Below, one piece after another: positions 1 to 61,443 of a stretch of 61,443 nucleotides of DNA. How positions within the stretch are numbered: the first letter of the stretch is position 1; the number at the start of each line of letters is the position of its first letter. Origin of the DNA: a virus; IMG/VR virus record IMGVR_UViG_3300043399_000848, positions 1 through 61,443 of that record, one strand, 5' to 3'. A program made the translations under genes and the position numbers. The notes beneath the pieces were generated by a model. That model had not been told where the DNA came from, did no database searches, and worked only from the letters and a program-made list of their open reading frames with translations.

Positions 1-199
1 GGAAGAGCTTCCAGCACTGGATCTACTGGGGCGACCTCGACCGGAAGGACCTGGCCGCGGCCGGAGTCGAGGTGGGTGACGAGGACGACCCTCTGCTGTC
101 GATCAGCGGGTGCGTGGAGATGATCAACGACGTCGTCGTCCGCGCGTACTTGAACCCCCTCGAAGACGGGTCGATCCCGTACGACTTCTACCCCTGGGA
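1..199. repeat. Left copy of terminal overlap of a circular contig
   Basis: Bases 1-199 recur at 61245-61443. The only difference seen is position 128 (C) against 61372 (T), a silent AAC/AAT change in a portal codon. The repeat lies inside the portal gene and the reading frame continues through it. It therefore looks like assembly overlap of a circular or circularly permuted genome rather than a functional terminal repeat. Confidence 0.9.
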
Positions 200-1247
200 G
201 AAGGTCACCAGTTCCGCACGCGGGTACGGCATTCCGTACCTGATGAAGTCTCAGCAGAGCGTGACCAACTCCGCCTGGCGGATGTTGATGGACAACCTGG
301 GGGTCACCTCGGGCCCTCAGATCGTGGTCAAGCGCGGCGCCGTGACGCCGGCCGACGGTCAGTGGACGCTGACCCCTCGCAAGTTCTGGTACCTGACGGA
401 CGACTCGATCGACGTCAACAAGGTCTTCGCCTCGTTCCAGTTCGACAACCACCAGGCGCAGCTGGCCGCGGTGATCGAGATGGCCGAGAAGATCGTCGAC
501 CAGGAGACGGCCACGCCGATGATGGCCCAGGGCCAGCAGGGCTCCGCTCCGGAGACGGTTGGCGGGATGCAGCTGCTGATGAACGGCGCGAACGTGGTCC
601 TGCGCCGGCTGGTCAAGCAGTTTGACGACTACGTCACGAAGCCCCACATCCGCCGCTACTACGACTACAACATGGCGTACAGCGAGAAGGACGAAATCAA
701 GGGCGACTTCCAGATCGACGCACGTGGATCCAGCGCACTGATCATCCGTGATATCCAGAACCAGGCATTCACCAACTTGTTGGCGATTGGCGGGAATCCT
801 GCATATGCGGAGATGATTGACAGGAAGAAGCTGTTCGAGAAGGCGCTTCGTGCTCAGCAGATCGACCCTCGGGACGTGATGCTGACCGACGAGCAGATCG
901 AAGAGAACCGCAAGGCCAACCCGCCCCAGCCGGATCCGAGGATCGCAGCGGCCCAGATCAACGCCGAGGCCCGGATGATGGAGGCCCAGGCGGTGGCCGC
1001 CGGCCGCGCTGCCGAGACCGAGGCCCGCACCGAGAGCGAGGTCGAGAACCGCCGCCTGCGGATGCTGGAGCTGCAGCTCAAGCACGACCTGGCCGTGATG
1101 CAGATGGCCACTCAGCAGCAGATCACCGTGCAGCAGGTCAAGGCCCAGCTGGCCCAGACGGCGCTGCACGACAGGACCAAGAAAGAACTCGCAGCGAGCG
1201 AGATGATCTTCAAAGAGAAGGACAGCCCCGACGGGCAGGGAATCTGA
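3..1247 (+). CDS. Portal protein, C-terminal part (5' truncated by the window edge)
   Basis: This is the downstream part of the portal (head-tail connector) gene that begins at 60248. Across the circle junction the frame gives a 747-aa protein. The frame is open from base 3; a GTG at 72 is internal and is not the true start. The visible part has the mixed alpha/beta body expected of podovirus portals. Its C-terminal 130 or so residues (from about 930) are a long Ala/Glu/Gln-rich helix, probably the barrel or crown facing into the capsid. Portals form the dodecameric ring through which terminase pumps DNA. Terminase immediately upstream supports the call. Family membership is inferred from length, position and composition. 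Confidence 0.85.
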   Translation, partial: KSFQHWIYWGDLDRKDLAAAGVEVGDEDDPLLSISGCVEMINDVVVRAYLNPLEDGSIPYDFYPWEKVTSSARGYGIPYLMKSQQSVTNSAWRMLMDNLGVTSGPQIVVKRGAVTPADGQWTLTPRKFWYLTDDSIDVNKVFASFQFDNHQAQLAAVIEMAEKIVDQETATPMMAQGQQGSAPETVGGMQLLMNGANVVLRRLVKQFDDYVTKPHIRRYYDYNMAYSEKDEIKGDFQIDARGSSALIIRDIQNQAFTNLLAIGGNPAYAEMIDRKKLFEKALRAQQIDPRDVMLTDEQIEENRKANPPQPDPRIAAAQINAEARMMEAQAVAAGRAAETEARTESEVENRRLRMLELQLKHDLAVMQMATQQQITVQQVKAQLAQTALHDRTKKELAASEMIFKEKDSPDGQGI

Positions 1248-1249
1248 CC

Positions 1250-1549
1250 ATGCCGATCGACATCACCGAGTACAGCAGCCTGGCGATGGACGCCCAGGGG
1301 CGGATCATCCTCGTTGGCCAGGAGCCTTCGAGGACGAACCAGCAGCTCACCCCTGGCGTGAGTAGCACCCAGTCCGCGGCTTTCGATGACGCGACCCGTT
1401 TCGTGCGTCTGCACACGGACGCCAACTGCCGCTGGGCGATCGGCCCGAACCCGACCGCGTCTTCCACTTCACCGCGGCTTCCTGCCGGCGTCACCGAGTA
1501 CATCGGTGTTCGGCCGGGTCACAAGATCGCGGTCATCCAGTCGAGCTGA
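1250..1549 (+). CDS. Small virion-associated protein, unknown
   Basis: This is a 99-aa protein starting 2 bases after the portal stop and so co-transcribed with it. It is beta-rich, with a central segment ending in CRWAIGPNP and a C-terminal GHKIAVIQ strand, and has no transmembrane segment. Small beta proteins of this kind between portal and neck genes are often decoration or connector accessories. I do not recognise a named family; a structural role is inferred from position only. Confidence 0.7.
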   Translation: MPIDITEYSSLAMDAQGRIILVGQEPSRTNQQLTPGVSSTQSAAFDDATRFVRLHTDANCRWAIGPNPTASSTSPRLPAGVTEYIGVRPGHKIAVIQSS

Positions 1550-1560
1550 GGAGAACGACG

Positions 1561-2094
1561 ATGATGGGTTTCAACGTCTCGGCGGCCGCACCGGCAATCG
1601 ATTTTCTGAAGATCCTGGAGCTCGCCGCTGACCCGGCCAAGAGCCGCGCCGTCTTGGAGGAAATCCTCGCTGCATCGAAATCTCTGGACGAGAAATGGAG
1701 GCAGACCGACGCCGCCAGAATCGAAGCAGAGGCGTCGATTCAAAAGTCACTTGCCGAGGCCGAGGCCAACACGCTGACGGCTCGTCGTGCGGCGCAAGAG
1801 GTCGCCCGCGCACGGGACGAGCGCGACGGCCTGTTGGCCCAACTGGAGGGCGCCAAGAACAGTCTTTCGGCCACCAGCAGCGCTCTGGCTGCAGCCGCCT
1901 CTGATCTTTCTTCGGCAAAAGATTCCCTGGAAGCAGTCAAGTCCGAGGTGGAGGCCAAGACGCAGGAACTGGAAAAGGCGTCGGCTCAACTGGCAGAAGT
2001 AACTGAAAAAAATCGTCTTGCAGACGAAGAGGCGGCCGCCCTGGAAAAGCGAATCGAGAAGGCCCGCGCCCAGATCGCGAAGCTGTTGGGCTGA
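1561..2094 (+). CDS. Coiled-coil protein in the head gene cluster
   Basis: This is a 177-aa protein with GAGGAG 6-10 bases before a doubled ATG (1561 or 1564). After about 25 N-terminal residues nearly the whole chain is heptad-like and rich in Ala, Glu, Lys and Leu, with no Gly or Pro breaks, so a long helical coiled coil is expected. It could be a head-assembly accessory or internal core component. No family is recognised. Codon use matches the neighbours. Confidence 0.75.
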   Translation: MMGFNVSAAAPAIDFLKILELAADPAKSRAVLEEILAASKSLDEKWRQTDAARIEAEASIQKSLAEAEANTLTARRAAQEVARARDERDGLLAQLEGAKNSLSATSSALAAAASDLSSAKDSLEAVKSEVEAKTQELEKASAQLAEVTEKNRLADEEAAALEKRIEKARAQIAKLLG

Positions 2095-2116
2095 AGAATA
2101 GGAAAGGAATCAAGTC

Positions 2117-2623
2117 ATGCCTCTGGTCTCTGGTGATTTCGTCGTACGTCTTTCCGGCGGCGCGAGTAACTCGGACGGCAACGCCGCTTTGGGCGGAGCC
2201 AAGAGCAGCAACACGGCGTCCACGTCCACGGATGGACTGTTCGACACGGTCTCGTCCGCCGAGGCGTCCGCTGGCGACACCGAGTACCGGTGCGTGTACC
2301 TGCACAACGCAAACGCTTCGAGCTCGATGATCGACGCGGTCATTTGGGTGGGCGCGAACACGCCCAATGCCAGTACAACCCTGGACATCGGCGTTGGTAC
2401 GGCAGCCGTCAACGGCACCGAGCAGACGGTGGCGAACGAGTCGACCGCCCCGACGAGCGTGTCCTTCAGCGCGCCGTCGTCGCAAGGCGCCGGCCTGGCG
2501 TTGGGCACGATACCCGCCGGCCAGCACAAGGCGATCTGGCTGCGTCGTACGGTCAGCGCGTCTGCTCCTGCGAGTTCCAACGACACTTGGCAGCTCAACT
2601 TTGCCGCCGACTACACGTCGTGA
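2117..2623 (+). CDS. Beta-sandwich virion protein, unknown
   Basis: This is a 168-aa Ser/Ala/Thr/Gly-rich protein with alternating short strands and no charged helices. It is typical of small surface or decoration proteins of phage heads and necks. A GGAAAGGA site lies 9 bases before the ATG. The stop overlaps the GTG start of the next gene (GTGA), so the two are translationally coupled. Function is inferred only from composition and position. Confidence 0.72.
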   Translation: MPLVSGDFVVRLSGGASNSDGNAALGGAKSSNTASTSTDGLFDTVSSAEASAGDTEYRCVYLHNANASSSMIDAVIWVGANTPNASTTLDIGVGTAAVNGTEQTVANESTAPTSVSFSAPSSQGAGLALGTIPAGQHKAIWLRRTVSASAPASSNDTWQLNFAADYTS

Positions 2624-3051
2624 TCCGCGTAGGTTTTCGTTACGCCGACACGAGGTTGTTTGCTCGCGTGATCGGCTGGTGGCAGCGGCACGATAGCGCT
2701 CACTGCGAAGTTTCAGGAACATGGGACGGGAAGGCTCACGAATGCGTCGGGGCTTCCTTCCTTGACCGCGGCGTCCGGCTGAAGGTCATCGACATGCCGC
2801 CCGAGAAGTGGCGGATCTACGAAATCGACCGGCCCGCTGGCGTCGTTGCCAGCTGGTACGACCGGCACGCAGGCGACGACTACGACGTGCTCGGCCTGCT
2901 CGGCTTCTTGTGGCGCCCGATCCGCGGTCGGGGCCGACGGTGGTTCTGTTCCGAGCTGGTCGCCGACGTGCTTGGCCTGCAAGAGCCGCACCGGTACGAC
3001 GTGGCCGCGATCGAAAGCGTGTGCAATTTTGTCGGAAGGAGGGTGCAATGA
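2620..3051 (+). CDS. Permuted papain-fold (NlpC/P60-like) hydrolase
   Basis: This is a 143-aa protein with a GTG start overlapping the upstream TGA. An early His in SAHCEVSG and a later Cys in WFCSELVADV match the order of catalytic residues in circularly permuted NlpC/P60 (YiiX/YebB-like) enzymes, where the His strand precedes the Cys helix. Such proteins cleave peptide, amide or acyl bonds. In a podovirus neck cluster it may be a virion-associated peptidoglycan hydrolase. Translation may start further upstream in the same frame, but that part would duplicate the preceding gene. The family call is moderately sure; the substrate is unknown. Confidence 0.7.
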   Translation: MIRVGFRYADTRLFARVIGWWQRHDSAHCEVSGTWDGKAHECVGASFLDRGVRLKVIDMPPEKWRIYEIDRPAGVVASWYDRHAGDDYDVLGLLGFLWRPIRGRGRRWFCSELVADVLGLQEPHRYDVAAIESVCNFVGRRVQ

Positions 3052-3509
3052 CTCCAGAAGAAATCCGCGCAGCCATCAAGGCCCGGCCAGATCTGGCGGG
3101 CATCACCAGTAGCGAAGTACTGGCCGCTGCGCTGTCGGTCGGCCGTACCGCTGTCAAGCCGCGCACGATGGTCAGTGCTCGCGGCCTGGCCGAGCATCTG
3201 GGGCCGATGGCGGCTGAGGTAGTGCTCATGAAGCTGGAAGCCGCGCGCGACGCGATGCTTGCTTCGCCGGACCAGCAGCAGCAGGTTCTGGGAAGCCTTC
3301 TGCGGCGGCAACTGCGATTCCTTGAGTCGGATGGACTGGACTTTAGCGCTCCCGCGCTGCGCTCGATGCTCGATCAGTTTGTCGCGCTTAACATTCTGTC
3401 GGCGGACGAGGTCGAAGCGTTGAAGCGCATTGCTTTGGTGCCGGACCCCGTGACCGAATACGAAGTCCGCGTCGCCTTGTGGCATGACGACGGCACCCCC
3501 AGGAGCTGA
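3048..3509 (+). CDS. Conserved phage protein of the neck cluster, unknown
   Basis: This is a 153-aa protein. The ATG overlaps the previous TGA (ATGA) and is preceded by GGAAGGAGGG, a strong ribosome site that fixes the start against longer frame extensions. The sequence is mostly helical, with a Gln-rich DQQQQV stretch at mid-length and an acidic C-terminal part. No domain is recognised. Confidence 0.7.
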   Translation: MTPEEIRAAIKARPDLAGITSSEVLAAALSVGRTAVKPRTMVSARGLAEHLGPMAAEVVLMKLEAARDAMLASPDQQQQVLGSLLRRQLRFLESDGLDFSAPALRSMLDQFVALNILSADEVEALKRIALVPDPVTEYEVRVALWHDDGTPRS

Positions 3510-3511
3510 AC

Positions 3512-4033
3512 ATGCCGGGCGACATCAAGGGCAAATACCTCGCAAGCGTCACGCTCGCCGACACCGGGCTCAACTCCCTCGCCGCGTCGAGCACGCGCCT
3601 TGCGGGTTACGAGACGAACGCCGTGGACGTGGGCGGTATCAGTGGTGGCCCTCCGGCCGACATCCTGCTGTCCGGGGTCTTCAAGGCTGCTGCCGCGAAC
3701 GGCCAGGCTGGCCAGATCGACGTGTGGGTCATCGGGGCCCTCACCGACAGCCCCATCTGGCCCGACGTGTTCGACGGCACGGCCAGCACCGAAACTGCCA
3801 CTAGCGCGAACGTGCTGAACGCCTGCGGGCGTCTGGCCGCGGTGATCACGGGCGACAACGTCAACGACCGCAGCTACCCCTTCTCGCCGGTCAGCATCGC
3901 GTCCCTTTTCGGCGGCGTGCTGCCGGACCAGTTCGTGGTGTTCGTGGCGCACAACATCCAGACCACGACCAACGCCTGGGCGACAAGCGGTCACGCGATC
4001 TACTACACGCCGGTCCTGGCTCAGTACACCTGA
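3512..4033 (+). CDS. Virion surface/structural protein, unknown
   Basis: This is a 173-aa, Thr/Ala/Gly-rich, beta-dominated protein without a transmembrane segment, two bases after the previous stop. Composition resembles the small jelly-roll-like proteins found next to fibre genes. It directly precedes the repeat-bearing fibre and could be its attachment or accessory protein (inference). No family is recognised. Confidence 0.68.
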   Translation: MPGDIKGKYLASVTLADTGLNSLAASSTRLAGYETNAVDVGGISGGPPADILLSGVFKAAAANGQAGQIDVWVIGALTDSPIWPDVFDGTASTETATSANVLNACGRLAAVITGDNVNDRSYPFSPVSIASLFGGVLPDQFVVFVAHNIQTTTNAWATSGHAIYYTPVLAQYT

Positions 4034-4044
4034 TCGGCTGACCC

Positions 4045-5577
4045 GTGATTCTGCAGCGCAGCACGCTGACCGCGCAGCCGCAGAGCCCGGTACAGCCCGA
4101 CTGGAACAACCCGCTGACGCGCGGGTTGATCACACTGGCGCTGCCGCGTGGCAACACGATGTGGTGCGCGGTCACGCGCCAGCTCTACACCGTCACGGCC
4201 ACGCCGCCGACCGTGGGCACGAGCGTATCTGGCATGGGCCTGCGCTCGGTCAACTCGACCATCTCGTTTGCGCATCTGCCGCTGACGTCGTTCGACCTGG
4301 GCGACGCCACGATCGCTGTGCGGCAACTGTGCGTCACGAACGTCGGGTCGGCGCGCCCCGCGGGTTTCTCGCGCAGCTCGTCGATCAACCCGTCGTTCCG
4401 CGTCGACCAGAACCCGTCGTCGCTGTTCCGGCCGCGCTTCGGCATCGGCAACAACTCGGGCACGAGCCTGGGCACGATCACGAGCGGGGCCGCGGACCCG
4501 GCGAGGTTCTCGGCTACCCAGGCGTTCACGATGGTGACCGCGACGGACTCGGCAGAAGTCCGGGCCATCTCGCAGGGCTTCGTCTACACGCCTGTCGCGC
4601 GCACCGCGGGCACCACGACCATCGATCGCTTCAGCGTCGGCGGCCAGTCCAGCTCAACAGACCGCCTGGGCTTTGAGGGTTTCATCTTCGTCGCTGCGGC
4701 ATGGAACCGCGCTCTCTCTGTGTCAGAGATGGCGGCGGTCGATGCAAACATCTGGCAGCTCTTCGCGCAGCCGCGTGGCCGATCATTCGTCGCGTTCGGC
4801 GCTGGAGCAGGCGGCACTACGACAAGCACCAGTTCAGGCGCGTGGACTGTCCGCAATTCGCAAAGCCAGACCAGTTCAGGCGCGTGGACTGTCCGCAATT
4901 CGCAAAGCCAGACCAGTTCAGGCGCGTGGACTGTCCGCAATTCGCAAAGCCAGACCAGTTCAGGCGCGTGGACTGTCCGCAATTCGCAAAGCCAAACCAG
5001 TCTTGGCTCGTGGACTGTCCGCAATTCGCAAAGCCAGACCAGTTCAGGCGCGTGGACTGTCCGCAATTCGCAAAGCCAGACCAGTTCAGGCGCGTGGACT
5101 GTCCGCAATTCGCAAAATCAAACTTTTGCTGGATCTTGGTCAGTTAACTCGTCAGTCACGACCGCGTTTGGCACTTGGTCTGGCGCGTGGACGGTCCGCA
5201 ACGGCTCGACCGACACTGAGTCCGGCTCGTGGACGATCCGCAATCAGATCAACACCGCCACCCTACCCGGTTCGTGGACGATCCGCGGGCAGAACAACGG
5301 GGCGACTTTCCCAGGCTCGTGGTCCATTCGCAACTCCGAAAGCCAAACGCAGCCCGGCGCTTGGACTGTCCGCAACACTCAGACCGCAACTTCTCCCGGC
5401 TCGTGGACGATTCGAGCTTCGATCAACACCGCCACGTTCCCGGGTTCGTGGGTCGTTCGCAACAACTCGATCGGCTCTTACCTCGGCTCGTGGTCGGTTC
5501 AGTCGGACATCCCTGAGCAGATCTCGATCCGCAAACTGCGGGGGTTCATCGCGAACGTCGGCTCGTTCATGGGCTGA
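4045..5577 (+). CDS. Receptor-binding fibre with LamG-like head and tandem WTVRN repeats
   Basis: This is a 510-aa protein with a GTG start. Residues about 1-250 look like a concanavalin/LamG-type jelly roll, ending in a segment with AAWNRALSVSEM, typical of the last strands and helix of such carbohydrate-binding domains. Residues about 262-490 are a tandem array whose unit is about 14 aa, core SGAWTVRNSQSQT. The first seven units are nearly identical in DNA and later ones have diverged. The array probably forms a beta-solenoid stalk. Fibres with lectin-like domains and repeats normally bind host surface glycans. Position in the neck cluster and this architecture support a tail fibre or appendage. 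Confidence 0.72.
   Translation: MILQRSTLTAQPQSPVQPDWNNPLTRGLITLALPRGNTMWCAVTRQLYTVTATPPTVGTSVSGMGLRSVNSTISFAHLPLTSFDLGDATIAVRQLCVTNVGSARPAGFSRSSSINPSFRVDQNPSSLFRPRFGIGNNSGTSLGTITSGAADPARFSATQAFTMVTATDSAEVRAISQGFVYTPVARTAGTTTIDRFSVGGQSSSTDRLGFEGFIFVAAAWNRALSVSEMAAVDANIWQLFAQPRGRSFVAFGAGAGGTTTSTSSGAWTVRNSQSQTSSGAWTVRNSQSQTSSGAWTVRNSQSQTSSGAWTVRNSQSQTSLGSWTVRNSQSQTSSGAWTVRNSQSQTSSGAWTVRNSQNQTFAGSWSVNSSVTTAFGTWSGAWTVRNGSTDTESGSWTIRNQINTATLPGSWTIRGQNNGATFPGSWSIRNSESQTQPGAWTVRNTQTATSPGSWTIRASINTATFPGSWVVRNNSIGSYLGSWSVQSDIPEQISIRKLRGFIANVGSFMG
4831..5124 (+). repeat. Seven 42-bp tandem repeats within the fibre gene
   Basis: Exact 42-bp units start at 4831, 4873, 4915, 4957, 4999, 5041 and 5083. Units 1-4 and 6 are identical or nearly so, unit 5 carries a TCTTGGCTCG variant at its start, and unit 7 diverges at its end. 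The period is a multiple of three, so copy-number change keeps the frame. High DNA identity indicates recent slippage or recombination. Confidence 0.95.
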
Positions 5578-5588
5578 ATGATGCCGCC

Positions 5589-5617
5589 TTGCGAGGACAG
5601 TCTGGCTCACATATCAT
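5589..5617 (+). promoter_or_regulatory. Putative sigma70 promoter before the capsid module
   Basis: TTGCGA at 5589-5594 and TATCAT at 5612-5617 are separated by 17 bases. They lie in the 90-base gap after the fibre gene, the largest gap in this part of the late arm. An inverted repeat TCTCGAT/ATCGAGA (5626-5632 and 5649-5655) follows in the leader. It would drive the scaffold and capsid genes. Confidence 0.5.
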
Positions 5618-5667
5618 GGCTTCAGTCTCGATAGCACATCACTATTGCATCGAGAACCACTCCACCA

Positions 5668-5892
5668 GTGAACGATTTTTCGAACCTCGACTGGGCTCAT
5701 GTCCAGAAGTGGGCCAATGAAGAGATCGGTCGTTTGCGGCAACGCAACGATTCGATGGAGTTGGACCGCGATCAGACGTGCGCCCTGAGAGGCGAGATAC
5801 GTGCGCTGAAGAGGCTTCTCGCGTTACCTGAAGAGGTGGCCCGGAAGTCGCGAATGGGGCCCTCGGGCAATCCGACGGCTACCGATCTTTGA
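5668..5892 (+). CDS. Small helical protein before the scaffold
   Basis: This is a 74-aa protein with a GTG start and no strong ribosome site. It is a single charged helix region (residues about 8-58) with heptad-like spacing and a Gly/Pro-rich tail. Location between the promoter and the scaffold gene suggests a head-assembly helper. No family is recognised, and the start is uncertain. Confidence 0.6.
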   Translation: MNDFSNLDWAHVQKWANEEIGRLRQRNDSMELDRDQTCALRGEIRALKRLLALPEEVARKSRMGPSGNPTATDL

Positions 5893-5906
5893 CGCAAGGG
5901 TAGGAA

Positions 5907-6770
5907 ATGGCAGACCAGGAATTGGCTCAAGCGGCCGCCGAGTGGGAATCGGTACAGCGAGAGCGTGAGGGCAGCGACAACCCGCCGGAGACCCCGCCGG
6001 AGAAATTGCCCGAAGCGCCCGCAGTCGAGGCTCAAGTCGAGCAGCAGCCTGAGCAGAAACCGGTCGATCCATACGAGGGGTTGCACCCGGACGTCCGCGC
6101 CAGACTGGAGCGGTTCGACCAGATGGCAGCCTCTCAGCAGCAGCTGATCAACGAGCTCAAGGAAGCAAAGGGGCGCATCGGCGCACTGCAGTCCGAGTTT
6201 GCGAAAGCCCGCCAGGCGCAGCCTGCCGAGCAGCCGACTCAGAAGCAGATCGCAGCGGCCCAGGCGGACCCTGAGAAGTGGGCAGCTCTGAAGCAGGACT
6301 TCCCCGAGTGGGGCGAGGGCATCCAGTCCTATGTCGAGTCCAGGCTGGGCCAGCTCAGCGGCAGCGGTTTGTCGCAGGAGCAGGTCGAGCAACTGGTCTC
6401 GCAGAGAACCGGAGAGGCCGCAGCTCTGCTGGAGAAGCAGTACAACGAAGCCCTGGTCTCGGTGAAGCACAAGAACTGGAGGCAGGACGTGAACACGCCG
6501 GAGTTCTCGGCGTGGTTCGCAAACCAGCCAGCAGACGTGCAAGCACTGGCAGGGAGCCGAAACGGTCTCGACGCGATCGAGATGCTGGATCGGTTCCACG
6601 CGGACAAGGGCAAGCCGGTGGCAGACGTCAAGGCCGAGAGGCAGCAAAAGCTGCAGGCCGCCGTCACCACCAAGCCGGGGCCGGCGAAAGTCACGAAGAC
6701 ATTCGAAGACATGTCGCCGGCCGAACAATGGGAATACATGGCCCGTGAGCGCGAGAAAGCACCGGGCTAA
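5907..6770 (+). CDS. Head scaffolding protein
   Basis: This 287-aa, highly acidic, Glu/Gln/Ala-rich protein sits immediately upstream of the major capsid gene. Residues about 25-55 are Pro/Glu-rich and disordered, 60-115 are a coiled coil, and the C-terminal third is helical and ends basic (ARERE-K). This composition, order and size fit podovirus scaffolds, which fill the procapsid and leave before or during packaging. GGGTAGGAA precedes the ATG. The assignment rests on synteny and composition rather than a motif. Confidence 0.75.
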   Translation: MADQELAQAAAEWESVQREREGSDNPPETPPEKLPEAPAVEAQVEQQPEQKPVDPYEGLHPDVRARLERFDQMAASQQQLINELKEAKGRIGALQSEFAKARQAQPAEQPTQKQIAAAQADPEKWAALKQDFPEWGEGIQSYVESRLGQLSGSGLSQEQVEQLVSQRTGEAAALLEKQYNEALVSVKHKNWRQDVNTPEFSAWFANQPADVQALAGSRNGLDAIEMLDRFHADKGKPVADVKAERQQKLQAAVTTKPGPAKVTKTFEDMSPAEQWEYMAREREKAPG

Positions 6771-6787
6771 ACAAGAGGTATCAAGAC

Positions 6788-7846
6788 ATGGCCATTCAAG
6801 GTTACAGCACCGTCGCATCGCGGAACCTGATCCGCGCTGCCCAGGACATGCTGGCTCACGCTCAGCCGATCACCGTCCTCGGTGACTTCGGCACCCAGCG
6901 CCAGATGCCGCAGAACGCGACCGACACGCTGGTCTTCCGTCGCACGCTGCCGTTCGCGGCCAGCACGACCGGCACGACCATCGAGAACTCGCAGCGGTAC
7001 ATCGGCACCCCCGTCGTCGCCCCGAACAACTTCGTTCTGGGTGAGGGCGCGACGCCGAACGCGAACACGCTGGCGTTCCAGGACGTCACCGTCCAGCTGC
7101 AGCAGTACGGTCTGCTGTTCAAGTTCTCGTCCAAGGTCGAGCTGCTCTACGAGGATGACATCCCCGGCGAGATGGTCAAGATCACGGGCGAGACGATGGC
7201 CGAGGTGCTGGAGCTGGTCCGCTACGGCGTGCTGAAGGCCGGCTCGACGATCGTCTACGCGAACGGCTCCAGCCGGTCGGCGGTCAACACCCCGATCAGC
7301 CTGAACGCCCTCCGTCGCGCGGCCCGTACGCTGGAGAGCAACCGCGCCAAGCGCGTGACCTCCCGCCTGGCCCCGGGCGTGAACTTCGGCACCCGCGCGG
7401 TCCAGCCGGCGTTCATCGTGTTCGTTCACACGGACGCGGTGGCCGACATCCGCAACCTGCCGGGCTTCACCCGCGTCGAGGAGTACGGCTCGTTCAAGCC
7501 GATCCACGAGATGGAAATCGGCGCCTGCGAGGACTTCCGGTTCCTGAAGTCGCCCCTGCTGGCTTCGTTCCAGGCGGCCGGCTCGTCGACCCTCAACGGC
7601 TGCCTGTCGCTGGGCGCCTCGAACGTGGACGTGTACCCGTTCCTGGTGATCGGCGAGGACTGCTGGGGCCAGGTCGCGCTGAAGGGCATGAACGCGATCA
7701 CGCCGCGTGTCCTGAAGTCGGGCGACATCAACCACGCCAACCCGCTGGGCCAGTTCGGCTACGTGGGCGCGAGCACCTGGTTCGCCGCCGTCCGCCTCAA
7801 CGAGGCCTGGATGGCGCGCATCGAGTGCGGCGTGACGGCGCTCTGA
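6788..7846 (+). CDS. Major capsid protein, N4 gp56 family
   Basis: This 352-aa protein forms the icosahedral shell. The sequence matches the N4-gp56-type HK97-fold capsid family: an N-terminal arm, a segment with TDTLVFRRTLPF, a long glycine-bounded loop, then a central helix-rich part with VLKAGSTIVYAN and a C-terminal GYVGASTWFAAVRLNE strand. Length is usual for the family. Codon bias is extreme toward C/G-ending codons, as expected of the most abundant virion protein. The scaffold lies directly upstream and decoration-like genes downstream. A hairpin follows the stop and may adjust downstream expression. Confidence 0.92.
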   Translation: MAIQGYSTVASRNLIRAAQDMLAHAQPITVLGDFGTQRQMPQNATDTLVFRRTLPFAASTTGTTIENSQRYIGTPVVAPNNFVLGEGATPNANTLAFQDVTVQLQQYGLLFKFSSKVELLYEDDIPGEMVKITGETMAEVLELVRYGVLKAGSTIVYANGSSRSAVNTPISLNALRRAARTLESNRAKRVTSRLAPGVNFGTRAVQPAFIVFVHTDAVADIRNLPGFTRVEEYGSFKPIHEMEIGACEDFRFLKSPLLASFQAAGSSTLNGCLSLGASNVDVYPFLVIGEDCWGQVALKGMNAITPRVLKSGDINHANPLGQFGYVGASTWFAAVRLNEAWMARIECGVTAL

Positions 7847-7853
7847 TGGACAT

Positions 7854-7880
7854 CCCCTCCCGGTGACGAGCCGGGAGGGG
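7854..7880 (+). terminator. GC hairpin after the capsid gene (attenuator-like)
   Basis: CCCCTCCCGG (7854-7863) pairs perfectly with CCGGGAGGGG (7871-7880) around a 7-base loop, eight bases after the capsid stop. No U-tract follows, so it is more likely an mRNA-stabilising or partial-termination hairpin than a full terminator. Confidence 0.5.
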
Positions 7881-7903
7881 GCAACTGACAAGGAAGCGAC
7901 CAC

Positions 7904-8215
7904 ATGTCCAATCAAGCGTTCTACTCGCTGCTGAACAACGGCAGCCCTGTCGCTCGAACCCTCGCCGCGGTGGCCACGCTGGACTTTCCGTCCATCAACG
8001 CCGTGTCCACCCAGGCCCTGACGATCACGGTCCCCGGCGCGTCGGTCAACGACGTCGTCCTGCTGGGCCTGCCGGCCACGGTCAACGCGGGTGTCGTCTT
8101 CGACGCTCGTGTGTCCGCGGCTGACACCGTCACCGTTCGCGCGCTCAACATCACTGCCGGTGCAATCGACCCCGCCAGCGCTCAGTACGAAGTCATCGTG
8201 CTGAAGCTGGTCTGA
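7904..8215 (+). CDS. Small capsid-associated (decoration-like) protein
   Basis: This is a 103-aa, all-beta, Val/Ala/Thr-rich protein following the capsid gene, with the recurring phage segment TVTVRALNITAGAIDPA near its C-terminus. Proteins of this type directly after N4-gp56 capsids are usually decoration or head-fibre proteins. AAGGAAG precedes the ATG. Function is inferred. Confidence 0.7.
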   Translation: MSNQAFYSLLNNGSPVARTLAAVATLDFPSINAVSTQALTITVPGASVNDVVLLGLPATVNAGVVFDARVSAADTVTVRALNITAGAIDPASAQYEVIVLKLV

Positions 8216-8232
8216 CGAAAGGAACACATCTC

Positions 8233-8742
8233 ATGGCTTACAACATCGAACAAGGCTCGGGCTACACCGCCCAGTTCGGCAACGCCGTCTACGCCAACAG
8301 CGGCGGCGCGAACACGAACATCAGCACGACCAACGCCACGACCTACACGATCGGCGGTCTGCAGTACAACGTCGCCTCCATCAGCGCGGGCGCCGCTCCG
8401 ACGACCGACATCCGCACGGGCCTGGCCCCGGTGGCTCTGCTGGGCGCCCAGGCGTGCGTGTTCGTGATCGGTCTGAACGCCGCGGGCAACCTGCGCGTCG
8501 TGCAGGGCCCGGTCGTGGCCTTCCCGGTCGGCTCCGCGATCGGCGACGTGGTCCTGCCGCTGCCGCCGATCCCGGCCAACTTCTGCCCGATCGCGTACCA
8601 GGTCATCAAGAACAAGAACACGGCCGGCACGACCGCGTGGACCTTCGGCACGAGCAACTTCAACGTCTCGAACATCTCCTCGGAGACCGCGGTGCAGTTG
8701 CACACGCTGCCGAACGCCGCGGTCGCCAACGCCGCGGTCTGA
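8233..8742 (+). CDS. Structural beta-protein, head or tail decoration
   Basis: This is a 169-aa Ala/Asn/Thr/Gly-rich protein with no transmembrane segment and few charges. Codon bias is as strong as in the capsid gene, suggesting high expression in the virion. GAAAGGA lies before the ATG. It is the last gene before an intrinsic terminator, so it closes the capsid transcription unit. No named family is recognised. Confidence 0.7.
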   Translation: MAYNIEQGSGYTAQFGNAVYANSGGANTNISTTNATTYTIGGLQYNVASISAGAAPTTDIRTGLAPVALLGAQACVFVIGLNAAGNLRVVQGPVVAFPVGSAIGDVVLPLPPIPANFCPIAYQVIKNKNTAGTTAWTFGTSNFNVSNISSETAVQLHTLPNAAVANAAV

Positions 8743-8757
8743 CGACTCTCTCGTCAT

Positions 8758-8799
8758 AAGGGCCTGAGCCATCGCTAAGGCGGCGGCCGGGCCCTTTTT
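8758..8799 (+). terminator. Rho-independent terminator of the capsid unit
   Basis: AAGGGCC (8758-8764) pairs with GGCCCTT (8790-8796), the right arm running into five T residues (8795-8799). It lies between convergently spaced stop and start codons and separates the capsid unit from the neck and tail genes. Confidence 0.75.
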
Positions 8800-8826
8800 C
8801 ACATCACCACCAGAGGAACCACCATC

Positions 8827-9270
8827 ATGGCACGCAAGTCCGAACACATCGCAAGTCTTCTCGACGCGGGGGTCGACGTCATCGACGACCAGCCCGAGAT
8901 CCAGGTCGTGTCCGAGACCGACCTGGGCAAGCTCGCGGCCGACGAGTCGTTCATGAACGAGATCGTCACGATCGTCGTCCACCCGACGACCGACCCGAAC
9001 GCGGCTCCGTACTGCGTCCTGAACGTCAACGGCGAACGCGCGGTCGTGTTCCGCAACGCACCCGTCAAGCTGAAGCGCAAATTCGTGGAGGTCCTCTCGC
9101 GGATGAAGGAGACACGCTGGCTGCAGAGCGTCCCCGAAGGCTACGTCGGCCAGGTCGACATGGGCAGCCTGCGCGGCCACACGGGCCTCGTGTACCCGTT
9201 CTCCGTGACCGAGGACAAGAACCCGAAGGGCAGCACCTGGTTGGCCAACATCCTGGCGGAGCCTGCCTGA
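8827..9270 (+). CDS. Conserved head-tail region protein, unknown
   Basis: This is a 147-aa alpha/beta protein with no transmembrane segment. An acidic N-terminal half (about 1-50) is followed by a basic stretch VKLKRKFVEVLSRMKET. It lies between the capsid unit and the adaptor gene, where head-completion genes usually sit. AGAGGAACC precedes the ATG. No domain name can be given. Confidence 0.7.
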   Translation: MARKSEHIASLLDAGVDVIDDQPEIQVVSETDLGKLAADESFMNEIVTIVVHPTTDPNAAPYCVLNVNGERAVVFRNAPVKLKRKFVEVLSRMKETRWLQSVPEGYVGQVDMGSLRGHTGLVYPFSVTEDKNPKGSTWLANILAEPA

Positions 9271-9271
9271 C

Positions 9272-9982
9272 ATGGCGACCTTCCTGCAGCTCGTCAATCT
9301 GGCTCGTACCGAGGCGGGTGTCGCAGGCGGGGATCTGGTCACGCTTCAGTCCGGGCTGAGCACGGAATCGTCTCGGTTCAAGACCTGGGTCGCGAACGCC
9401 TGGAACGACATCCAGACCAGCCAGCCCGACTGGCAGTTCATGCGCTTCAGCGGGGAGTTCAACACCTCCCCGAACCAGGCCATGTACACGCCCCAGCAGG
9501 CCAAGGCCACGAACGACGGGACGGCCTCCGGGACGCCCATCCTGGGCGCCTGGAAGAGGGACAGCTTCCGGGTCTCGACCGCCGGCAACAACTACGCGGA
9601 CGAGATGCTGTGCGGGTACATGCCCTGGTGGCAGTACAGAAATCTGTACCAGTACGGGACCATGCGCGCACAGCGCAGCCGGCCTGTCGTGTTCAGCATC
9701 GACCCGCAGAAGAACCTCTACTTCGGGATCATCCCCGACGGCGCGTACACGATTGGGTACGAGTTCTACCGCACCCCGGTGGCGCTGAGCGCCGACGCTG
9801 ACGCACCGGTCATGCCGGACAGGTTCCACAACCTGATCGCGTACAAGGCCCTGCGCGCGTACGGCATCTTCATGTCCGCGCCCGAGGTCATCGGCCGCGC
9901 AGACGACAGGATCTCGCAGCTTGAGCCTGCGCTCCTGATCGACCAGCTCCTGCCCGTGGAGAGCGGACCCCCGCTGGCCTGA
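9272..9982 (+). CDS. Head-tail adaptor protein (gp11-like), putative
   Basis: This is a 236-aa protein starting one base after the previous stop. The order is a helical N-terminus with WVANAWNDIQTSQPDW, a central beta part, and a C-terminal helix bundle that contains MPDRFHNLIAYKALRAY. This pattern and size are typical of podovirus adaptor proteins that bridge portal and nozzle. The nozzle candidate follows directly. Identity rests on architecture and synteny, so it is moderately sure. Confidence 0.65.
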   Translation: MATFLQLVNLARTEAGVAGGDLVTLQSGLSTESSRFKTWVANAWNDIQTSQPDWQFMRFSGEFNTSPNQAMYTPQQAKATNDGTASGTPILGAWKRDSFRVSTAGNNYADEMLCGYMPWWQYRNLYQYGTMRAQRSRPVVFSIDPQKNLYFGIIPDGAYTIGYEFYRTPVALSADADAPVMPDRFHNLIAYKALRAYGIFMSAPEVIGRADDRISQLEPALLIDQLLPVESGPPLA

Positions 9983-9983
9983 T

Positions 9984-12029
9984 ATGGTCCCCATCCGCAC
10001 GTCGCCGGTACGATATGACACGTTCCAGCTGGCTGGCGGCCTGGACCTGATCACGCCCACCCTGAGCCTGCCTCCCGGCGTGGCGAGGGACGCGCAGAAC
10101 TTCGAGGTCAGCACGACCGGGGGCTACAGCCGCATCTCCGGATACGAGCGCTTCGACGGCCGCAAGAGCCCGAGCACGGCCTCGTTCACGATCATCTCGC
10201 TGAGCTCCGTGGCCGGGGTGTCCGTGGGCAGCACGATCAAGAACCTGGCCAACACGATCAACGGCGTGGTCGCCGCGGTCGAGGGCAACAACGTCATCTA
10301 CACGAAAGCCGTCGGCACGTTCACGGTCGGCACGAGCGTGTACATCGGCGCGACCCTGATCGGCACGGTCACGGCTGTCGGCGTGGCCCCGGCGAACTCG
10401 CTTGCGATTGCGACCTACACCGCGGCCGCGTCGGACATCTACCGTGCGGACATCGGCGCCGTGCCCGGCAGCGGCCCGATCCGCGGCGTCGCGTACCTCG
10501 GCAACACGGTCTACGCGTGGCGGGACAATGTCGGCGCCACGGCGATGGCGATCTACAAGTCGAGCGCCACCGGGTGGACCAGCGTCGCTCTGGGCTGGGA
10601 GCTGCCTTTTACTGGCGGCACCGGCACGGCGATCGTCGCCGGGGACACCGTCGTTGGTGCTACCAGCGGGGCGACGGGCATGGTCGCGAGGGTCGTTCTG
10701 GAAAACGGCACGACCTGGAACGGAGGCTCTGGCAGGCTGATCCTGTCGAGCACGACCGGGACCTTTGCCGCGGCGGAGCACCTGAACGTCACCACGAAGC
10801 GGGCCGACTGCGCTGGCGCTGCGACCGCGATTACCTTGCAGCCTGGCGGACGCGTGGAGACGGTCATTGCCAACATGGGCGGCGCTGGTGCAACCAACAG
10901 GCTCTACGGCGCCGACGGGGTGAATAGGGGCTTCGAGTTCGACGGCACGGTCTATGTGCCGATCAAGACGGGGATGGCTGTCGACACGCCCCTGCACGTC
11001 TCCGTCCACAAGAACTACCTCTTCTTCAGCTTCGGGTCGTCGGTCCAGTACAGCGGCCTGGGCACGCCTTACGTGTGGTCGATCGTCCTCGGGGCCGGCG
11101 AGCTGGTGATGCCGGAGACGGTCACTTGTTTCCAGTCAATGCCCGGAGACGAAACAACCGGGTCTCTCGCGATTTACGGAAAGAACAACACGTTCATCCT
11201 ATACGGCACCGTCGCATCCCAGTGGAATCTGGTGCAGTACGACAGGGGCACGGGCGCGGCCGCGTACACGGTTCAAACGGTCAGCGACGCATACGGGCTG
11301 GACGACAGAGGCGTGATGTCTCTGCGCACCTCTCGTGCGTTCGGCAACTTCAACACCTCTGCTTTGACTCTGCAACTGCGCCCGTTCATCCAGAGCCACC
11401 GCGGCCAGGCGACGGCCAGCGGTGTCAGCCGGGAGAAGAGCCAGTACCGGGTGTTCTATGGTGACGGTTTCGGTTTGTACGTGACGATCGCCAACGGCCG
11501 CCTGCTGGGCTCGATGCCTGTCTACTTCCCGAACGCTGTCGAGTGCTGGTGCGAGGGCGAGTCGTCGGCCGGCTCGGAGGTGAGTTTCTTCGGGTCGGAC
11601 AATGGCTACGTCTACCAGATGGAGACCGGTCCCGATTTCGACGGTGCTGCGATCAGCGCGTACCTGCGGCTCAACTACGCGTCCGAGGGCAACGCTCGTG
11701 TGCTGAAGAGGTACCGCAGGGCATCCCTGGAGATCACGGGCAGCGGATACGCCGCTTTCGACTTCGGGTACTCGCTGGGTTACGGCTCGTCTGCGATCGA
11801 CCAGCCTCCGGAGACTTCGTATGCGGTCCCGTTCTCGGGGTCGTTTTGGGACTCTTTCGTGTGGGACGCGTTCATCTGGGACGGGCAGACGCTGTTCCCT
11901 GCTGAGACACAGGTCGACGGCACGGCCGAGAACATCGCCATGATCGTCAACACGAACAGCAGGCTCAACCAGCCGTTCACTATCAACAGCATCACGCTGC
12001 ACTATTCGCCTCGTCGAGGAATCCGGTAA
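9984..12029 (+). CDS. Tail nozzle / tubular protein B-like virion protein
   Basis: This is a 681-aa protein. The N-terminal segment, with GGLDLITPTLSLPPG and ARDAQNFEV, is characteristic of phage nozzle-like proteins that begin with a conserved strand and continue as a beta-propeller platform. Most of the chain is beta-rich. It also has an inserted repeat-like Gly/Thr/Val section at about 70-155 and aromatic strands near the C-terminus (FWDSFVWDAFIWDG). Such proteins form the tube tip through which DNA exits. Start and stop overlap neighbours by a few bases. Confidence 0.65.
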   Translation: MVPIRTSPVRYDTFQLAGGLDLITPTLSLPPGVARDAQNFEVSTTGGYSRISGYERFDGRKSPSTASFTIISLSSVAGVSVGSTIKNLANTINGVVAAVEGNNVIYTKAVGTFTVGTSVYIGATLIGTVTAVGVAPANSLAIATYTAAASDIYRADIGAVPGSGPIRGVAYLGNTVYAWRDNVGATAMAIYKSSATGWTSVALGWELPFTGGTGTAIVAGDTVVGATSGATGMVARVVLENGTTWNGGSGRLILSSTTGTFAAAEHLNVTTKRADCAGAATAITLQPGGRVETVIANMGGAGATNRLYGADGVNRGFEFDGTVYVPIKTGMAVDTPLHVSVHKNYLFFSFGSSVQYSGLGTPYVWSIVLGAGELVMPETVTCFQSMPGDETTGSLAIYGKNNTFILYGTVASQWNLVQYDRGTGAAAYTVQTVSDAYGLDDRGVMSLRTSRAFGNFNTSALTLQLRPFIQSHRGQATASGVSREKSQYRVFYGDGFGLYVTIANGRLLGSMPVYFPNAVECWCEGESSAGSEVSFFGSDNGYVYQMETGPDFDGAAISAYLRLNYASEGNARVLKRYRRASLEITGSGYAAFDFGYSLGYGSSAIDQPPETSYAVPFSGSFWDSFVWDAFIWDGQTLFPAETQVDGTAENIAMIVNTNSRLNQPFTINSITLHYSPRRGIR

Positions 12030-14038
12030 TGGCAAATCCGTACTACACCCCGACTGGTTACCCCGCGACTGGAGCCTCCGGGTCGTCCGCTTCGATGCGC
12101 TCGGAGCTGGCGCTGGTGGAGGGCGGTTTCGACCTGTTGCCCACACTCTCCGGCAACGGCGGGAAGCACGTGACGGTGAACTCCGGTGGTACGGCGTTGG
12201 CGGCTTCCGCGGTTGTTTCGGAGTCCGGGTCGACCCTGACCGTCGCGGGCAACCTGACCGTCACCGGCAACACGACCCTCGGAGACGCGAGCGGCGACAC
12301 GCTCACCGTGGCCCCGAGCGCCGTGACCTGGTCCGGCAACCCGACCCACAGCGGCAACCACACGTTCAGTGGCAACGTCACCCTCAGCGCCGGCACCGCG
12401 AACCGGTTGCTGTACCTCGACGGCAGCAAGCTGGTCACGACCAACGCTGGTCTGACCTACGACGGGACGTACCTGGGCGCGACCTTCCGGGACAACGGTT
12501 TCACCCTGAAGGACAACACGGACGCGACGAAGACGGCCGTGTTCGAGCTCAGCGGGATCACGACCGGGCAGACCCGCACGTATACGCTGCCGGACGTCAG
12601 CGACTCTCTGGCCACGCTTGGCAACGTCAGCCAGACGTTCGCGGGTACGGTAACCGTCTCCGGCACGTTCAACACGACGGGCACGTTCTCGACGATCGGC
12701 AACACGACTGCCGCGACGACGATCGGCCTGGGCCCCGGCGCGACGGTCTCAGGCAGCACCAAGACCATCAACATCGGCACCGCTGGCGTCAGCGGCAGCA
12801 CGACCAATATCAACATCGGCTCCGCGGTGGCGGGGTCGACGACGAGCATCATCTTCAACTCGGGCGGCGCCGAGGCTGGGCGGTTCAGTGGGGGAAATCT
12901 TGGCGTCGGTACCTCCTCCCCCGCTCAGCTCATCGACGCCGTTCGGACGCACAACGCAGGCACGAGCATCACCGTCCGCAATGCGAACACGGAGGCTTCA
13001 GCCAACGCGCAGTTCATCGCCAACGCGGACACGACTGTGGGCCGCTTCTCGGTATATTCCTCCGGTGCGGGGGCGCTTGCCAACCTCGTTGCCATCGAGC
13101 AGTCGACCAACAACCCGATTGTTTTCTACCTGAACAGCACGGAGCGGGTTCGAATCGACGGGTCGGGCAACGTCGGCGTCAACACCAACAACCCCGGCGG
13201 TTACGGCGGCCGGCTCAACGTCTACGCTGGCGACATCGTCGTGGCGGATGTGGGCACCGCGTCCGGGGCCTCTGCTCCGCGCCTGGGCAGCTCGTCGCAA
13301 GCGCTGGTCTTCAAGACCAACAGCGGCGGCGGTTCGGCTTCGGAGGTGGCGCGCATCGACGGCAGCGGCAACCTCGGGATTGGGACGAGCAGTCCGACCC
13401 GAAAGCTCCAAGTCTCGTCGGCGGGCAGCAACTACATCGCATCTGTCAACATTTCTGGCAGCACTTCCGCGCTGCTGTTGGGGGCGGAAAGCGGTGTAAC
13501 TGCCCTCTACTCGTGGACGACCGTCGGCGGGTCAACGGGCGTTCCGATGACCTTCTACGCAGGCGCGTCGGAAGGGATGCGGCTGGATACGAACAGCTAC
13601 CTCCTCGTCGGCTACACCACCTCCAACGGCGCGTACAGACTTCAGGTCAACAGCCAGATCTACGCGACCAACGCGACCATCGCCACTTCGGACGGCCGGT
13701 ACAAGGAGGACGTGCAGCCGGTAGAGAACGCGCTGGACACGGTTGCCAAGCTGCGCCCGGTCTCGTTCAAATGGAAGCAGCACGAGGTCCACAACTTCCC
13801 CGTCGGCCAGACCGACGTTGGCTTCATCGCTCAGGAAGTCCAGACCGCGCTTGATGGCTCGGCGTACGCCGATCAGATCGTCAAGGCCAATACCTGCACC
13901 CTGCCCAGCGGCGAGGAGGAGACCTTCCTGGGTCTGGCCGACTCCAAGCTGATCCCGGTGTTGGTCAAGGCGATTCAGGAACAGCAATCCCTCATCGAAG
14001 AACTGCGCGCCCGCGTGGCCGCTCTGGAGGCCCAATGA
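12029..14038 (+). CDS. Tail fibre with C-terminal S74 intramolecular chaperone
   Basis: This is a 669-aa protein. Residues about 1-545 are a long beta-helical, Gly/Ser/Thr-rich fibre with repeated GNxTV-type strands. From about 550 comes a peptidase S74 (endosialidase-type) chaperone. It has the self-cleavage segment TSDGRYKED with candidate catalytic S554, then FIAQEV and a C-terminal coiled coil. S74 domains trimerise the fibre and then release themselves by cleavage before that Ser. The fibre probably recognises the host surface. The last bases overlap the first lysis-cluster gene. Confidence 0.88.
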   Translation: MANPYYTPTGYPATGASGSSASMRSELALVEGGFDLLPTLSGNGGKHVTVNSGGTALAASAVVSESGSTLTVAGNLTVTGNTTLGDASGDTLTVAPSAVTWSGNPTHSGNHTFSGNVTLSAGTANRLLYLDGSKLVTTNAGLTYDGTYLGATFRDNGFTLKDNTDATKTAVFELSGITTGQTRTYTLPDVSDSLATLGNVSQTFAGTVTVSGTFNTTGTFSTIGNTTAATTIGLGPGATVSGSTKTINIGTAGVSGSTTNINIGSAVAGSTTSIIFNSGGAEAGRFSGGNLGVGTSSPAQLIDAVRTHNAGTSITVRNANTEASANAQFIANADTTVGRFSVYSSGAGALANLVAIEQSTNNPIVFYLNSTERVRIDGSGNVGVNTNNPGGYGGRLNVYAGDIVVADVGTASGASAPRLGSSSQALVFKTNSGGGSASEVARIDGSGNLGIGTSSPTRKLQVSSAGSNYIASVNISGSTSALLLGAESGVTALYSWTTVGGSTGVPMTFYAGASEGMRLDTNSYLLVGYTTSNGAYRLQVNSQIYATNATIATSDGRYKEDVQPVENALDTVAKLRPVSFKWKQHEVHNFPVGQTDVGFIAQEVQTALDGSAYADQIVKANTCTLPSGEEETFLGLADSKLIPVLVKAIQEQQSLIEELRARVAALEAQ

Positions 14039-14289
14039 TCGACAAGGACAAGATCTTCCACGCCGCCGCTGGTGCGGTCACGGTCATCGGTGCGTTCGCC
14101 GTGATCATGCTCTATAGCGCCTTCGGCTGGGGCCCTGCCTTTGCCTTCGCCAGCACCGCGGTGGGCATCGGCTATGAGGTCGTGCAGAAGCTGCGCAACG
14201 AAGGGCACCCCGATCCTGTCGACGCTGCGTTCACCGCAGCCCCGGGCTGGCTGGCCTGGGCCCTGATCGAACTCACGAGGGTCGCATGA
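14035..14289 (+). CDS. Small membrane protein at the head of the lysis cluster
   Basis: This is an 84-aa protein with two hydrophobic segments (about 8-29 and 32-48) and a short amphipathic C-terminal part. The ATG overlaps the fibre stop (ATGA). Location directly before the DUF5856 gene and endolysin makes a holin or lysis-accessory role possible. No catalytic motif is visible. Confidence 0.65.
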   Translation: MIDKDKIFHAAAGAVTVIGAFAVIMLYSAFGWGPAFAFASTAVGIGYEVVQKLRNEGHPDPVDAAFTAAPGWLAWALIELTRVA

Positions 14290-14645
14290 TCGGCGAATTC
14301 ATCGCCCTGCTGTTCCTCAGCCGCGAGGTGGCACATCGCGCCCACCTGGCCACGACGAGCTACTCGCAGCACATGGCCCTGGGCGCCTTCTACGAGGGCA
14401 TCGTCCCGCTGATCGACACCCTGGCCGAGGCTTACCAGGGCCGCAACGGACTCATCGACGACATCCCCATTCTCGATCGCGAGTCTCCGGCGGACATCCT
14501 CGACACCCTCACCGCCCACCTGGCGTGGGTCGAGGCGAACAGGTACGAGGCGGCCCCCAAGGAAGACAGCACGCTGCAGAACATCATCGACGAGATCATC
14601 TCTCTGTACCTGTCGACGCTGTACAAGTTGAAGAACCTGAAGTGA
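14286..14645 (+). CDS. DUF5856-like helical protein
   Basis: This is a 119-aa all-helical protein. The N-terminus, with FLSREVAHRAHLATTSYSQHMALG and the acidic helices that follow, matches the DUF5856 family of phages, a ferritin-like small bundle by fold expectation. The His/Glu residues in the first two helices could bind metal. The role is unknown. The start overlaps the upstream stop. The family call is from memory of the pattern and is moderately sure. Confidence 0.65.
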   Translation: MIGEFIALLFLSREVAHRAHLATTSYSQHMALGAFYEGIVPLIDTLAEAYQGRNGLIDDIPILDRESPADILDTLTAHLAWVEANRYEAAPKEDSTLQNIIDEIISLYLSTLYKLKNLK

Positions 14646-14652
14646 GGACATG

Positions 14653-14937
14653 ATGCCCGCGGACTTCGCCGACACCGGATCTCAGCGACGCAAGCTGACC
14701 TTCGACCCGACGATCAACCTCGGGCACATCCTCACCGCGGCCGCGATGTTGGCCAGCGGAATCGCAGCATACAACACGCTCGACAAGCGCGTGGCCGTGA
14801 TCGAGGTCCAGCACACCGCGGCCAAGGAGCACCAGGCGCTGAAAGACTCGTCCCAGGATCTGATGCTGCGAGAGTCCGTGCTGAGGATCCAGGAGACCCT
14901 GACCCGGCTCGATCAAGAACGAAGGAGCACCAAGTGA
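14653..14937 (+). CDS. Single-pass membrane protein, holin candidate
   Basis: This is a 94-aa protein with one hydrophobic stretch at about 22-41, then a charged helical C-terminus with heptad spacing. GTGAGG lies five bases before ATG 14653; ATG 14650 is an alternative. The topology resembles XhlA-like or single-pass holin accessory proteins. It immediately precedes and overlaps the endolysin gene, supporting a lysis role. Confidence 0.6.
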   Translation: MPADFADTGSQRRKLTFDPTINLGHILTAAAMLASGIAAYNTLDKRVAVIEVQHTAAKEHQALKDSSQDLMLRESVLRIQETLTRLDQERRSTK

Positions 14938-15710
14938 TGCACCCGATCGTCGAAGAGGCCCGCCCGTCGCTGGTCAAGCTCCTCAAGCGTGAGGAGGGGC
15001 TGCGCCTCAAGCCGTACCTTTGCAGCGCTGGCGTGCCCACGATTGGCGTCGGCGCAACGACCTACCCTGACGGCACGCCCGTCCGGCTGAGCGATCCGCC
15101 GATCACCGAGAAGATGGCCATGCAGATGCTGGCCGTCGAGGCTGACCGTTACATGCAGTCGGTCCTGGAAGTGTGCAAGGTATGGCCGACCGTCAACCAG
15201 CTCTGCGCGATGGCGAGCCTGGCGTACAACATCGGCGTGGCCGGGTTCAAGGGTTCGAGCGTCGCTCGCCTGCACAACCGTGGCGACCACGAAGGCGCCG
15301 CTCGCGCATTCAACCTGTGGAACCAGGCCACGGTCAAAGGGCGTCGTCAGGTTCTTCCGGGTCTCGTCGCGCGTCGGGCCCGCGAGGCGGCCCTCTACCT
15401 GACCCCTTCCGACGACGAGCAGGTCGTCCCCGTTCCGCAGGCGGTGGCCTCTGAGTCGAGGCTGGCCGCGTCCCCGATCGCAGCCAGCGGAGCCTCGGTC
15501 ACGATCGGCGGCACCGCTCTCGGTTTCGCACCCGCACTGGACGGCCTGCAGCAGGCCTCGCAGGCGGTGGACACGAGCACCGGCATGCTGGCCAAGATCA
15601 AGGACACGACGATGATGCACCCGTCGGTGATCCTCGGCGTTCTCCTGGTGATCGCTGGCGCGGTCATCGTCTGGCAGCGCTACAAGCAGCGCTCTGGCGG
15701 GTGGGCGTGA
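14934..15710 (+). CDS. GH24 endolysin (T4-type lysozyme) with C-terminal membrane anchor
   Basis: This is a 258-aa muramidase that cleaves the glycan strands of peptidoglycan. The catalytic triad has the GH24 spacing E-x8-C-x5-T at E21, C30 and T36, with Cys in the place usually held by Asp, a known variant. The lysozyme domain covers about 8-165, followed by a Pro/Ala/Ser linker. A hydrophobic segment at about 231-247 comes before a basic tail, which would tether the enzyme to the inner membrane. AAGGAG lies six bases before GTG 14934; ATG 14937 is an alternative. Neighbours are holin-like and spanin genes. Confidence 0.9.
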   Translation: MMHPIVEEARPSLVKLLKREEGLRLKPYLCSAGVPTIGVGATTYPDGTPVRLSDPPITEKMAMQMLAVEADRYMQSVLEVCKVWPTVNQLCAMASLAYNIGVAGFKGSSVARLHNRGDHEGAARAFNLWNQATVKGRRQVLPGLVARRAREAALYLTPSDDEQVVPVPQAVASESRLAASPIAASGASVTIGGTALGFAPALDGLQQASQAVDTSTGMLAKIKDTTMMHPSVILGVLLVIAGAVIVWQRYKQRSGGWA

Positions 15711-15901
15711 TGGAAGAGCGCCGATACGCGAGCAGAAAGTTCCTGATCGCAGTCGTCCTGGTCGTGGCCACGATGGCTCTTTTCGTCTTGGGCCGTATCG
15801 ACGCCGTGCTGTGGGCTGACGTGACCAAGTGGATCGTCGGTCTTTACTACGCTGGCAATGTCGGAACGTGGCTGACTGAAGCCATCCGGAGCAAGAATTG
15901 A
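15710..15901 (+). CDS. Small membrane protein, putative holin
   Basis: This is a 63-aa protein with a basic N-terminus (ERRYASRK), a transmembrane segment at about 10-27 and a second, amphipathic hydrophobic segment at about 31-49. The ATG overlaps the endolysin stop as TGATG. Size, topology and location between endolysin and Rz fit a holin, but small proteins of this shape are common. A longer GTG start at 15701 exists. Confidence 0.65.
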   Translation: MEERRYASRKFLIAVVLVVATMALFVLGRIDAVLWADVTKWIVGLYYAGNVGTWLTEAIRSKN

Positions 15902-16263
15902 TACCCGCAGCAGCCCTGCCGTATTTCTTCGCCGCGGCTCTTGTTGCGGCGGGGATGGCTTACGTGCAGGGCCGAAGGGATGGCCGCGAGCTGGAGACCG
16001 CACGTGCAGCACGTGAGCACCAGATCGCGGTCATGGCCGTGGACAAGGCTTCGAGCGCTGCCGCGGCCGCGATCAGAGAGATCAAGGTCACCAACACCAC
16101 CATCAAGCAGAGGGTCGAGCGTGAGATTCAAACTCGTGTTGAGTACCGCGACTGCCGCCATGCTCCTGGGGTGCTCGACGACATCAACGAAACCCTCACC
16201 GGCAAACGGCCCAAGCCCCCTGGTGGTGGCGTCGTGCCCTCCGCTAACCCCACTGGACGATGA
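15898..16263 (+). CDS. Rz: i-spanin (Rz)
   Basis: This is a 121-aa inner-membrane spanin. The TTG start overlaps the preceding stop as TTGA. An N-terminal signal anchor (about 4-22) is followed by a charged coiled coil (about 28-95). A C-terminal YRDCRHAPGVLDDIN segment is typical of Rz periplasmic domains and contains a Cys. Rz pairs with the outer-membrane lipoprotein Rz1, encoded in the next frame, to fuse inner and outer membranes at the end of lysis. This implies a Gram-negative host. Confidence 0.85.
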   Translation: MIPAAALPYFFAAALVAAGMAYVQGRRDGRELETARAAREHQIAVMAVDKASSAAAAAIREIKVTNTTIKQRVEREIQTRVEYRDCRHAPGVLDDINETLTGKRPKPPGGGVVPSANPTGR

Positions 16264-16348
16264 CACTTTCGGGGCCACCACGCGCAAGCTGATCGAGGTG
16301 GCGGGGATCTACAGGGAGTGCAGGGCATCGATCGGACTGAAGGACTGA
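16121..16348 (+). CDS. Rz1: o-spanin lipoprotein (Rz1)
   Basis: This is a 75-aa lipoprotein overlapping the last 143 bases of Rz in another frame. GTG at 16121 is preceded by AGAGG at 7 bases. A basic N-terminus and hydrophobic core lead to the lipobox LLGC (Cys18). The mature part is Ser/Pro/Thr-rich at first and then helical, with Cys residues at about 39 and 67. Earlier in-frame starts would place Arg-rich residues before the signal and are less likely. The overlapping Rz/Rz1 layout is classic. Confidence 0.85.
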   Translation: MRFKLVLSTATAAMLLGCSTTSTKPSPANGPSPLVVASCPPLTPLDDDTFGATTRKLIEVAGIYRECRASIGLKD

Positions 16349-16349
16349 A

Positions 16350-18770
16350 ATGGCAACGACGAACCCGTTCGACATCAAACCGACTTCGGTCCCCAGCGGG
16401 GGGATCCTGACCTCGGCCATGCAGAACGTGAACGCACCGAACACGACCGGCTCGGTGGCTCAGGTCAACACGGGCGCGTTCAACCCGTTCGCCCCGACCG
16501 CGGGTTCGATGACTGCGTCCGGGTACGGCGCGACCAAGGCCGGGGCCACCGGCTACGGCGCGACCTCGGCCGGCTCGCAGGGGTACAACGCCGCGACTCA
16601 GAGCGCGACCGTGTACGGTTCGAGGGACGCCGGGGCTCAGGGCTACAACGCGGCCAGCACCTACGGGACTGGCTACGGCGCCTCGACCGCCGGCTCGCAG
16701 GGCTATGGCGCGTCCAACGCCGGCTCGCAAGGCTACGGCGCGGCCACTACCGGGGCTCAGGGCTACGGCGCGGCCGGGGTCGGCTCGCAGGGGTACAACG
16801 CTGCGGCCGCCGGCTCGCAGGGCTACCGGGCCGCGGACGCGGCCTCGCGTGGGTTCGACGCCGTCAACCAGCGATTCCAGGGCTACAACGCCGACAACGC
16901 GGCTTCGCGTGGTTACGACGCGGCAAGCATGTCCGCGACCAACTGGAACCTGAACCCGCAGCAGACCGTCGCCGGCCAGGCGCGTGGTCTTCTGGACAGC
17001 AGCAACCCCCTTCTGCAGCGCGCCCAAGCTCTCGGCATGGAGCAGGCCGCGTCTCGTGGTCTCCTGAACAGCAGCATGGCTGCCCAGCTCGGGACCAACG
17101 CGATGCTCGATCGGGCGTTGCAGATCGCTGGCGCGGACGCGCAAGCCAACCTGGCCTCGGGGCAGTTCAACGCACAGGCGGCCAACGCCGCAGCCGCAGC
17201 GAACCAGGCCGCAGCGAACCAGGCGGCTCAGTTCGGAGCCGGCGCGTTCAATCAGGCCGCTCTCGCCAATGCTGCCGCACGCAACCAGGCCGCTCAGTTC
17301 GGCGCTGGGGCAGCCAATGCCGCATTCTCCGCGGACGCCGCAGCCGCCAATCGGGCCGCAGAGTTCGGTGCGGGCGCGTTCAACCAGGCCGCGCTGGCCA
17401 ACGCTGCAGCCCAGAACCGGGCGGGCGAGTTCAGCTCCGCGGCCGCCAACGCTGCCGCCCTGCAGAACGCCCAGCTGGCCTCGCGCGCGAGCGAGTTCGG
17501 CGCTGGCGCGGCCAACACGGCAGCGCTGTCTACCCAGGCCGCCCTGAACCGAGCGGCGGAGTTCGGAGCTTCTGCCCAGAACCAGGCTGCCCTGTCCAAC
17601 CAGGCTGCGTTCAACCAGGCGTCGCAGTTCGGAGCAAACGCGGCGAACACGGCAGCGCTGGCCAACGCCGCTGCGCAGAACCAGGCTGCTCAGTTCGGTG
17701 CGGCGTCCGCCAACACGGCGGCGCTGTCCAACCGAGACGCTCTTAACCAGGCCGCGCAGTTTGGTGCGGCCGCCCAGAACCAGGCCCTGCTGCAGAACGC
17801 GCAGCTGGCTTCGAGGGCTGGGGAGTTCGGCGCCGCGGCCCAGAACCAGGCCGCTCTCGCGAACGCTGCCGCGGCCAACGAGGCGGCCCAGTTCGGTGCT
17901 GCCGCTCAGAACCAGGCCGCGGCCGCGAACGCCGCTGCGATGAACCGCGCTGGCGAGTTCGGCGCAGGGGCGGCCAACACCGCAGCTCTGGCGAACGCTG
18001 CGGCGATGAATCAGGCCGGTCAGTTTGGTGCTGCAGCTCAGAACCAGGTCGCACTGGCGAACCAGGCCGCGTTCAACCAGGCCGCGCAGTTCGGTGCTGC
18101 CGCCCAGAACGCAGCTGCCTCGCAGAACGCTCAGGCGCAGAACGCCCTCCAGCAGCAGCAATACGGCCTGCTGGCGAACGCGATGTCTCAGAACGCCCAG
18201 GCTCAGAACCAGGCCGTGTCTCAAACTGCGCAGATGATGATGCAGGCCGGGCTGGCCAATCAGAACCAAGCCTTCCAGGCCGCTTCGATGCAGTACGACG
18301 CCGCGTTCAAGGCCTCGATGGCCAACGCAGACGCGAACAACCGGATGGCCCTGACCCAGCTCGACGGTCAGATCAAGTCCGGGCTGGCCAACATCGAGGC
18401 CCAGTTCAAGACTCAGATGCAGGCGAGCCAGTCGGCGTCCACGATGTACGCGCAGACGATCCAGGCGCTGGGCCAGATCATGAACAACAAGGACCTCGAC
18501 GCTGGCGCCCGCAACAACATGGTCAACCAGCAGATGTCCGTCCTCGCCAACGGACTGGCGCTGCAGGGATCGATCAGCAACATCGCCGGCCTGGACAGCT
18601 ACATCGAGGACATCCGCAACACGTTCGGCCAGGGGGCCGCTGCACCCGCTCCGGCTCCCGCCCCGGCGCCAGCTCCTGGGACTCCAGCGCCCGCCCCAGG
18701 GGGCGGCTACAACTACAACGTGGGCGGGTATGAATACAACCTGGGCCCTGAATCTTCTGGACCGTGGTGA
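16350..18770 (+). CDS. Large Ala/Asn/Gln-repeat internal virion (ejection-type) protein
   Basis: This is an 806-aa protein. Residues about 55-195 hold roughly 14 repeats of about 10 aa with core GYGAxxAGSQ. Residues about 270-595 hold an 18-aa helical repeat (core NQAAQFGAxAxN) in about 18 copies. After that come a helical region (600-760), an Ala-Pro dipeptide tail and a Tyr/Gly-rich C-terminus. The protein starts with TNPFD. Repeat proteins of this kind between lysis and giant-protein genes are usually ejected with the DNA. No enzymatic motif is seen. ACTGAA precedes the ATG without a strong ribosome site. Confidence 0.72.
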   Translation: MATTNPFDIKPTSVPSGGILTSAMQNVNAPNTTGSVAQVNTGAFNPFAPTAGSMTASGYGATKAGATGYGATSAGSQGYNAATQSATVYGSRDAGAQGYNAASTYGTGYGASTAGSQGYGASNAGSQGYGAATTGAQGYGAAGVGSQGYNAAAAGSQGYRAADAASRGFDAVNQRFQGYNADNAASRGYDAASMSATNWNLNPQQTVAGQARGLLDSSNPLLQRAQALGMEQAASRGLLNSSMAAQLGTNAMLDRALQIAGADAQANLASGQFNAQAANAAAAANQAAANQAAQFGAGAFNQAALANAAARNQAAQFGAGAANAAFSADAAAANRAAEFGAGAFNQAALANAAAQNRAGEFSSAAANAAALQNAQLASRASEFGAGAANTAALSTQAALNRAAEFGASAQNQAALSNQAAFNQASQFGANAANTAALANAAAQNQAAQFGAASANTAALSNRDALNQAAQFGAAAQNQALLQNAQLASRAGEFGAAAQNQAALANAAAANEAAQFGAAAQNQAAAANAAAMNRAGEFGAGAANTAALANAAAMNQAGQFGAAAQNQVALANQAAFNQAAQFGAAAQNAAASQNAQAQNALQQQQYGLLANAMSQNAQAQNQAVSQTAQMMMQAGLANQNQAFQAASMQYDAAFKASMANADANNRMALTQLDGQIKSGLANIEAQFKTQMQASQSASTMYAQTIQALGQIMNNKDLDAGARNNMVNQQMSVLANGLALQGSISNIAGLDSYIEDIRNTFGQGAAAPAPAPAPAPAPGTPAPAPGGGYNYNVGGYEYNLGPESSGPW
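16515..16925 (+). repeat. About 30-bp repeats coding GYGAxxAGSQ
   Basis: An array of roughly 30-bp units around GGCTCGCAGGGCTA, partly interrupted at the 3' end. It encodes Gly/Tyr/Ala/Ser decapeptides that alternate GSQGYGA and GAQGYNA types. Variation is mostly at single codons. Confidence 0.8.
17160..18130 (+). repeat. 54-57-bp degenerate repeats coding NQAAQFGAxAxN helices
   Basis: About 18 imperfect tandem units each encode two turns of AxNQAAQFGAxAxN-type helix. Units differ more than in the preceding decapeptide block, so this array is older. It is expected to form an elongated helical solenoid or coiled coil. Confidence 0.8.
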
Positions 18771-18772
18771 CG

Positions 18773-19096
18773 ATGTTCGAGCCCGTCGCAGATCCCTGGC
18801 AGGAGACGTTCTACGAGAAGGACGGCCAACGCGTGGCCAGGCTCATGCACGTCGGCACGGAGGTCCACTTCGAGATCCTGCCCGAGTACCGTCACAAGGT
18901 CATTTTCAGGGACGTCACACGGGAATTCCTCAAGCCGGTCTTCGACAAGCAGGGGTTCCTCACGACCAAGGCCCCGGTCGATGACGTGGTCAACCAGAGG
19001 TTTGTGCGCAGGCTCGGCTTCGTCGAGACCTGGTCGGACGGGATCTATCGCTACTACATGATGACGGCCCTGCCGTTCGAGAAGAAGGAACACTGA
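18773..19096 (+). CDS. GNAT-fold-like small virion protein (T7 gp13-like)
   Basis: This is a 107-aa protein whose C-terminal half, with VNQRFVRRLGFVETWSDG, resembles the last strand-helix part of GNAT acetyltransferases. Degenerate GNAT-like proteins of this size precede ejection proteins in T7-like and related podoviruses, where gp13 is needed for virion assembly. Catalytic ability is doubtful because the acetyl-CoA loop is not evident. An in-frame GTG at 18764 is an alternative start. Confidence 0.6.
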   Translation: MFEPVADPWQETFYEKDGQRVARLMHVGTEVHFEILPEYRHKVIFRDVTREFLKPVFDKQGFLTTKAPVDDVVNQRFVRRLGFVETWSDGIYRYYMMTALPFEKKEH

Positions 19097-19097
19097 C

Positions 19098-20066
19098 ATG
19101 CCAGCAGCAATACCACTCGTAGGGGCGGCGTTCAGCATCGGCGGCGGACTGGCTGCAGCGGGCACCGCCGCGGGACTGGGCGGCACCATCGCCGGGGGTC
19201 TTGCCGCGGTCAGCGCTGGCGGACTGACCGCGCTGGGGCTAACTGGCGGCCTGATGGTCGCAGGCGGGGCCCTGACCGCGATCGGCACGCTGACGGGCAA
19301 CAAGAAGCTGGCCACGATCGGGTCTGTTCTTGGCCTCGCGGGCGGCATCGGCAGCGCTCTCGGCAAGGGCGCGGAGACCGCCGCTGCCGACGTTGCTGGA
19401 AGCGCCGCCGGGGAGGCAGGGGCCAGCACGACGGCCAACGTGGGCGGTGAGATTGCTCGGGGGGCTGTTGCGGATACGGCAACGAGTGTTGCCGAATCAG
19501 CAGCGAAAACGGCCAGCGCCACTGGCGAAGCTCTGCGTGGCGGCGGACTGATCGAGACCGCGGCCAACCAGGGCCCCCTGGACGCTCTTGGCCAGGAGGC
19601 CGCCGCGGCGTCGTTCGCTCCGCCGGCTGCTCCGGCCGCGGAGGCGCTGACGGGCACCCCGATGGCCGCGCCGGGCGCCCCCGCCCCTGCGGTCGTGGCC
19701 CCGAGCGAGGCCGCGAAGAACTACGGCACGTACGCCACCGAGAGCCGCAACTTCGTCCCGAACATGGCCGGCGGCCCCGACACCGGAACCGGCTGGTGGG
19801 ACAAGATGAAGGACTTTGGGAAGGACTTCACCAAGTTCACCAAAGAGAATCCGACTCTGACCCAGGTCGGCGGCGGACTGATCTACGGCGTGGCGCAGGG
19901 AATCGGCCAGGATAACGCCGTCAAGAAGCAGGCCGCCGAGCGGAAGAAATACGACGAGTGGGTATCCCAGAGGTACAGTGACAGTGTCCGCAATCTTACG
20001 ATTGGTGCTGTAGGGGGCAGGAAGCCTGTCCCATCTGGAGGCATAATCGGGGGAGCGAGGGGTTGA
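19098..20066 (+). CDS. Gly/Ala-rich internal virion protein, putative ejection protein
   Basis: This is a 322-aa protein. Residues 1-100 are almost entirely Gly/Ala/Leu/Val with several hydrophobic stretches able to insert into membranes. Residues 100-200 are Ala/Thr-rich, and the C-terminal 120 residues are more charged, with a DKMKDFGKDFTKFTKEN helix. Membrane-active Gly/Ala-rich domains are common in ejection proteins that build a channel across the cell envelope. Function is inferred from composition and position. Confidence 0.65.
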   Translation: MPAAIPLVGAAFSIGGGLAAAGTAAGLGGTIAGGLAAVSAGGLTALGLTGGLMVAGGALTAIGTLTGNKKLATIGSVLGLAGGIGSALGKGAETAAADVAGSAAGEAGASTTANVGGEIARGAVADTATSVAESAAKTASATGEALRGGGLIETAANQGPLDALGQEAAAASFAPPAAPAAEALTGTPMAAPGAPAPAVVAPSEAAKNYGTYATESRNFVPNMAGGPDTGTGWWDKMKDFGKDFTKFTKENPTLTQVGGGLIYGVAQGIGQDNAVKKQAAERKKYDEWVSQRYSDSVRNLTIGAVGGRKPVPSGGIIGGARG

Positions 20067-20067
20067 C

Positions 20068-20643
20068 ATGGCTGGAATGATCGACGAAGCGCGCGGGCAG
20101 GAGAAACCTGAGGGCGAAACTACGCCTAAGGCGGATAGCCCGACTGTCACCCCCAAGAGCGTCCGCTCGAAAATGAGCATGCCCAAGGACATGGGCGCTG
20201 CCTATGACGCGGTCATCTCCGCGGCCAAGCGGATCATGTACAGCGAGGAGATGAAGCCCCAGATGGTGGAGCTCTTGCGCGGCCCGGGCGAGCTCGGGGA
20301 CAAGATCGGCCAGGGCGTTGTCGCTCTGATGGCGATCCTGTACACGCAGACCAACGGCACGATGCCGCCGCAGTTGATCATCCCTGCCGCCACGGAGCTG
20401 GTCGCTGAGGCTGGCGACTTCCTGAAGAAGGTCGGCGTCAAGGTCACCGACAACGACATCGCAGAGGGCATGGCCGCGGTCGTGGAGCAGATCCTCGGCA
20501 CGGCCGGCATCCAGCCCGAGCAGATCCCCGAGCTGATCGCCCAGCAGGGCCAGCAGCCCCAGCCCCAGCCCCAACAGGCCGCCCCCGGCGGCGCACCCGA
20601 GCTGTCGCCTGACGGCCGTCCGATGGGAGGCTTCGAGCCATGA
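20068..20643 (+). CDS. Conserved virion protein of the ejection cluster
   Basis: This is a 191-aa protein with a disordered charged N-terminus (1-45), a helical core (about 45-165) and a Gln/Pro-rich tail that includes alternating QP residues. It starts one base after the preceding stop and overlaps the next gene's ATG. Its place between Gly/Ala-rich and coiled-coil ejection-type genes suggests a virion component. No family is recognised. Confidence 0.65.
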   Translation: MAGMIDEARGQEKPEGETTPKADSPTVTPKSVRSKMSMPKDMGAAYDAVISAAKRIMYSEEMKPQMVELLRGPGELGDKIGQGVVALMAILYTQTNGTMPPQLIIPAATELVAEAGDFLKKVGVKVTDNDIAEGMAAVVEQILGTAGIQPEQIPELIAQQGQQPQPQPQQAAPGGAPELSPDGRPMGGFEP

Positions 20644-21554
20644 GCCTGAGGGGAATCATTGCAGGGGCGCTCGGCGGCGTTGGGTCGGCGGTGGCCAAGA
20701 TCGGCGCCGAGGAGATGGCCCAGCAGAACCGGATGGCGGTCTACGACAAGCAGGCCGAGCTGGAGGAGCGCAAGATGCGCCTGGCCGACGAGCTGTCTCG
20801 CTCCCGCGCCGAGTGGGAGGTCAGCACCGACGGCCTCGGCGGCAAGAAGATCGAGTTCGAGACACAGCGGACAGCAAAGGTGGGCGCTGCTCAAACCGGG
20901 GTCGAGGTCGAACGTGAGAGGACTTTGGCCCCCGAGCGGCAGAAGAGCGCCGTCAACCAGGCGGTGGCGGTCAAGACCGCAGAGGGCAATCTGGAGCGCG
21001 AGCAGACAATCGCACGGGGTACGGACAAGCAGTACCTGGCCGCCTTCCGTGCGATGAACGACGCAAAGGAAAGCTCCGCGTCGCGTGCCTCGGCGGCCGC
21101 GGCCTTCTACGAGCTCACCCGCAAGAGAACGGCGGACAAGCTACGCGACCAAGCGGCGGATGCCCTCAAGGCCGGCGACAAGGAAAGCGCTGACAACCTG
21201 ATCCGTCAGGCGGACGTCGTGGTCGGCAAGGTCTCGGCGAAGAGCTACAGCGACGTCGTCGGGGCGATGAAGGTCCTCGAAGGCCAGGCCGCGGCACTGC
21301 TGGACCCGATGAAGGGTGGCGACCCGGACAAGCCCGAGAACGTGGCCGAGGCCAACGCGATCCGTCAGCAGATCCGCACGCTGGGCGAGAACATCGGCTC
21401 GGCCAAGGGTGTGGGCGCTGGCGGCGGGGCGCCCCCTCCGGCCCCGGCAGTGGTGCCATCGGCAGCAGTCGAAGCCCTTCGCAAGAACCCCTCCCGCGCT
21501 GCTGAGTTTGACGCCAAGTACGGCGCGGGCGCGTCCAAGCAATACCTGAAGTAG
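20640..21554 (+). CDS. Coiled-coil internal virion protein
   Basis: This is a 304-aa protein. A short hydrophobic Gly/Ala segment (residues 3-22) precedes long Ala/Glu/Lys/Arg helices with heptad character (about 25-245). A Gly/Pro linker and a short helical C-terminus follow. It could assemble with the giant protein inside the head. AUGA overlap with the preceding gene implies coupling. The role is inferred. Confidence 0.65.
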   Translation: MSLRGIIAGALGGVGSAVAKIGAEEMAQQNRMAVYDKQAELEERKMRLADELSRSRAEWEVSTDGLGGKKIEFETQRTAKVGAAQTGVEVERERTLAPERQKSAVNQAVAVKTAEGNLEREQTIARGTDKQYLAAFRAMNDAKESSASRASAAAAFYELTRKRTADKLRDQAADALKAGDKESADNLIRQADVVVGKVSAKSYSDVVGAMKVLEGQAAALLDPMKGGDPDKPENVAEANAIRQQIRTLGENIGSAKGVGAGGGAPPPAPAVVPSAAVEALRKNPSRAAEFDAKYGAGASKQYLK

Positions 21555-21558
21555 CTTA

Positions 21559-24500
21559 ATGGCCAACTTCTTCGATCAGTTCGACAAGCCCGCGAAGGGT
21601 AACTTCTTCGATCAGTTTGACGGCCCTGAAAAGAAAGAAGGCGCCTTCGAACGGGCTGCGCGTATTGCCCGCGACGAGGACGGCGGCGTTCTGCCCGCGG
21701 TGGGATCGCTCATCGCGTCGGCCCTGCCCGAGGGCGGCGACAAGAGAACCGCTGGCGGCTTCTTCAAGGACACCGCGGTCGACCTCACCCGTGGCGTGGT
21801 CGGTCTGGGCCAGAGCGCGGTCGGCTTGGGCAACCTTGCCCGGGGGGTGATCGGGACGGTCGCATTCGGCGGGCTTGTCAGCCCGGGCGCTCTCGGCAAA
21901 GACCTGGAGGACCTTGGGTACAGCGGCGAGCAGACCCAGAAATTCCTTAGCGGTCTGTACACGCAGGACCGCCAGGAGGCGGACCGGAACGTCGAAGAGG
22001 CGAAGGGCTTCTTCAACACGCTCGGCGCCCTGGCCGTCAACCCCAGCTCGCTGGTGGGCCAGGTCGTTCAGTCTGTCCCCCAGACGGTCGCTGCTGGTGC
22101 TGCTGGCGGGGCCATCGTCCGCGCGCTGCTGCCTGGGGCGACCCAGGCCGCGGCTGCTGCCGGCCTCGTTGGCGACGACGCCGCCAACTTCATCTCCAAC
22201 TACGTGTCCAAGCGGGCTCTCGCCGCCGCTGCGGGGAGCGAAGGCGCGCTGACCGCCGGCTCGATCGCAGAGTCCGGCCGAGAAGCCGGTCAGGAGTTCT
22301 CGACGTATGCGCCAGCGGCCGTAGTTGGCGGCGTTGGGACGGGCCTCATCGGCGCCGCAAGTGGCGCCATCGGACGTCGTCTCGGGATCGGAGACATCGA
22401 GGCCGACATCGCCATGCGGGGCGCGGGCGTTGTCCCGACCGCGGGCGCAGGCAGCAGGCTCAAGCAGATCGGCAAGGACGCCCTCAAAGAGGGTGTCCTG
22501 GAGGAGGCCCCGCAATCGTTCCAGGAGCAATTGGCCACGCAGTACGCGCAGGGCAGGCCTTTCGACCTGGAAGAGGCCGCCAGCGCGGCCGCTCAGGGTC
22601 TCGCTTCTGGCGCCGTCATGGGCGGCGCTGGCGCCCTGGTTCGCCCACGTGCGCCAGCTCAAGTCCCGGCGGCCCCCGCGGACCAGGACGCAGCCCTCAC
22701 CGGCCAGGCCGGCCGCCTGACCGCGGCCACGGACGCGTACCTGCGCGGCGGCCTGCAGTCGTCAGACCCGACCGACGTGCTGTCGTCTGTCGTGTCCGCT
22801 CCGACGCCGAACGGGGACATCGGCGCTGCGATCACCGCAGCCGACCAGGCCGCCGGCCCGTCGATCGAGGAGATGATGCGGCAGAAGCGGCAGGCAGCCG
22901 CCGACCGCGTGGCCCAGGAGCTGGGCTACCCGACGATTGACGTGAATGCCCCCGCTGACGGCGGCTTGATCGCCGACATCCAGGCCCGCAGCCAGGCCGC
23001 GGTGAGCGCAGCCCAGGCCGAGCTCGGTCTTCCCCCGGCCACCGCCCCCGTGGTCCAGCAGGACTTCGCAGCACGTCGCGAGTCGGCGGCTCGTGCTGCT
23101 CAGGGCGAGCTTGGGATCGAACTGCCGACCGCCCCGCCGGTTGTTGGCGATCAGCTCACGCCGACCCAGAAGCAGGAGCTCGTGCGTCAGCAGATGCAGG
23201 CCCCTGCTCGGGCCCCGGACCTCGTCACGCAGGTCCAGCAGCAAGTCCAGACCCAGCCCGCGACCACGGGCGAGGACGTGGCCAGGGTCCGCACGGAGGT
23301 CGAGGAGCAGGCCCTCCAGCGGTGGCAGGCTGAGTACGACCAGCAGACCGCGGCTCAGGCCGAGAAGCAGGGCGTCGAAGCGGCAAAGGCTGCCACCGAG
23401 ACCCAGGCTCGCATGCGCGAGTCCCAAGACGAAACGGCTCTTGCGGAGCTTGACCGGATCGCTCAAGGGGAGCGCCAGCGTGCTGTCGACTCTCTCGTGC
23501 GCGCGTACGGCGAGAGGACGCAGTTCAGCTCCGCTGCAACCGTCCTGCAGACCAACCAGCAACTGACCCGGCTGGGCCAGCAACCGCTGACCAAGTCCGA
23601 GCGCGACCGGGTCGTGACGCTTCTGGACAGCGCACGCACGTTCACCTCTCCTGCCCAGGAACAGGTTCAGGTCATCCCCGACCGTGGCGCGGACAACGCC
23701 GCCCTGGAGCAGCAGATCCCGGAGAAGAAGGACAACCTTCCCCGCCCGGCAAACATCGGCGGCCAGCCGGCGTCCAGCTACTCGGTGTCTCAGCTCACCG
23801 ATCTGATCGCCAACACCAGCATCCCTGCGATCACGAGGCGAGGCGCTCAGGTCGAGCTGCTTGCCCGTCAACAGGAGCAGGCGGCTCCGGCCCCCGCAGC
23901 GCCCGCCCTCCCCGCTGCCGTTACGCCTGCCGGACCCACGATCGTTCCGAGCGCCAAGCGCACCCCCGAGCAGGGCCTCCAGGTGGCCGCTGCCAAGAGG
24001 AGCGAGAAGACGGGCCAGCAGGTCACGTTCACCGTCGCTGACGTGGCCACGCTGCCGACGATGGCCAAGGCCGGGGGCGGGCTGTCGAAGCAGGCCCACA
24101 CGATCATCAACAACGTCTCCCGGGTGTTCGGGAAGAAGCTGGTCGTGTTCGACTCGGACGATGCCGGGGCGGCAGATGGCTTCGTGATTGACGACGATCC
24201 GGACACGATCTACCTGAATCGCAAGAGCGAGGTGCCGCACCTGGTCGTGTTCGGCCACGAGCTGCTGCACTCCCTTCGCCGCGACAACAAGGACGCGTAC
24301 GAGTCGATCGTCAAGTCGATCAAGATGGCCGAGGGTGTGGACATCTCCGAGACCCCGGGCATCCGGGGCGACATCGAGGAGTTCACCGCCGACCTTCTGG
24401 GCAACAGGTTCCGCGAGACGGAATTCTGGGTCGGTACGTTCCGCGACATCATCGCCAGCAAGGGTCAGGCGGAGGGCAAGAAGGTCGTCACCCGTCTGGC

Positions 24501-27500
24501 GGCCACGGCCACCCGGGCGATCAACGGCCTGATGAAGGCCCTCGGCCGCGCGCCTGGTTTCAACACCGACAAGATGGTCGCCAACCTGGGCGACGTCAAG
24601 ACGGCCCTCCGCGGCGCGCTGTCCAACTACGCCAACCAACGGTACGACGCCGCGGTGGCGCTGGAGCGTGAGCGGCTGTCCGGTCCTGCGCGAGGCGAAA
24701 CCGTGCCTGTGGCCGAGTCTGGTGGCGAGGTCGTCACCAGCGCCCGCCGCGGCGAGAAGCCTGGCCAGCTCGACGGGCTTGTCGGGTACCACTTCAGCAA
24801 CCAGGCCCGGCAGACGCTGAGCACGGGCTTCTACGGCACGGGCCTGCGCGGCAGCGACAGGGACGAGATCCAGTCCTACCCCGACAAGCGCGTCGGCAAG
24901 CGTCTGTCGTTCTACTTCGACAAGGGCACGGGCGTGCGGCCCGAGTCCGGTGTCGGAGGGGTTGCGCACCGCGTTGCGCTCGACAACATCTACGACTCGG
25001 ACTCCGATCCGCTCAAGCTGAAGAGGGGCGCCAACAAGAGGGCGTTCGAGGCGGCCGTCCTGGACGCCGGATTCGACGGGTACATGACCCGCCTGGAGGG
25101 CACCCAGCCCGGCCAGGTGGTCGTCCTCGGAGACCGCACGTACAAGCCCGAGGTGCTCGGCCCCCGCTCGCGTATCAACGACAGCGAGCCTGCCGTCGCG
25201 CAAGCAGCGCAAGAGCCGCAGTGGAAGAACGTCGCCACCGGCCCGACCCGCGAGGGCCTGCAGGACCGCATGGCCCGGATGGAGTCGTCCGGCAGCTGGT
25301 CCGGGTACGACATGCAGATCGTCGAGGCCGGGCGCGGGTTCTACGCGCTGCAGACGCGGCCGAAAGTGGTACCTTCTGAAAAGAGAGGTGAAAGTGGACG
25401 ACCCGAACAAGCCGGAGACCGAGCAGGACGGTATTCGATCGGAAGCCTTGCGCCGCTTGAAGGCGCGCCGAATGTTGCAGGGGCGTCAGGTCCCGACCCC
25501 CGGCTCGTCGCCGTGGCCGAAGAATACGCCCGAGAAACGGGGATCCCGCTCCGGCGCCAAGGCTCCTACGTCCAAGTAGACGAGGACCGCGCACGCCGCA
25601 TCGCCGCGGCGTACGACGCGATGCCCCACGCGCCGCTGGACCCTGCGGTCCGCGAGGCATACGACAACCTGGCCCGGCAGACGCTGGCCCAGTACCGGGC
25701 GTTGGAGCGCGCCGGCTACCAGTTCTATCTGGTTGACGAGACCAACGACCCGTACGGCGGCAACCCGTGGAACGCGATGCGCGATCTGCGGGCGAACCAG
25801 CGCATGGGTGTGTTCGCCACCGAGGCCGGGTTTGGAACCAGTGACTTCGACCCGGAGGGCAACCCCCTGCTGGCCGACACGGGACTTGAGTGGAGCTACG
25901 GCTCGCCCGACGGCCCGAAGAAGCGGGTGCTGTTCAACGACCTGTTCCGTGCTGTACACGACGCCTTCGGCCACGGTCTTGAGGGCGCTGGCTTCCGCGC
26001 TCAGGGCGAGGAGAACGCCTGGCAGGCCCACGTTCGCCTGTTCACCGGCAGCGCCGTGGGGGCGATCACGAGCGAGACGCGCGGTCAGAACTCCTGGCTG
26101 AACTACGGTCCCTACGGCGAGCAGAACCGCAACGCCAGGGTCGAGGACACCGTCTTTGCCGATCAGAAGACCGGGCTCATGCCCGAGTGGACCTGGACCG
26201 AAGGCCGGGCGGAAGACGAGATCCGGGAAAGCGCCAAGCGCGGCCCGCAGAAGATCGAGGTGGGCAAGACGATCCTGCAGTCGGAGCCCCTGACCCCCGA
26301 GCAGTGGGCTTCCGTCCGGGAAATTGGGCTGAAGCGAATGACGCCTGAGGAGCGCGCCGAGGTCGAGGCCGCGGAGCGCCGCGTGTCCGTCAACACCGAG
26401 ACTGCGGACAAGAAATCCGTCGAGTACGTCAGCATTGCCAAGGCCGCGCTGGACAGCATGCCTGTCCCGCAGCTGTCCACGGTTCCCATCTTGTCCGGTC
26501 GCGCGCCACTGAGGGTCATTCCGACGGGCAAGGTCGGAAAAGACGGGAAACGAAAGACCCGTGTCTTCGACGTGGCCCGTGCGCTTCGGAACCGCTTCCT
26601 CAAGCGGGCCGGCGACATCAACACGGAGCAGGGTCAAGAGGCCATCGCTCGGGCAATGGCGCACGAGGCTCTGTACGCCCTGTCCCAGGACGGCCACGCC
26701 GTGGGCTGGTACGACCGGAAGGTTGTCGAGGCGATCGCCAACGCCGCGATCGCGCATCCTCGGATCCTGACGGACCGTGAGTCAAACTTCATGTTCCGCG
26801 TGGTTCTGGCCGTGACGTCAAACGGCCAGGCCGTTCGGGACAACTTCAGCTTTGGTAACTCGATCCTGAAGACCTGGTTCGAGACGAATCGTCTGCCGGA
26901 GCAATTCGACGGGGGCGGCGCTCGTAGCCCCGCCATGAAGCTTGCATTCGCCAAGGTGAACCGGCTTGTTCAGGAGCACGGCTGGGAGAAGACCGAGCAG
27001 ATCCTGAGGCAACTCCGCCAGGTCGGGCAGATTGAAAAGGAGTTCGATCTCAAGATCAGCGGCGAGAACAAGAAGACTCTGGTGCCCGTTGCCGTCGGCA
27101 TGGGCGGCCCGAAGATCGGTAACTTCTTCGCCAACCTGTCCGGGTTCTTCGACAACCCGACGATGGACCTGTGGTTCATGCGGACGGTGGGGCGGATGGC
27201 CGGCAGCAACCTCGCCACGAAGCCGAGCCTGGTCAAGTTCCTGGACGACCTGAGCAAGCTGCTGCCGGAAACCGGCGAGGTCAACGGGATCGACGTCAAG
27301 GACATTCGGGAGGAAATCGCAGCGTACAAGGCACTGGAGCCTGACGAGCAGACGGACCCCGAGCTGACGATTCAGTATTTGCAGAAGACCGAGCAGTACG
27401 CCCGGAAGCAGTACCAGATCTTCTCCACGGGCACGGGCAAGGTTTACGAGAACGGCAAGACCCGGACCTTCGACGACAAATCCCCGCTCAACCTGAACGC

Positions 27501-30500
27501 GCGTTCCCTGGTCAACAACCTTTCGACCCTGGTCGAGGCTCCCGGCAGCGGCAACGAGCGCAACAACCTGCGCAAGATCGTCAACCGCGCCCTGGCCTTG
27601 CTGCGCCAGCGGGGGATACAATTGAACGCCGCCGATCTTCAGGCGGTCCTCTGGTACTACGAGAAGAACCTCTATGGAAAAGTCGGCAACATCTCGGAAA
27701 GCGCAAAGCCGTGGGACTACGCCTCAGCAGCGCGATGGGGAGTTGGCCGGGAGCTTGGACTCGTTGATGTCAAGCCTTCAGGTCGAGCAAGACCGGTTCG
27801 AGAGGGAGAATCAGGACAGCCGGACCTGGAACGACCCGGAAGCGTTCGCGAAGGCGGTGCGGTCAATGCTCCGCAGTCAGAGCAGCCCCTCAGCCCAGGA
27901 CCATTCACCCGCGCCCGAAGCCTGACCCAGCGCCAGGCGGGGGACGCCGGCCCGGCTGACGTCGTGGCCAGTGAGCCCCCGGCCGAACCGCGGGTCGTGC
28001 TGAGCGAGAAGCGCACCCCTCTCGGGTTCTACTCCGCCCTGGCTGCCGGCGTTGGTCAGATCAAGACCAATGCTGCCCCTGCTCAGGGGTGGAAGGACGC
28101 CATCAAGGGCTTGGTGAACAAGGGCCAGGTCAAGCAGGACGAGGTCGAGTGGTCGGGCGTCAACGATTGGCTCGACCTCCAGCAGGGCAAGGTCACGCGC
28201 GAGGAGGTGGCCGAGTACCTGAAGCAGGGTGGTGTGCAGGTTGAGGAGACGGTGTTAGGGGGCGCCGGTGGCTGGTCTGTAGTTGATCAGGCTACCGGCG
28301 GCGACCAATTTGTTGAGGCTTTTGCCACAGAGCAAGAGGCCGAGGCGCGAGCGCAAGAGCTTGGCGCCCGCGAATACGCGGCAATTCCAAGCGGGAACAC
28401 GCCGACGGCCGAAACCAAATACGCCAAATACACCCTCCCCGGCGGCACCAACTACCGCGAGGTGCTGCTGACGTTGCCGTTCAGGGGTCCAAATTTTGGG
28501 GATTGGGCCGCCGCACGCGGCATTCAACTGCAGGCCCTGTCTGCGAGCGAGGCAGATAGGCTTGGGGATGAGTTTGACGCGCAGGCGGAAAGGGGCATGT
28601 ACCGCTCCAAGCACTGGGACCCACCCAACGTCCTCGCCCACATCCGCGTCAACGACCGCACCGATGCCGATGGCAAGCGCGTGCTGTTCGTCGAGGAGCT
28701 TCAGTCTGACTGGGGGCAGGAGGGGAAGAAGAAGGGCTTCATTGGCGGCAAGGTGAAGGGCTACCAAGTCCAGTTCAACGGTCGCCCGGTCATGACCTAC
28801 GAGACGCGCCAGGAAGCCGACGCCCACGTCGAGCGCGCGAAGGGGTTCGACAAAGAAGCCCCCGTCTCCGTGGTCGAAGTGGAAACAACCCGGCACTCCG
28901 TCAACGAAAGGGCGGAAGGCAAAGTGCTCAACGCCCCCTTCGTCACCAAAACCGAAGGCTGGCTCAACCTCGCCCTCAAGCGCGTGATGATCATGGCCGC
29001 AGAGGGCGGCTACGACCGCGTGGCTTTCACCACGGGTGCGCAAAACGCGGAGCGATTCTCGCTCGACAAAACGCTGCGCGAGATTGCTTACGAGCCAACC
29101 GAAGATGGCAAGTACGAAATCACGGCGACCGATCTTGAAGGTACAGAGGTCATCAGCGAAGACGAAGTCCGCCTTGACCGGATTGAAGAGCTGGTCGGCA
29201 AGGAGATCGCGGAGAAGATTGCTCGCGACGAGGGCGAGCGCGATGACGACGGGTATCGCGAATGGCGCTACCTGCGAGGCGACAACCTCAAGGTCGAAGC
29301 CAAGGGCATGCGCGCCTTCTACGACACCATCGTGCCCACGGCGCTGAAGAAGCTGCTGCCGAAGGTGGGTGGGGGGCAGATGGCGGCAGTGAACATCATC
29401 GATGCCGCTCGTGAGCCCGAGATGGTGGGCGTCGATGAGGACGGCGACGCGATCTACGACGACGGCATTGGGGACTCGCTGCAGCAACCCGGCTTTGACG
29501 TCACCCCCGCCATGCGCGAGAAGGTGTCCGAGGGCCTGCCGCTGTTCAGCGAGAAGCGCAACATCCCCGACCTGAACGCGGCCCAGGAGCAGGCGCTGCG
29601 CAACGTGGGTGGTGTGGTCGTCGAGCAGACCGTCGGCGAGCGCGCGGCTGAGTTCAAGAACGCTTTCGCTCGCAACTGGATCGGGGGCATCTTCGACCAG
29701 TTCAACGAGCTGCGCAGCCTGGGCCCCAAGGCTTACATGCTGGCACGCATGTCCAAGGGTTCGGAAGGCACGCTCGAAGCGACCATGCTCTACGGCAAGC
29801 CGTTCCTCACCGCCGACGGTGTCGCAGACGTCAAGCTCGGTGGCGAAGGCTTCGCCAAGGTGCTGGGCAAGCTCGAAGGCGAGCACGACCGGTTCCTGTG
29901 GTGGGTCGCGGCACAGCGCGCAGACCAGCTCAAGGCGCAGGGCCTGGAGAACCTGTTCACCGACAAGGACATCAGCGCACTCAAGTCGCTGAACCAGGGC
30001 AATACCGCCCGCGGGACGGCTCGCGGCCGCCTGTACGCAGAGGCCCTGCGGGACATGAACGACTTCAACGACGCGATCCTCAAGATCGCCGAGCAGTCGG
30101 GGCTGGTCGACCCTGAGGCCAGGGCGCTGTTCAAGAACAACCCCTACGTCCCGTTCTACCGGGTCATGGAGGGCGATGGTGTTTCGGGCCCGACGTTCAG
30201 CTCCGGACTGACCAACCAATACGCGTGGAAGAAGCTCAAGGGGGGCTCGCAGAAGCTGAACAACGACCTGCTGGCCAACGTCCTGATGAACTGGTCCCAT
30301 CTTCTCTCGGCCTCCGCCAAGAACCGCGCCCTGACCGAGTCGCTGAAGGCGGGCGTTGCCGCGGGCGTGGCGCAGAAGGTCCCCTCCGGGACCAAGGAGT
30401 CCGTGCGCGTGCGGGTCAACGGCAAGGAAGAGCACTACCTGGTCAGCGACCCCGGCGTGATGTCGGCGATCTCTGCGATCGAGTACCGCACCCCTGGATT

Positions 30501-32043
30501 CTTCCGGCCGTTCAGCACGATGAAGCGGTGGCTGTCTGTGGGCGTGACCGCGAACCCGGCCTACAAGGTGAAGAACCTGATCCGGGACTCGGTCGCAGCG
30601 CCAGCGGTGTCGGATCTCAGCGGGAACGTGATCGGCAACGTCGCACAAGGTATCCGCCAGGGGGCCGAGGACTCGCAGACGTTCGCCTCGATGCTGGCCG
30701 GCGGCGGCGTTATCCGATTCGGCTCGATGCTCGACGGCGGCAACGCAGACCGCACTCGGACTTTGGTTCGAAAGGAAGGCGGGGTCCTGCTGGACGAGGC
30801 CGGTTGGAAGAAGGTGTCCAACTGGATGGGTGACCTCTGGGATGCGTACAACACCGTCGGCGACAAGTTCGAGAACGCCAACCGTGTGGCCCTGTACGAG
30901 CAGCTGAAGGCCAAGGGCTACAGCGACCTGGAAGCCAATTTCCTCGCGCGAGACCTGATGGACTTTTCCATGTCCGGTCGCTGGCCGCTGATCCGCTTCC
31001 TGGTCGAGACGGTGCCCTTCCTCAACGCGCGACTGCAGGGCCTGTTCAAGCTCGGCCGCGGCGCCAAGGAGAACCCGCGCAAGTTCGGCGCGGTGGTCGG
31101 GGCCGTGGCCCTGGCCAGCATCGCCCTGCTGGCCGCGTACGAGGACGACGAGGACTGGAAGCGTCGGGAAGACTGGGACCGAGACACGAACTGGTGGTTC
31201 AAGATCGGCGACATGTCCTTCCGCATCCCGAAGCCTTTCGAGGTTGGCGCGATCGGGACCATCGCCGAGCGCGGATGGGAGATGGCGTTCAACAAGGAGA
31301 TGGACATGAAGAGGTTCGGGCAGTCCCTGTCCCGGATGATCTTCTCCACCTTCGCGATGGACCCAACCCCGCAGATCGTGAAGCCAATCCTCGACGTGTA
31401 CATGAACAAGGGCGCGTTCACCAACCGCCCGATCGAGTCGATGACGATGGCCCGCCAGAGGCCCGAGGATAGGTACGACGAGAACACCAGCTACGCCGCC
31501 CGGTTCCTCGGACAGATGGGCATTCCCAGCCCTCTCGGCCTGGCCAGGGCGGAGTACACGAAACTGTCCCCGGTGCAGATCGACTACCTCATCCGGGGCT
31601 ACTTCGCCTGGCTGGGCACGGCCGCGACCACGGTCCTGGACTTCGGCATTCGCCCGATGATGGACGCTGGGGACCGTCCGGATCGGACCCTCAAGGACAC
31701 GTTCTTCGTTGGCAACTTTGTCGAGACGCTGCCCGCTGGCGGAAGCCGGTACGTCACGCAGTTGTACGAGCAGTCGAGGGAAATCGAGCAGGCTTACGCC
31801 AGCTATCGGGACGCTCTCAAGGAGAACGACCGAGCGCGGGCGCGCGAGCTGAGCGAGGACTACGCCGAAGAGTTCCGGGCCCGGCCGAGGGTCAACAAGG
31901 CCACGAAGGAGATCGCCGAGATCCGGCGGCAGATCAACATGATCGAGTCGTCGAAGTCCATCACCGGCGAGACGAAGCGGGTCCGGATCGACAACCTGCG
32001 GCAGAAGATGGCGCGCATCGCGGAGCGGGCCACCGCACCGTAA
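21559..32043 (+). CDS. Giant polyvalent virion protein: zincin, ART-like modules, LPD38
   Basis: This is a 3494-aa protein, probably packaged and injected. N-terminal NFFDQFD motifs (about 3-20) are followed by Gly/Ala-rich membrane-active sequence (50-370) and Gln/Ala coiled coils (430-760). A zinc metallopeptidase has HELLH at 900-904 and a later FTADLLGN. An ADP-ribosyltransferase-like module (1073-1200) comes next, then a HDAFGH/TRGQN module (about 1330-1560) and a helical module with GPKIGNFFANLSG (about 1600-2060). A second ART-like polyvalent module has EELQSDWGQ (about 2150-2660). An LPD38-type region (about 2670-3350) contains one hydrophobic span near 3175. SEKR or SAKR linkers recur at module borders. 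Polyvalent proteins modify host targets early after entry. Domain names come from remembered patterns. Confidence 0.85.
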   Translation: MANFFDQFDKPAKGNFFDQFDGPEKKEGAFERAARIARDEDGGVLPAVGSLIASALPEGGDKRTAGGFFKDTAVDLTRGVVGLGQSAVGLGNLARGVIGTVAFGGLVSPGALGKDLEDLGYSGEQTQKFLSGLYTQDRQEADRNVEEAKGFFNTLGALAVNPSSLVGQVVQSVPQTVAAGAAGGAIVRALLPGATQAAAAAGLVGDDAANFISNYVSKRALAAAAGSEGALTAGSIAESGREAGQEFSTYAPAAVVGGVGTGLIGAASGAIGRRLGIGDIEADIAMRGAGVVPTAGAGSRLKQIGKDALKEGVLEEAPQSFQEQLATQYAQGRPFDLEEAASAAAQGLASGAVMGGAGALVRPRAPAQVPAAPADQDAALTGQAGRLTAATDAYLRGGLQSSDPTDVLSSVVSAPTPNGDIGAAITAADQAAGPSIEEMMRQKRQAAADRVAQELGYPTIDVNAPADGGLIADIQARSQAAVSAAQAELGLPPATAPVVQQDFAARRESAARAAQGELGIELPTAPPVVGDQLTPTQKQELVRQQMQAPARAPDLVTQVQQQVQTQPATTGEDVARVRTEVEEQALQRWQAEYDQQTAAQAEKQGVEAAKAATETQARMRESQDETALAELDRIAQGERQRAVDSLVRAYGERTQFSSAATVLQTNQQLTRLGQQPLTKSERDRVVTLLDSARTFTSPAQEQVQVIPDRGADNAALEQQIPEKKDNLPRPANIGGQPASSYSVSQLTDLIANTSIPAITRRGAQVELLARQQEQAAPAPAAPALPAAVTPAGPTIVPSAKRTPEQGLQVAAAKRSEKTGQQVTFTVADVATLPTMAKAGGGLSKQAHTIINNVSRVFGKKLVVFDSDDAGAADGFVIDDDPDTIYLNRKSEVPHLVVFGHELLHSLRRDNKDAYESIVKSIKMAEGVDISETPGIRGDIEEFTADLLGNRFRETEFWVGTFRDIIASKGQAEGKKVVTRLAATATRAINGLMKALGRAPGFNTDKMVANLGDVKTALRGALSNYANQRYDAAVALERERLSGPARGETVPVAESGGEVVTSARRGEKPGQLDGLVGYHFSNQARQTLSTGFYGTGLRGSDRDEIQSYPDKRVGKRLSFYFDKGTGVRPESGVGGVAHRVALDNIYDSDSDPLKLKRGANKRAFEAAVLDAGFDGYMTRLEGTQPGQVVVLGDRTYKPEVLGPRSRINDSEPAVAQAAQEPQWKNVATGPTREGLQDRMARMESSGSWSGYDMQIVEAGRGFYALQTRPKVVPSEKRGESGRPEQAGDRAGRYSIGSLAPLEGAPNVAGASGPDPRLVAVAEEYARETGIPLRRQGSYVQVDEDRARRIAAAYDAMPHAPLDPAVREAYDNLARQTLAQYRALERAGYQFYLVDETNDPYGGNPWNAMRDLRANQRMGVFATEAGFGTSDFDPEGNPLLADTGLEWSYGSPDGPKKRVLFNDLFRAVHDAFGHGLEGAGFRAQGEENAWQAHVRLFTGSAVGAITSETRGQNSWLNYGPYGEQNRNARVEDTVFADQKTGLMPEWTWTEGRAEDEIRESAKRGPQKIEVGKTILQSEPLTPEQWASVREIGLKRMTPEERAEVEAAERRVSVNTETADKKSVEYVSIAKAALDSMPVPQLSTVPILSGRAPLRVIPTGKVGKDGKRKTRVFDVARALRNRFLKRAGDINTEQGQEAIARAMAHEALYALSQDGHAVGWYDRKVVEAIANAAIAHPRILTDRESNFMFRVVLAVTSNGQAVRDNFSFGNSILKTWFETNRLPEQFDGGGARSPAMKLAFAKVNRLVQEHGWEKTEQILRQLRQVGQIEKEFDLKISGENKKTLVPVAVGMGGPKIGNFFANLSGFFDNPTMDLWFMRTVGRMAGSNLATKPSLVKFLDDLSKLLPETGEVNGIDVKDIREEIAAYKALEPDEQTDPELTIQYLQKTEQYARKQYQIFSTGTGKVYENGKTRTFDDKSPLNLNARSLVNNLSTLVEAPGSGNERNNLRKIVNRALALLRQRGIQLNAADLQAVLWYYEKNLYGKVGNISESAKPWDYASAARWGVGRELGLVDVKPSGRARPVREGESGQPDLERPGSVREGGAVNAPQSEQPLSPGPFTRARSLTQRQAGDAGPADVVASEPPAEPRVVLSEKRTPLGFYSALAAGVGQIKTNAAPAQGWKDAIKGLVNKGQVKQDEVEWSGVNDWLDLQQGKVTREEVAEYLKQGGVQVEETVLGGAGGWSVVDQATGGDQFVEAFATEQEAEARAQELGAREYAAIPSGNTPTAETKYAKYTLPGGTNYREVLLTLPFRGPNFGDWAAARGIQLQALSASEADRLGDEFDAQAERGMYRSKHWDPPNVLAHIRVNDRTDADGKRVLFVEELQSDWGQEGKKKGFIGGKVKGYQVQFNGRPVMTYETRQEADAHVERAKGFDKEAPVSVVEVETTRHSVNERAEGKVLNAPFVTKTEGWLNLALKRVMIMAAEGGYDRVAFTTGAQNAERFSLDKTLREIAYEPTEDGKYEITATDLEGTEVISEDEVRLDRIEELVGKEIAEKIARDEGERDDDGYREWRYLRGDNLKVEAKGMRAFYDTIVPTALKKLLPKVGGGQMAAVNIIDAAREPEMVGVDEDGDAIYDDGIGDSLQQPGFDVTPAMREKVSEGLPLFSEKRNIPDLNAAQEQALRNVGGVVVEQTVGERAAEFKNAFARNWIGGIFDQFNELRSLGPKAYMLARMSKGSEGTLEATMLYGKPFLTADGVADVKLGGEGFAKVLGKLEGEHDRFLWWVAAQRADQLKAQGLENLFTDKDISALKSLNQGNTARGTARGRLYAEALRDMNDFNDAILKIAEQSGLVDPEARALFKNNPYVPFYRVMEGDGVSGPTFSSGLTNQYAWKKLKGGSQKLNNDLLANVLMNWSHLLSASAKNRALTESLKAGVAAGVAQKVPSGTKESVRVRVNGKEEHYLVSDPGVMSAISAIEYRTPGFFRPFSTMKRWLSVGVTANPAYKVKNLIRDSVAAPAVSDLSGNVIGNVAQGIRQGAEDSQTFASMLAGGGVIRFGSMLDGGNADRTRTLVRKEGGVLLDEAGWKKVSNWMGDLWDAYNTVGDKFENANRVALYEQLKAKGYSDLEANFLARDLMDFSMSGRWPLIRFLVETVPFLNARLQGLFKLGRGAKENPRKFGAVVGAVALASIALLAAYEDDEDWKRREDWDRDTNWWFKIGDMSFRIPKPFEVGAIGTIAERGWEMAFNKEMDMKRFGQSLSRMIFSTFAMDPTPQIVKPILDVYMNKGAFTNRPIESMTMARQRPEDRYDENTSYAARFLGQMGIPSPLGLARAEYTKLSPVQIDYLIRGYFAWLGTAATTVLDFGIRPMMDAGDRPDRTLKDTFFVGNFVETLPAGGSRYVTQLYEQSREIEQAYASYRDALKENDRARARELSEDYAEEFRARPRVNKATKEIAEIRRQINMIESSKSITGETKRVRIDNLRQKMARIAERATAP
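25394..25579 (+). CDS. Possible nested small gene in +1 frame of the giant gene
   Basis: This is a 61-aa frame starting at GTG 25394, with AGAGG five bases upstream; GTG 25388 is an alternative. The product is charged and helical at first (EALRRLKARRMLQ) and then Pro/Gly/Lys-rich. In the same stretch the giant protein's own frame reads as low-complexity Gly/Arg/Glu sequence just after an SEKR linker. That suggests the +1 frame may be the conserved one. Overprinting or a relict separate gene are both possible. Confidence 0.35.
   Translation: MDDPNKPETEQDGIRSEALRRLKARRMLQGRQVPTPGSSPWPKNTPEKRGSRSGAKAPTSK
27674..27925 (+). CDS. Possible second nested small gene in +1 frame of the giant gene
   Basis: This is an 83-aa frame from ATG 27674, with GAGAAG seven bases upstream. 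The product contains a plausible amphipathic section, SLQVEQDRFERENQD then NDPEAFAKAVRSML, that looks like a genuine protein. The giant frame over the same bases is Arg/Pro/Gly/Glu-rich and featureless, and lies just before the next VLSEKR linker. It uses the same +1 offset as the nested frame at 25394. Confidence 0.4.
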   Translation: MEKSATSRKAQSRGTTPQQRDGELAGSLDSLMSSLQVEQDRFERENQDSRTWNDPEAFAKAVRSMLRSQSSPSAQDHSPAPEA

Positions 32044-32334
32044 CCGTGCCGCGGTTACCGTGCGCCGCCAGCGTTCCGAACTGCAGGCAACGGCCCGGCA
32101 GTGCCGGCATTCTGGAACCATGCTGGCACACAACCAACGGAAAAACGTGTGTCAGTGTGCAACGTCATGCAAACCTAAGTGCATGATTCTCCGATAGAAA
32201 TTCCCCCGTCTGAGGGGGCCTTGGTGCCGGCTGAGGGACCCGTACACCGGCCTGAAGCCCGCATGTTTGCTTGACCCCTTGTGGCCCGGTCACAGTTCTG
32301 GCACAGTACACGCTCCACCACCAAGGAGCAGTAG
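32044..32334. other. Non-coding region before integrase; candidate attP
   Basis: This is a 291-base gap, the largest in the genome, directly upstream of the integrase. It contains direct repeats ACCGTGC (32043, 32057) and CTGGCACA (32123-32130, 32298-32305). Inverted repeats are CATGCA/TGCATG (32166-32171, 32180-32185) and CCCCC/GGGGG (32203-32207, 32214-32218). A hairpin TAACCG/CGGTTA (32041-32057) overlaps the giant-gene stop. Such repeats beside an integrase gene suit arm- and core-type attachment sites, but the core cannot be fixed without host DNA. No clear tRNA or ORF is seen. Confidence 0.45.
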
Positions 32335-33351
32335 ATGGCCACCTTCGATCAGCGCCCGAACGGGAAGTGGCGGGCCCAGATCCGCCGGACCGGCTTCGCG
32401 GCGAAGGCAAAGACCTTCCGCACCAAGGCCGAGGCCGAGAAGTGGGCCAGGTCCCTGGAGACCCAGCTCGACAAGGGGTTCGAGATCGACGTCTCGGAGA
32501 TGCGCAAGACCAGGGTCTGCGACATCCTGAACCAGTTCCTGGAGAAGAAGGTCCCCTACCGCAAGGGCGGCAAGTGGGAGACCGTGCGGATCAACATGAT
32601 GCTGCGCGAGCCCTTCGCATCCCAGCGTCTGGACCAGCATCTATCGAACGCTATCTCCGGCTGGATAGACGATCGGATGAAGGTCTGCTCCGCGGCCACC
32701 GTCAACCGCGACCTGAACCTGCTCTCGTCTGTGTTCACGTTCGCGATCCGCGAGATGCGGATCCCGCTGCCGGTCAACCCGGTCCACAACGTCAAGCGGC
32801 CCAAGGTCGACGACAAGAGCCGGGGCAAGATCTGGTCCGAGGCAGACCTGGAGAAACTGCGCGCGGCAGCGGCCGCCGAGCGTCACCGCGAGGGGACGAC
32901 CTACGACTACGTCGTGCCCGCGGTAGAGCTCGCGCTGGCCACGGCCATGCGGCTGGGCGAGGTCTGCTCTCTGACCGTGGGCAACGTCCACCTGGACGAG
33001 CGCTACGCGTACCTGGCCGAGACCAAGAACGGAGACAGCCGCGAGGTGCCCCTGCCCACGCGTGCGCTCAAGGTGCTGGAGCCGCTGATCCAGGCCGCGA
33101 AGGACGCGGGCCGCGAGGATCTGTTCCCCGTGGGGAAGGACGTCCTCGGGCTACGATTCCGCCAGCTGCGCGCCAAGGCGGGGCTGGGCGACCTGCGGTT
33201 CCACGACACCCGGCACACCGCTGCGACTCGCGCGAGCAAGGTCCTGCACAACGTGCTGGAACTCGCGGCCTTCACCGGCCACCGCAGCCTGAAGTCCCTC
33301 CAGCGGTACTACCACGCCGACGCCAGCGAGCTGGCCCGCAGGCTCGGGTAG
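32335..33351 (+). CDS. int: Tyrosine integrase
   Basis: This is a 338-aa site-specific recombinase for integration of the phage into the host chromosome. An N-terminal AP2-like arm-binding part (residues 1-50) is followed by a SAM-like core-binding domain (about 60-165) and the catalytic domain (170-330). Catalytic residues are R206 (TAMRLGE), H290-x-x-R293 (HDTRH), H316 (TGHR) and nucleophile Y325 (RYYH); all are present, so the enzyme looks active. AAGGAG six bases before the ATG is a strong ribosome site. It is convergent with an excisionase-like gene. Confidence 0.95.
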   Translation: MATFDQRPNGKWRAQIRRTGFAAKAKTFRTKAEAEKWARSLETQLDKGFEIDVSEMRKTRVCDILNQFLEKKVPYRKGGKWETVRINMMLREPFASQRLDQHLSNAISGWIDDRMKVCSAATVNRDLNLLSSVFTFAIREMRIPLPVNPVHNVKRPKVDDKSRGKIWSEADLEKLRAAAAAERHREGTTYDYVVPAVELALATAMRLGEVCSLTVGNVHLDERYAYLAETKNGDSREVPLPTRALKVLEPLIQAAKDAGREDLFPVGKDVLGLRFRQLRAKAGLGDLRFHDTRHTAATRASKVLHNVLELAAFTGHRSLKSLQRYYHADASELARRLG

Positions 33352-33377
33352 GCCCAGCTGCTCGCGGAAGTAGGGGC

Positions 33378-33578
33378 TCACTGGGGTCCCTCGGTCAGCA
33401 CCTTGATCGAGTCCGCGATCGAGCGGGAGGTCTCCTCCCACGAGTCCGAGTCGTAGAACTTGCAGTGCAGGTCGACCTGGACCACGCCTTCGTCGACCGC
33501 CGTGGCGGTGTAAACGATCTCGTTGTCCATCTCGGTGTCGTACCCGCAGATCTTGTTGACTTCGCTCTTGATGGTCAT
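33378..33578 (-). CDS. Small acidic protein, last gene of the leftward arm
   Basis: This is a 66-aa protein starting at ATG 33578 with AAGG seven bases upstream; a longer frame would run into the neighbouring HTH gene. It is acidic and beta-rich (EIVYTATAVDEGVVQVDLHC). The start overlaps the stop of the excisionase-like gene. It may be a regulator partner; no family is recognised. Confidence 0.65.
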   Translation of the reverse strand: MTIKSEVNKICGYDTEMDNEIVYTATAVDEGVVQVDLHCKFYDSDSWEETSRSIADSIKVLTEGPQ

Positions 33579-33760
33579 CGCTGCACCTTGTCTTCCATCC
33601 ACCTCTCGACGTCGATCCGACGCCACAGCACCCGGCGGCTGCCGGGGATCTTCATCCGCGGGGGTAGAACGTGCGGCCGGCGGCTGACGTCTGCCTTGAC
33701 GGTGTTCACGGACATCCGCAGGAATTCAGCGAGTTCCTTGACGGTCAGAATGGGGGGCAT
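33575..33760 (-). CDS. Excisionase / AlpA-like MerR-type HTH protein
   Basis: This is a 61-aa winged helix-turn-helix protein of the AlpA/excisionase type. It has LTVKELAEFLRMSVNTVKADV as helix-turn-helix (about 5-25), then RRVLWRRIDVERWME as the wing and C-terminal helix. Its position opposite the integrase, at the end of the early leftward transcript, fits a recombination directionality factor. Direction of control is inferred. Confidence 0.75.
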   Translation of the reverse strand: MPPILTVKELAEFLRMSVNTVKADVSRRPHVLPPRMKIPGSRRVLWRRIDVERWMEDKVQR

Positions 33761-34055
33761 TGTCTTTCCTCCAACGAAGAACTGTTCGTTTGCTCACGTT
33801 CAAGAAGGACGAGACAGACAACGCGTCCCATCCAGTCCTCATCATGTCCAGGGCCTTGATCTTGGTGGCCTCTCTCTGCCTGGCTCGGACCCACTGCACA
33901 GCTCGATCGTGTGCTCGTCCTTGCCTGTTGATCGAGACCCACACCTCGATCGGTACCTCGATCGTGGTATAGCGGACCCCGTCACTGCGCTCGTACCTTC
34001 TGCGTACGAAACCGTCCTTTGACGACCTTGTCTGCAGGCACTTCGAATCCTTCAC
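33726..34055 (-). CDS. DNA-binding protein with helix-turn-helix
   Basis: This is a 109-aa basic protein with a GTG start and AGAGG seven bases upstream. Near the C-terminus, DALSVSSFLNVSKRTVLRWRK is a clear helix-turn-helix of the Homeodomain-like kind. The N-terminal half contains a beta segment and a basic helix (DRAVQWVRARQRE). It overlaps the excisionase-like gene by 35 bases. It is probably a transcriptional regulator; the target is unknown. Confidence 0.65.
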   Translation of the reverse strand: MKDSKCLQTRSSKDGFVRRRYERSDGVRYTTIEVPIEVWVSINRQGRAHDRAVQWVRARQREATKIKALDMMRTGWDALSVSSFLNVSKRTVLRWRKDNAPHSDRQGTR

Positions 34056-34435
34056 TCGACAACCTCTTCCCAGTCTTTCAGCTTCTCCGCGGCCCGGTCC
34101 CAGGTCTTATGCACCCTGGACATGTCGAACACGTCCACGGGTGCCGAGGCCACCGCGAGCTGAGCGAAGCTCCACTTCGAAATCTCGCACGCCGTCCGGG
34201 GCCTGACCCTGGTCAAGGCCAGCTCGCGGTTGTAGTGGTCGATGCTCTTCTGCGTGGGCACGAACAGCATGTCGTTGCCGAGGACGGTCACCTTCTTTCC
34301 CGCGGGGGCGATGTAATCGTTCTCGACCAAGTAGTCGACGGCTTCGATCATCCGCTCCCGGCCCATCCTCAAGCCCCAGCAGTCGATCGTCTGCAGGCAC
34401 AGAGGGTCCTTGCTGAGGACGAACTCGACGATCAG
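34052..34435 (-). CDS. Conserved phage protein, winged-helix-like, start uncertain
   Basis: This is a frame of about 127 aa if read from CTG 34435, which overlaps the upstream TGA as CTGA. No ATG, GTG or TTG lies between there and a shadow region, and the first internal ATG is at 34366. The sequence EKLIVEFVLSKDPLCLQ then MIEAVDYLVENDYIA suggests a helical or winged-helix fold. No function is recognised. An ATG at 34684 in the same frame would duplicate the preceding gene and is rejected. Confidence 0.55.
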   Translation of the reverse strand: MIVEFVLSKDPLCLQTIDCWGLRMGRERMIEAVDYLVENDYIAPAGKKVTVLGNDMLFVPTQKSIDHYNRELALTRVRPRTACEISKWSFAQLAVASAPVDVFDMSRVHKTWDRAAEKLKDWEEVVE

Positions 34436-34677
34436 CTTTTCCCAGTCTGTGTGCTTTGCCTGTCTCTTTCCTCCTCGATGAGACCCAGCGCGAGCTCCCT
34501 CTTCTCCCTCCGGTACCTCGCAGCCAAAGCCTTCATCTGCTTCTGGGTCTCGTAGTGCCTGCCGGACTCGTCGGAAAGCCAACCGCGGAGGCTTCTGATC
34601 TCGTTCCTCTGAAAGAGGATGACGCCCAGGAGGGCGGCCACGACGGCGGCCGCCAGGAGGTAGAGAATGATTTCCAT
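34432..34677 (-). CDS. Single-pass membrane protein with coiled-coil tail (i-spanin-like shape)
   Basis: This is an 81-aa protein. An N-terminal transmembrane segment (about 2-22) is followed by a charged helix rich in Arg, Glu and Lys. It overlaps the upstream gene's stop (ATGA). Shape resembles small phage membrane-anchored coiled coils; location in the early arm argues against a lysis role. Confidence 0.65.
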   Translation of the reverse strand: MEIILYLLAAAVVAALLGVILFQRNEIRSLRGWLSDESGRHYETQKQMKALAARYRREKRELALGLIEEERDRQSTQTGKS

Positions 34678-35006
34678 CAGACACGTCCAGCCAACCGAAT
34701 TGACGCGGCGTGAAGCCGCTCTTGAAACCAGCGCCGAATGGCGTACTGGCGGAGGATGCTGATCGAAGTGTAGATCCACCCCATCCAGAAGTTCTGGACC
34801 AGGGTGATCTCCGCCTCGATCAGCGGGAGGATCAGAAGGTTCGCGATGAAGTTCACCGAGAACCCCAGGACGATGTTCGCCCACGCCTCGATGATAGCGG
34901 CCCGGGGGTCCTTCCCTCCGTGGTAGGTACTCCATGTGAACCACGCGACGAAGATGAACGAGGCCGTCCCGAGCACGGTGAGCAGAGTCACGGCAGGTGC
35001 CTCCAT
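34677..35006 (-). CDS. DUF7220-like phage membrane protein
   Basis: This is a 109-aa protein with three hydrophobic segments. Its second half has the pattern of the DUF7220 family: ANIVLGFSVNFIANLLILP, then GWIYTSISILRQYAIRRWF. Such proteins are widespread in phages and of unknown function. The ATG at 35006 is chosen because the frame before it is Arg/Pro/Gly shadow. It overlaps the next small membrane gene by 19 bases. Confidence 0.7.
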   Translation of the reverse strand: MEAPAVTLLTVLGTASFIFVAWFTWSTYHGGKDPRAAIIEAWANIVLGFSVNFIANLLILPLIEAEITLVQNFWMGWIYTSISILRQYAIRRWFQERLHAASIRLAGRV

Positions 35007-35167
35007 GCGAGGACCAGCAGAGACGTGCAGATCATCATGACGCCCAGGATGAAAGACACGGCCCCGATCGTATCCGCGTGGTTCCACCGCATTGCGTTCG
35101 GTCCGCCGAAGAAGTTGACGATCAGCCAGCCGAAGGCCACCAGGATCGCTCCCGTGGTAAAGATCAT
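34988..35167 (-). CDS. Small two-span membrane protein
   Basis: This is a 59-aa protein with hydrophobic spans at about 3-20 and 32-55. The ATG overlaps the preceding TGA. It forms part of a run of three tiny membrane proteins in the early leftward arm, a common site for superinfection-exclusion or host-membrane functions (inference). Confidence 0.65.
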   Translation of the reverse strand: MIFTTGAILVAFGWLIVNFFGGPNAMRWNHADTIGAVSFILGVMMICTSLLVLAWRHLP

Positions 35168-35811
35168 TGCTCGCCCCTCTCGTCGTAGGTCACGGTCGAC
35201 GTGTCGCCCAGGCGCCACTTGGACGTGTTCTCAACTCTGTACTCTTGTGTGCAGACCTTGAAGTCAGGGCGCAGGAGTTCGGAGTGCGTGAGGGCTGGGT
35301 CGAAGAACCGGCAACGGTTGTTCGGCTGCAGCGCGAACTGGCCATTGTCGAGCTTGATCAGGTTGAAGCTCTTGTGCTCCTCGGCCGTCTCGGTGAAGCC
35401 GTAGTCGGGGATCCTCGGGTCGGGGCTGCACGAGTCGATCGTGAGCATGTACTCGCCCGGGTGCAGCTTGCGGTCCTTGCCGAAGAACTCCGCACGCAGG
35501 CCCTTCAACAGGGGCTTCTCGACGACTTCCACGTGGTAGCTCATGCAGTCCCAGATCTGGAGCATGTCCAGGGGCAGCAGCTCGCCGGCAGGGGCGTCGC
35601 CGTGCCACAGGAATGCGCTGACCGGCAGCTTGTCGTACAGCGCGCCGTACTGGGGCAGGTACGTCTCGAACCGGAAAGCCTGGCCACGGATGGACTTCAG
35701 GCTGACCCAGATCCCCTCGACCGTCTGGCCGAGCTTGTCCGGGTCGTGTCCGTACAAGTACTCGCTGCGGACCTGCACCTTGACGGGCGGGAGAGGGGTA
35801 ACGAAACTCAT
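35164..35811 (-). CDS. Conserved hypothetical protein
   Basis: This is a 215-aa soluble alpha/beta protein starting at ATG 35811; upstream residues in frame are shadow. It has no transmembrane segments. Local features are GIWVSLKSIRGQAFRFETYLP and an acidic Cys-containing middle (DSCSPDPRIPDYG). It overlaps both neighbours by four bases, so it belongs to a coupled operon with the nucleotide-metabolism genes. Function is unknown. Confidence 0.7.
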   Translation of the reverse strand: MSFVTPLPPVKVQVRSEYLYGHDPDKLGQTVEGIWVSLKSIRGQAFRFETYLPQYGALYDKLPVSAFLWHGDAPAGELLPLDMLQIWDCMSYHVEVVEKPLLKGLRAEFFGKDRKLHPGEYMLTIDSCSPDPRIPDYGFTETAEEHKSFNLIKLDNGQFALQPNNRCRFFDPALTHSELLRPDFKVCTQEYRVENTSKWRLGDTSTVTYDERGEQ

Positions 35812-36065
35812 CGTCTGGTCTCCATGAATTCGGTCTTGCACCACTGCTTGTCCACGAACAGGGACAGGTGGATCGTCTTCCCGTACTGAGCCTGCCACTC
35901 GACCACGCGCGTGCGCAGGTTCCTGGCGATCGCGGCCGCTGCGTCGTTCACGACGGCGTCAGCGACACGCTGCAGGCGCTGGCGGATCGTCTCCCGCAGC
36001 TGGGCCTCCAGGCCCTCCGCCACGAGGTCTGCGATCCTGTGCTCGCTCAGACGGACCTTGGCCAC
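35808..36065 (-). CDS. Small helical hypothetical protein
   Basis: This is an 85-aa protein with a long amphipathic helix region (about 8-60) and a short C-terminal beta part. No motif is recognised. It starts two bases after the MazG-like gene stop and overlaps the next gene. Confidence 0.65.
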   Translation of the reverse strand: MAKVRLSEHRIADLVAEGLEAQLRETIRQRLQRVADAVVNDAAAAIARNLRTRVVEWQAQYGKTIHLSLFVDKQWCKTEFMETRR

Positions 36066-36066
36066 G

Positions 36067-36369
36067 TCAGTCCTTCACGAACGTGCCGTCGGGCATGAGC
36101 TTGCCCTTGCGGTCCTTGATCTGCTCGTATGCGCCAGCGAAGCACCGGACAAGGTCGATGTCCTTCAAAGCGCAATAGTTCACGAGACAAACGACCACGT
36201 CACCGACGGCGTCCTTGATCGCGTCCAGGTCCCCCTTGCCCTCGGCATCACAGAGCTCGCCCATCTCGCTGACTGCCTTCAGCAGTTGACTCGCGGGCGA
36301 CGCGTTTGGGATGATCCCGCGGGCCTCGGCCCATCGGATGACTTCCAACTCGATCGTGCGGTAGTTCAT
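36067..36369 (-). CDS. MazG-like nucleotide pyrophosphohydrolase
   Basis: This is a 100-aa all-helical protein of the MazG/dUTPase-2 superfamily. Metal-binding residues appear as SEMGELCD (about 34-41) and DAVGDVVV (about 53-60), matching the ExxE and ExxD helices. It would hydrolyse (d)NTPs to monophosphates and adjust nucleotide pools. It overlaps the DUF5664 gene, which acts on the same class of substrate. Confidence 0.8.
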   Translation of the reverse strand: MNYRTIELEVIRWAEARGIIPNASPASQLLKAVSEMGELCDAEGKGDLDAIKDAVGDVVVCLVNYCALKDIDLVRCFAGAYEQIKDRKGKLMPDGTFVKD

Positions 36370-36806
36370 TGGCCTACGGTGTCCTCGATCGTGAATGGCT
36401 TCTGTTCGATGTGCTTGTACTGCTCGCGCAGGACGGCCATCTGGTCCTCGACGAACTTGTACGTGCCACGCAGGCCCACGCTCGGCGGCCGGTCGTCGTT
36501 GAGCTTGTCCGCGGCCTGCGCGTCCAGAAGGATCGCTGCGCAGGCCATGATGTTGCCCAGGTGGTGCGTGCCGTCGACCGGGTCGTACTCCTCGCCGGAC
36601 ACGTACGCGTCCAGGTGGCGCTTCATGGCCGAGATATACGTGCTCGACCGCACCCCGGCGATGCGCCAGTTCCACGCCTGGTACTTGCACATGCCCGCGT
36701 ACTGGGCCAGCGACCAGTGCGCGTGCGCGATTGGCGAGCACAGGGCCAGCGGGACCTTCTTGTCCCCGATCGCGGTTTTTGGATTGGTGTCTTTTCCTTC
36801 GCTCAC
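36366..36806 (-). CDS. DUF5664 (dATP/dGTP diphosphohydrolase N-terminal-like) protein
   Basis: This 146-aa protein carries the family pattern KVPLALCSPIAHAHWSLAQYAG near the N-terminus. A helix with MKRHLDAYVSGEEYDP and HHLGNIMACAAILLDA follows. Homologues are annotated as dATP/dGTP diphosphohydrolase-like and are frequent in phages beside polymerase genes. The neighbouring MazG-like gene and DNA polymerase support a role in dNTP-pool control. Activity has not been shown for this protein. Confidence 0.75.
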   Translation of the reverse strand: MSEGKDTNPKTAIGDKKVPLALCSPIAHAHWSLAQYAGMCKYQAWNWRIAGVRSSTYISAMKRHLDAYVSGEEYDPVDGTHHLGNIMACAAILLDAQAADKLNDDRPPSVGLRGTYKFVEDQMAVLREQYKHIEQKPFTIEDTVGQ

Positions 36807-38905
36807 TTCTTAAACCTCCTCGAACGATATGCCTCGTAGCTCAGCGGAAGGTCCGCGTACCAGTCGGCAGGCTTGCACATCAGTCGCCCAAATTCTTCCT
36901 CGGATCCAAAGCCCTCGGGAACGTGGGCCATCAGCTCGTCGTGGGCCATCAGCACGATCGGGTACCCGGCGGCCTCGACGTTCATCGCGCCCTGGGCCAG
37001 GATGTCGCGAGCGGTGCCTTGCACAGCGCTCTGGTAGATGCTGCTGCCGATCAGCTTGTGCCGGCAGAACTTGCGCGTGTACGTGTCGACAGACTCGACC
37101 GCGACCACCGGCCGGCGGGCCTTGCGCTTCTCGGTGGCGCACGTCTCCGGGTTGTAGAAGTCCTCGAACCAGGGCGCGTCCTGAATCTCCACACGAGGCG
37201 ACGACCAGGCGATCACGCGGCCGCTCGGCAGACGCATCCAGAGGAAGTTCTTGTGGACCTTCAGGGCCAGCTTCTCGCCGGCCTTGAACCACTCGCCAGG
37301 GTTCTGCGTGGCCTTGATCGAGGCGTCGCCGCAGGCGTACCAAGAGTCGCGGATCTTCGACCACTTCTTGCGCAGCAGAGCGACCGCCTGCTCGCCCTGT
37401 TCGAGGGTCATCGTGACCCCGTACTGGATCGCGTAGTCCACCAGGCCCTTGCCGCCCAGAGAGAAGATCCCGCCAAGAATGGGCGCCTTACTGAACTGGC
37501 GCTGGTCCTTCGTGACCTTGTCGTAGGGAACCCTGAACAGGTCCACCGCGTACATCTTGTAGGGATCGAGCCCGCCCCTGAACGCCTCGACCAGGTCGTG
37601 CTGGCCGGACAGCCAGGCGGCCACCCGGACCTCGACGTTGGCATAGTCAGCGTCGATGAAATCGTGCCCGGGCTTGGCCTTGAGCACGCCGCGGATGCAG
37701 CTAACGGCCGCGTCCATGACATCGTCGCCCCACAACAGGATCGCGGCCTCGTGGTCGCCCGAGCCGAGGATCTCGTGCGCGTTGGCGATGTCGTCGAGGC
37801 CCTTCTTCTCGTTGACCATCAGCGTGGGCCGAGCGATGTTTTGCACGTTGAAGCCACCTCGGCTGGCCCACCGACCGGTGCCCGCGCCGTGGTACACGAA
37901 CAGGTTCTTCATCGTGCCGTCGTCGGCGGCGATCTTCAGGATCCGGTCGTACTTGGCCGTGCTCGTCTGGCACACCGCGGCGCGGATCTCCAGCGCCCGG
38001 CGAACCTCGGGCGTCAGGTCGGTCCTCTTGAGCACGGACTCGACCGTGTCTCCGGTCATGTCAGGCATCAGGTCGTCGGTGTCCTTCTCCTCGTCGAAGG
38101 TCACCGGCTCGGCGAGGCCATGCTGCTCGTTGACCCATGTCAGCAGCCCGTTGCGATCGGTGGCTCGCAACACCCGCCGGCCGGTGATCCCTCTAAGCTC
38201 CCGGTTCAGCCGCTCCTTCTCGGCCTCGACCAGGTTGCGAATGTTCTTCGCCTCGTCCAGTGCCACGGGCACGCCACGCAGGTTCATCCTCTGCGTGAGC
38301 AGCCACACCTCCTGCTCGAAGTCGGACAGCGGGCGTAGCTTGGCGGCTACAGCCTCCTCCGTGACCACGTCCTGGGCGTTGTACGAAACGAACTCTGCAA
38401 ACAGCTTCTCGTCCTCGACCCACTTCCCCGCGCGCTTGAGCGTGGGCGGATGCGGCACGCACAACCTCTGGATCAGGTACTTGCCCCGCTTGTCCTTCTG
38501 CTGGTCACTGGGCAGGCCCAGCGCCTCGGCGCACTTGCCCAGAGCCTGAGGCAGGTTCATCGCCGCTGCCTGCGCCATCGTGTCGACGCACTGCTCCAGC
38601 TTCAGCGGTGGCCAGCCGTACTTGGGCACGCAGACGTTGGCCCAGATGTTGTATTCGAACATCGCGTTCCAGGCCCGGATGCGGCCGCCCGAGGCAACGT
38701 GGTCGAGCAGCTGCTCCAGCTCCTGACGTCGGCACCAGTCGTCGGACAGGTGCGGCCCGCGGTGGGACACGACTGGCACGGCCATGTCCGGCATGCGGAA
38801 GGCCAGCATCAGAGCCTCGCACTCGGGATCCTTCGAGTAGCGCTCGACACCGAGCTTGATGTCGGTGGCACTGCGTGACTCGAAGTCGATCGGTACGATG
38901 CTCAT
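36803..38905 (-). CDS. DNA polymerase I (family A) with 3'-5' exonuclease
   Basis: This is a 700-aa replicative polymerase. The N-terminal exonuclease has motif I DFES (D7, E9). The polymerase domain has motif A DADYANVEVRVA near 418 and motif B around RQFSKAPILGGIFSLGG near 472. Motif C is HDE near 655 (LMAHDELMAHV). All catalytic acids are present. No 5'-3' exonuclease is fused. It works with the SSB-like, DUF2800, primase-helicase and SNF2-like proteins as a phage-encoded replisome. Overlaps on both sides show operon coupling. Confidence 0.95.
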   Translation of the reverse strand: MSIVPIDFESRSATDIKLGVERYSKDPECEALMLAFRMPDMAVPVVSHRGPHLSDDWCRRQELEQLLDHVASGGRIRAWNAMFEYNIWANVCVPKYGWPPLKLEQCVDTMAQAAAMNLPQALGKCAEALGLPSDQQKDKRGKYLIQRLCVPHPPTLKRAGKWVEDEKLFAEFVSYNAQDVVTEEAVAAKLRPLSDFEQEVWLLTQRMNLRGVPVALDEAKNIRNLVEAEKERLNRELRGITGRRVLRATDRNGLLTWVNEQHGLAEPVTFDEEKDTDDLMPDMTGDTVESVLKRTDLTPEVRRALEIRAAVCQTSTAKYDRILKIAADDGTMKNLFVYHGAGTGRWASRGGFNVQNIARPTLMVNEKKGLDDIANAHEILGSGDHEAAILLWGDDVMDAAVSCIRGVLKAKPGHDFIDADYANVEVRVAAWLSGQHDLVEAFRGGLDPYKMYAVDLFRVPYDKVTKDQRQFSKAPILGGIFSLGGKGLVDYAIQYGVTMTLEQGEQAVALLRKKWSKIRDSWYACGDASIKATQNPGEWFKAGEKLALKVHKNFLWMRLPSGRVIAWSSPRVEIQDAPWFEDFYNPETCATEKRKARRPVVAVESVDTYTRKFCRHKLIGSSIYQSAVQGTARDILAQGAMNVEAAGYPIVLMAHDELMAHVPEGFGSEEEFGRLMCKPADWYADLPLSYEAYRSRRFKK

Positions 38906-39741
38906 GCCCTGGCTAGCGCATGATCTCGGGGGACCTTGAAGCCGGCCGCCTTGGCGTGCCCGCCACCGCCGTACTGCTTCGCCACCTCGGACACGTCCAC
39001 GCCCTCGTCGGCGGCACGCAGGCCGAACACGCGGCCCTCGGCTGTGTCCCAGTAGCAGGCCGCGAACGGCTCGCCCTGCGCCATCAGGTGCGCGGCATCG
39101 CTCACCAGCGTGTAGGGCAAGCTGGCCACCGGCACGTCATAGGCGCCGATCACCATGCGCCGCTTGCACACCGCCACCAGTTCGGCCACGTCCTTGTGGT
39201 GCTTGCGCTCGATGGCCGCGCCGGCTGCGGTCATCTGCAACAGCTCGACCTGGTCCGCGCTCATCAGTCGGTCCCAGTTCTCGAACGTGTACTCGTGCGA
39301 AAACACGAGCGCCTGGATCTCGCGGGTGCCGGGCAGCTTGAACCGCCACAAATCCCGGTCTTCAATGTGCCCGAGCAGCAGCGGCCGGTCCTCGCCCGGG
39401 AACAGATAGTCCCAGGCCAGCGTGGAGCCGCTGCGGTTCAAATCGCAGAACCAACCGAAACGGTCGCCGTAATCCAAACTGCGCAGTGGCAGCAGGTCAT
39501 CCATGGCCGTCTTGTGGTGGTCGATCAGTGTGACGCGATTGGCCGTCGTCAACATCTGCTCCACGACGGCCCGCTTGTAGCTGAAGTCCACGAGGAACAC
39601 ATCCCGCCCACGCACGTCGGGTGGGTCCTGCTGGTACACGCCAGCGTGGTAGTCGGCGCCCGTGCCGTACTTGCGCCAAAAGCACCAGGCGGCGCTAAAA
39701 CCGTCGGCGCAATTTCCGTGGTAGATCACAAGAGGCTTCAT
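38902..39741 (-). CDS. DHH-family phosphoesterase (nanoRNase/RecJ-like)
   Basis: This is a 279-aa protein. The DHH domain shows HGNCADG (H8-D13), D52 in FLVDFS, and the signature DHH at 74-76. A C-terminal DHHA1-like part has GGGGHAKAAGF near 260-272. The family hydrolyses short oligonucleotides, ssDNA ends or cyclic dinucleotides. GGAG five bases before ATG 39741 fixes the start. It could recycle nucleotides or degrade cyclic-nucleotide signals; the phage role is not determined. Confidence 0.85.
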   Translation of the reverse strand: MKPLVIYHGNCADGFSAAWCFWRKYGTGADYHAGVYQQDPPDVRGRDVFLVDFSYKRAVVEQMLTTANRVTLIDHHKTAMDDLLPLRSLDYGDRFGWFCDLNRSGSTLAWDYLFPGEDRPLLLGHIEDRDLWRFKLPGTREIQALVFSHEYTFENWDRLMSADQVELLQMTAAGAAIERKHHKDVAELVAVCKRRMVIGAYDVPVASLPYTLVSDAAHLMAQGEPFAACYWDTAEGRVFGLRAADEGVDVSEVAKQYGGGGHAKAAGFKVPRDHALARA

Positions 39742-39920
39742 GACTTCTCCGTTGTTAAGCGACCAGATTGCCCGCCATCCTGCTGTTGTTGTTACCCCAG
39801 GGGAGCAGTTTGTGCATGCCGAGAAAGTTGAACTCGATCGGGACTTTCCGGCTAGCATGGCGGGCCTTGGCAGCACCGTGGTCAGCGGCGCTTAGGAGAT
39901 CCCCCGGCCCGGTTGTTCCG

Positions 39921-40106
39921 TCAGTAGGTGGTGCCGCCCTCGCTGACCTCGTCGTGCAGCGTGGGGAAGTCGCCAGTGGGCGGGAGCTGCGCTTCGGCCT
40001 GGACCTTGATCGTGGTCAGCGCGTTGGCGGTGTTCTGCTGCAGGAGGTTCAGCGCGTTCAAAGCCGCGTTGACCGTTTCCAGCGAGAGTTCGAGCTTGAG
40101 GATCAT
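39921..40106 (-). CDS. Small hypothetical protein
   Basis: This is a 61-aa protein with a helical N-terminal half (LELSLETVNAALNALNLLQQ) and an acidic Pro/Thr-rich tail. It sits just after the SSB-like gene with GGAA before the ATG. The 179 bases between it and the DHH gene show no convincing gene. Function is unknown. Confidence 0.6.
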   Translation of the reverse strand: MILKLELSLETVNAALNALNLLQQNTANALTTIKVQAEAQLPPTGDFPTLHDEVSEGGTTY

Positions 40107-40117
40107 GCTGGTTCCTT

Positions 40118-40735
40118 TCAGTTCAGGAGGTCGTCTTCGTCGTCGAAATCGTCGAACTCGTCAGCGGCGCTGCGTCGCGAACCGCCCAGCGCCTCGCCGT
40201 CGCGGACCTTCTGCAGGCTGTTCAGGTACACGCCGACGCCGCCCTTGCCCTTCGGGTAGAAGGCGAAGTTGATCGACGCGCGACCCCAGTCGCCGCTCTT
40301 GACCTGGGACTCGGTCAGGGTCTTCAGCTTCCCCTCGGAGTCGCGCTCCATGCCCACGACCTGGGGCGCCGGGAGGGCGTTGCCGTCCTTGTCCTCGGCG
40401 GCCGTCTTGGCGCTGACCACCCACACGCCGGGGATCGGCTTCGGGTTGCCCTTGCTGTCTGTCAGCTTGTCGCCGTCCTTGATCGGGCAGTGGAACTCGG
40501 GGCCAGGCTTGCCCTCGTGCTTGATGTACAGGTCGCGCTGCTCCTTGTAGGCGGCGTCGAGCGCGGCCTTGTCCTCGGAGTTGGCCTTCGGGATCAGCAG
40601 CTGGACGCTGTACTCCTCCTTGCTGTTCTGCGTGTTCAGGTGAGGGCGGAACACGTGGAGGTAGCTGAAGCGGACGGGCTTGCCCTTCTCGCCTCCCAGA
40701 CGCACGGTCGTTGCCTTCGGTTTCTCGGTTGCCAT
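40118..40735 (-). CDS. DUF2815 single-stranded DNA-binding protein
   Basis: This is a 205-aa protein of the DUF2815 family, the phage T7 gp2.5-like OB-fold ssDNA-binding proteins. The fold region covers about 10-170, with FSYLHVFRPHL, EYSVQLLIPK and WGRASINFAFYPKGKGGVG. The C-terminus is strongly acidic (DDFDDEDDLLN), as in gp2.5, where the tail contacts polymerase and helicase. It is flanked by DUF2800 and polymerase genes, the usual trio. Confidence 0.88.
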   Translation of the reverse strand: MATEKPKATTVRLGGEKGKPVRFSYLHVFRPHLNTQNSKEEYSVQLLIPKANSEDKAALDAAYKEQRDLYIKHEGKPGPEFHCPIKDGDKLTDSKGNPKPIPGVWVVSAKTAAEDKDGNALPAPQVVGMERDSEGKLKTLTESQVKSGDWGRASINFAFYPKGKGGVGVYLNSLQKVRDGEALGGSRRSAADEFDDFDDEDDLLN

Positions 40736-40780
40736 CGTTGACTTTCGGTTGACTGCCGGCGTCCGGCCGGCGGCGGGCGA

Positions 40781-41998
40781 TCAGTCGAGGTGACCGAACG
40801 CTTCGTCTGCGTCCCCCTTGGACGCGGACGTGACCTTCCTGCCGCTGCCCTTCGGGGCCAGGGTCGGGGCCCCCGGGGGCTTGTGCAGCAGGTCACCCAG
40901 GAGTTCGGTCAGGTTCTTCGCACCGACCAGCTTCTCCAGCTGGGTCAGGTTGACCAGCTCCGGGTCCTTGTAGATCTCGCCGGGCTTGTACCCGTTGTGG
41001 ATCAGCACGTGCGCGGCCTTGACGGGATCCCTGACGACACGGTTGCTGCGCCCCTCGACGACCTCGTACCTGCTCAACTCGATCAGCCCACGGCTGGCGC
41101 TCTTGACCAGGTACGACTTGACGTCGCCCATCCACTTGGTCGCGATCGCAGCCCTGTCGTAGACCCGCTCCAGCTGCTCGGGTGTCAGCTCCTCGGGGTC
41201 GCGCAGGCTCCACGGCTGCTCGGCCGCTTCCAACATGTACCGAGCCCTGGCCGCGCACTTGAACCGGGCCTTGCAGAACCCCGACGAGCAGTGCTCACCA
41301 GGCGAGAATCTGGCCTGGCTGAAGTCGCCGTGCAGCGCAGCCCACGCGATCGCTGCCCGCGGCACGACCAGCTCGTCGGCCCACGCCAGGATCCCCTCCG
41401 GGCCCTCGACGTCCAGCGTCTCCGCGGCGACGTTGCTCAGCCTGGGCTGGTGGATGACCACCTCGACCTGGCTGAAGTCGTACAGGAGGTGGTACGCGTG
41501 GTAGGCGCCCAGCCCGTACAGGCGCAGCTGTCCCTTGTCCGTGACGCGCACGCCCTGCCCGAACTTGAGGTCGATCACGATCACCCGGCCGGGCATGATG
41601 ATCACCACGTCGCCCGTGCCGAAACCCTCCGGCACCCACTGGCTGAAGTCGAGGCGCTGCTCCAGCATCACGACGACGTTCTTCGGGCCGTACTTCTTGC
41701 GGCACTCCTCGATCGTCTTGATCACGTACTCGACGTACGTGTCGATGTGGTCGCTGAACTCGCGGTTGTAGAACTCGCTGTAGTCGGGGACCAAAGACTC
41801 GTCGTCGTGCGGACCCTGGCCCAGGTAGTTCCTCAGCCGGGTCTCTGCGACAGCGTGTGCGCACGTCCCCTCGCGGCTGTAGTCGCTGTCCTCGTCCTCG
41901 ATGTCGCGCTCCATGTAGGCGCTCATCGTGCAAGCGGACCACTTCTTGAACCCGCTCGCGCTGAGCTTCGCATGCGCCCTCGGCGCGGCATCGGTCAC
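40781..41998 (-). CDS. DUF2800 RecB/Cas4-like nuclease
   Basis: This is a 405-aa protein of the DUF2800 family within the PD-(D/E)XK nuclease superfamily. The active-site pattern is D in GTGDVVII followed by VIDLKFG (D-x-K), with an upstream EGTCAHAVAE helix. A Cys cluster CSSGFCKARFKC at about 235-246 recalls the Fe-S-binding cysteines of Cas4 and AddB. It probably provides exonuclease function in replication-coupled recombination together with DUF2815. It overlaps the next gene by four bases. Confidence 0.82.
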   Translation of the reverse strand: MTDAAPRAHAKLSASGFKKWSACTMSAYMERDIEDEDSDYSREGTCAHAVAETRLRNYLGQGPHDDESLVPDYSEFYNREFSDHIDTYVEYVIKTIEECRKKYGPKNVVVMLEQRLDFSQWVPEGFGTGDVVIIMPGRVIVIDLKFGQGVRVTDKGQLRLYGLGAYHAYHLLYDFSQVEVVIHQPRLSNVAAETLDVEGPEGILAWADELVVPRAAIAWAALHGDFSQARFSPGEHCSSGFCKARFKCAARARYMLEAAEQPWSLRDPEELTPEQLERVYDRAAIATKWMGDVKSYLVKSASRGLIELSRYEVVEGRSNRVVRDPVKAAHVLIHNGYKPGEIYKDPELVNLTQLEKLVGAKNLTELLGDLLHKPPGAPTLAPKGSGRKVTSASKGDADEAFGHLD

Positions 41999-42309
41999 TC
42001 GTCGCTCCCGGCCAGCAGGTCGCGGCGGCCGCTCTCGACCAGGATCGTCCGCTCACGGTCGGGACCGATGATCGACTCGCCCACGTCGGGACGGTTGACC
42101 GAGGCCTGGGACGCAGCGGCGGCCAGGATCTGGTCCATGTTCTCGGCCAGGAACTTGCCCACCACGTGGGCGGCGCTGCGCGGGTTGAACTCGAACGGCT
42201 TCTGCACGCCGCCGATCTCCAGCTCGCCCGTCTTGAGGTTGTCCTGCAGCACGATCACCACGCTCGGCGCGGCGAGGTCCATCGTCAGTTCGGTGCTCTC
42301 GTCAGACAT
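41995..42309 (-). CDS. Conserved protein upstream of DUF2800
   Basis: This is a 104-aa acidic protein starting at ATG 42309. The central segment has NPRSAAHVVGKFLAENMDQIL as an amphipathic helix. It overlaps genes on both sides. Proteins of this type accompany DUF2800 in phage operons; the role is unknown. Confidence 0.65.
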   Translation of the reverse strand: MSDESTELTMDLAAPSVVIVLQDNLKTGELEIGGVQKPFEFNPRSAAHVVGKFLAENMDQILAAAASQASVNRPDVGESIIGPDRERTILVESGRRDLLAGSDE

Positions 42310-42721
42310 TGCAGAACTCCTTCGCAGCTGCCAAGAAGGCAGCCAGGCTGTCACTCGGGACCGACTTGAGGCCGTCGGGGCCGAAACGCTTGATCAGGGC
42401 GCGGGCCTCGGCCGATCGCTCGCCGCGCATGTGCGGGGTCAGCAGCGTTCGGATCTGCACACGGACCTCCTCCTCGTCAGCCGCGGGCGGGGGAGGGGGC
42501 GGTTCCACGCCGGCCATCTCGTCGACCAGGGCCACGTCCTCCGCGGCCAGCGTGACCGGGGCAGGCGGGGCAGGCGGGGCAGGCGGGGCAGGGGGGACGC
42601 GGACCAAGCCCGGCGCGGTCCACACGTCCTGCGTGACGGGCGCCCGCCACTCCTTGACCGCGCGCTCGGCGGCGGCCATCACCTCGTCCAGCGAGGCACC
42701 GCTGAATTCGATCTTGATCAC
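42302..42721 (-). CDS. Two-domain protein with Pro-Ala linker
   Basis: This is a 139-aa protein. A small N-terminal helix domain (1-38) is followed by a PPAPPAPPAP linker encoded by short GGCAGGCGG tandem DNA. A DEMAGVEPPPPPP stretch and a helical C-terminal domain (85-139) come after, the latter containing LLTPHMRGERSAEARALIKRFG. It is probably a DNA-metabolism accessory by operon context. No family is named. Confidence 0.65.
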   Translation of the reverse strand: MIKIEFSGASLDEVMAAAERAVKEWRAPVTQDVWTAPGLVRVPPAPPAPPAPPAPVTLAAEDVALVDEMAGVEPPPPPPAADEEEVRVQIRTLLTPHMRGERSAEARALIKRFGPDGLKSVPSDSLAAFLAAAKEFCNV

Positions 42722-42912
42722 GGCAGCACCTCCAGCGCGGCCGCGCGGACACGCACCACCGCTCCGGTGTGCACGTCCTTGATCTCGAACCAGTAGCCGC
42801 GGCCGGTCCGCAGCACTCGGGCGATCTCGCCCAGTCCCTCCTGGACGCCTCGGGGGGTCCTGTACAGGACTCGCACTCCGGGCACCAGGTTCGCATACAG
42901 TTTGGTGGTCAA
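42718..42912 (-). CDS. First gene of the leftward early operon, small beta protein
   Basis: This is a 64-aa protein. GGAGG five bases before TTG 42912 decides the start; the frame upstream of it crosses the operator and is unlikely to be translated. The fold looks like a small SH3-like barrel (GVRVLYRTPRGVQEGLGEIARV then GYWFEIKDVH). Being promoter-proximal, it may be regulatory. Confidence 0.6.
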   Translation of the reverse strand: MTTKLYANLVPGVRVLYRTPRGVQEGLGEIARVLRTGRGYWFEIKDVHTGAVVRVRAAALEVLP

Positions 42913-42935
42913 GCTGTCCTCCGTTGGTGGCACGC

Positions 42936-42959
42936 CAGTATAACTGTCATCTCCTGACA
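42936..42959 (-). promoter_or_regulatory. Leftward early promoter/operator with TGTCA-N5-TGACA palindrome
   Basis: A perfect inverted repeat TGTCA/TGACA with a 5-base spacer occupies 42945-42959. A TATACT element (reading leftward, about 42938-42943) lies next to it at -10 position. The -35 is not clear. It lies between the repressor gene and the early leftward operon, so it is a likely binding site for the adjacent XRE repressor. Confidence 0.55.
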
Positions 42960-42990
42960 ATGTGGTTGTATTCCCGACACGGGCGCTGGG

Positions 42991-43713
42991 TTACTCCAAC
43001 GAGATCAGGTACGCGGCCGCCTCCTCGGCGGTGCTGACCTGTCGGATCGAGACCCCGAACAGGTTCTTGGCCGTCTCCAGGGTGCCGTTGTAGTCGACCA
43101 CGTCTTTGGACCACACGACGAGGTGCTTCGAGAACGCCTGCGCCAGGGCTCGCTCATAGAGCAGGAGCCTGCCCATGTGGAAAGTGAGCGAGTCGATCGA
43201 CGAATTGCCCGTGTAGCAGCACATCGTCTTCCCGTGCTTATACCTCACCCGCATCGGGAACGGATGTGAGGACACCTCCACGTCGAAGCAGCCCTCGTGC
43301 TCAGGGTTGGTCTGCACCAGGTGGTACTCGACGGCACGCCAGAACGTCTCCTCGGCACGTGTCGGGCGGTCCGTTGCGCGACGCAGGGGGTGACCCAGGA
43401 AGGTGCCAGAGTGGCCTGCGTGAGTGGGCCCTAGAGCAGGCGCAGCCTGCGGGCCCGTGGACGACACGACTCCGATCTTCCACACGTCACCCGGGTCCGC
43501 GGCGTCGTTCATCAACCACTCGATCGGGACCCTCGTCAGGCGGGATACGGCCATCACCTGTTCGGCACTGGGGCGCGACCGGGAGTTGGGGTCCTTGGAC
43601 TCGAAGAAAGCGTAACCGCTGCGGGTGATCCCGCATGCGGCAGCGAGCTGGGCCTGGGTCATGTCAGCGAAACGCCTGGCGGCCCTCAGGCGCTCCCACA
43701 GTTGGCTTGCCAT
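42991..43713 (-). CDS. XRE-family repressor (lysogeny regulator) without S24 peptidase
   Basis: This is a 240-aa protein. The N-terminal helix-turn-helix (about 5-70) contains MTQAQLAAACGITRSGYAFFE and a region ending VPIEWLMND. The C-terminal half (about 120-240) lacks the Ser/Lys dyad of LexA/CI-type S24 domains. It has a compact alpha/beta sequence with DVEVSSHPFPMRVRYKHGKT, perhaps a nuclease-like or ligand-sensing fold. It is located between divergent operons, as expected for a CI analogue. Induction may therefore not be RecA-type self-cleavage. GTG 43722 is an alternative start; neither has a strong ribosome site. Confidence 0.82.
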   Translation of the reverse strand: MASQLWERLRAARRFADMTQAQLAAACGITRSGYAFFESKDPNSRSRPSAEQVMAVSRLTRVPIEWLMNDAADPGDVWKIGVVSSTGPQAAPALGPTHAGHSGTFLGHPLRRATDRPTRAEETFWRAVEYHLVQTNPEHEGCFDVEVSSHPFPMRVRYKHGKTMCCYTGNSSIDSLTFHMGRLLLYERALAQAFSKHLVVWSKDVVDYNGTLETAKNLFGVSIRQVSTAEEAAAYLISLE

Positions 43714-43761
43714 AGTTTGCACAAAGTAACACGCAGATTGTCCTACTGTCCAGCCCGGGCT

Positions 43762-43789
43762 TTGCTTGGCAACTCTTGTCGATTACATT
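43762..43789 (+). promoter_or_regulatory. Rightward early promoter
   Basis: TTGCTT (43762-43767) and TACATT (43784-43789) are 16 bases apart, about 50 bases before the first rightward gene (TTG 43837). On the opposite strand TTGCCA (43770-43775 reversed) would suit a repressor promoter. The assignment is by pattern only. Confidence 0.45.
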
Positions 43790-43836
43790 CAGCTGCGACG
43801 ACAGCGAGGCTGTCCTTCAACCGAACGGAGATCAAC

Positions 43837-44163
43837 TTGAGACCGAACTTCCTGGGGCCCAGCGCAGCCCCCAACCCCGACGTCGGCGAGGACGAAGAGT
43901 GGATGCCGGTCGAGTCCGGCGCCTACGCCATGCTGGTCCATTGCTACGGGACCGGCGGGGAGCTGCAGAACGTGATCCCCTGCCCGATCCTCGGGTTCGT
44001 GCTGCGGCCCTTCGGGGTCCACAGGGCTCTGAGCCTGCGCGGGTGGGTGCTGATGTCTGAGATCTCCGTCTGGACGCCCGACGGGTGCGTCATGGCCAAG
44101 GGCGGGGTCATGTTCCCCGACCTCGAAACGTACGTCGTGTGGGCCAAGGAGAACGTGTCGTGA
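43837..44163 (+). CDS. First rightward early protein, unknown
   Basis: This is a 108-aa protein with a TTG start and CGGAGA five bases upstream; frame positions before it overlap the promoter region. It is an alpha/beta protein with ESGAYAMLVHCYGTGGELQNV near the middle. It stands where a cro-type gene would be, but no helix-turn-helix is visible. It overlaps the next gene's GTG. Confidence 0.65.
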   Translation: MRPNFLGPSAAPNPDVGEDEEWMPVESGAYAMLVHCYGTGGELQNVIPCPILGFVLRPFGVHRALSLRGWVLMSEISVWTPDGCVMAKGGVMFPDLETYVVWAKENVS

Positions 44164-44558
44164 CTCCCTGGGGTGCGGTCGTCGAAAGCGTCATCCTGGC
44201 CCTGCAGACGCTTGGCAGGGGCACTCTCCACGACGTCGTCGAGGAGACCGGCCTGAGTCAAGAGGCCGTGCGCAAGCCTCTGAACAGGATGTGCCGAGAG
44301 CCGATCGAGAACCGGCGTCTGCACATCTGCGAGTGGACCAGGGTCGCGTTCCACGGGCGTGTCTACCCGCGGCCGGTGTACGCGCTCGGTGCCAAGCCGA
44401 ACGCCAGGAAGCCGAAGCCGAAGACCCACACCGAGCTCGCTCGTGAGTGGGCCAGGAAGAGCCAGGCGCTGGCCTCGGCGATCCGTTTCGGGCACGTGCC
44501 TCAGAAGGAGGCGATCAAGATCGTGGCCGCGGCGCGCAAGGCCGGGGCCCGCATTTAA
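44160..44558 (+). CDS. Winged-helix DNA-binding protein
   Basis: This is a 132-aa basic protein. GTG 44160 has AAGGAG eight bases upstream. Residues about 5-60 form a winged helix-turn-helix (LGRGTLHDVVEETGLSQEAV then RKPLNRMC). A basic stretch ARKPKPK and two C-terminal helices follow. It is probably an early transcriptional regulator; the site is unknown. Confidence 0.65.
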   Translation: MTPWGAVVESVILALQTLGRGTLHDVVEETGLSQEAVRKPLNRMCREPIENRRLHICEWTRVAFHGRVYPRPVYALGAKPNARKPKPKTHTELAREWARKSQALASAIRFGHVPQKEAIKIVAAARKAGARI

Positions 44559-44570
44559 AAGGAGTACGAG

Positions 44571-44717
44571 ATGAAGCGAATCGACCCCGAGCAGCCGCCC
44601 TATGTCGAGGACAGCACTCGCACGTGCGTGGGCCTGAGGATCGTCCTCGCGGCAGCGATCGTGTGGATGCTCGCCGTCGCTGCGGTGATCGTCGTCGCCA
44701 CGGGGAGCGGCGCGTGA
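44571..44717 (+). CDS. Tiny single-pass membrane protein (48 aa)
   Basis: ATG 44571 is preceded by AAAAGGAG at six bases, one of the best ribosome sites in the window. The product has a 20-residue soluble N-terminus (MKRIDPEQPPYVEDS...) and a transmembrane segment at about 22-44. The stop overlaps the GTG of the PEP-CTERM gene as GTGA, so the two are translationally coupled and may work together at the membrane. Confidence 0.8.
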   Translation: MKRIDPEQPPYVEDSTRTCVGLRIVLAAAIVWMLAVAAVIVVATGSGA

Positions 44718-45337
44718 TCGCATCCGCGGCCCTCGCCGCAGCAGTGGCCACGTGCAGCTGGGACAGGCCCGGCCTAGACCCGTTCATGGGCGACGTCGTG
44801 TCCGCGGTTGACCGCTACACGGACATCCCCGCCGACGTCAGGGCCACGCTCAAGGCGCGCATGTTCGCTCGCCAGTACGACGAGGTGGCGGAGATCACGC
44901 GTGACGAGATCAGGGGCGAGTTCCTGTACGACAACCTACGCGACATGCACTTCGGGGACGGCCGCATCTGCCGGCGCGTCTCGCGCAACTGGCCCTCCGG
45001 GCTGGTCGAGCGCGGCCTCGTGTACTGCGAGGAGGGCCACTGCCTGATCGTGCCCACGGTCTGCCGCAACGTGTCCCGCATCACCCGCGTGAGCCGCGCG
45101 CAGCGCTCCGAGGAGCTGCCTGAGATCCGCATCGAGATCCCCGGTGGCCCCGGAGGTGGCGGGCAGAGCCTGACCTTCGCGCCCCTGGAGACCGATGAGA
45201 GGCACCAGCCGGTGCCGCCCCTGCCGCCCATGCGTGGCGGCTTCACAGAGCCGATCCCCGAGCCCAGCACCTGGGCGCTGTTCCTGATGGGGATCCTGAT
45301 GTTGATGATTTCAGTGAAGAAAGGATGGGAGAAGTGA
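44714..45337 (+). CDS. PEP-CTERM surface protein, MHFG-type
   Basis: This is a 207-aa exported protein. A hydrophobic N-terminal signal (about 1-13, likely cleavage near AVA) is followed by an ectodomain with RDMHFGDGRICRRVSR (MHFG at 78-81) and two Cys-rich segments. A Pro/Gly-rich linker precedes the C-terminal sorting signal: PEPSTWA from 182, a hydrophobic span at about 189-201, then KKGWEK. PEP-CTERM tails are recognised by exosortase, which cleaves and anchors the protein at the surface or releases it. The MHFG pattern matches a PEP-CTERM family I recall from proteobacteria. It uses the host's exosortase, since none is visible here. Confidence 0.82.
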   Translation: MIASAALAAAVATCSWDRPGLDPFMGDVVSAVDRYTDIPADVRATLKARMFARQYDEVAEITRDEIRGEFLYDNLRDMHFGDGRICRRVSRNWPSGLVERGLVYCEEGHCLIVPTVCRNVSRITRVSRAQRSEELPEIRIEIPGGPGGGGQSLTFAPLETDERHQPVPPLPPMRGGFTEPIPEPSTWALFLMGILMLMISVKKGWEK

Positions 45338-45846
45338 AGAACGTAACTGAAAACGCCAAGGTCTACGGCAACGCTCGGGTCTACGACGACGCTCGGGTCT
45401 ACGGCGACGCTCGGGTCTACGGCAACGCTCAGGTCTCCGGCAACGCTCAGGTCTACGGCGACGCTCTGGTCTACGGCGACGCTCTGGTCTACGGCGACGC
45501 TCTGGTCTACGGCGGCGCTGAGGTCTCCGGCAACGCTCAGGTCTACAACAACGCTCAGGTCTACGGCGACGCTCGGGTCTCCGGCAACGCTCTGGTCTAC
45601 GGCGACGCAGTGATCGAGAAGACCAGCGACTACCTCGTCATCGGCCCAGCCAAGTCGAGCGGGCGCTTCACCACGGCGCACCGCGACAGCAAGATCGGCG
45701 TGCGGGTCAACTGCGGGTGCTTCACAGGCACGGTGCGGGAGTTCAGCGCGGCAATCGAGGAGACGCACAAGAACAACCGCGAGGCGCTGGAGCAGTACCG
45801 TCTGTTCTGCCAACTGATCGCATTCAACTTTGGAGTGACGGAATGA
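45334..45846 (+). CDS. Left-handed beta-helix hexapeptide-repeat protein
   Basis: This is a 170-aa protein with a GTG start overlapping the PEP-CTERM stop (ATG 45325 is an alternative). Fourteen consecutive hexapeptides of type VYGDAR or VSGNAQ (about 6-92) would form a four-to-five-turn left-handed beta-helix. A C-terminal cap (about 93-170) contains Cys and charged helices (EETHKNNREALEQY). There is no acyltransferase catalytic His in the repeats, so a structural or binding role is more likely. Close coupling to the surface protein gene is notable. Confidence 0.8.
   Translation: MKNVTENAKVYGNARVYDDARVYGDARVYGNAQVSGNAQVYGDALVYGDALVYGDALVYGGAEVSGNAQVYNNAQVYGDARVSGNALVYGDAVIEKTSDYLVIGPAKSSGRFTTAHRDSKIGVRVNCGCFTGTVREFSAAIEETHKNNREALEQYRLFCQLIAFNFGVTE
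45358..45609 (+). repeat. Fourteen 18-bp tandem repeats
   Basis: Units of 18 bp around GTCTACGGCGACGCTCGG run without interruption from 45358 to 45609. Several adjacent units are identical (45466-45519 region). Copy changes would keep the frame and add or remove a third of a beta-helix turn. Confidence 0.92.
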
Positions 45847-46205
45847 AAGAACAACCCGAAGCCCTGTGGCTGGCCGATGCTCTTGAGGGCCGCGCCACGA
45901 GGGCGTGGACAAGAGAGCAAGTCGCAGCCAGACTGCGCCGGTTGCACGCCCTAGTCGCCGCATGCGAGCCGTACCTGAAGGAGGGCGAGACCCCCGCCGA
46001 ACGCATCGAGCGTGAGCGCCTAGACACGGAGGCTGTGTGTCGGCTGTACGCCAAGGAGCGGGAGAAGAATGTCAAGCTGCTGGAGGCGTTGCGCCCGTTC
46101 GCCTCGGCCACGCTCACGGATGGCGGCGCCATCGTCGGTCTGATGCGAGAAGATTTCGAGCGGGCCCGCGCCGCCATCGCCAAGGCGGAAGGAGAGAAGG
46201 AATGA
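45843..46205 (+). CDS. Small helical accessory protein
   Basis: This is a 120-aa, charged, largely helical protein. The ATG overlaps the preceding stop. The C-terminus ends in RAAIAKAEGEKE, almost the same ending as the next gene (RAAIAKAEGQA), with near-identical DNA. It is the first member of a run of small genes that share termini. Function is unknown. Confidence 0.65.
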   Translation: MKEQPEALWLADALEGRATRAWTREQVAARLRRLHALVAACEPYLKEGETPAERIERERLDTEAVCRLYAKEREKNVKLLEALRPFASATLTDGGAIVGLMREDFERARAAIAKAEGEKE

Positions 46206-46477
46206 GCAAGCACACACCGGGGCCGTGGAAACTAGAGCGTAAAAGCGTTCTTATTCCCGTTGCCCCCCACGAATGGGCAGAAGCATACGGAGGTTCAGAG
46301 GCCAACGCCCGCCTGATCGCGGCTGCGCCTGAACTGCTGGAGGCGTTGAAGAACTTGGAAAAAGAGTTCCGCAAGGTCTACCCGATTTACTACTACGCAG
46401 AGCCTTGGGGCCACGAAACCAATGTTCCGCTGCAAGCGGCACGCGCCGCCATCGCCAAGGCGGAGGGGCAAGCATGA
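46202..46477 (+). CDS. HTPGPW-type small phage protein
   Basis: This is a 91-aa protein. It begins SKHTPGPWKLE and has ANARLIAAAPELLEALKNL, a pattern very common in small phage proteins of unknown function. It ends with the shared AAIAKAEG cassette. Coupled to neighbours by four-base overlaps. Confidence 0.72.
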   Translation: MSKHTPGPWKLERKSVLIPVAPHEWAEAYGGSEANARLIAAAPELLEALKNLEKEFRKVYPIYYYAEPWGHETNVPLQAARAAIAKAEGQA

Positions 46478-46728
46478 CCCCCGACGACATCACCCGCTTC
46501 GCGCGGGAGGCGGGCCTGCCGATGGCCTGGATAAGCAAAACGGGCTTGCTCAAGTGGTCGGAACTTGAGCGCTTCGCCGCCCTGGCCTACGAGGCCGGTG
46601 CCGCTGCGGAGCGTGAGGCGTGTGCGAAGGTGTGTGAACAGACTGACGAAGACGGAGAAGGTCCAGACTGCTGGGGCTGGCACGCAAAGGACTACGCGAA
46701 AGCGATCCGAGCAAGGAGCAAGGAATGA
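46474..46728 (+). CDS. Tandem paralogue 1 (DITRFAREA ... RARSKE)
   Basis: This is an 84-aa protein with an N-terminal helix DDITRFAREAG, a central ELERFAALAYEAGAAAEREACAKVC segment and the C-terminus AIRARSKE. The two following genes share the same layout, so the three arose by tandem duplication. The codons for RARSKE include AGGAG, which can serve as ribosome site for the next gene. Confidence 0.7.
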   Translation: MTPDDITRFAREAGLPMAWISKTGLLKWSELERFAALAYEAGAAAEREACAKVCEQTDEDGEGPDCWGWHAKDYAKAIRARSKE

Positions 46729-47009
46729 AAACCGAAGACATCATCCGCATGGCGCGGGAGGCGAACCTCGGCAACGTGCTGTGCCACAACAGCGTCGAGG
46801 GCGACCGCGTGTTCATCGAGGGCGCCGATTGGCACGACGAGGTAGAGCGCTTCGCTGCTCTCGTCGCCGCTGCGGAGAGTGAGCGTTGGAGCCGACTGCT
46901 GGAGGACCGAGCCGCCGCGTGCGAACGCGCTGCCGAGAACACCGGTGACCCGAAGTACGACTCTATCGCTCGCACGCTGATGAGCGTGCGTCAGGAGGGA
47001 CTGAAATGA
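46725..47009 (+). CDS. Tandem paralogue 2
   Basis: This is a 94-aa protein with EDIIRMAREANLG at the N-terminus and EVERFAALVAAAESERW in the middle, clearly related to both neighbours. The C-terminal part has diverged (ARTLMSVRQEGLK) and lost the RARSKE ending. The ATG overlaps the upstream TGA. Confidence 0.7.
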   Translation: MKTEDIIRMAREANLGNVLCHNSVEGDRVFIEGADWHDEVERFAALVAAAESERWSRLLEDRAAACERAAENTGDPKYDSIARTLMSVRQEGLK

Positions 47010-47293
47010 CCCCCGAAGACATCATCCGCCTCGCGCGGGAGGCGCATCGCCGCGTTGTGACCGATGACTACCCGGGGCACACGGGTCAGCTTGACGCGTG
47101 GACGCTGGCGCTGCTTGAGCGCTTCGCCGCGCTCGTCGCCGCTGCGGAGCGCGAAGCGTGTGCGAAGGTGTGCGATGACATCAGCGAGGAATACTGCCAG
47201 CGCGAAGGGAAGCGCCTCCCAAGCCTGAGAACTGACGCAGAGAGTGGTGCTGGTGACTGCGCTGAAGCCATTCGCGCAAGGAGCAAAGAATGA
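47006..47293 (+). CDS. Tandem paralogue 3
   Basis: This is a 95-aa protein with EDIIRLAREAH, LLERFAALVAAAEREACAKVC and the terminal AEAIRARSKE, closest to paralogue 1 at its C-terminus and to paralogue 2 at its N-terminus. This suggests recombination among copies. Function is unknown. Confidence 0.7.
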   Translation: MTPEDIIRLAREAHRRVVTDDYPGHTGQLDAWTLALLERFAALVAAAEREACAKVCDDISEEYCQREGKRLPSLRTDAESGAGDCAEAIRARSKE

Positions 47294-47553
47294 CCGACAC
47301 ACGTACCGTCCCCGCCGCGCAGAAGACACACGACTACACGCGGCGCACATGGGGCCACGACTACGCCACGATGGCGGTGATTGACGGCGGTCGGCGGTTG
47401 CGCCTCAGCGGCTGGGGCCACGGCATCAAGGTTGGCGACTACCTGATTCTGCCGAACGGCAACGGGACGACACGCTACCGCGTGGACAGTATCGACTACC
47501 GCATGGACCCGCCGGACATGTGGTTTGCAGAGGCCACGTTCGCACCGCGATGA
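47290..47553 (+). CDS. Small beta-rich protein of the accessory array
   Basis: This is an 87-aa protein starting MTDTRTVPA. The next gene starts MSDLRTVPV, so the two share an N-terminal cassette. The rest is a small beta fold with GIKVGDYLILPNGNGTTRYRV, like an OB or SH3-type barrel. No family is assigned. Confidence 0.68.
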   Translation: MTDTRTVPAAQKTHDYTRRTWGHDYATMAVIDGGRRLRLSGWGHGIKVGDYLILPNGNGTTRYRVDSIDYRMDPPDMWFAEATFAPR

Positions 47554-47565
47554 AGGAGAAGAACC

Positions 47566-48030
47566 ATGAGTGACCTGAGAACCGTCCCCGTGGAGCTGCT
47601 GCAGCAGGCGCTGGAGGCGTTGGATAACTGCACCAGCGAACACGGTCACAGGTGTAATCGCTGCGACAGTGAAGTGGACGAAGGTGGTCGAGTCATCGCC
47701 GCCCTCCGCGTCGCGCTGGAGCAGCCCAGCCCCGTCTTTCAAGACCATTCGATCCCGCTCGGGCGCCGCACGCAGGAGCAGCCGATTCAGCCGGTGGCGT
47801 GGCTGACCGACAGACAAACGATGTACTTCGACAAGGAAGACGCGCGGCGCGATTGCGACGGGTTCATTCAACCTCTCGACACCCACCCACCCCGCCGCGA
47901 GTGGCAGGGGCTGACGGAGGAGGAGATTGATTCTTTCATGCCCTACTGCCACAACGAATTTGACTTGGCCGAATTCAAAGACTTCGCCCGCGCTATCGAG
48001 GCCGCGCTGAAGGAGAAGAACCATGAATGA
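47566..48030 (+). CDS. Conserved small phage protein
   Basis: This is a 154-aa protein. The N-terminal helix ELLQQALEALDNC and CNRCDSE are followed by VAWLTDRQTMYFDKEDA, a pattern frequent in phage-encoded proteins of unknown role, and a C-terminal ARAIEAALKEKN. AAGGAGAAG precedes the ATG. Its stop region overlaps the next ATG, with the same GGAGAAGAACC sequence before both genes. Confidence 0.68.
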   Translation: MSDLRTVPVELLQQALEALDNCTSEHGHRCNRCDSEVDEGGRVIAALRVALEQPSPVFQDHSIPLGRRTQEQPIQPVAWLTDRQTMYFDKEDARRDCDGFIQPLDTHPPRREWQGLTEEEIDSFMPYCHNEFDLAEFKDFARAIEAALKEKNHE

Positions 48031-48370
48031 AAACCTCACCGTGAATTCAGACCGCGTACCTTTTGTCGCGGTTGCGAACGACGAAATCTGCCGGATCAAT
48101 GCGGACGGCACCGCAACCTACCAATGGGACCGCATCGAAACTGCGGCGCAGCGGTGGGAGCCGGGGTGCGAAAACATCGCGCTATGTCTGGCAAAGTTGC
48201 TGTTGCCGCTGCGCCCCCACGCCGAGCCCCCGCCCAAGCCGATCCACGGCACGAAAATCCACGCGGAATTCCAGGATCTCGACCGGCACACGTTGCCCGG
48301 TGAGATGACCATCGAAGACTGGTTCGAGGCCGGCGTGCGGTACGCGGAGCGACAGCATGCCCAACAGTGA
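48023..48370 (+). CDS. Small hypothetical protein
   Basis: This is a 115-aa protein. GGAGAAG lies six bases before the ATG. The N-terminal half is beta (VPFVAVANDEICRINADGTA) and the C-terminal half is helical after a Pro-rich stretch (EPPPKPIHG). No domain is recognised. Confidence 0.65.
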   Translation: MNENLTVNSDRVPFVAVANDEICRINADGTATYQWDRIETAAQRWEPGCENIALCLAKLLLPLRPHAEPPPKPIHGTKIHAEFQDLDRHTLPGEMTIEDWFEAGVRYAERQHAQQ

Positions 48371-48695
48371 CTACACCCTACCCTCGTCCGACTGGGTCCC
48401 GTCCCGGTTCGAGTTCGAGCAGCAGCGACAGCGGGCCTGGCGCGAGCTGAGGACCGGCGGCGCGCAGCGGTGCGCGTCGGGGCGCGTCCTCCCGTGGCCA
48501 ATCCGCAACGGCCAGCGTCAGCGTCCGGTAGCGTCCGATGAAGAGCGGCAGCGTCCGAGGAGGGCCGCCTCGCTGATCCAGGTCGTGCGCCAGCGGGTCA
48601 ATTGGGACAGCCTGGCCGTGACAGCGATCGTCCTGTCGGCGATCATCTGGCTATGGGTAGTCGGCTCGCTCCTGTATCGATTCGCCAGCTTGTGA
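48357..48695 (+). CDS. C-terminally anchored membrane protein
   Basis: This is a 112-aa protein overlapping the previous gene by 14 bases. A Gln/Arg-rich soluble region (1-80), partly encoded by repeated CAGCGTCCG units, is followed by a hydrophobic C-terminal span at about 86-106. It is the last gene of the small-protein array. Function is unknown. Confidence 0.6.
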   Translation: MPNSDYTLPSSDWVPSRFEFEQQRQRAWRELRTGGAQRCASGRVLPWPIRNGQRQRPVASDEERQRPRRAASLIQVVRQRVNWDSLAVTAIVLSAIIWLWVVGSLLYRFASL

Positions 48696-48719
48696 CAGCT
48701 GGGCTGTCGCCCCCATAAT
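48690..48719 (+). promoter_or_regulatory. Putative promoter for the replication genes
   Basis: TTGTGA (48690-48695) and CATAAT (48714-48719) are 18 bases apart and 74 bases before the primase-helicase ATG. The spacer contains CAGCTGGGCTG. No terminator is evident before it, so it may supplement readthrough. Confidence 0.4.
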
Positions 48720-48792
48720 CCCCACCCCCGCCGCAAGGGCCGCAGGAAATGAGGCCGCTGCGGCGGTTGCGTTTCAACACCGAAAGGTGAGC

Positions 48793-51273
48793 ATGACCAT
48801 CGAGTACACAACTCCACCGAAACCGGACACGATCAACCTTCGGATCGACAGCATCCCGAAGGACCTCCAGAACAAGAACAGGTGGATCCTCTGGCGGTAC
48901 GAGCTGAGGACCACGTCGAAGGGCGCGCAGAAGTGGGCCAAGGTGCCCAAGAACATCCGAGGCGGGCCGGCGTCCAGCACTGACCCGGCCACGTGGTCGT
49001 CTTTCGACGACGCTGTCGACGCATACATCGACTCGGGCGACCGTTTCGAAGGTGTCGGTTTCGTCCTCGACGCCAGCGACGGTGTCGTCGGTGTCGACCT
49101 CGACGACCACCGAGACCCGGCCACGGGCGAGCTCGACCAGCTGGCCAAGTCGGCGGTCGAGAGCATGCACGGCTACTGGGAGGTGTCCCCCAGCGGGACG
49201 GGCGTCAAGGGCCTCGTCTTCGCTCCGTCATCGGTGGACAGCCAGGCTGACCACAAGTCGGGGATCGAGATCTACACCAGCGGGCGGTACTTCGCGATCA
49301 CGGGACACGCGCTGCGGTCGGACATCGGCCCCGACCAGGGCCAGCAGCTGAAGGAATTCCTGTCCCAGCACGTGGGCCAGGTCAAGGAGGCGTCGACACG
49401 ATCGTCGAGGGTCGGGCCGTCAGCGGCCGACATGGACCCCGACGCGCTCGACTTCTTCGAGCAGGCCGAGCACCCGGTCGTCCGTGGGTGGGACCTGCAG
49501 CGGGTCGTGGACGAGGTCCTGCCCCACCTCGACGGGTCCGCATACCAGGACTGGATACGCGTCGGGCAGGTCCTCCACCATCAGTGCAACGGGTCCCAGG
49601 AGGCTCTCCAAGAGTGGGACATGTGGAGCCGTGAGTTCGCCGGTTTCCAGGAGGGAGCATGCTCTGACAAGTGGGACACGTTCGGCCTCAGCGGCCGCGT
49701 GACCACGCTCGCGGGGCTCCTGTCGGAGACACGCGACCAGCGGGAGAAGGTCGAGCAGGAGAAGAGGGATCAGAAGCGACAAGAGCGTAGCGAGCATGTC
49801 AAGACCCTCGTCGAGAGGGTCCTCGGATGCGGGGACGTGGAGTCGCTCAAGGATGTCGTGGCCGTCGTCAGGGAAGACACGACGATCGACGACACCGACC
49901 GCAACGGGTCGCTGACGGTCGCCGTCCAGCAGCGGTTCAAGGATCTCGGGTCGCCGCAGAAGCGGGATGACGTGCGCAAGATGCTGAAGCCGACCGGTGG
50001 CTGGTCGGCGGACTCGGGCAGCCCGTCCGGGCCCGAGTGGCTGTCGAGGTGGGTCTATGTCAAGTCCGAGGGCGTGTTCTTCAGCCTCGACCGCAAGGCC
50101 GCGCTCGACAGCAGGGCATTCGACGCCGAGCATACGGACAAGATGCCCCTGCGTAACGGCACGATCAGTCTTCGCGAGAGGGCCAGCGAGTACGCGGTTC
50201 ACGCGTGGGCCATCAGGACGGTAGACAGGACCATCTACGCGCCGCCCGAGGGCGAGATCTTCGAGCAGGACAAGGCCACGTACGTGAACCTGTACGACCC
50301 CGACAGCGCCCCCGCCTGCGAGCCAGGGGGCGAGGCCGCGGTGCGTATGGTCATGTCCCACCTTGAGCGGATGCTGCCGGACCAGCGAGAGCGTGAGCTT
50401 TTCCTGTCGTGGATGGCCCACGTCGTTCGCCACCCGGGGAAGAAGGTCAGGTGGGCGCCATACATCTACGGTGTCGAGGGGGCCGGCAAGAGCTTCCTGG
50501 CGGACCTCCTGGAGTGGGTCATGGGAGCGCCCAACATCCGACGGGTGGCCGGGCGTGACCTGGTGAGCGACTTCACAGGCTGGGCCGCGGGGAGAGCACT
50601 CACTGTGGTCGAGGAGGCCCACCAGACGGGCCACCGGTACGACGTCGGTGAGGTGCTCAAGGCACCCGTGACGAATGACCGAATCAGCGTCCACAAGAAA
50701 GGCGTCGACCCGTACGAGATCGTCAACTACGTCAGCTACCTGGTCCTGTCGAACCACGCCGACGGGATCCCGATCACCGAGACCGACAGGCGGTACTTCT
50801 TTCTTCAGTCTGCGATCGGGACGGAGGCCGCCCGGGCACTCAGCGAAGAGGGGTTCTACAACAACCTGTTCGCGGTCTGCAAGGCCAGCCGGGGCCAGCT
50901 TCGCCGTTGGCTGATCGAGGACGTCAAGATGCACCCGGAGTTCGACCCGAACGGCCGGGCGCCCGTCACGGAGGCCAGGGCGAGGGTCATCGAGCTGACC
51001 AAGACAGATGCCCAGGCGGCCGTCGAAGAGCTCTTGGCCGGGCGAAAAGCTGTCACTTCAAGCCACGTCCACGCGCACCTGGAGTCCCTCGGGACGGACA
51101 TCAGGACCTCCCGTCTGGGCAATCTGATCGGCTCTGCCGGGTTCGTCTTCTTCAAAAAGATGAGGATCGGAGAGGGGACGAGCAGGGTGTGGGTGAGGCC
51201 GGGAGAAATCCGCGGAGGGGACGAATCCGAAGTTCGGAACGCTCTTTCCTGGTGTCTCTCGGACGACTTCTGA
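48793..51273 (+). CDS. Primase-helicase: PrimPol-like domain + D5/SF3 helicase
   Basis: This is an 826-aa replication initiator. The N-terminal primase-polymerase region (about 20-200) shows GVDLDDH as the metal-binding acids, SPSGTGVKG, and a segment with GIEIYTSGRYFAITG. A PriCT-like segment (about 245-300) follows. The C-terminal SF3/D5 helicase has Walker A GVEGAGKS near 560, Walker B-like TVVEEAH near 608, and sensor residues around VLSNHAD near 651. AAAGG five bases before ATG 48793 fixes the start. The iteron cluster begins within its 3' end, suggesting that it acts at that origin. Confidence 0.9.
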   Translation: MTIEYTTPPKPDTINLRIDSIPKDLQNKNRWILWRYELRTTSKGAQKWAKVPKNIRGGPASSTDPATWSSFDDAVDAYIDSGDRFEGVGFVLDASDGVVGVDLDDHRDPATGELDQLAKSAVESMHGYWEVSPSGTGVKGLVFAPSSVDSQADHKSGIEIYTSGRYFAITGHALRSDIGPDQGQQLKEFLSQHVGQVKEASTRSSRVGPSAADMDPDALDFFEQAEHPVVRGWDLQRVVDEVLPHLDGSAYQDWIRVGQVLHHQCNGSQEALQEWDMWSREFAGFQEGACSDKWDTFGLSGRVTTLAGLLSETRDQREKVEQEKRDQKRQERSEHVKTLVERVLGCGDVESLKDVVAVVREDTTIDDTDRNGSLTVAVQQRFKDLGSPQKRDDVRKMLKPTGGWSADSGSPSGPEWLSRWVYVKSEGVFFSLDRKAALDSRAFDAEHTDKMPLRNGTISLRERASEYAVHAWAIRTVDRTIYAPPEGEIFEQDKATYVNLYDPDSAPACEPGGEAAVRMVMSHLERMLPDQRERELFLSWMAHVVRHPGKKVRWAPYIYGVEGAGKSFLADLLEWVMGAPNIRRVAGRDLVSDFTGWAAGRALTVVEEAHQTGHRYDVGEVLKAPVTNDRISVHKKGVDPYEIVNYVSYLVLSNHADGIPITETDRRYFFLQSAIGTEAARALSEEGFYNNLFAVCKASRGQLRRWLIEDVKMHPEFDPNGRAPVTEARARVIELTKTDAQAAVEELLAGRKAVTSSHVHAHLESLGTDIRTSRLGNLIGSAGFVFFKKMRIGEGTSRVWVRPGEIRGGDESEVRNALSWCLSDDF

Positions 51274-51509
51274 GCCGGGCCGGGCCACGTCGGGGGTCTG
51301 TTCCGAAGAAGTTCGGAACAGATCAAACTTCGGAACACTGTAAGTCGTTGATTTTAAAGGAATGTTCCGAATGTTCCGAATGTTCCGAAGTTTTAGTGTC
51401 CGCACATGAGCTCCGCTCTGTTTTTTTCTGCGGGTGTCGTCATGCGGCGCAGAAAAAAATACGCATATAAGGCGGTCCAGCAACTTCGGAACTTCGGAAC
51501 ATTCGGAAC
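51233..51509. repeat. Iteron-like TTCGGAAC cluster; candidate replication origin
   Basis: Ten copies of TTCGGAAC (or its complement GTTCCGAA) are present. Forward copies begin at 51233, 51312, 51329, 51485, 51493 and 51502. Reverse copies begin at 51300, 51364, 51373 and 51382. Three reverse copies at 9-base spacing face three forward copies at 8-9-base spacing, making a large inverted repeat around an AT-rich hairpin. Clustered octamers plus AT-rich DNA next to the primase-helicase are hallmarks of an initiator-bound origin. No gene is seen in the 279-base gap. Confidence 0.7.
51421..51459. other. 12-bp perfect AT-rich hairpin at the centre of the iteron cluster
   Basis: TTTTTTTCTGCG (51421-51432) pairs with CGCAGAAAAAAA (51448-51459) around a 15-base loop. 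T residues are on the 5' arm and A residues on the 3' arm on either strand, the reverse of an intrinsic terminator. A DNA cruciform or unwinding element is therefore more likely. Confidence 0.75.
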
Positions 51510-51552
51510 AGGAACAAGACGTGACATGTAACCAATCGAGAAAGGTCCGCAC

Positions 51553-51873
51553 TTGAGGGAGTCCAAAGTCGAGTCGAGGCTGGTCCGGGATGTCTCCCGA
51601 TCGGGCGGTATCGCGGCCAAGCACGTCAGCCCCGGCCGAGCGGGAGACCCTGACCGCCTTGTGGTCATTCCGAGGAGGAGCCCGTGCCCCGTCTGCGGGT
51701 CGGCGTCGGTCGTCGGGCTGGTCGAGGTGAAGGCCCCCGGGCAGAGACCGAGGCCACTTCAGTCCCACCGGATTCGAGAATGGGAATCGGTTGGGATGCG
51801 GGTGGCTGTGGTCTCAGACTTTGAGCAGGTCGGACAGATTGTCAGACAATGGTCCGAGGAGGCTGCCCGATGA
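51553..51873 (+). CDS. VRR-NUC nuclease
   Basis: This is a 106-aa PD-(D/E)XK nuclease of the VRR-NUC type. The N-terminal Glu in ESKVESRLVRDV, GRAGDPDRLVV and VEVKAPGQRPRPLQ give the E, D and ExK residues. An inserted CPVCG knuckle may bind metal. The TTG start has AAAGG seven bases upstream. In phages this family commonly precedes an SNF2-like helicase, as here, and is thought to process branched replication or recombination intermediates. Confidence 0.85.
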   Translation: MRESKVESRLVRDVSRSGGIAAKHVSPGRAGDPDRLVVIPRRSPCPVCGSASVVGLVEVKAPGQRPRPLQSHRIREWESVGMRVAVVSDFEQVGQIVRQWSEEAAR

Positions 51874-53288
51874 CTGCGAGGGTGTGGACCCCACGCGAAG
51901 GCCAGGCAAAGGTCCTTGAGCGGATCAGGGGCGTCAGGAAGAAGGTCCTGACCCTGCCCACGGGAGAGGGCAAGACCGTCCTCGCGGCGACGTGGCTGGC
52001 AGAAGGCGTGCAGGACCTGACGGTGGGCCGGTGCCTGATCGTCGCGCCGAGGCTCGTGGCCACGAGCAGCTGGTCGGGACCGATATCGGTGTGGAACACG
52101 TGGGCCCACCTGGAATGGATGGCACCGGGCGTCAGGAGTATCCCTTTCGAGATGCTTGGCCTGAAACGCGGGACCGAAGGTCTCGAGTTTAGGGATAAGA
52201 GGCGGGCGAGGGGGGATATAGAGGGCCTCGGGGGATACATACACGTCTGCTCGTGGGAGGCTTTCCCGTGGGTCGTGAAGGCATTCGGCGGGAGCTGGCC
52301 GTACGACACACTGGTATTGGACGAGTCGTCTTTCATCAAGGACCACAAGAGCGAAAGGTCGAAAGCGGCGAGGCACGTGGTCAAGCGTTTGGGCAAGGTG
52401 GAGAATCTTCTGCTATTGACCGCGACACCGGCCTCTAATCATGAGGAGGCGATATATGCCCAGGTGGATCTGGTCGAGCCGGGAATACTCGGGAAGAGCC
52501 TGACCGAGTTCAGGAAGACCTGGTGCGAGGCGAAGGCCAAGGACTGGAGGAGCGGGCAGGTCTACAGCTGGCGGGTCAGGCCCGACCTCGCAGACGAGTT
52601 CGCAAAAGTCTGCGCGAGGGTCTGCGTGAGCCTCCCGAAGAGCCTGCGGGTGCCCCTGGTGGAGGTGCCGAGGTGGATCCAGCCCTCAGGACGCGCCAGG
52701 GAGGCCCTGGAGGCCCTGGAAAGGCATTCTTGCTGGGGTGACGTGGTCTGCCCGAATGCGGCCGTCGTGCATGCCCGCAAGAGGCAAGTCTGCACCGGCT
52801 TCGTCTACCGTGGCCAGGACGTCGATTCGGAGGCAGACCCGGTCGACGTGGACGAGGTCAAGATGGGAGAGCTTGAAGAGCTTCTGGAATCCATAGATAC
52901 CCCGGCCGTGATCGTGTATCAGTGGATTGAGGAGCTGAGGAGGCTGAAAGCCAAGCTGGGTAAGAGAATGGTCGAGATCAACCAGAAGGGTGCGATCGAG
53001 AGGTTTATATCGGGCGGGGTTAAGTATCTCGTTTTGAACCCTAAATCCGCCGGTCACGGGGTGGATGGTTTGCAGTTAGTCTCGAACGATATTGTCTGGG
53101 TCAGCGTCCCGGAAGACAGGGAATTGTATGACCAGACGAACGGGAGACTGCATCGCACCGGAACGAGGGCCAGCACGGTATATGTGCACGTGCTGATTGC
53201 GGCCGGCACCGTCGAGCAGGATATATGGGAGAGGGTATTACCGGCGAAGAAAGAAATGCAGGACAGGATTATCTCGGCAGCCCCATGA
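51870..53288 (+). CDS. SNF2-like DEAD/H-box helicase
   Basis: This is a 472-aa superfamily 2 translocase. Motif I is LPTGEGKT (about 30-37), motif II VLDESSF (about 154-160) and motif III LLTATP (about 191-196). The second RecA domain has NPKSAGHGVDGLQ and motif VI QTNGRLHRTG (about 425-434). The ATG overlaps the VRR-NUC stop. It probably remodels replication forks or drives branch migration with VRR-NUC. All ATPase motifs are intact. Confidence 0.9.
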   Translation: MTARVWTPREGQAKVLERIRGVRKKVLTLPTGEGKTVLAATWLAEGVQDLTVGRCLIVAPRLVATSSWSGPISVWNTWAHLEWMAPGVRSIPFEMLGLKRGTEGLEFRDKRRARGDIEGLGGYIHVCSWEAFPWVVKAFGGSWPYDTLVLDESSFIKDHKSERSKAARHVVKRLGKVENLLLLTATPASNHEEAIYAQVDLVEPGILGKSLTEFRKTWCEAKAKDWRSGQVYSWRVRPDLADEFAKVCARVCVSLPKSLRVPLVEVPRWIQPSGRAREALEALERHSCWGDVVCPNAAVVHARKRQVCTGFVYRGQDVDSEADPVDVDEVKMGELEELLESIDTPAVIVYQWIEELRRLKAKLGKRMVEINQKGAIERFISGGVKYLVLNPKSAGHGVDGLQLVSNDIVWVSVPEDRELYDQTNGRLHRTGTRASTVYVHVLIAAGTVEQDIWERVLPAKKEMQDRIISAAP

Positions 53289-53830
53289 AACGGTGCCTGT
53301 CTTGCGGCCTGGAGAAGGCCCGACACGAGTTCCACGCCAGCACGTCCGCCAGTGACGGGCTCCAGTCATGGTGCAGGCAGTGCAAGTCCGAAGCCGCGGC
53401 TCGATACCGAGAGCAGGACCCGCAGAGGCACGCCGAGAGGGTCAGGGCCTGGAGGCAGAGAAACCCTGACGCGAACAGGGAAAGCGTCAAGAGGTGGGCC
53501 CAGGGCAACAGGGAGAAGGTGGCCGCGAACAATGCCGCCCAGCGGCGGATACGAAGGGCGGCGCAGGCAGGCTGGAGGTCCTCGGAACTTGTGGCCCGAG
53601 TGTACCGACTTGCGCGTGCTCTTCGGTCCTGGGGGCTGCGGGTTGTCGTGGACCATTGGCTGCCCCTCAAGGGCAAGGACGTGTGCGGGCTGCACGTGCA
53701 GGACAACCTCGTGCTGATCGACGCCAGCTGCAACGGCCGAAAGAAGAACCACCGGCCGCCGGACACGCAGCCGCCTGCGATCGCAGTCCCACGGTCATTC
53801 CGGATGAGCATGTTCGGCTGCGGCCGCTGA
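53285..53830 (+). CDS. HNH endonuclease with N-terminal zinc finger
   Basis: This is a 181-aa protein. N-terminal CLSCG and WCRQCKS (about 4-31) form a four-Cys zinc ribbon. A basic Arg/Ala-rich helix follows (35-110). The HNH motif is VVDHWLPLKG, then VCGLHVQDNLVLI and CNGRKKNH. This arrangement resembles phage Holliday-junction or recombination endonucleases related to endonuclease VII. It is coupled to the helicase by ATGA overlap. It could resolve junctions, or be a free-standing homing nuclease, though operon context favours the former. Confidence 0.82.
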   Translation: MKRCLSCGLEKARHEFHASTSASDGLQSWCRQCKSEAAARYREQDPQRHAERVRAWRQRNPDANRESVKRWAQGNREKVAANNAAQRRIRRAAQAGWRSSELVARVYRLARALRSWGLRVVVDHWLPLKGKDVCGLHVQDNLVLIDASCNGRKKNHRPPDTQPPAIAVPRSFRMSMFGCGR

Positions 53831-53836
53831 CCGGGC

Positions 53837-53859
53837 AAAAGAAAAGCCCCCGTAGGGGC
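53837..53859 (-). terminator. Rho-independent terminator of the leftward accessory operon
   Basis: Read on the minus strand, GCCCC-TACG-GGGGC (53846-53859) is followed by TTTTCTTTT (53837-53845). It ends transcription coming from 56068 and also insulates the convergent rightward replication operon. Confidence 0.8.
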
Positions 53860-53882
53860 CCGCGGCAGACCGGGCGGCTGGT

Positions 53883-54206
53883 CTAGACAGGTCGGCCGGA
53901 GGCGATGTCGGAAATGTCCTTGTTGATCGACTGCATGAGCGCGAGCAGGTCGAGCTTCGGCACTTGGCAGATGCGGACCAGGATCACGTGACCCACTTGA
54001 GTCATGTAATCGCCGATCTTGCGCCCCCACTCGTCCTCGATGTCGTCGGCCGCCAGAGAGGCGCTGATGCCCGTCGAGCAGAGGGACACCATCAAGCCAA
54101 CCAGCTGCTTGGTCTGCTCGGCGTCGAGCTGCAGGCCCCCGTTGCGGGCCACGTAGGCGTCCAGGACCTCTTTGGCCCGGGGGAGGTCGTGATCGGTTAC
54201 TCGCAT
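53883..54206 (-). CDS. Accessory protein, unknown
   Basis: This is a 107-aa helical protein from ATG 54206; the longer upstream frame is Pro/Thr-rich shadow. Features are LDAYVARNGGLQLDAEQTKQL and a C-terminal LLALMQSINKDI helix. It is the last gene of the leftward accessory operon. No family is recognised. Confidence 0.6.
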   Translation of the reverse strand: MRVTDHDLPRAKEVLDAYVARNGGLQLDAEQTKQLVGLMVSLCSTGISASLAADDIEDEWGRKIGDYMTQVGHVILVRICQVPKLDLLALMQSINKDISDIASGRPV

Positions 54207-54207
54207 G

Positions 54208-54513
54208 TCAGTTGCTCCAATGGACGATGATGGCGCGCGTGGCGCCGTCGGGGGTTTCGTAGGTGTCGAAATGCGTCGTCCGGGTGTCGCGGCGGGTGGC
54301 CCAGTCACTGGCGTACTCATACCGGCCGGCGAACTTGGGGGTGGTCAGCCATTCGCCCGTGGCGCGGTCCGCCGCTACTGCGTACACAGGCAACATCCCG
54401 AGAGCGTCAGTCAGCGCAGCACGTGCGGATGCGAGCGCCTGCTGATGCTCGGGGTCCGGGTCGTCGGGGATCTGGTCGAGGGCCCACTGCAGGGCGTTGA
54501 TGAGGGCTTGCAT
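54208..54513 (-). CDS. Accessory protein, unknown
   Basis: This is a 101-aa protein. GGTGGGGG seven bases before ATG 54513 favours this start over GTG 54519. The N-terminal half is helical (MQALINALQWALDQIPDD) and the C-terminal half beta (RTTHFDTYETPDGATRAIIVHW). No motif is recognised. Confidence 0.6.
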   Translation of the reverse strand: MQALINALQWALDQIPDDPDPEHQQALASARAALTDALGMLPVYAVAADRATGEWLTTPKFAGRYEYASDWATRRDTRTTHFDTYETPDGATRAIIVHWSN

Positions 54514-54515
54514 GG

Positions 54516-54755
54516 TCACGCCCCCACCGGGCCGAGCAGCTGGTGCGACTCGGTCGCGTACCCTTCCGGGTCAGCCGCGACCAGCCGGCGAAGGATGGCC
54601 AACCGCTCTTCGGCGCGGGCCATTGAGGCGTGCGTGCTGTAGTCGTAGATCCGCCCCTGGCGGGCACGGGCGATGACGTACGAGCCCGTCTCGCGGGCGG
54701 AGCGGATGCCAGAGAGCAGCTGCTCCCGGGTTGCGATTTGTGCGGACGTGGGCAT
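54516..54755 (-). CDS. Accessory protein, unknown
   Basis: This is a 79-aa helical, basic protein with GGAG seven bases before ATG 54755. It contains SYVIARARQGRIYDYSTHASM, possibly a small beta-hairpin between helices. The ATG overlaps the stop of the tiny membrane gene (TAATG). Confidence 0.6.
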   Translation of the reverse strand: MPTSAQIATREQLLSGIRSARETGSYVIARARQGRIYDYSTHASMARAEERLAILRRLVAADPEGYATESHQLLGPVGA

Positions 54756-54868
54756 TAGATGACTCCGGTGATCATGAGAAGAACTGCGGCAGCTGCAACG
54801 GCGAGCAGCCACATGTCGGGGTCCCGGGCCAGCTCGGCCCAGGCGCGGGGGCGGCGGTCGTAGTCCAT
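54755..54868 (-). CDS. Tiny membrane protein (37 aa)
   Basis: ATG 54868 overlaps the upstream TGA (ATGA) and its TAA overlaps the next ATG. The product has a basic N-terminus (MDYDRRPRAWAEL) and a C-terminal transmembrane stretch (about 20-37, WLLAVAAAAVLLMITG). Strict coupling on both sides makes it a credible gene despite its size. Confidence 0.7.
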   Translation of the reverse strand: MDYDRRPRAWAELARDPDMWLLAVAAAAVLLMITGVI

Positions 54869-55107
54869 CACAGGGCCGCCTGAGGCAGGGTGTCGAGCTC
54901 GGCGACGGACAGGGCGGGCTCGGTCGGGCCCGGGGCGGGGGTCGGGTAAACCATCACGCCACGGGGGAAGGGCCAGCGGCCGCTGCGCTGCAGCGCGTTG
55001 ATTGCCATCAGGCGCGACTGCTCGTGCCGGTAGGCCTGGAGCGGGTCGAGGTTGAGCGTGGACTGCACGCGTTCGACGCGAGCGGGGTCGGGTACGGGGA
55101 GGAACAT
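54868..55107 (-). CDS. Accessory protein downstream of promoter P1
   Basis: This is a 79-aa protein with AGGAG seven bases before the ATG, first gene after promoter P1. An N-terminal helix (DPARVERVQSTLNLDPLQAY) precedes a Pro-rich segment. Function is unknown. Confidence 0.65.
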   Translation of the reverse strand: MFLPVPDPARVERVQSTLNLDPLQAYRHEQSRLMAINALQRSGRWPFPRGVMVYPTPAPGPTEPALSVAELDTLPQAAL

Positions 55108-55140
55108 GACTGATCTCCTGAGTGGCGTTGCGATGACTGG

Positions 55141-55169
55141 ATTATCGGCAGGACAGCCGGACTGGCCAG
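55141..55169 (-). promoter_or_regulatory. Leftward promoter P1 with CTGGCCAG repeats
   Basis: On the minus strand CTGGCC (-35, 55164-55169) and GATAAT (-10, 55141-55146) are exactly 17 bases apart, about 34 bases from ATG 55107. A palindrome CTGGCCAG overlaps the -35 and is repeated at 55188-55195, a likely operator pair. Nearly the same promoter occurs at 56102-56130. Confidence 0.7.
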
Positions 55170-55212
55170 TTGATTGTTTGAATCACACTGGCCAGCCGAT
55201 AGGCGCGTGCTA

Positions 55213-55680
55213 TCAGGCAGCAGACGCGCCGAGCGCTGCCAGCTGGGCCAGGTTGAAGGGCTGCGCCCGGTCCTCGGACTGGTCCCGGGTCGCGCCGGCC
55301 CAGGTGGGGGCCTTGCGGGGCGGGCAGAGCGGGCGGCCCTCGATCGTCAGGAACTGGGTCGGGTCGAATTCGCCCCAGGCGGCCGCGTCAGGCCCGATCA
55401 GCTCGCCGTGCCCGCGGCGGGCCTCGAAAACCCCGATCGCCTGCTGGCCCAGCTGCACGGCCAGAGCGTAGACGGCCGTGGCCTGGAGGCTGTCGATGCC
55501 CCACGCCGACGGGGAGCTGACTTGCGCGATCACGGTGCGCTCGGTGCTCGATTGCGCCACGCGGAGGGCCAGCAGGTTAAAGCCAAAGCGCTCCAGCGCT
55601 TGGACCGTCTCGGTCACGGTGTTCTCGGCGCCAGACGTGCCGACGGCCAAGCCGATGTTGGGGGTGATGGTGGGGGTCAT
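55213..55680 (-). CDS. Accessory protein, unknown
   Basis: This is a 155-aa alpha/beta protein with GGAG seven bases before ATG 55680. It contains GAENTVTETVQALERFGFNLLALRV and ATAVYALAVQLGQQAIGVFEA, consistent with a compact soluble domain. The 94 bases upstream show only GC-rich inverted sequence. No family is recognised. Confidence 0.6.
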   Translation of the reverse strand: MTPTITPNIGLAVGTSGAENTVTETVQALERFGFNLLALRVAQSSTERTVIAQVSSPSAWGIDSLQATAVYALAVQLGQQAIGVFEARRGHGELIGPDAAAWGEFDPTQFLTIEGRPLCPPRKAPTWAGATRDQSEDRAQPFNLAQLAALGASAA

Positions 55681-55774
55681 CTCGATCTCCTGCCCGGGGG
55701 CCGCCGGGCGGCGGAGTGTGCGGGGGCGACACTGGCCTGCCTCTGGGGCAAGCCGCTGCCGCCGCAGCGGGGGG

Positions 55775-56068
55775 TCATGCCGGGCAGCCGGCCATCCACC
55801 AGCGGGCGACCGTGATGGCCTGCTCGCGGTCCTCGGTGTAGTGGACGCGGTCGCCGTCGATGGCGACTTCGTAGGCGCGGAATTCGTCGCACCACAGCTC
55901 GGTGACGACGACGCGGTAGCCGCCGCCGCTGGTCATGCGGCCGATGACCCTCTGCCCCTGGTCGGCGGGGCAGTCGTCATGCCGCCGGTCACCGCGATCG
56001 AACCCGTCCCAGCGGCTGGAGCAAGGGGCGCTGTGGGCAAGGTGTTCTTCGTACTGGCTGCTGAACAT
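55775..56068 (-). CDS. Accessory protein downstream of promoter P2
   Basis: This is a 97-aa protein with GGAG seven bases before ATG 56068. The N-terminal part is His/Asp/Arg-rich with a Cys. The C-terminal part, RVVVTELWCDEFRAYEVAIDGD, then EQAITVARWWMAG, is a plausible small alpha/beta domain. It is first in the leftward accessory operon. Confidence 0.6.
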   Translation of the reverse strand: MFSSQYEEHLAHSAPCSSRWDGFDRGDRRHDDCPADQGQRVIGRMTSGGGYRVVVTELWCDEFRAYEVAIDGDRVHYTEDREQAITVARWWMAGCPA

Positions 56069-56101
56069 TTTCAATCTCCGGTTGCGTGCTTGGGAGACCT
56101 G

Positions 56102-56130
56102 ATTATCGGTAGGGCAGCCAGACTGGCCAA
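56102..56130 (-). promoter_or_regulatory. Leftward promoter P2, near-copy of P1
   Basis: TTGGCC (-35, 56125-56130) and GATAAT (-10, 56102-56107) are 17 bases apart on the minus strand. Over about 30 bases it matches P1 at nearly every position including the spacer, so the two are duplicated or co-regulated elements. Confidence 0.72.
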
Positions 56131-56334
56131 TTGTTTGTGGCTATCGCAAAAGCCGAAATCGATAGCGTACGTCTATGCCAGACACGCAATGCCATGCGCT
56201 TTTCACATTGCGGAATGCACCAGCTCAAGTTGTCTCGCATAGCGAGACGGGCGTTTCACAGGTTGAAATGTCGTTGACGGGCGTATCCGGCGACAATCAG
56301 ACTGTCGCGGGTCAATTTGCAATAGACAGTCACA
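56131..56334. other. Divergent control region between leftward accessory operon and packaging arm
   Basis: This is a 204-base non-coding stretch. It holds inverted repeats CTATCG/CGATAG (56141-56146, 56160-56165) and GTCTCGC-ATA-GCGAGAC (56232-56248), and GACA/TGTC around 56300-56314. These look like operator sites for divergent promoters. A rightward -35-like TTGACG lies near 56273, but no good -10 follows. A frame from 56175 is open but lacks a ribosome site. Confidence 0.5.
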
Positions 56335-56562
56335 ATGGACAACACTCCGAAGATACAAATCACCCCCGATGGCAGCGGGGGCTACGCGATCCAGGCCGGC
56401 GAGCAGACGGCCCAGGCGGCCGACCTGGACCAGCTCCTGGACATGATTCGCGACATGCTCGGTGGCGAAGAGTCGGCCGAGGACAGCTGGGAGGCCGAGG
56501 CAGCCGACCGTGGCGATGACGGCTACCGGCGCCCGACAGCCGGGCCGATGCGAGCTCTCTGA
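56335..56562 (+). CDS. Small acidic protein before the packaging genes
   Basis: This is a 75-aa acidic protein (PDGSGGYAIQAGEQTAQAADLDQLLDM). The ribosome site is weak. It is first of the rightward packaging arm. The function is unknown and the coding call rests on its clean, biased codons. Confidence 0.6.
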   Translation: MDNTPKIQITPDGSGGYAIQAGEQTAQAADLDQLLDMIRDMLGGEESAEDSWEAEAADRGDDGYRRPTAGPMRAL

Positions 56563-56653
56563 GCCCGCGTGCCTGAGATAGGACCCGAACCTTCTTCCGT
56601 TTTCCCAGGTAAACAGGCCCTCAATCATCGGGCCTGACACAGTGAGGACACAC

Positions 56654-56860
56654 ATGGCATCGCAAACGTACGCAACCGCCCCTTCCCGCAATCCCCATGT
56701 CGCGGCCGAGGGTTTCGGCAGTGGCGCAAAGCCGGGCAAGGTGCCGGTGCCGCAGGGCGGCGCAGTGATGGGCAAGGCCCCGGCCGGTGGCGACGGCGCC
56801 AAGGCCGGCACGCCGCGGGGCTTCGCGGGTGGCCTGATCGATGGCAAGGTCAAGGTCTGA
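56654..56860 (+). CDS. Small Gly/Lys-rich protein
   Basis: This is a 68-aa basic, Gly/Ala/Pro/Lys-rich and probably disordered protein. GAGGA six bases before ATG 56654 supports this start over GTG 56642. A hairpin AGGCCC/GGGCCT (56615-56635) precedes it. The following 153 bases, before the small terminase, contain G/C tracts and a GGGTCC direct repeat, and could hold the packaging site. Confidence 0.55.
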   Translation: MASQTYATAPSRNPHVAAEGFGSGAKPGKVPVPQGGAVMGKAPAGGDGAKAGTPRGFAGGLIDGKVKV

Positions 56861-57013
56861 CGAAGAAATGACCCCCCTCCCCCCTGTTCGATCGGGGCTG
56901 GCGGGTGGTTTCGGCCCCCCTATGCCCCCGCTTTGGGTCCCCGGCGCGCGGGTCCCATCCACTATGGGGGTGTGGCTCGGTCACAACACTCCGGAACTTA
57001 CTTCGGGGGCCTC

Positions 57014-57469
57014 ATGAGCGACATCGAGAACCGGCGCCGGCAGGGCTTTGCTGAGCTCGCGGGCGATGTCCCCCGCGAGTCGCGGCCGGAGGTCGATGGG
57101 TTCGAGCACATGTACGAGCCCCAGATCCGCCGGCCCAACAGGCAGGGCAAGCTCAACCTGCGGGCCGTTGTCGACGTGCTCGACAGCTACGGCCTGGACC
57201 CGATCGAAGAGCTGGCCAAGGTCCTCGTGGACAAGGAGCCGGCCCGGTCTCGCGATGGCGCACCGATCATCGACCCCGCGACGGGGCAGCCTGTGATGAA
57301 GCCGAAGCTCGACATCGAGACGCACGTCAAGCTGCTGACGGAGCTGGCCCAGTACACGCGGCCGAAGCTGAAGGCGGTGGAGATCACGAACAAGACGCCC
57401 GAGCTCAGTGACGAGCAGATCGAGCGTCGGCTGCAGGCGCTCATGGACCGGAATAAGGGAGCCAAGTGA
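57014..57469 (+). CDS. Small terminase subunit, putative
   Basis: This is a 151-aa protein from ATG 57014. A charged N-terminus is followed by a helical region with LRAVVDVLDSYGLDPIEELAKVL (a helix-turn-helix-like pair). Then comes ETHVKLLTELAQYTRPKLKAVE, a segment seen in small terminase-like proteins, and a C-terminal EQIERRLQALM helix. It lies two genes before the large terminase. The small subunit recognises viral DNA and starts packaging. The call is by synteny and pattern. Confidence 0.65.
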   Translation: MSDIENRRRQGFAELAGDVPRESRPEVDGFEHMYEPQIRRPNRQGKLNLRAVVDVLDSYGLDPIEELAKVLVDKEPARSRDGAPIIDPATGQPVMKPKLDIETHVKLLTELAQYTRPKLKAVEITNKTPELSDEQIERRLQALMDRNKGAK

Positions 57470-57729
57470 TGGAAACGATCAAGAAGCTCTGGGATTACGC
57501 GTGCATCACGTGGCTGTCCCTGACGCCCAAGGCTCAGATCACGGTCCTCGTGGCCCTGTTCATCATGTTCTTCGCAGGCGCCGTGCTGGCCCAGGGCAAG
57601 ACCTGGCAAGTTCTGGAGCACGCGTGTGACAAGTCCGGCGCCGTGAACACGCTGGTCATTGCCGTGGCCGAGCCCGGCTTCGTGCAGATCAGCTGGGACA
57701 ATTCGTCGGTCTGCGGCAAGGCGTCGTGA
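57469..57729 (+). CDS. Membrane protein between small and large terminase genes
   Basis: This is an 86-aa protein, ATG overlapping the upstream TGA (TGATG). One transmembrane segment at about 24-42 (ITVLVALFIMFFAGAVLA) is followed by a periplasmic-type domain with two Cys. Its stop overlaps the terminase GTG (GTGA). A membrane gene inside the packaging operon is unusual. It might be a host-envelope or lysis-timing protein. Confidence 0.7.
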   Translation: METIKKLWDYACITWLSLTPKAQITVLVALFIMFFAGAVLAQGKTWQVLEHACDKSGAVNTLVIAVAEPGFVQISWDNSSVCGKAS

Positions 57730-60158
57730 CCGACCTGGCGTCACTGTCCACAGAAGAGAAGCTGGAACTTCTTCAGCTTCTGGAGATCCGCGACCGTCGC
57801 CAGCGCGAAAACATGCTGGCGTCGTACAAGCCGTACGCCAAGCAGAAGGAATTCCACAACGCAGGCGCCACGTACCGTGAACGCCTGTTCATGGCTGCTA
57901 ATCAGTGCTCAGGCCCGTGGACGTGGGTTGAAACGCCGGGCTCCAAGGCCCTGTCCGTAGATACGTTTTTCGAGCCAGGTGCACGTGTTCAAGCGTGGGA
58001 CGGTGAATCTCGATGTGTCGCTCCAGTGCGGCACGGATATCTGAAGGGCATTGAGAAAGCGTATCGTCTGGTCCTGGAGACGGGAGAGTTCTTTGACGTG
58101 ACGGCCAGTCACCAAGTGCTGACCGAACAAGGCTGGCTTTCGGTTTCCCGGATAGTGTCGCTTTCAAGTGGTCTGCGTTGCTGGCAAACAACCGAAGATT
58201 TTCTGGCCAGTTGTGTTGCGGGTGGCCGTCTACATGATCCACGACTTCCGCTGGATCCAGGTAGCGACCCAGCACGACTTCTAGAACGAGTCGGTGCTCG
58301 GGAACGTAGCCTGTGCTTCTCGCTTGAGGATGCAGAGGCGCGTACACGCTCACATACCAGCCTTTTGTCAGACAACGTCCTCCACCCCAACGCTGGCTGT
58401 GACCCGCGCCAGATCGAGGCCCTGTGCGCGCAGTTCGCAGGCCCAGCGATGAGCAGTAGCGTTCTACCGTTGACCGGTGAACACCAAGCCTTCTTGCAAC
58501 TTGCTCGTGTGTCTCACCTTCTTCCTCAATCAGGCGACGAACCTCGTCTCCTTTCTCTACCAGCAGACGTCCTGGTAGGAATTGTGGCTGGATGTTTCTC
58601 CTCTGAAGAAAAGACTGCACTACGTGAGTTTTCAGACCGAGTCGCTCGGCTATCTCTTGACGTGTCAGGCCCTGGGAGTTCCATTGAAGAACTTGGTCAA
58701 GATGCGGCTCGACTAGGGACGTTCTACCCATTTGATGGTCCTCGGCTGGTTGGTGGGAGGACGATCACTGCCGTCGTCCCGATTGGTTACCAGCCGATTC
58801 TAGACTGTCATGTGGACAGGGTCAATTGCTATTGGGCAGGCGGGGTGGTGCATCACAACAGCGGCAAGACGCTATCTGCTGCATACGAGATCGCGATCCA
58901 CGCCACCGGCCGCTACCCAGACTGGTGGCAAGGCCGCCGGTTCCACCGCCCGGTCAGCATCCTCGTCGGCTCGGAGTCTGGCGAACTGACCCGCAAGGGC
59001 CTGCAGCGCCTGATCGTGGGCTCGCCCCAGAAGCGGGAAGAGTGGGGCACTGGTGCGATCCCGAAGGAGTGCCTGGGCAACACGACGATGAAGCCCGGCG
59101 TGCCTGACGCGCTGGCCAGCGTGACTGTCAAGAACGAGTACGGCGGAGAGTCCGTCATCCAGTTCAACAGTTATGACCAAGGGCGCTCGAAGTGGCAGGC
59201 GGACACAATAGATATCGTTGCGATGGACGAAGAGCCTCCGATGGATATCTACACGGAGGCGCTGACTCGTACCAACGCGACGGGCGGTATCGTCTTCGTC
59301 ACGTTCACCCCGTTGCTGGGCATGTCCCAGGTGGTCAAGCGCTACCTGACGGAGAAGCCTGAGGGTACGACCGTCATCCGCATGACGATCGACGATGCGG
59401 AGCACTACACCCCCGAGGAGCGTGCGCGGATCATCGCCGCCTACCCCGAGCACGAGCGGGAGGCCCGGACGAAGGGCGTCCCGATGCTCGGCAGCGGCGC
59501 GGTGTTCCCCGTGGCCGAGTCCGCGATCAGCGTGGCACCGTTCGAGATCCCCGCCCATTGGGCACGGATCAACGGGATCGACTTCGGATGGGACCACCCG
59601 ACTGGCTTCGTCTGCATGGCCCACGACAGGGACACGGACACGGTCTACGTGTACGACGCCTGGAAGCTGAAGCAGACCCCCGTCATGACTCAGGCCGGGA
59701 TGGTCGTAGGCAAGGGGTACCAGAACATACCCTGGGCCTGGCCGCATGACGGCCTCCAGCATGACCGCAATTCCGGGGAGATCCTGAAGGACCAGTACCA
59801 GAAGTTCGGGATGAACATGATCTCGGAGAGGGCCCAGTTCGAGAACCGTCCCGACGGGAAGCCTGGTGGCAACAGCCTTGAGGCTGGTGTATCAATGATG
59901 CTGGAGAGAATGCAAACACGCAGACTACGCGTGTTTTCCAACTTGGAGGACTGGTTCTCGGAGTTCCGGCTGTACCACCGGAAGGAAGGGATCATCGTCA
60001 AGGAGGACGACGACATTCTGTCCGCGACGCGCTACGGGATCATGATGCTGCGCAAGGCGAAGACCTTGCTGGAGATGGAACCGAGCCGTGGCACTTTCAA
60101 CCGACCCGCTGCGAACCTGCCTGTTTTCCAGGTGTTCAACGCGGACTGTGCGTACTGA
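57726..60158 (+). CDS. terL: Large terminase subunit interrupted by an intein
   Basis: This is an 810-aa precursor; after removal of intein residues 61-378 the product is 492 aa, normal for a phage large terminase. Exteins join to give AANQ-SGKT, the Walker A loop. Walker B is VAMDEEPP near precursor 499. The nuclease domain begins near 617 with GIDFGWDHP and has further acids in DTVYVYDAW and DDDILSATRYG. The enzyme pumps and cuts DNA at the portal, whose gene follows. Activity would depend on splicing because the intein disrupts the ATP site. The GTG start overlaps the upstream stop. Confidence 0.93.
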   Translation: MTDLASLSTEEKLELLQLLEIRDRRQRENMLASYKPYAKQKEFHNAGATYRERLFMAANQCSGPWTWVETPGSKALSVDTFFEPGARVQAWDGESRCVAPVRHGYLKGIEKAYRLVLETGEFFDVTASHQVLTEQGWLSVSRIVSLSSGLRCWQTTEDFLASCVAGGRLHDPRLPLDPGSDPARLLERVGARERSLCFSLEDAEARTRSHTSLLSDNVLHPNAGCDPRQIEALCAQFAGPAMSSSVLPLTGEHQAFLQLARVSHLLPQSGDEPRLLSLPADVLVGIVAGCFSSEEKTALREFSDRVARLSLDVSGPGSSIEELGQDAARLGTFYPFDGPRLVGGRTITAVVPIGYQPILDCHVDRVNCYWAGGVVHHNSGKTLSAAYEIAIHATGRYPDWWQGRRFHRPVSILVGSESGELTRKGLQRLIVGSPQKREEWGTGAIPKECLGNTTMKPGVPDALASVTVKNEYGGESVIQFNSYDQGRSKWQADTIDIVAMDEEPPMDIYTEALTRTNATGGIVFVTFTPLLGMSQVVKRYLTEKPEGTTVIRMTIDDAEHYTPEERARIIAAYPEHEREARTKGVPMLGSGAVFPVAESAISVAPFEIPAHWARINGIDFGWDHPTGFVCMAHDRDTDTVYVYDAWKLKQTPVMTQAGMVVGKGYQNIPWAWPHDGLQHDRNSGEILKDQYQKFGMNMISERAQFENRPDGKPGGNSLEAGVSMMLERMQTRRLRVFSNLEDWFSEFRLYHRKEGIIVKEDDDILSATRYGIMMLRKAKTLLEMEPSRGTFNRPAANLPVFQVFNADCAY
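57898..58731 (-). CDS. Reverse-strand HNH homing endonuclease nested in the intein
   Basis: This is a 277-aa frame on the opposite strand of the terminase intein. Two helix-turn-helix segments come first: LTRQEIAERLGLKTHVVQSF (22-41) and ETHEQVARRLGVHRSTVERY (73-92). The HNH core follows: EHRLVLEVVLGRYL (145-158), VVDHVDGH with H166, NWPENLRL with N178, and NADH with H188. GAGGA lies seven bases before ATG 58731, with a sigma70 promoter further upstream. The last 70 or so codons are antisense to the N-splicing domain and the stop lies in extein DNA. It is presumably the nuclease that mobilises the intein; target cutting is inferred. Confidence 0.88.
   Translation of the reverse strand: MGRTSLVEPHLDQVLQWNSQGLTRQEIAERLGLKTHVVQSFLQRRNIQPQFLPGRLLVEKGDEVRRLIEEEGETHEQVARRLGVHRSTVERYCSSLGLRTARTGPRSGAGHSQRWGGGRCLTKGWYVSVYAPLHPQARSTGYVPEHRLVLEVVLGRYLDPAEVVDHVDGHPQHNWPENLRLFASNADHLKATLSGKPKASLVRSALGDWPSRQRTLPSPGPDDTLSQCPSDIRAALERHIEIHRPTLEHVHLARKTYLRTGPWSPAFQPTSTGLSTD
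57906..58859 (+). mobile_element. Intein in the terminase Walker A motif
   Basis: This is a 318-residue intein with C1 (C61 of the precursor), block B TxxH as TASH (126-129), and a C-terminal block ending GGVVHHN followed by Ser of the extein, so all nucleophiles are present. The N-splicing half is about residues 61-145 and the C half about 337-378. The roughly 190 residues between look like unstructured shadow of a reverse-strand gene, with no in-frame endonuclease motif. Base composition is visibly less GC-rich at third positions than the exteins, a sign of recent acquisition. Confidence 0.93.
58797..58825 (-). promoter_or_regulatory. Sigma70 promoter of the reverse HNH gene, inside intein codons
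   Basis: On the minus strand TTGACC (58820-58825) and TAGAAT (58797-58802) are exactly 17 bases apart, about 66 bases before ATG 58731. The spacer holds the inverted repeat CTGTC-ATGTG-GACAG (58805-58819). The same bases encode the C-terminal splicing block (QPILDCHVDRV) on the plus strand. With the GAGGA site it makes an independent expression cassette. Confidence 0.75.
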
Positions 60159-60247
60159 ATCCGCTCGGTGGGGTGGAGACGCGAAGCCTTCAAGCGATGG
60201 TGGCGTGGCGCCGGCCCGCGTAAGAAGGCAGCCGGCACCTGACAAAC

Positions 60248-61443
60248 ATGGACCAAGACAAAGACGATGACGCAGTAGGACGCGAGGCCGCTCGACAGGA
60301 GCGGCTGCAGGCGTTCGGCCGCTCGCTTGCGTCCATGCGCGACAAGTGGATCCGGTCTCGGGCCGCGACCGGCTGGGACAAGCGGATCGTCGAGTCGCTC
60401 GACCAGTACCACGGCAAGGACCCGGCGACGCGGATGGCTGCGTCGATGATGGAGTCGGTCTACCAGGGATACCCGGTCACCGTCCGCGAGGCCCTGCCGA
60501 CGCGTTCGACGGTGTTCGTCGGTATCACCCGGCAGAAGACCAACAGCGCCGAGGCCCGGCTGGCGGACATCCTGTTGCCCACCGACGACCGCAACTGGGG
60601 CATCAAGCCGTCTCCGGACCCCGACCTGGCCAAGGCGATCACGGACGACGACGAGCTCGTCGACCCGGCCACGGGCGAGCCGATCCTGTTCGACATCCAG
60701 GGCAACGTCGTGGACAACCCTCAGGAGGGCCGCCCGGCGAAGAAGTCGCAGATCGCCCAGGCCGTCCAACAGGTGGCCAGGCAGGCCGCCGACGCGATGC
60801 TGATGGAGATCGACGACCAGCTGGTCGAGTGCGACTACAACGGCGAGATCCGCAAGGTGATCCACGACGCTGCCGTGATGGGCACGGGCGTGATCAAGGG
60901 TCCGATGGTGACCCGACGGACGCGCAAGGCCTGGCGGCAGAAGAAGGATCCGGTCACTGGCGAGAAGATGTACGTGATGGAGATCGTGGACGAGCTGCGC
61001 CCGGCCTCGTTCCGCGTCGACCCGCGCTTCGTCTGGGAGGACCCGACCTGCGGCGACGATGTGAAGAAGGGTCGCGGTGTGTTCGAGCTGGCCGAGATCA
61101 ACGACAAGCAGGTCCGAGACCTGGCCAAGCAGCCCGGGTACATCAAGGCCCAGCTGCGCGAGGTCATCGAGCAGGGGCCGATGCGAAGCGCTGCCCTGTA
61201 CGAGATCCAGCGCACGGAGATCGACAAGAACAACAGCGAGGACGGGAAGAGCTTCCAGCACTGGATCTACTGGGGCGACCTCGACCGGAAGGACCTGGCC
61301 GCGGCCGGAGTCGAGGTGGGTGACGAGGACGACCCTCTGCTGTCGATCAGCGGGTGCGTGGAGATGATCAATGACGTCGTCGTCCGCGCGTACTTGAACC
61401 CCCTCGAAGACGGGTCGATCCCGTACGACTTCTACCCCTGGGA
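60248..61443 (+). CDS. Portal protein, N-terminal part (3' cut by the window edge)
   Basis: This is the beginning of the portal gene; it continues at base 3 of the window. ATG 60248 has only a weak ribosome site. The first 40 residues are charged and helical (REAARQERLQAFGRSL). Wing-like segments follow, including MGTGVIKGPMVTRRTRKAW and FRVDPRFVWEDPTC, both typical of podovirus portals. Only this part shows no stop inside the window. Across the junction the product is 747 aa. Confidence 0.88.
   Translation, partial: MDQDKDDDAVGREAARQERLQAFGRSLASMRDKWIRSRAATGWDKRIVESLDQYHGKDPATRMAASMMESVYQGYPVTVREALPTRSTVFVGITRQKTNSAEARLADILLPTDDRNWGIKPSPDPDLAKAITDDDELVDPATGEPILFDIQGNVVDNPQEGRPAKKSQIAQAVQQVARQAADAMLMEIDDQLVECDYNGEIRKVIHDAAVMGTGVIKGPMVTRRTRKAWRQKKDPVTGEKMYVMEIVDELRPASFRVDPRFVWEDPTCGDDVKKGRGVFELAEINDKQVRDLAKQPGYIKAQLREVIEQGPMRSAALYEIQRTEIDKNNSEDGKSFQHWIYWGDLDRKDLAAAGVEVGDEDDPLLSISGCVEMINDVVVRAYLNPLEDGSIPYDFYPW
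61245..61443. repeat. Right copy of terminal overlap
   Basis: Copies bases 1-199 with one silent C/T difference at 61372. Joining the two ends restores an uninterrupted portal gene. Confidence 0.9.

Follow-up and report, generated by a model that had tools for sequence, protein, structure and literature searches.

A phage locus encoding an MHFG-family PEP-CTERM protein

The DNA analyzed here (the window) is a virus record of 61,443 bases that, judged by its gene content, represents a near-complete temperate phage. Its gene set includes those for a major capsid protein, a giant protein of 3,494 aa, lysis proteins, an integrase, a DNA polymerase, a CI-like repressor, a primase and a terminase, and the portal gene is divided between both ends of the record. 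Upstream of the primase gene lies an operon, divergent from the repressor gene, that contains a gene for a PEP-CTERM protein of the MHFG family (Table 1). This arrangement suggests that the MHFG gene would be expressed early in lytic growth rather than in the lysogen; a promoter scan found no promoter.

Table 1. Positions of features in the window and in related viral contigs (locus prefix given where outside the window)
Feature	Position	Strand	Basis or remark
Endolysin gene	14937-15710		Lysis cassette
Rz-like gene	15922-16263		Lysis cassette
CI-like repressor gene	42991..43713	-	PHROG repressor families, HTH_3
48-aa single-span ORF	44571..44717	+	4-nt overlap with the MHFG start; partnership not conserved
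MHFG family PEP-CTERM protein gene (207 aa, GTG start)	44714..45337	+	NF038119, 221 bits; TIGR02595, 21 bits; relatives L002-L044
Presumed minimal signal peptide: N-terminal 13 hydrophobic residues without K/R	44714..44752	+	Sequence and comparison with relatives; export inferred
MHFG core domain, five invariant cysteines	44753..45106	+	Alignment A3, 32 cores; model pLDDT 92.8
PEP-CTERM tail (PEP motif, hydrophobic span, basic end)	45254..45334	+	TIGR02595 match 45254-45322, E 7e-6; PEP invariant in 30 aligned relatives
YdcK-like beta-solenoid gene	45325-45846		18-nt tandem repeats
Run of short related genes	46202-48370		Also in other MHFG phages
Small proteins with W-x-P-[ST] start motif	48357-48695; L036:9000-9263; L038:8621-8902; L040:2762-2995		C-terminal membrane span
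Terminase large subunit frame	57726-60158		Intein-like insert
Tandem PEP-CTERM genes of the 369-kb contig	L063:3515-3742; L063:3746-4486	-	Unrelated to MHFG

The PEP-CTERM sequence is a tail tag by which Gram-negative bacteria place proteins outside the cell. The preliminary description had assigned the 207-aa product to the MHFG type, and a profile search bears this out: the match to NF038119 (PEP_CTERM_MHFG) scores 221.4 bits (E 2.5e-65; cut-off 100), making the protein a full member of the family, and both the MHFG motif and the conserved core cysteines are present in an alignment of 32 cores. At its C-terminus the protein possesses the arrangement found in PEP-CTERM substrates, consisting of a PEP motif, a strongly hydrophobic span and a basic end (PEPSTWALFLMGILMLMISVKKGWEK, with 3 K/R among the last 8 residues). 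This tail, which had been called textbook, passes the TIGR02595 cut-off of 16 with 21 bits; with Pfam PF07589 its score of 20.3 misses the gathering score of 20.7 by 0.4 bits, which indicates that the tail is real but modest. In a six-frame TIGR02595 search of the whole record the MHFG tail was the sole match. Moreover, all ten other core-bearing phage records searched end the same gene with a tail above the TIGR02595 cut-off, which argues that the tail is more than a chance resemblance; the sequence of L041 stops before its MHFG tail.

The N-terminus of the window protein is, as read from the sequence, not a textbook signal peptide, since it is unusually short and uncharged, and the invariant Cys14 follows directly after the 13 hydrophobic residues. 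Other phage members of the family likewise have a very short, uncharged N-terminus. The choice of start codon is backed by relatives that start at the same place, several of them with a start/stop overlap. In orthologues from Janthinobacterium and Rhizobacter, the N-terminus reads as an ordinary signal peptide, and we therefore take the MHFG core to be extracytoplasmic.

Two ORFs overlap the MHFG gene. The upstream ORF encodes a tiny membrane protein to which the MHFG gene had initially been described as coupled, a proposal we abandon because an extra ORF separates the two in the near-twin phage L002 and no relative of the 48-aa ORF occurs near the MHFG gene in any other MHFG phage. Downstream, a YdcK-like beta-solenoid gene built of 18-nt tandem repeats overlaps the MHFG gene end by 13 nt; its product differs in length from that of the near-twin (173 versus 191 aa).

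Conservation and predicted structure of the core

Most rows of the core alignment exhibit 61-93% identity, with 48% for L044. Relatives retain the five cysteines, the core and the PEP tripeptide but vary in the linker. An AlphaFold model of the core alone (pLDDT 92.8, pTM 0.87) contains two helices and six strands. Fold searches of the PDB with the full-length and core-alone models returned nothing convincing, with a best Z of 2.3 for both. When the full-length model was compared with a viral structure library, no named model matched convincingly, and one nameless entry, A0A1B0UZY4 (E 0.0035), may be distantly related. Metal_resist (PF13801) gave weak matches in 4 of 30 MHFG members, the best at 0.0014; PHROGs contained no family and PADLOC no match for the MHFG protein.

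Distribution among phages

The combination of MHFG core and PEP-CTERM tail recurs in L002 and in about eight further phage types (L003; L036; L037/L038; L039/L041; L040; L042; L004/L043, which carries a PurZ-like gene; and L044, a 369-kb contig with a terminase match). MHFG is the only gene recurring throughout these phages; its neighbours mostly differ, although it tends to sit amid early, recombination or nucleotide genes. Comparison of the window with L002 gives the MHFG gene a dS of 0.26, as opposed to 0 to 0.05 for two genes upstream of it, which indicates that the MHFG gene was probably exchanged by recombination, and a dN/dS of about 0.27 reveals purifying selection. No match to MHFG was found among 50,697 INPHARED phages (nothing even at E 10, with a sensitivity possibly below the stated limit) or among PLSDB plasmids. 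An unconstrained tree of the cores does not group all phage rows together; a single phage clade is nevertheless not rejected (p-AU 0.167), which leaves the direction of transfer unsettled.

None of the 11 phage records (the window and ten related ones) contains an exosortase gene, extending to the relatives what had been stated for the window. The presence of the same gene in many unrelated phages that have no sorting enzyme suggests that these phages use the surface-display machinery of their hosts.

Several other features of these genomes were observed in passing. The window contains a run of short related genes (DIIRxAREA...ERFAALVAAAEREACAKVC) that is also present in other MHFG phages. Several MHFG phages encode small proteins that have a W-x-P-[ST] motif at their start and a membrane span at their C-terminus, and a BLAST match among them was obtained between L036 and L038 only. 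In the window's terminase large subunit frame, about 300 extra aa follow the first ~60 residues and precede the Pfam terminase domain (residue 379 on); this insert opens with Cys and has an intein-like appearance.

Bacterial relatives and the predicted host

MHFG relatives were identified at 30 bacterial loci, nearly all from Burkholderiales. The loci read have ordinary chromosomal surroundings, with neighbours that, named from reading their sequences, include moaA/mobA and rmuC in Janthinobacterium, a response regulator and uvrA in Roseateles, and pyrF in Rubrivivax-like MAGs. The window protein resembles the members of NF038119 in its five-cysteine core, MHFG motif and tail type, but is encoded by a phage and has a shorter linker, whereas the bacterial copies are chromosomal. 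The family is rare, given that only the centre genome scored above the cut-off in a sample of 300 genomes from the order.

Of the 29 MHFG-bearing bacterial genomes, 26 encode an exosortase (PF09721), compared with 115 of the 300 sampled from the order (Fisher p 9e-8, a value that ignores kinship). Taken together, membership in the MHFG family, the PEP-CTERM tail and the absence of a phage exosortase suggest dependence on an exosortase-positive host. Virion genes provide a further indication. The window capsid protein has a counterpart of about 50% identity in G003, a MAG of the Burkholderiales with both MHFG and exosortase, and the contig encoding that counterpart has portal, tail and giant-protein genes in common with the window. 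In the Janthinobacterium genome G026, a prophage-like locus likewise has portal and capsid genes in common with the window. Because MAG contigs can be misbinned, these matches point to the order and are not proof; the phage host is probably an exosortase-bearing member of the Burkholderiales. The exosortase-positive host foreseen in the preliminary description is thus supported by the enrichment and by the related virion genes in such genomes.

A proposed route to the cell surface

We favor the interpretation, with a probability of roughly 0.7, that the MHFG gene of the window encodes a surface protein dependent on the exosortase of the host. Such a gene would be an early-region accessory gene of the temperate phage. 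Its product would be exported by the host Sec system and held by its PEP-CTERM tail in the inner membrane until host exosortase recognizes the PEP motif; the enzyme would then free the core, which would end up on the outer surface or in the layer of extracellular polysaccharide, in line with the release proposed for the PEP-CTERM/EpsH exosortase mechanism (PMC1569441). The PEP motif, span and basic C-terminal end that define that system (TIGR02595, PF09721; PMC1569441) are shared by the window protein, with the difference that here the substrate is viral and the host would have to supply the enzyme. Once released, the cysteine-rich MHFG core would act outside the cell, where its most likely role would be an early modification of the infected cell's surface. 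Counting against this interpretation are the very short N-terminus devoid of basic residues, which makes export the weakest step, and the narrow miss with PF07589.

A different possibility is that the tail serves as a plain C-terminal anchor, keeping a periplasmic protein at the inner membrane with no role for exosortase. In being hydrophobic and ending in basic residues, the tail resembles any stop-transfer anchor, and its PF07589 score lies just below the cut-off. However, 30 aligned relatives, phage and bacterial alike, all retain the PEP tripeptide, while the adjoining linker is free to vary, and exosortase is enriched in MHFG-bearing bacteria; we consider a simple anchor unlikely. The phage protein might instead mimic a host PEP-CTERM protein, occupying exosortase or replacing the host MHFG protein and so disturbing surface display by the host. 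Identity between the phage core and most host-type cores amounts to 61-69%, and a chromosomal version of MHFG exists in Burkholderiales, but simple competition for the enzyme would not call for such strong conservation of the core, and we judge a decoy function to be rather improbable. Finally, identification as a u-spanin, a lysis protein joining both membranes by an N-terminal lipoprotein signal and a C-terminal span, was dropped as highly improbable: the hydrophobic N-terminus does end in an invariant Cys, a C-terminal span is present and a loose lipobox fits 5 of 11 phage members, but it does not fit the window protein (VATC) or five other members, the Cys of the Janthinobacterium protein is located well downstream of an ordinary signal peptide, the gene is far from a separate cassette (14.9-16.3 kb) with its own endolysin and Rz-like genes, and a spanin does not need a PEP motif.

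For the exosortase-dependent surface protein that we favor, a first and speculative guess at function is that it blocks adsorption of, or otherwise excludes, further phages, which we regard as doubtful. The preliminary description had envisaged an altered surface in lysogens, through receptor masking, superinfection exclusion or biofilm change; with the MHFG gene divergent from the repressor gene, lysogenic conversion is conjectural, as are receptor masking and biofilm change. The superinfection exclusion proteins of temperate phages are small early or lysogeny-linked envelope proteins, and we know of none with a PEP-CTERM tail. A parallel in principle is provided by the prophage-encoded LPXTG surface proteins of Gram-positive bacteria, in which a phage product is displayed by a C-terminal sorting enzyme of the host. 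The two cases are alike in host sorting of a phage product; the enzyme, signal and envelope are unrelated.

Full-text literature searches, which covered mostly titles and abstracts and left subscription papers largely outside their scope, returned no report of phage-encoded PEP-CTERM proteins, and the founding PEP-CTERM paper (PMC1569441) does not mention phage. A phage-encoded PEP-CTERM protein is therefore likely to be new to the literature. If our interpretation is correct, phages take advantage of exosortase sorting, a pathway with biological roles that remain poorly known, and host range becomes predictable, because MHFG phages should be confined to exosortase-positive bacteria. The small phage protein would also offer a test substrate for exosortase, and exosortase mutants a test of phage fitness or exclusion.

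Other PEP-CTERM genes on viral contigs

A search of viral contigs with a DNA pattern for VPEPxTWA matched at least 120 stretches, and among the matches listed, 69 of 83 (80 loci) are C-terminal tails with a span and a basic end. Some of the remaining matches may represent host flanks of proviruses. Two other PEP-CTERM families recur, one in at least 15 viral contigs (L070, L082, L094, L115, L119 and ten more) and the other in at least 12 (L065, L111, L124, L128 and eight more), and some copies of these families adjoin portal, terminase, endolysin, tail-fibre or helicase genes. It is conceivable, although we place it somewhat short of an even chance, that phages of many lineages have repeatedly acquired exosortase-tagged proteins and remodel the Gram-negative surface through host exosortase during infection as a widespread habit; such repeated uptake would parallel the use of host sortase by Gram-positive prophages. 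The 369-kb contig that includes L044 also contains, at L063, a tandem pair of PEP-CTERM genes that are unrelated to MHFG and whose products have ordinary signal peptides.
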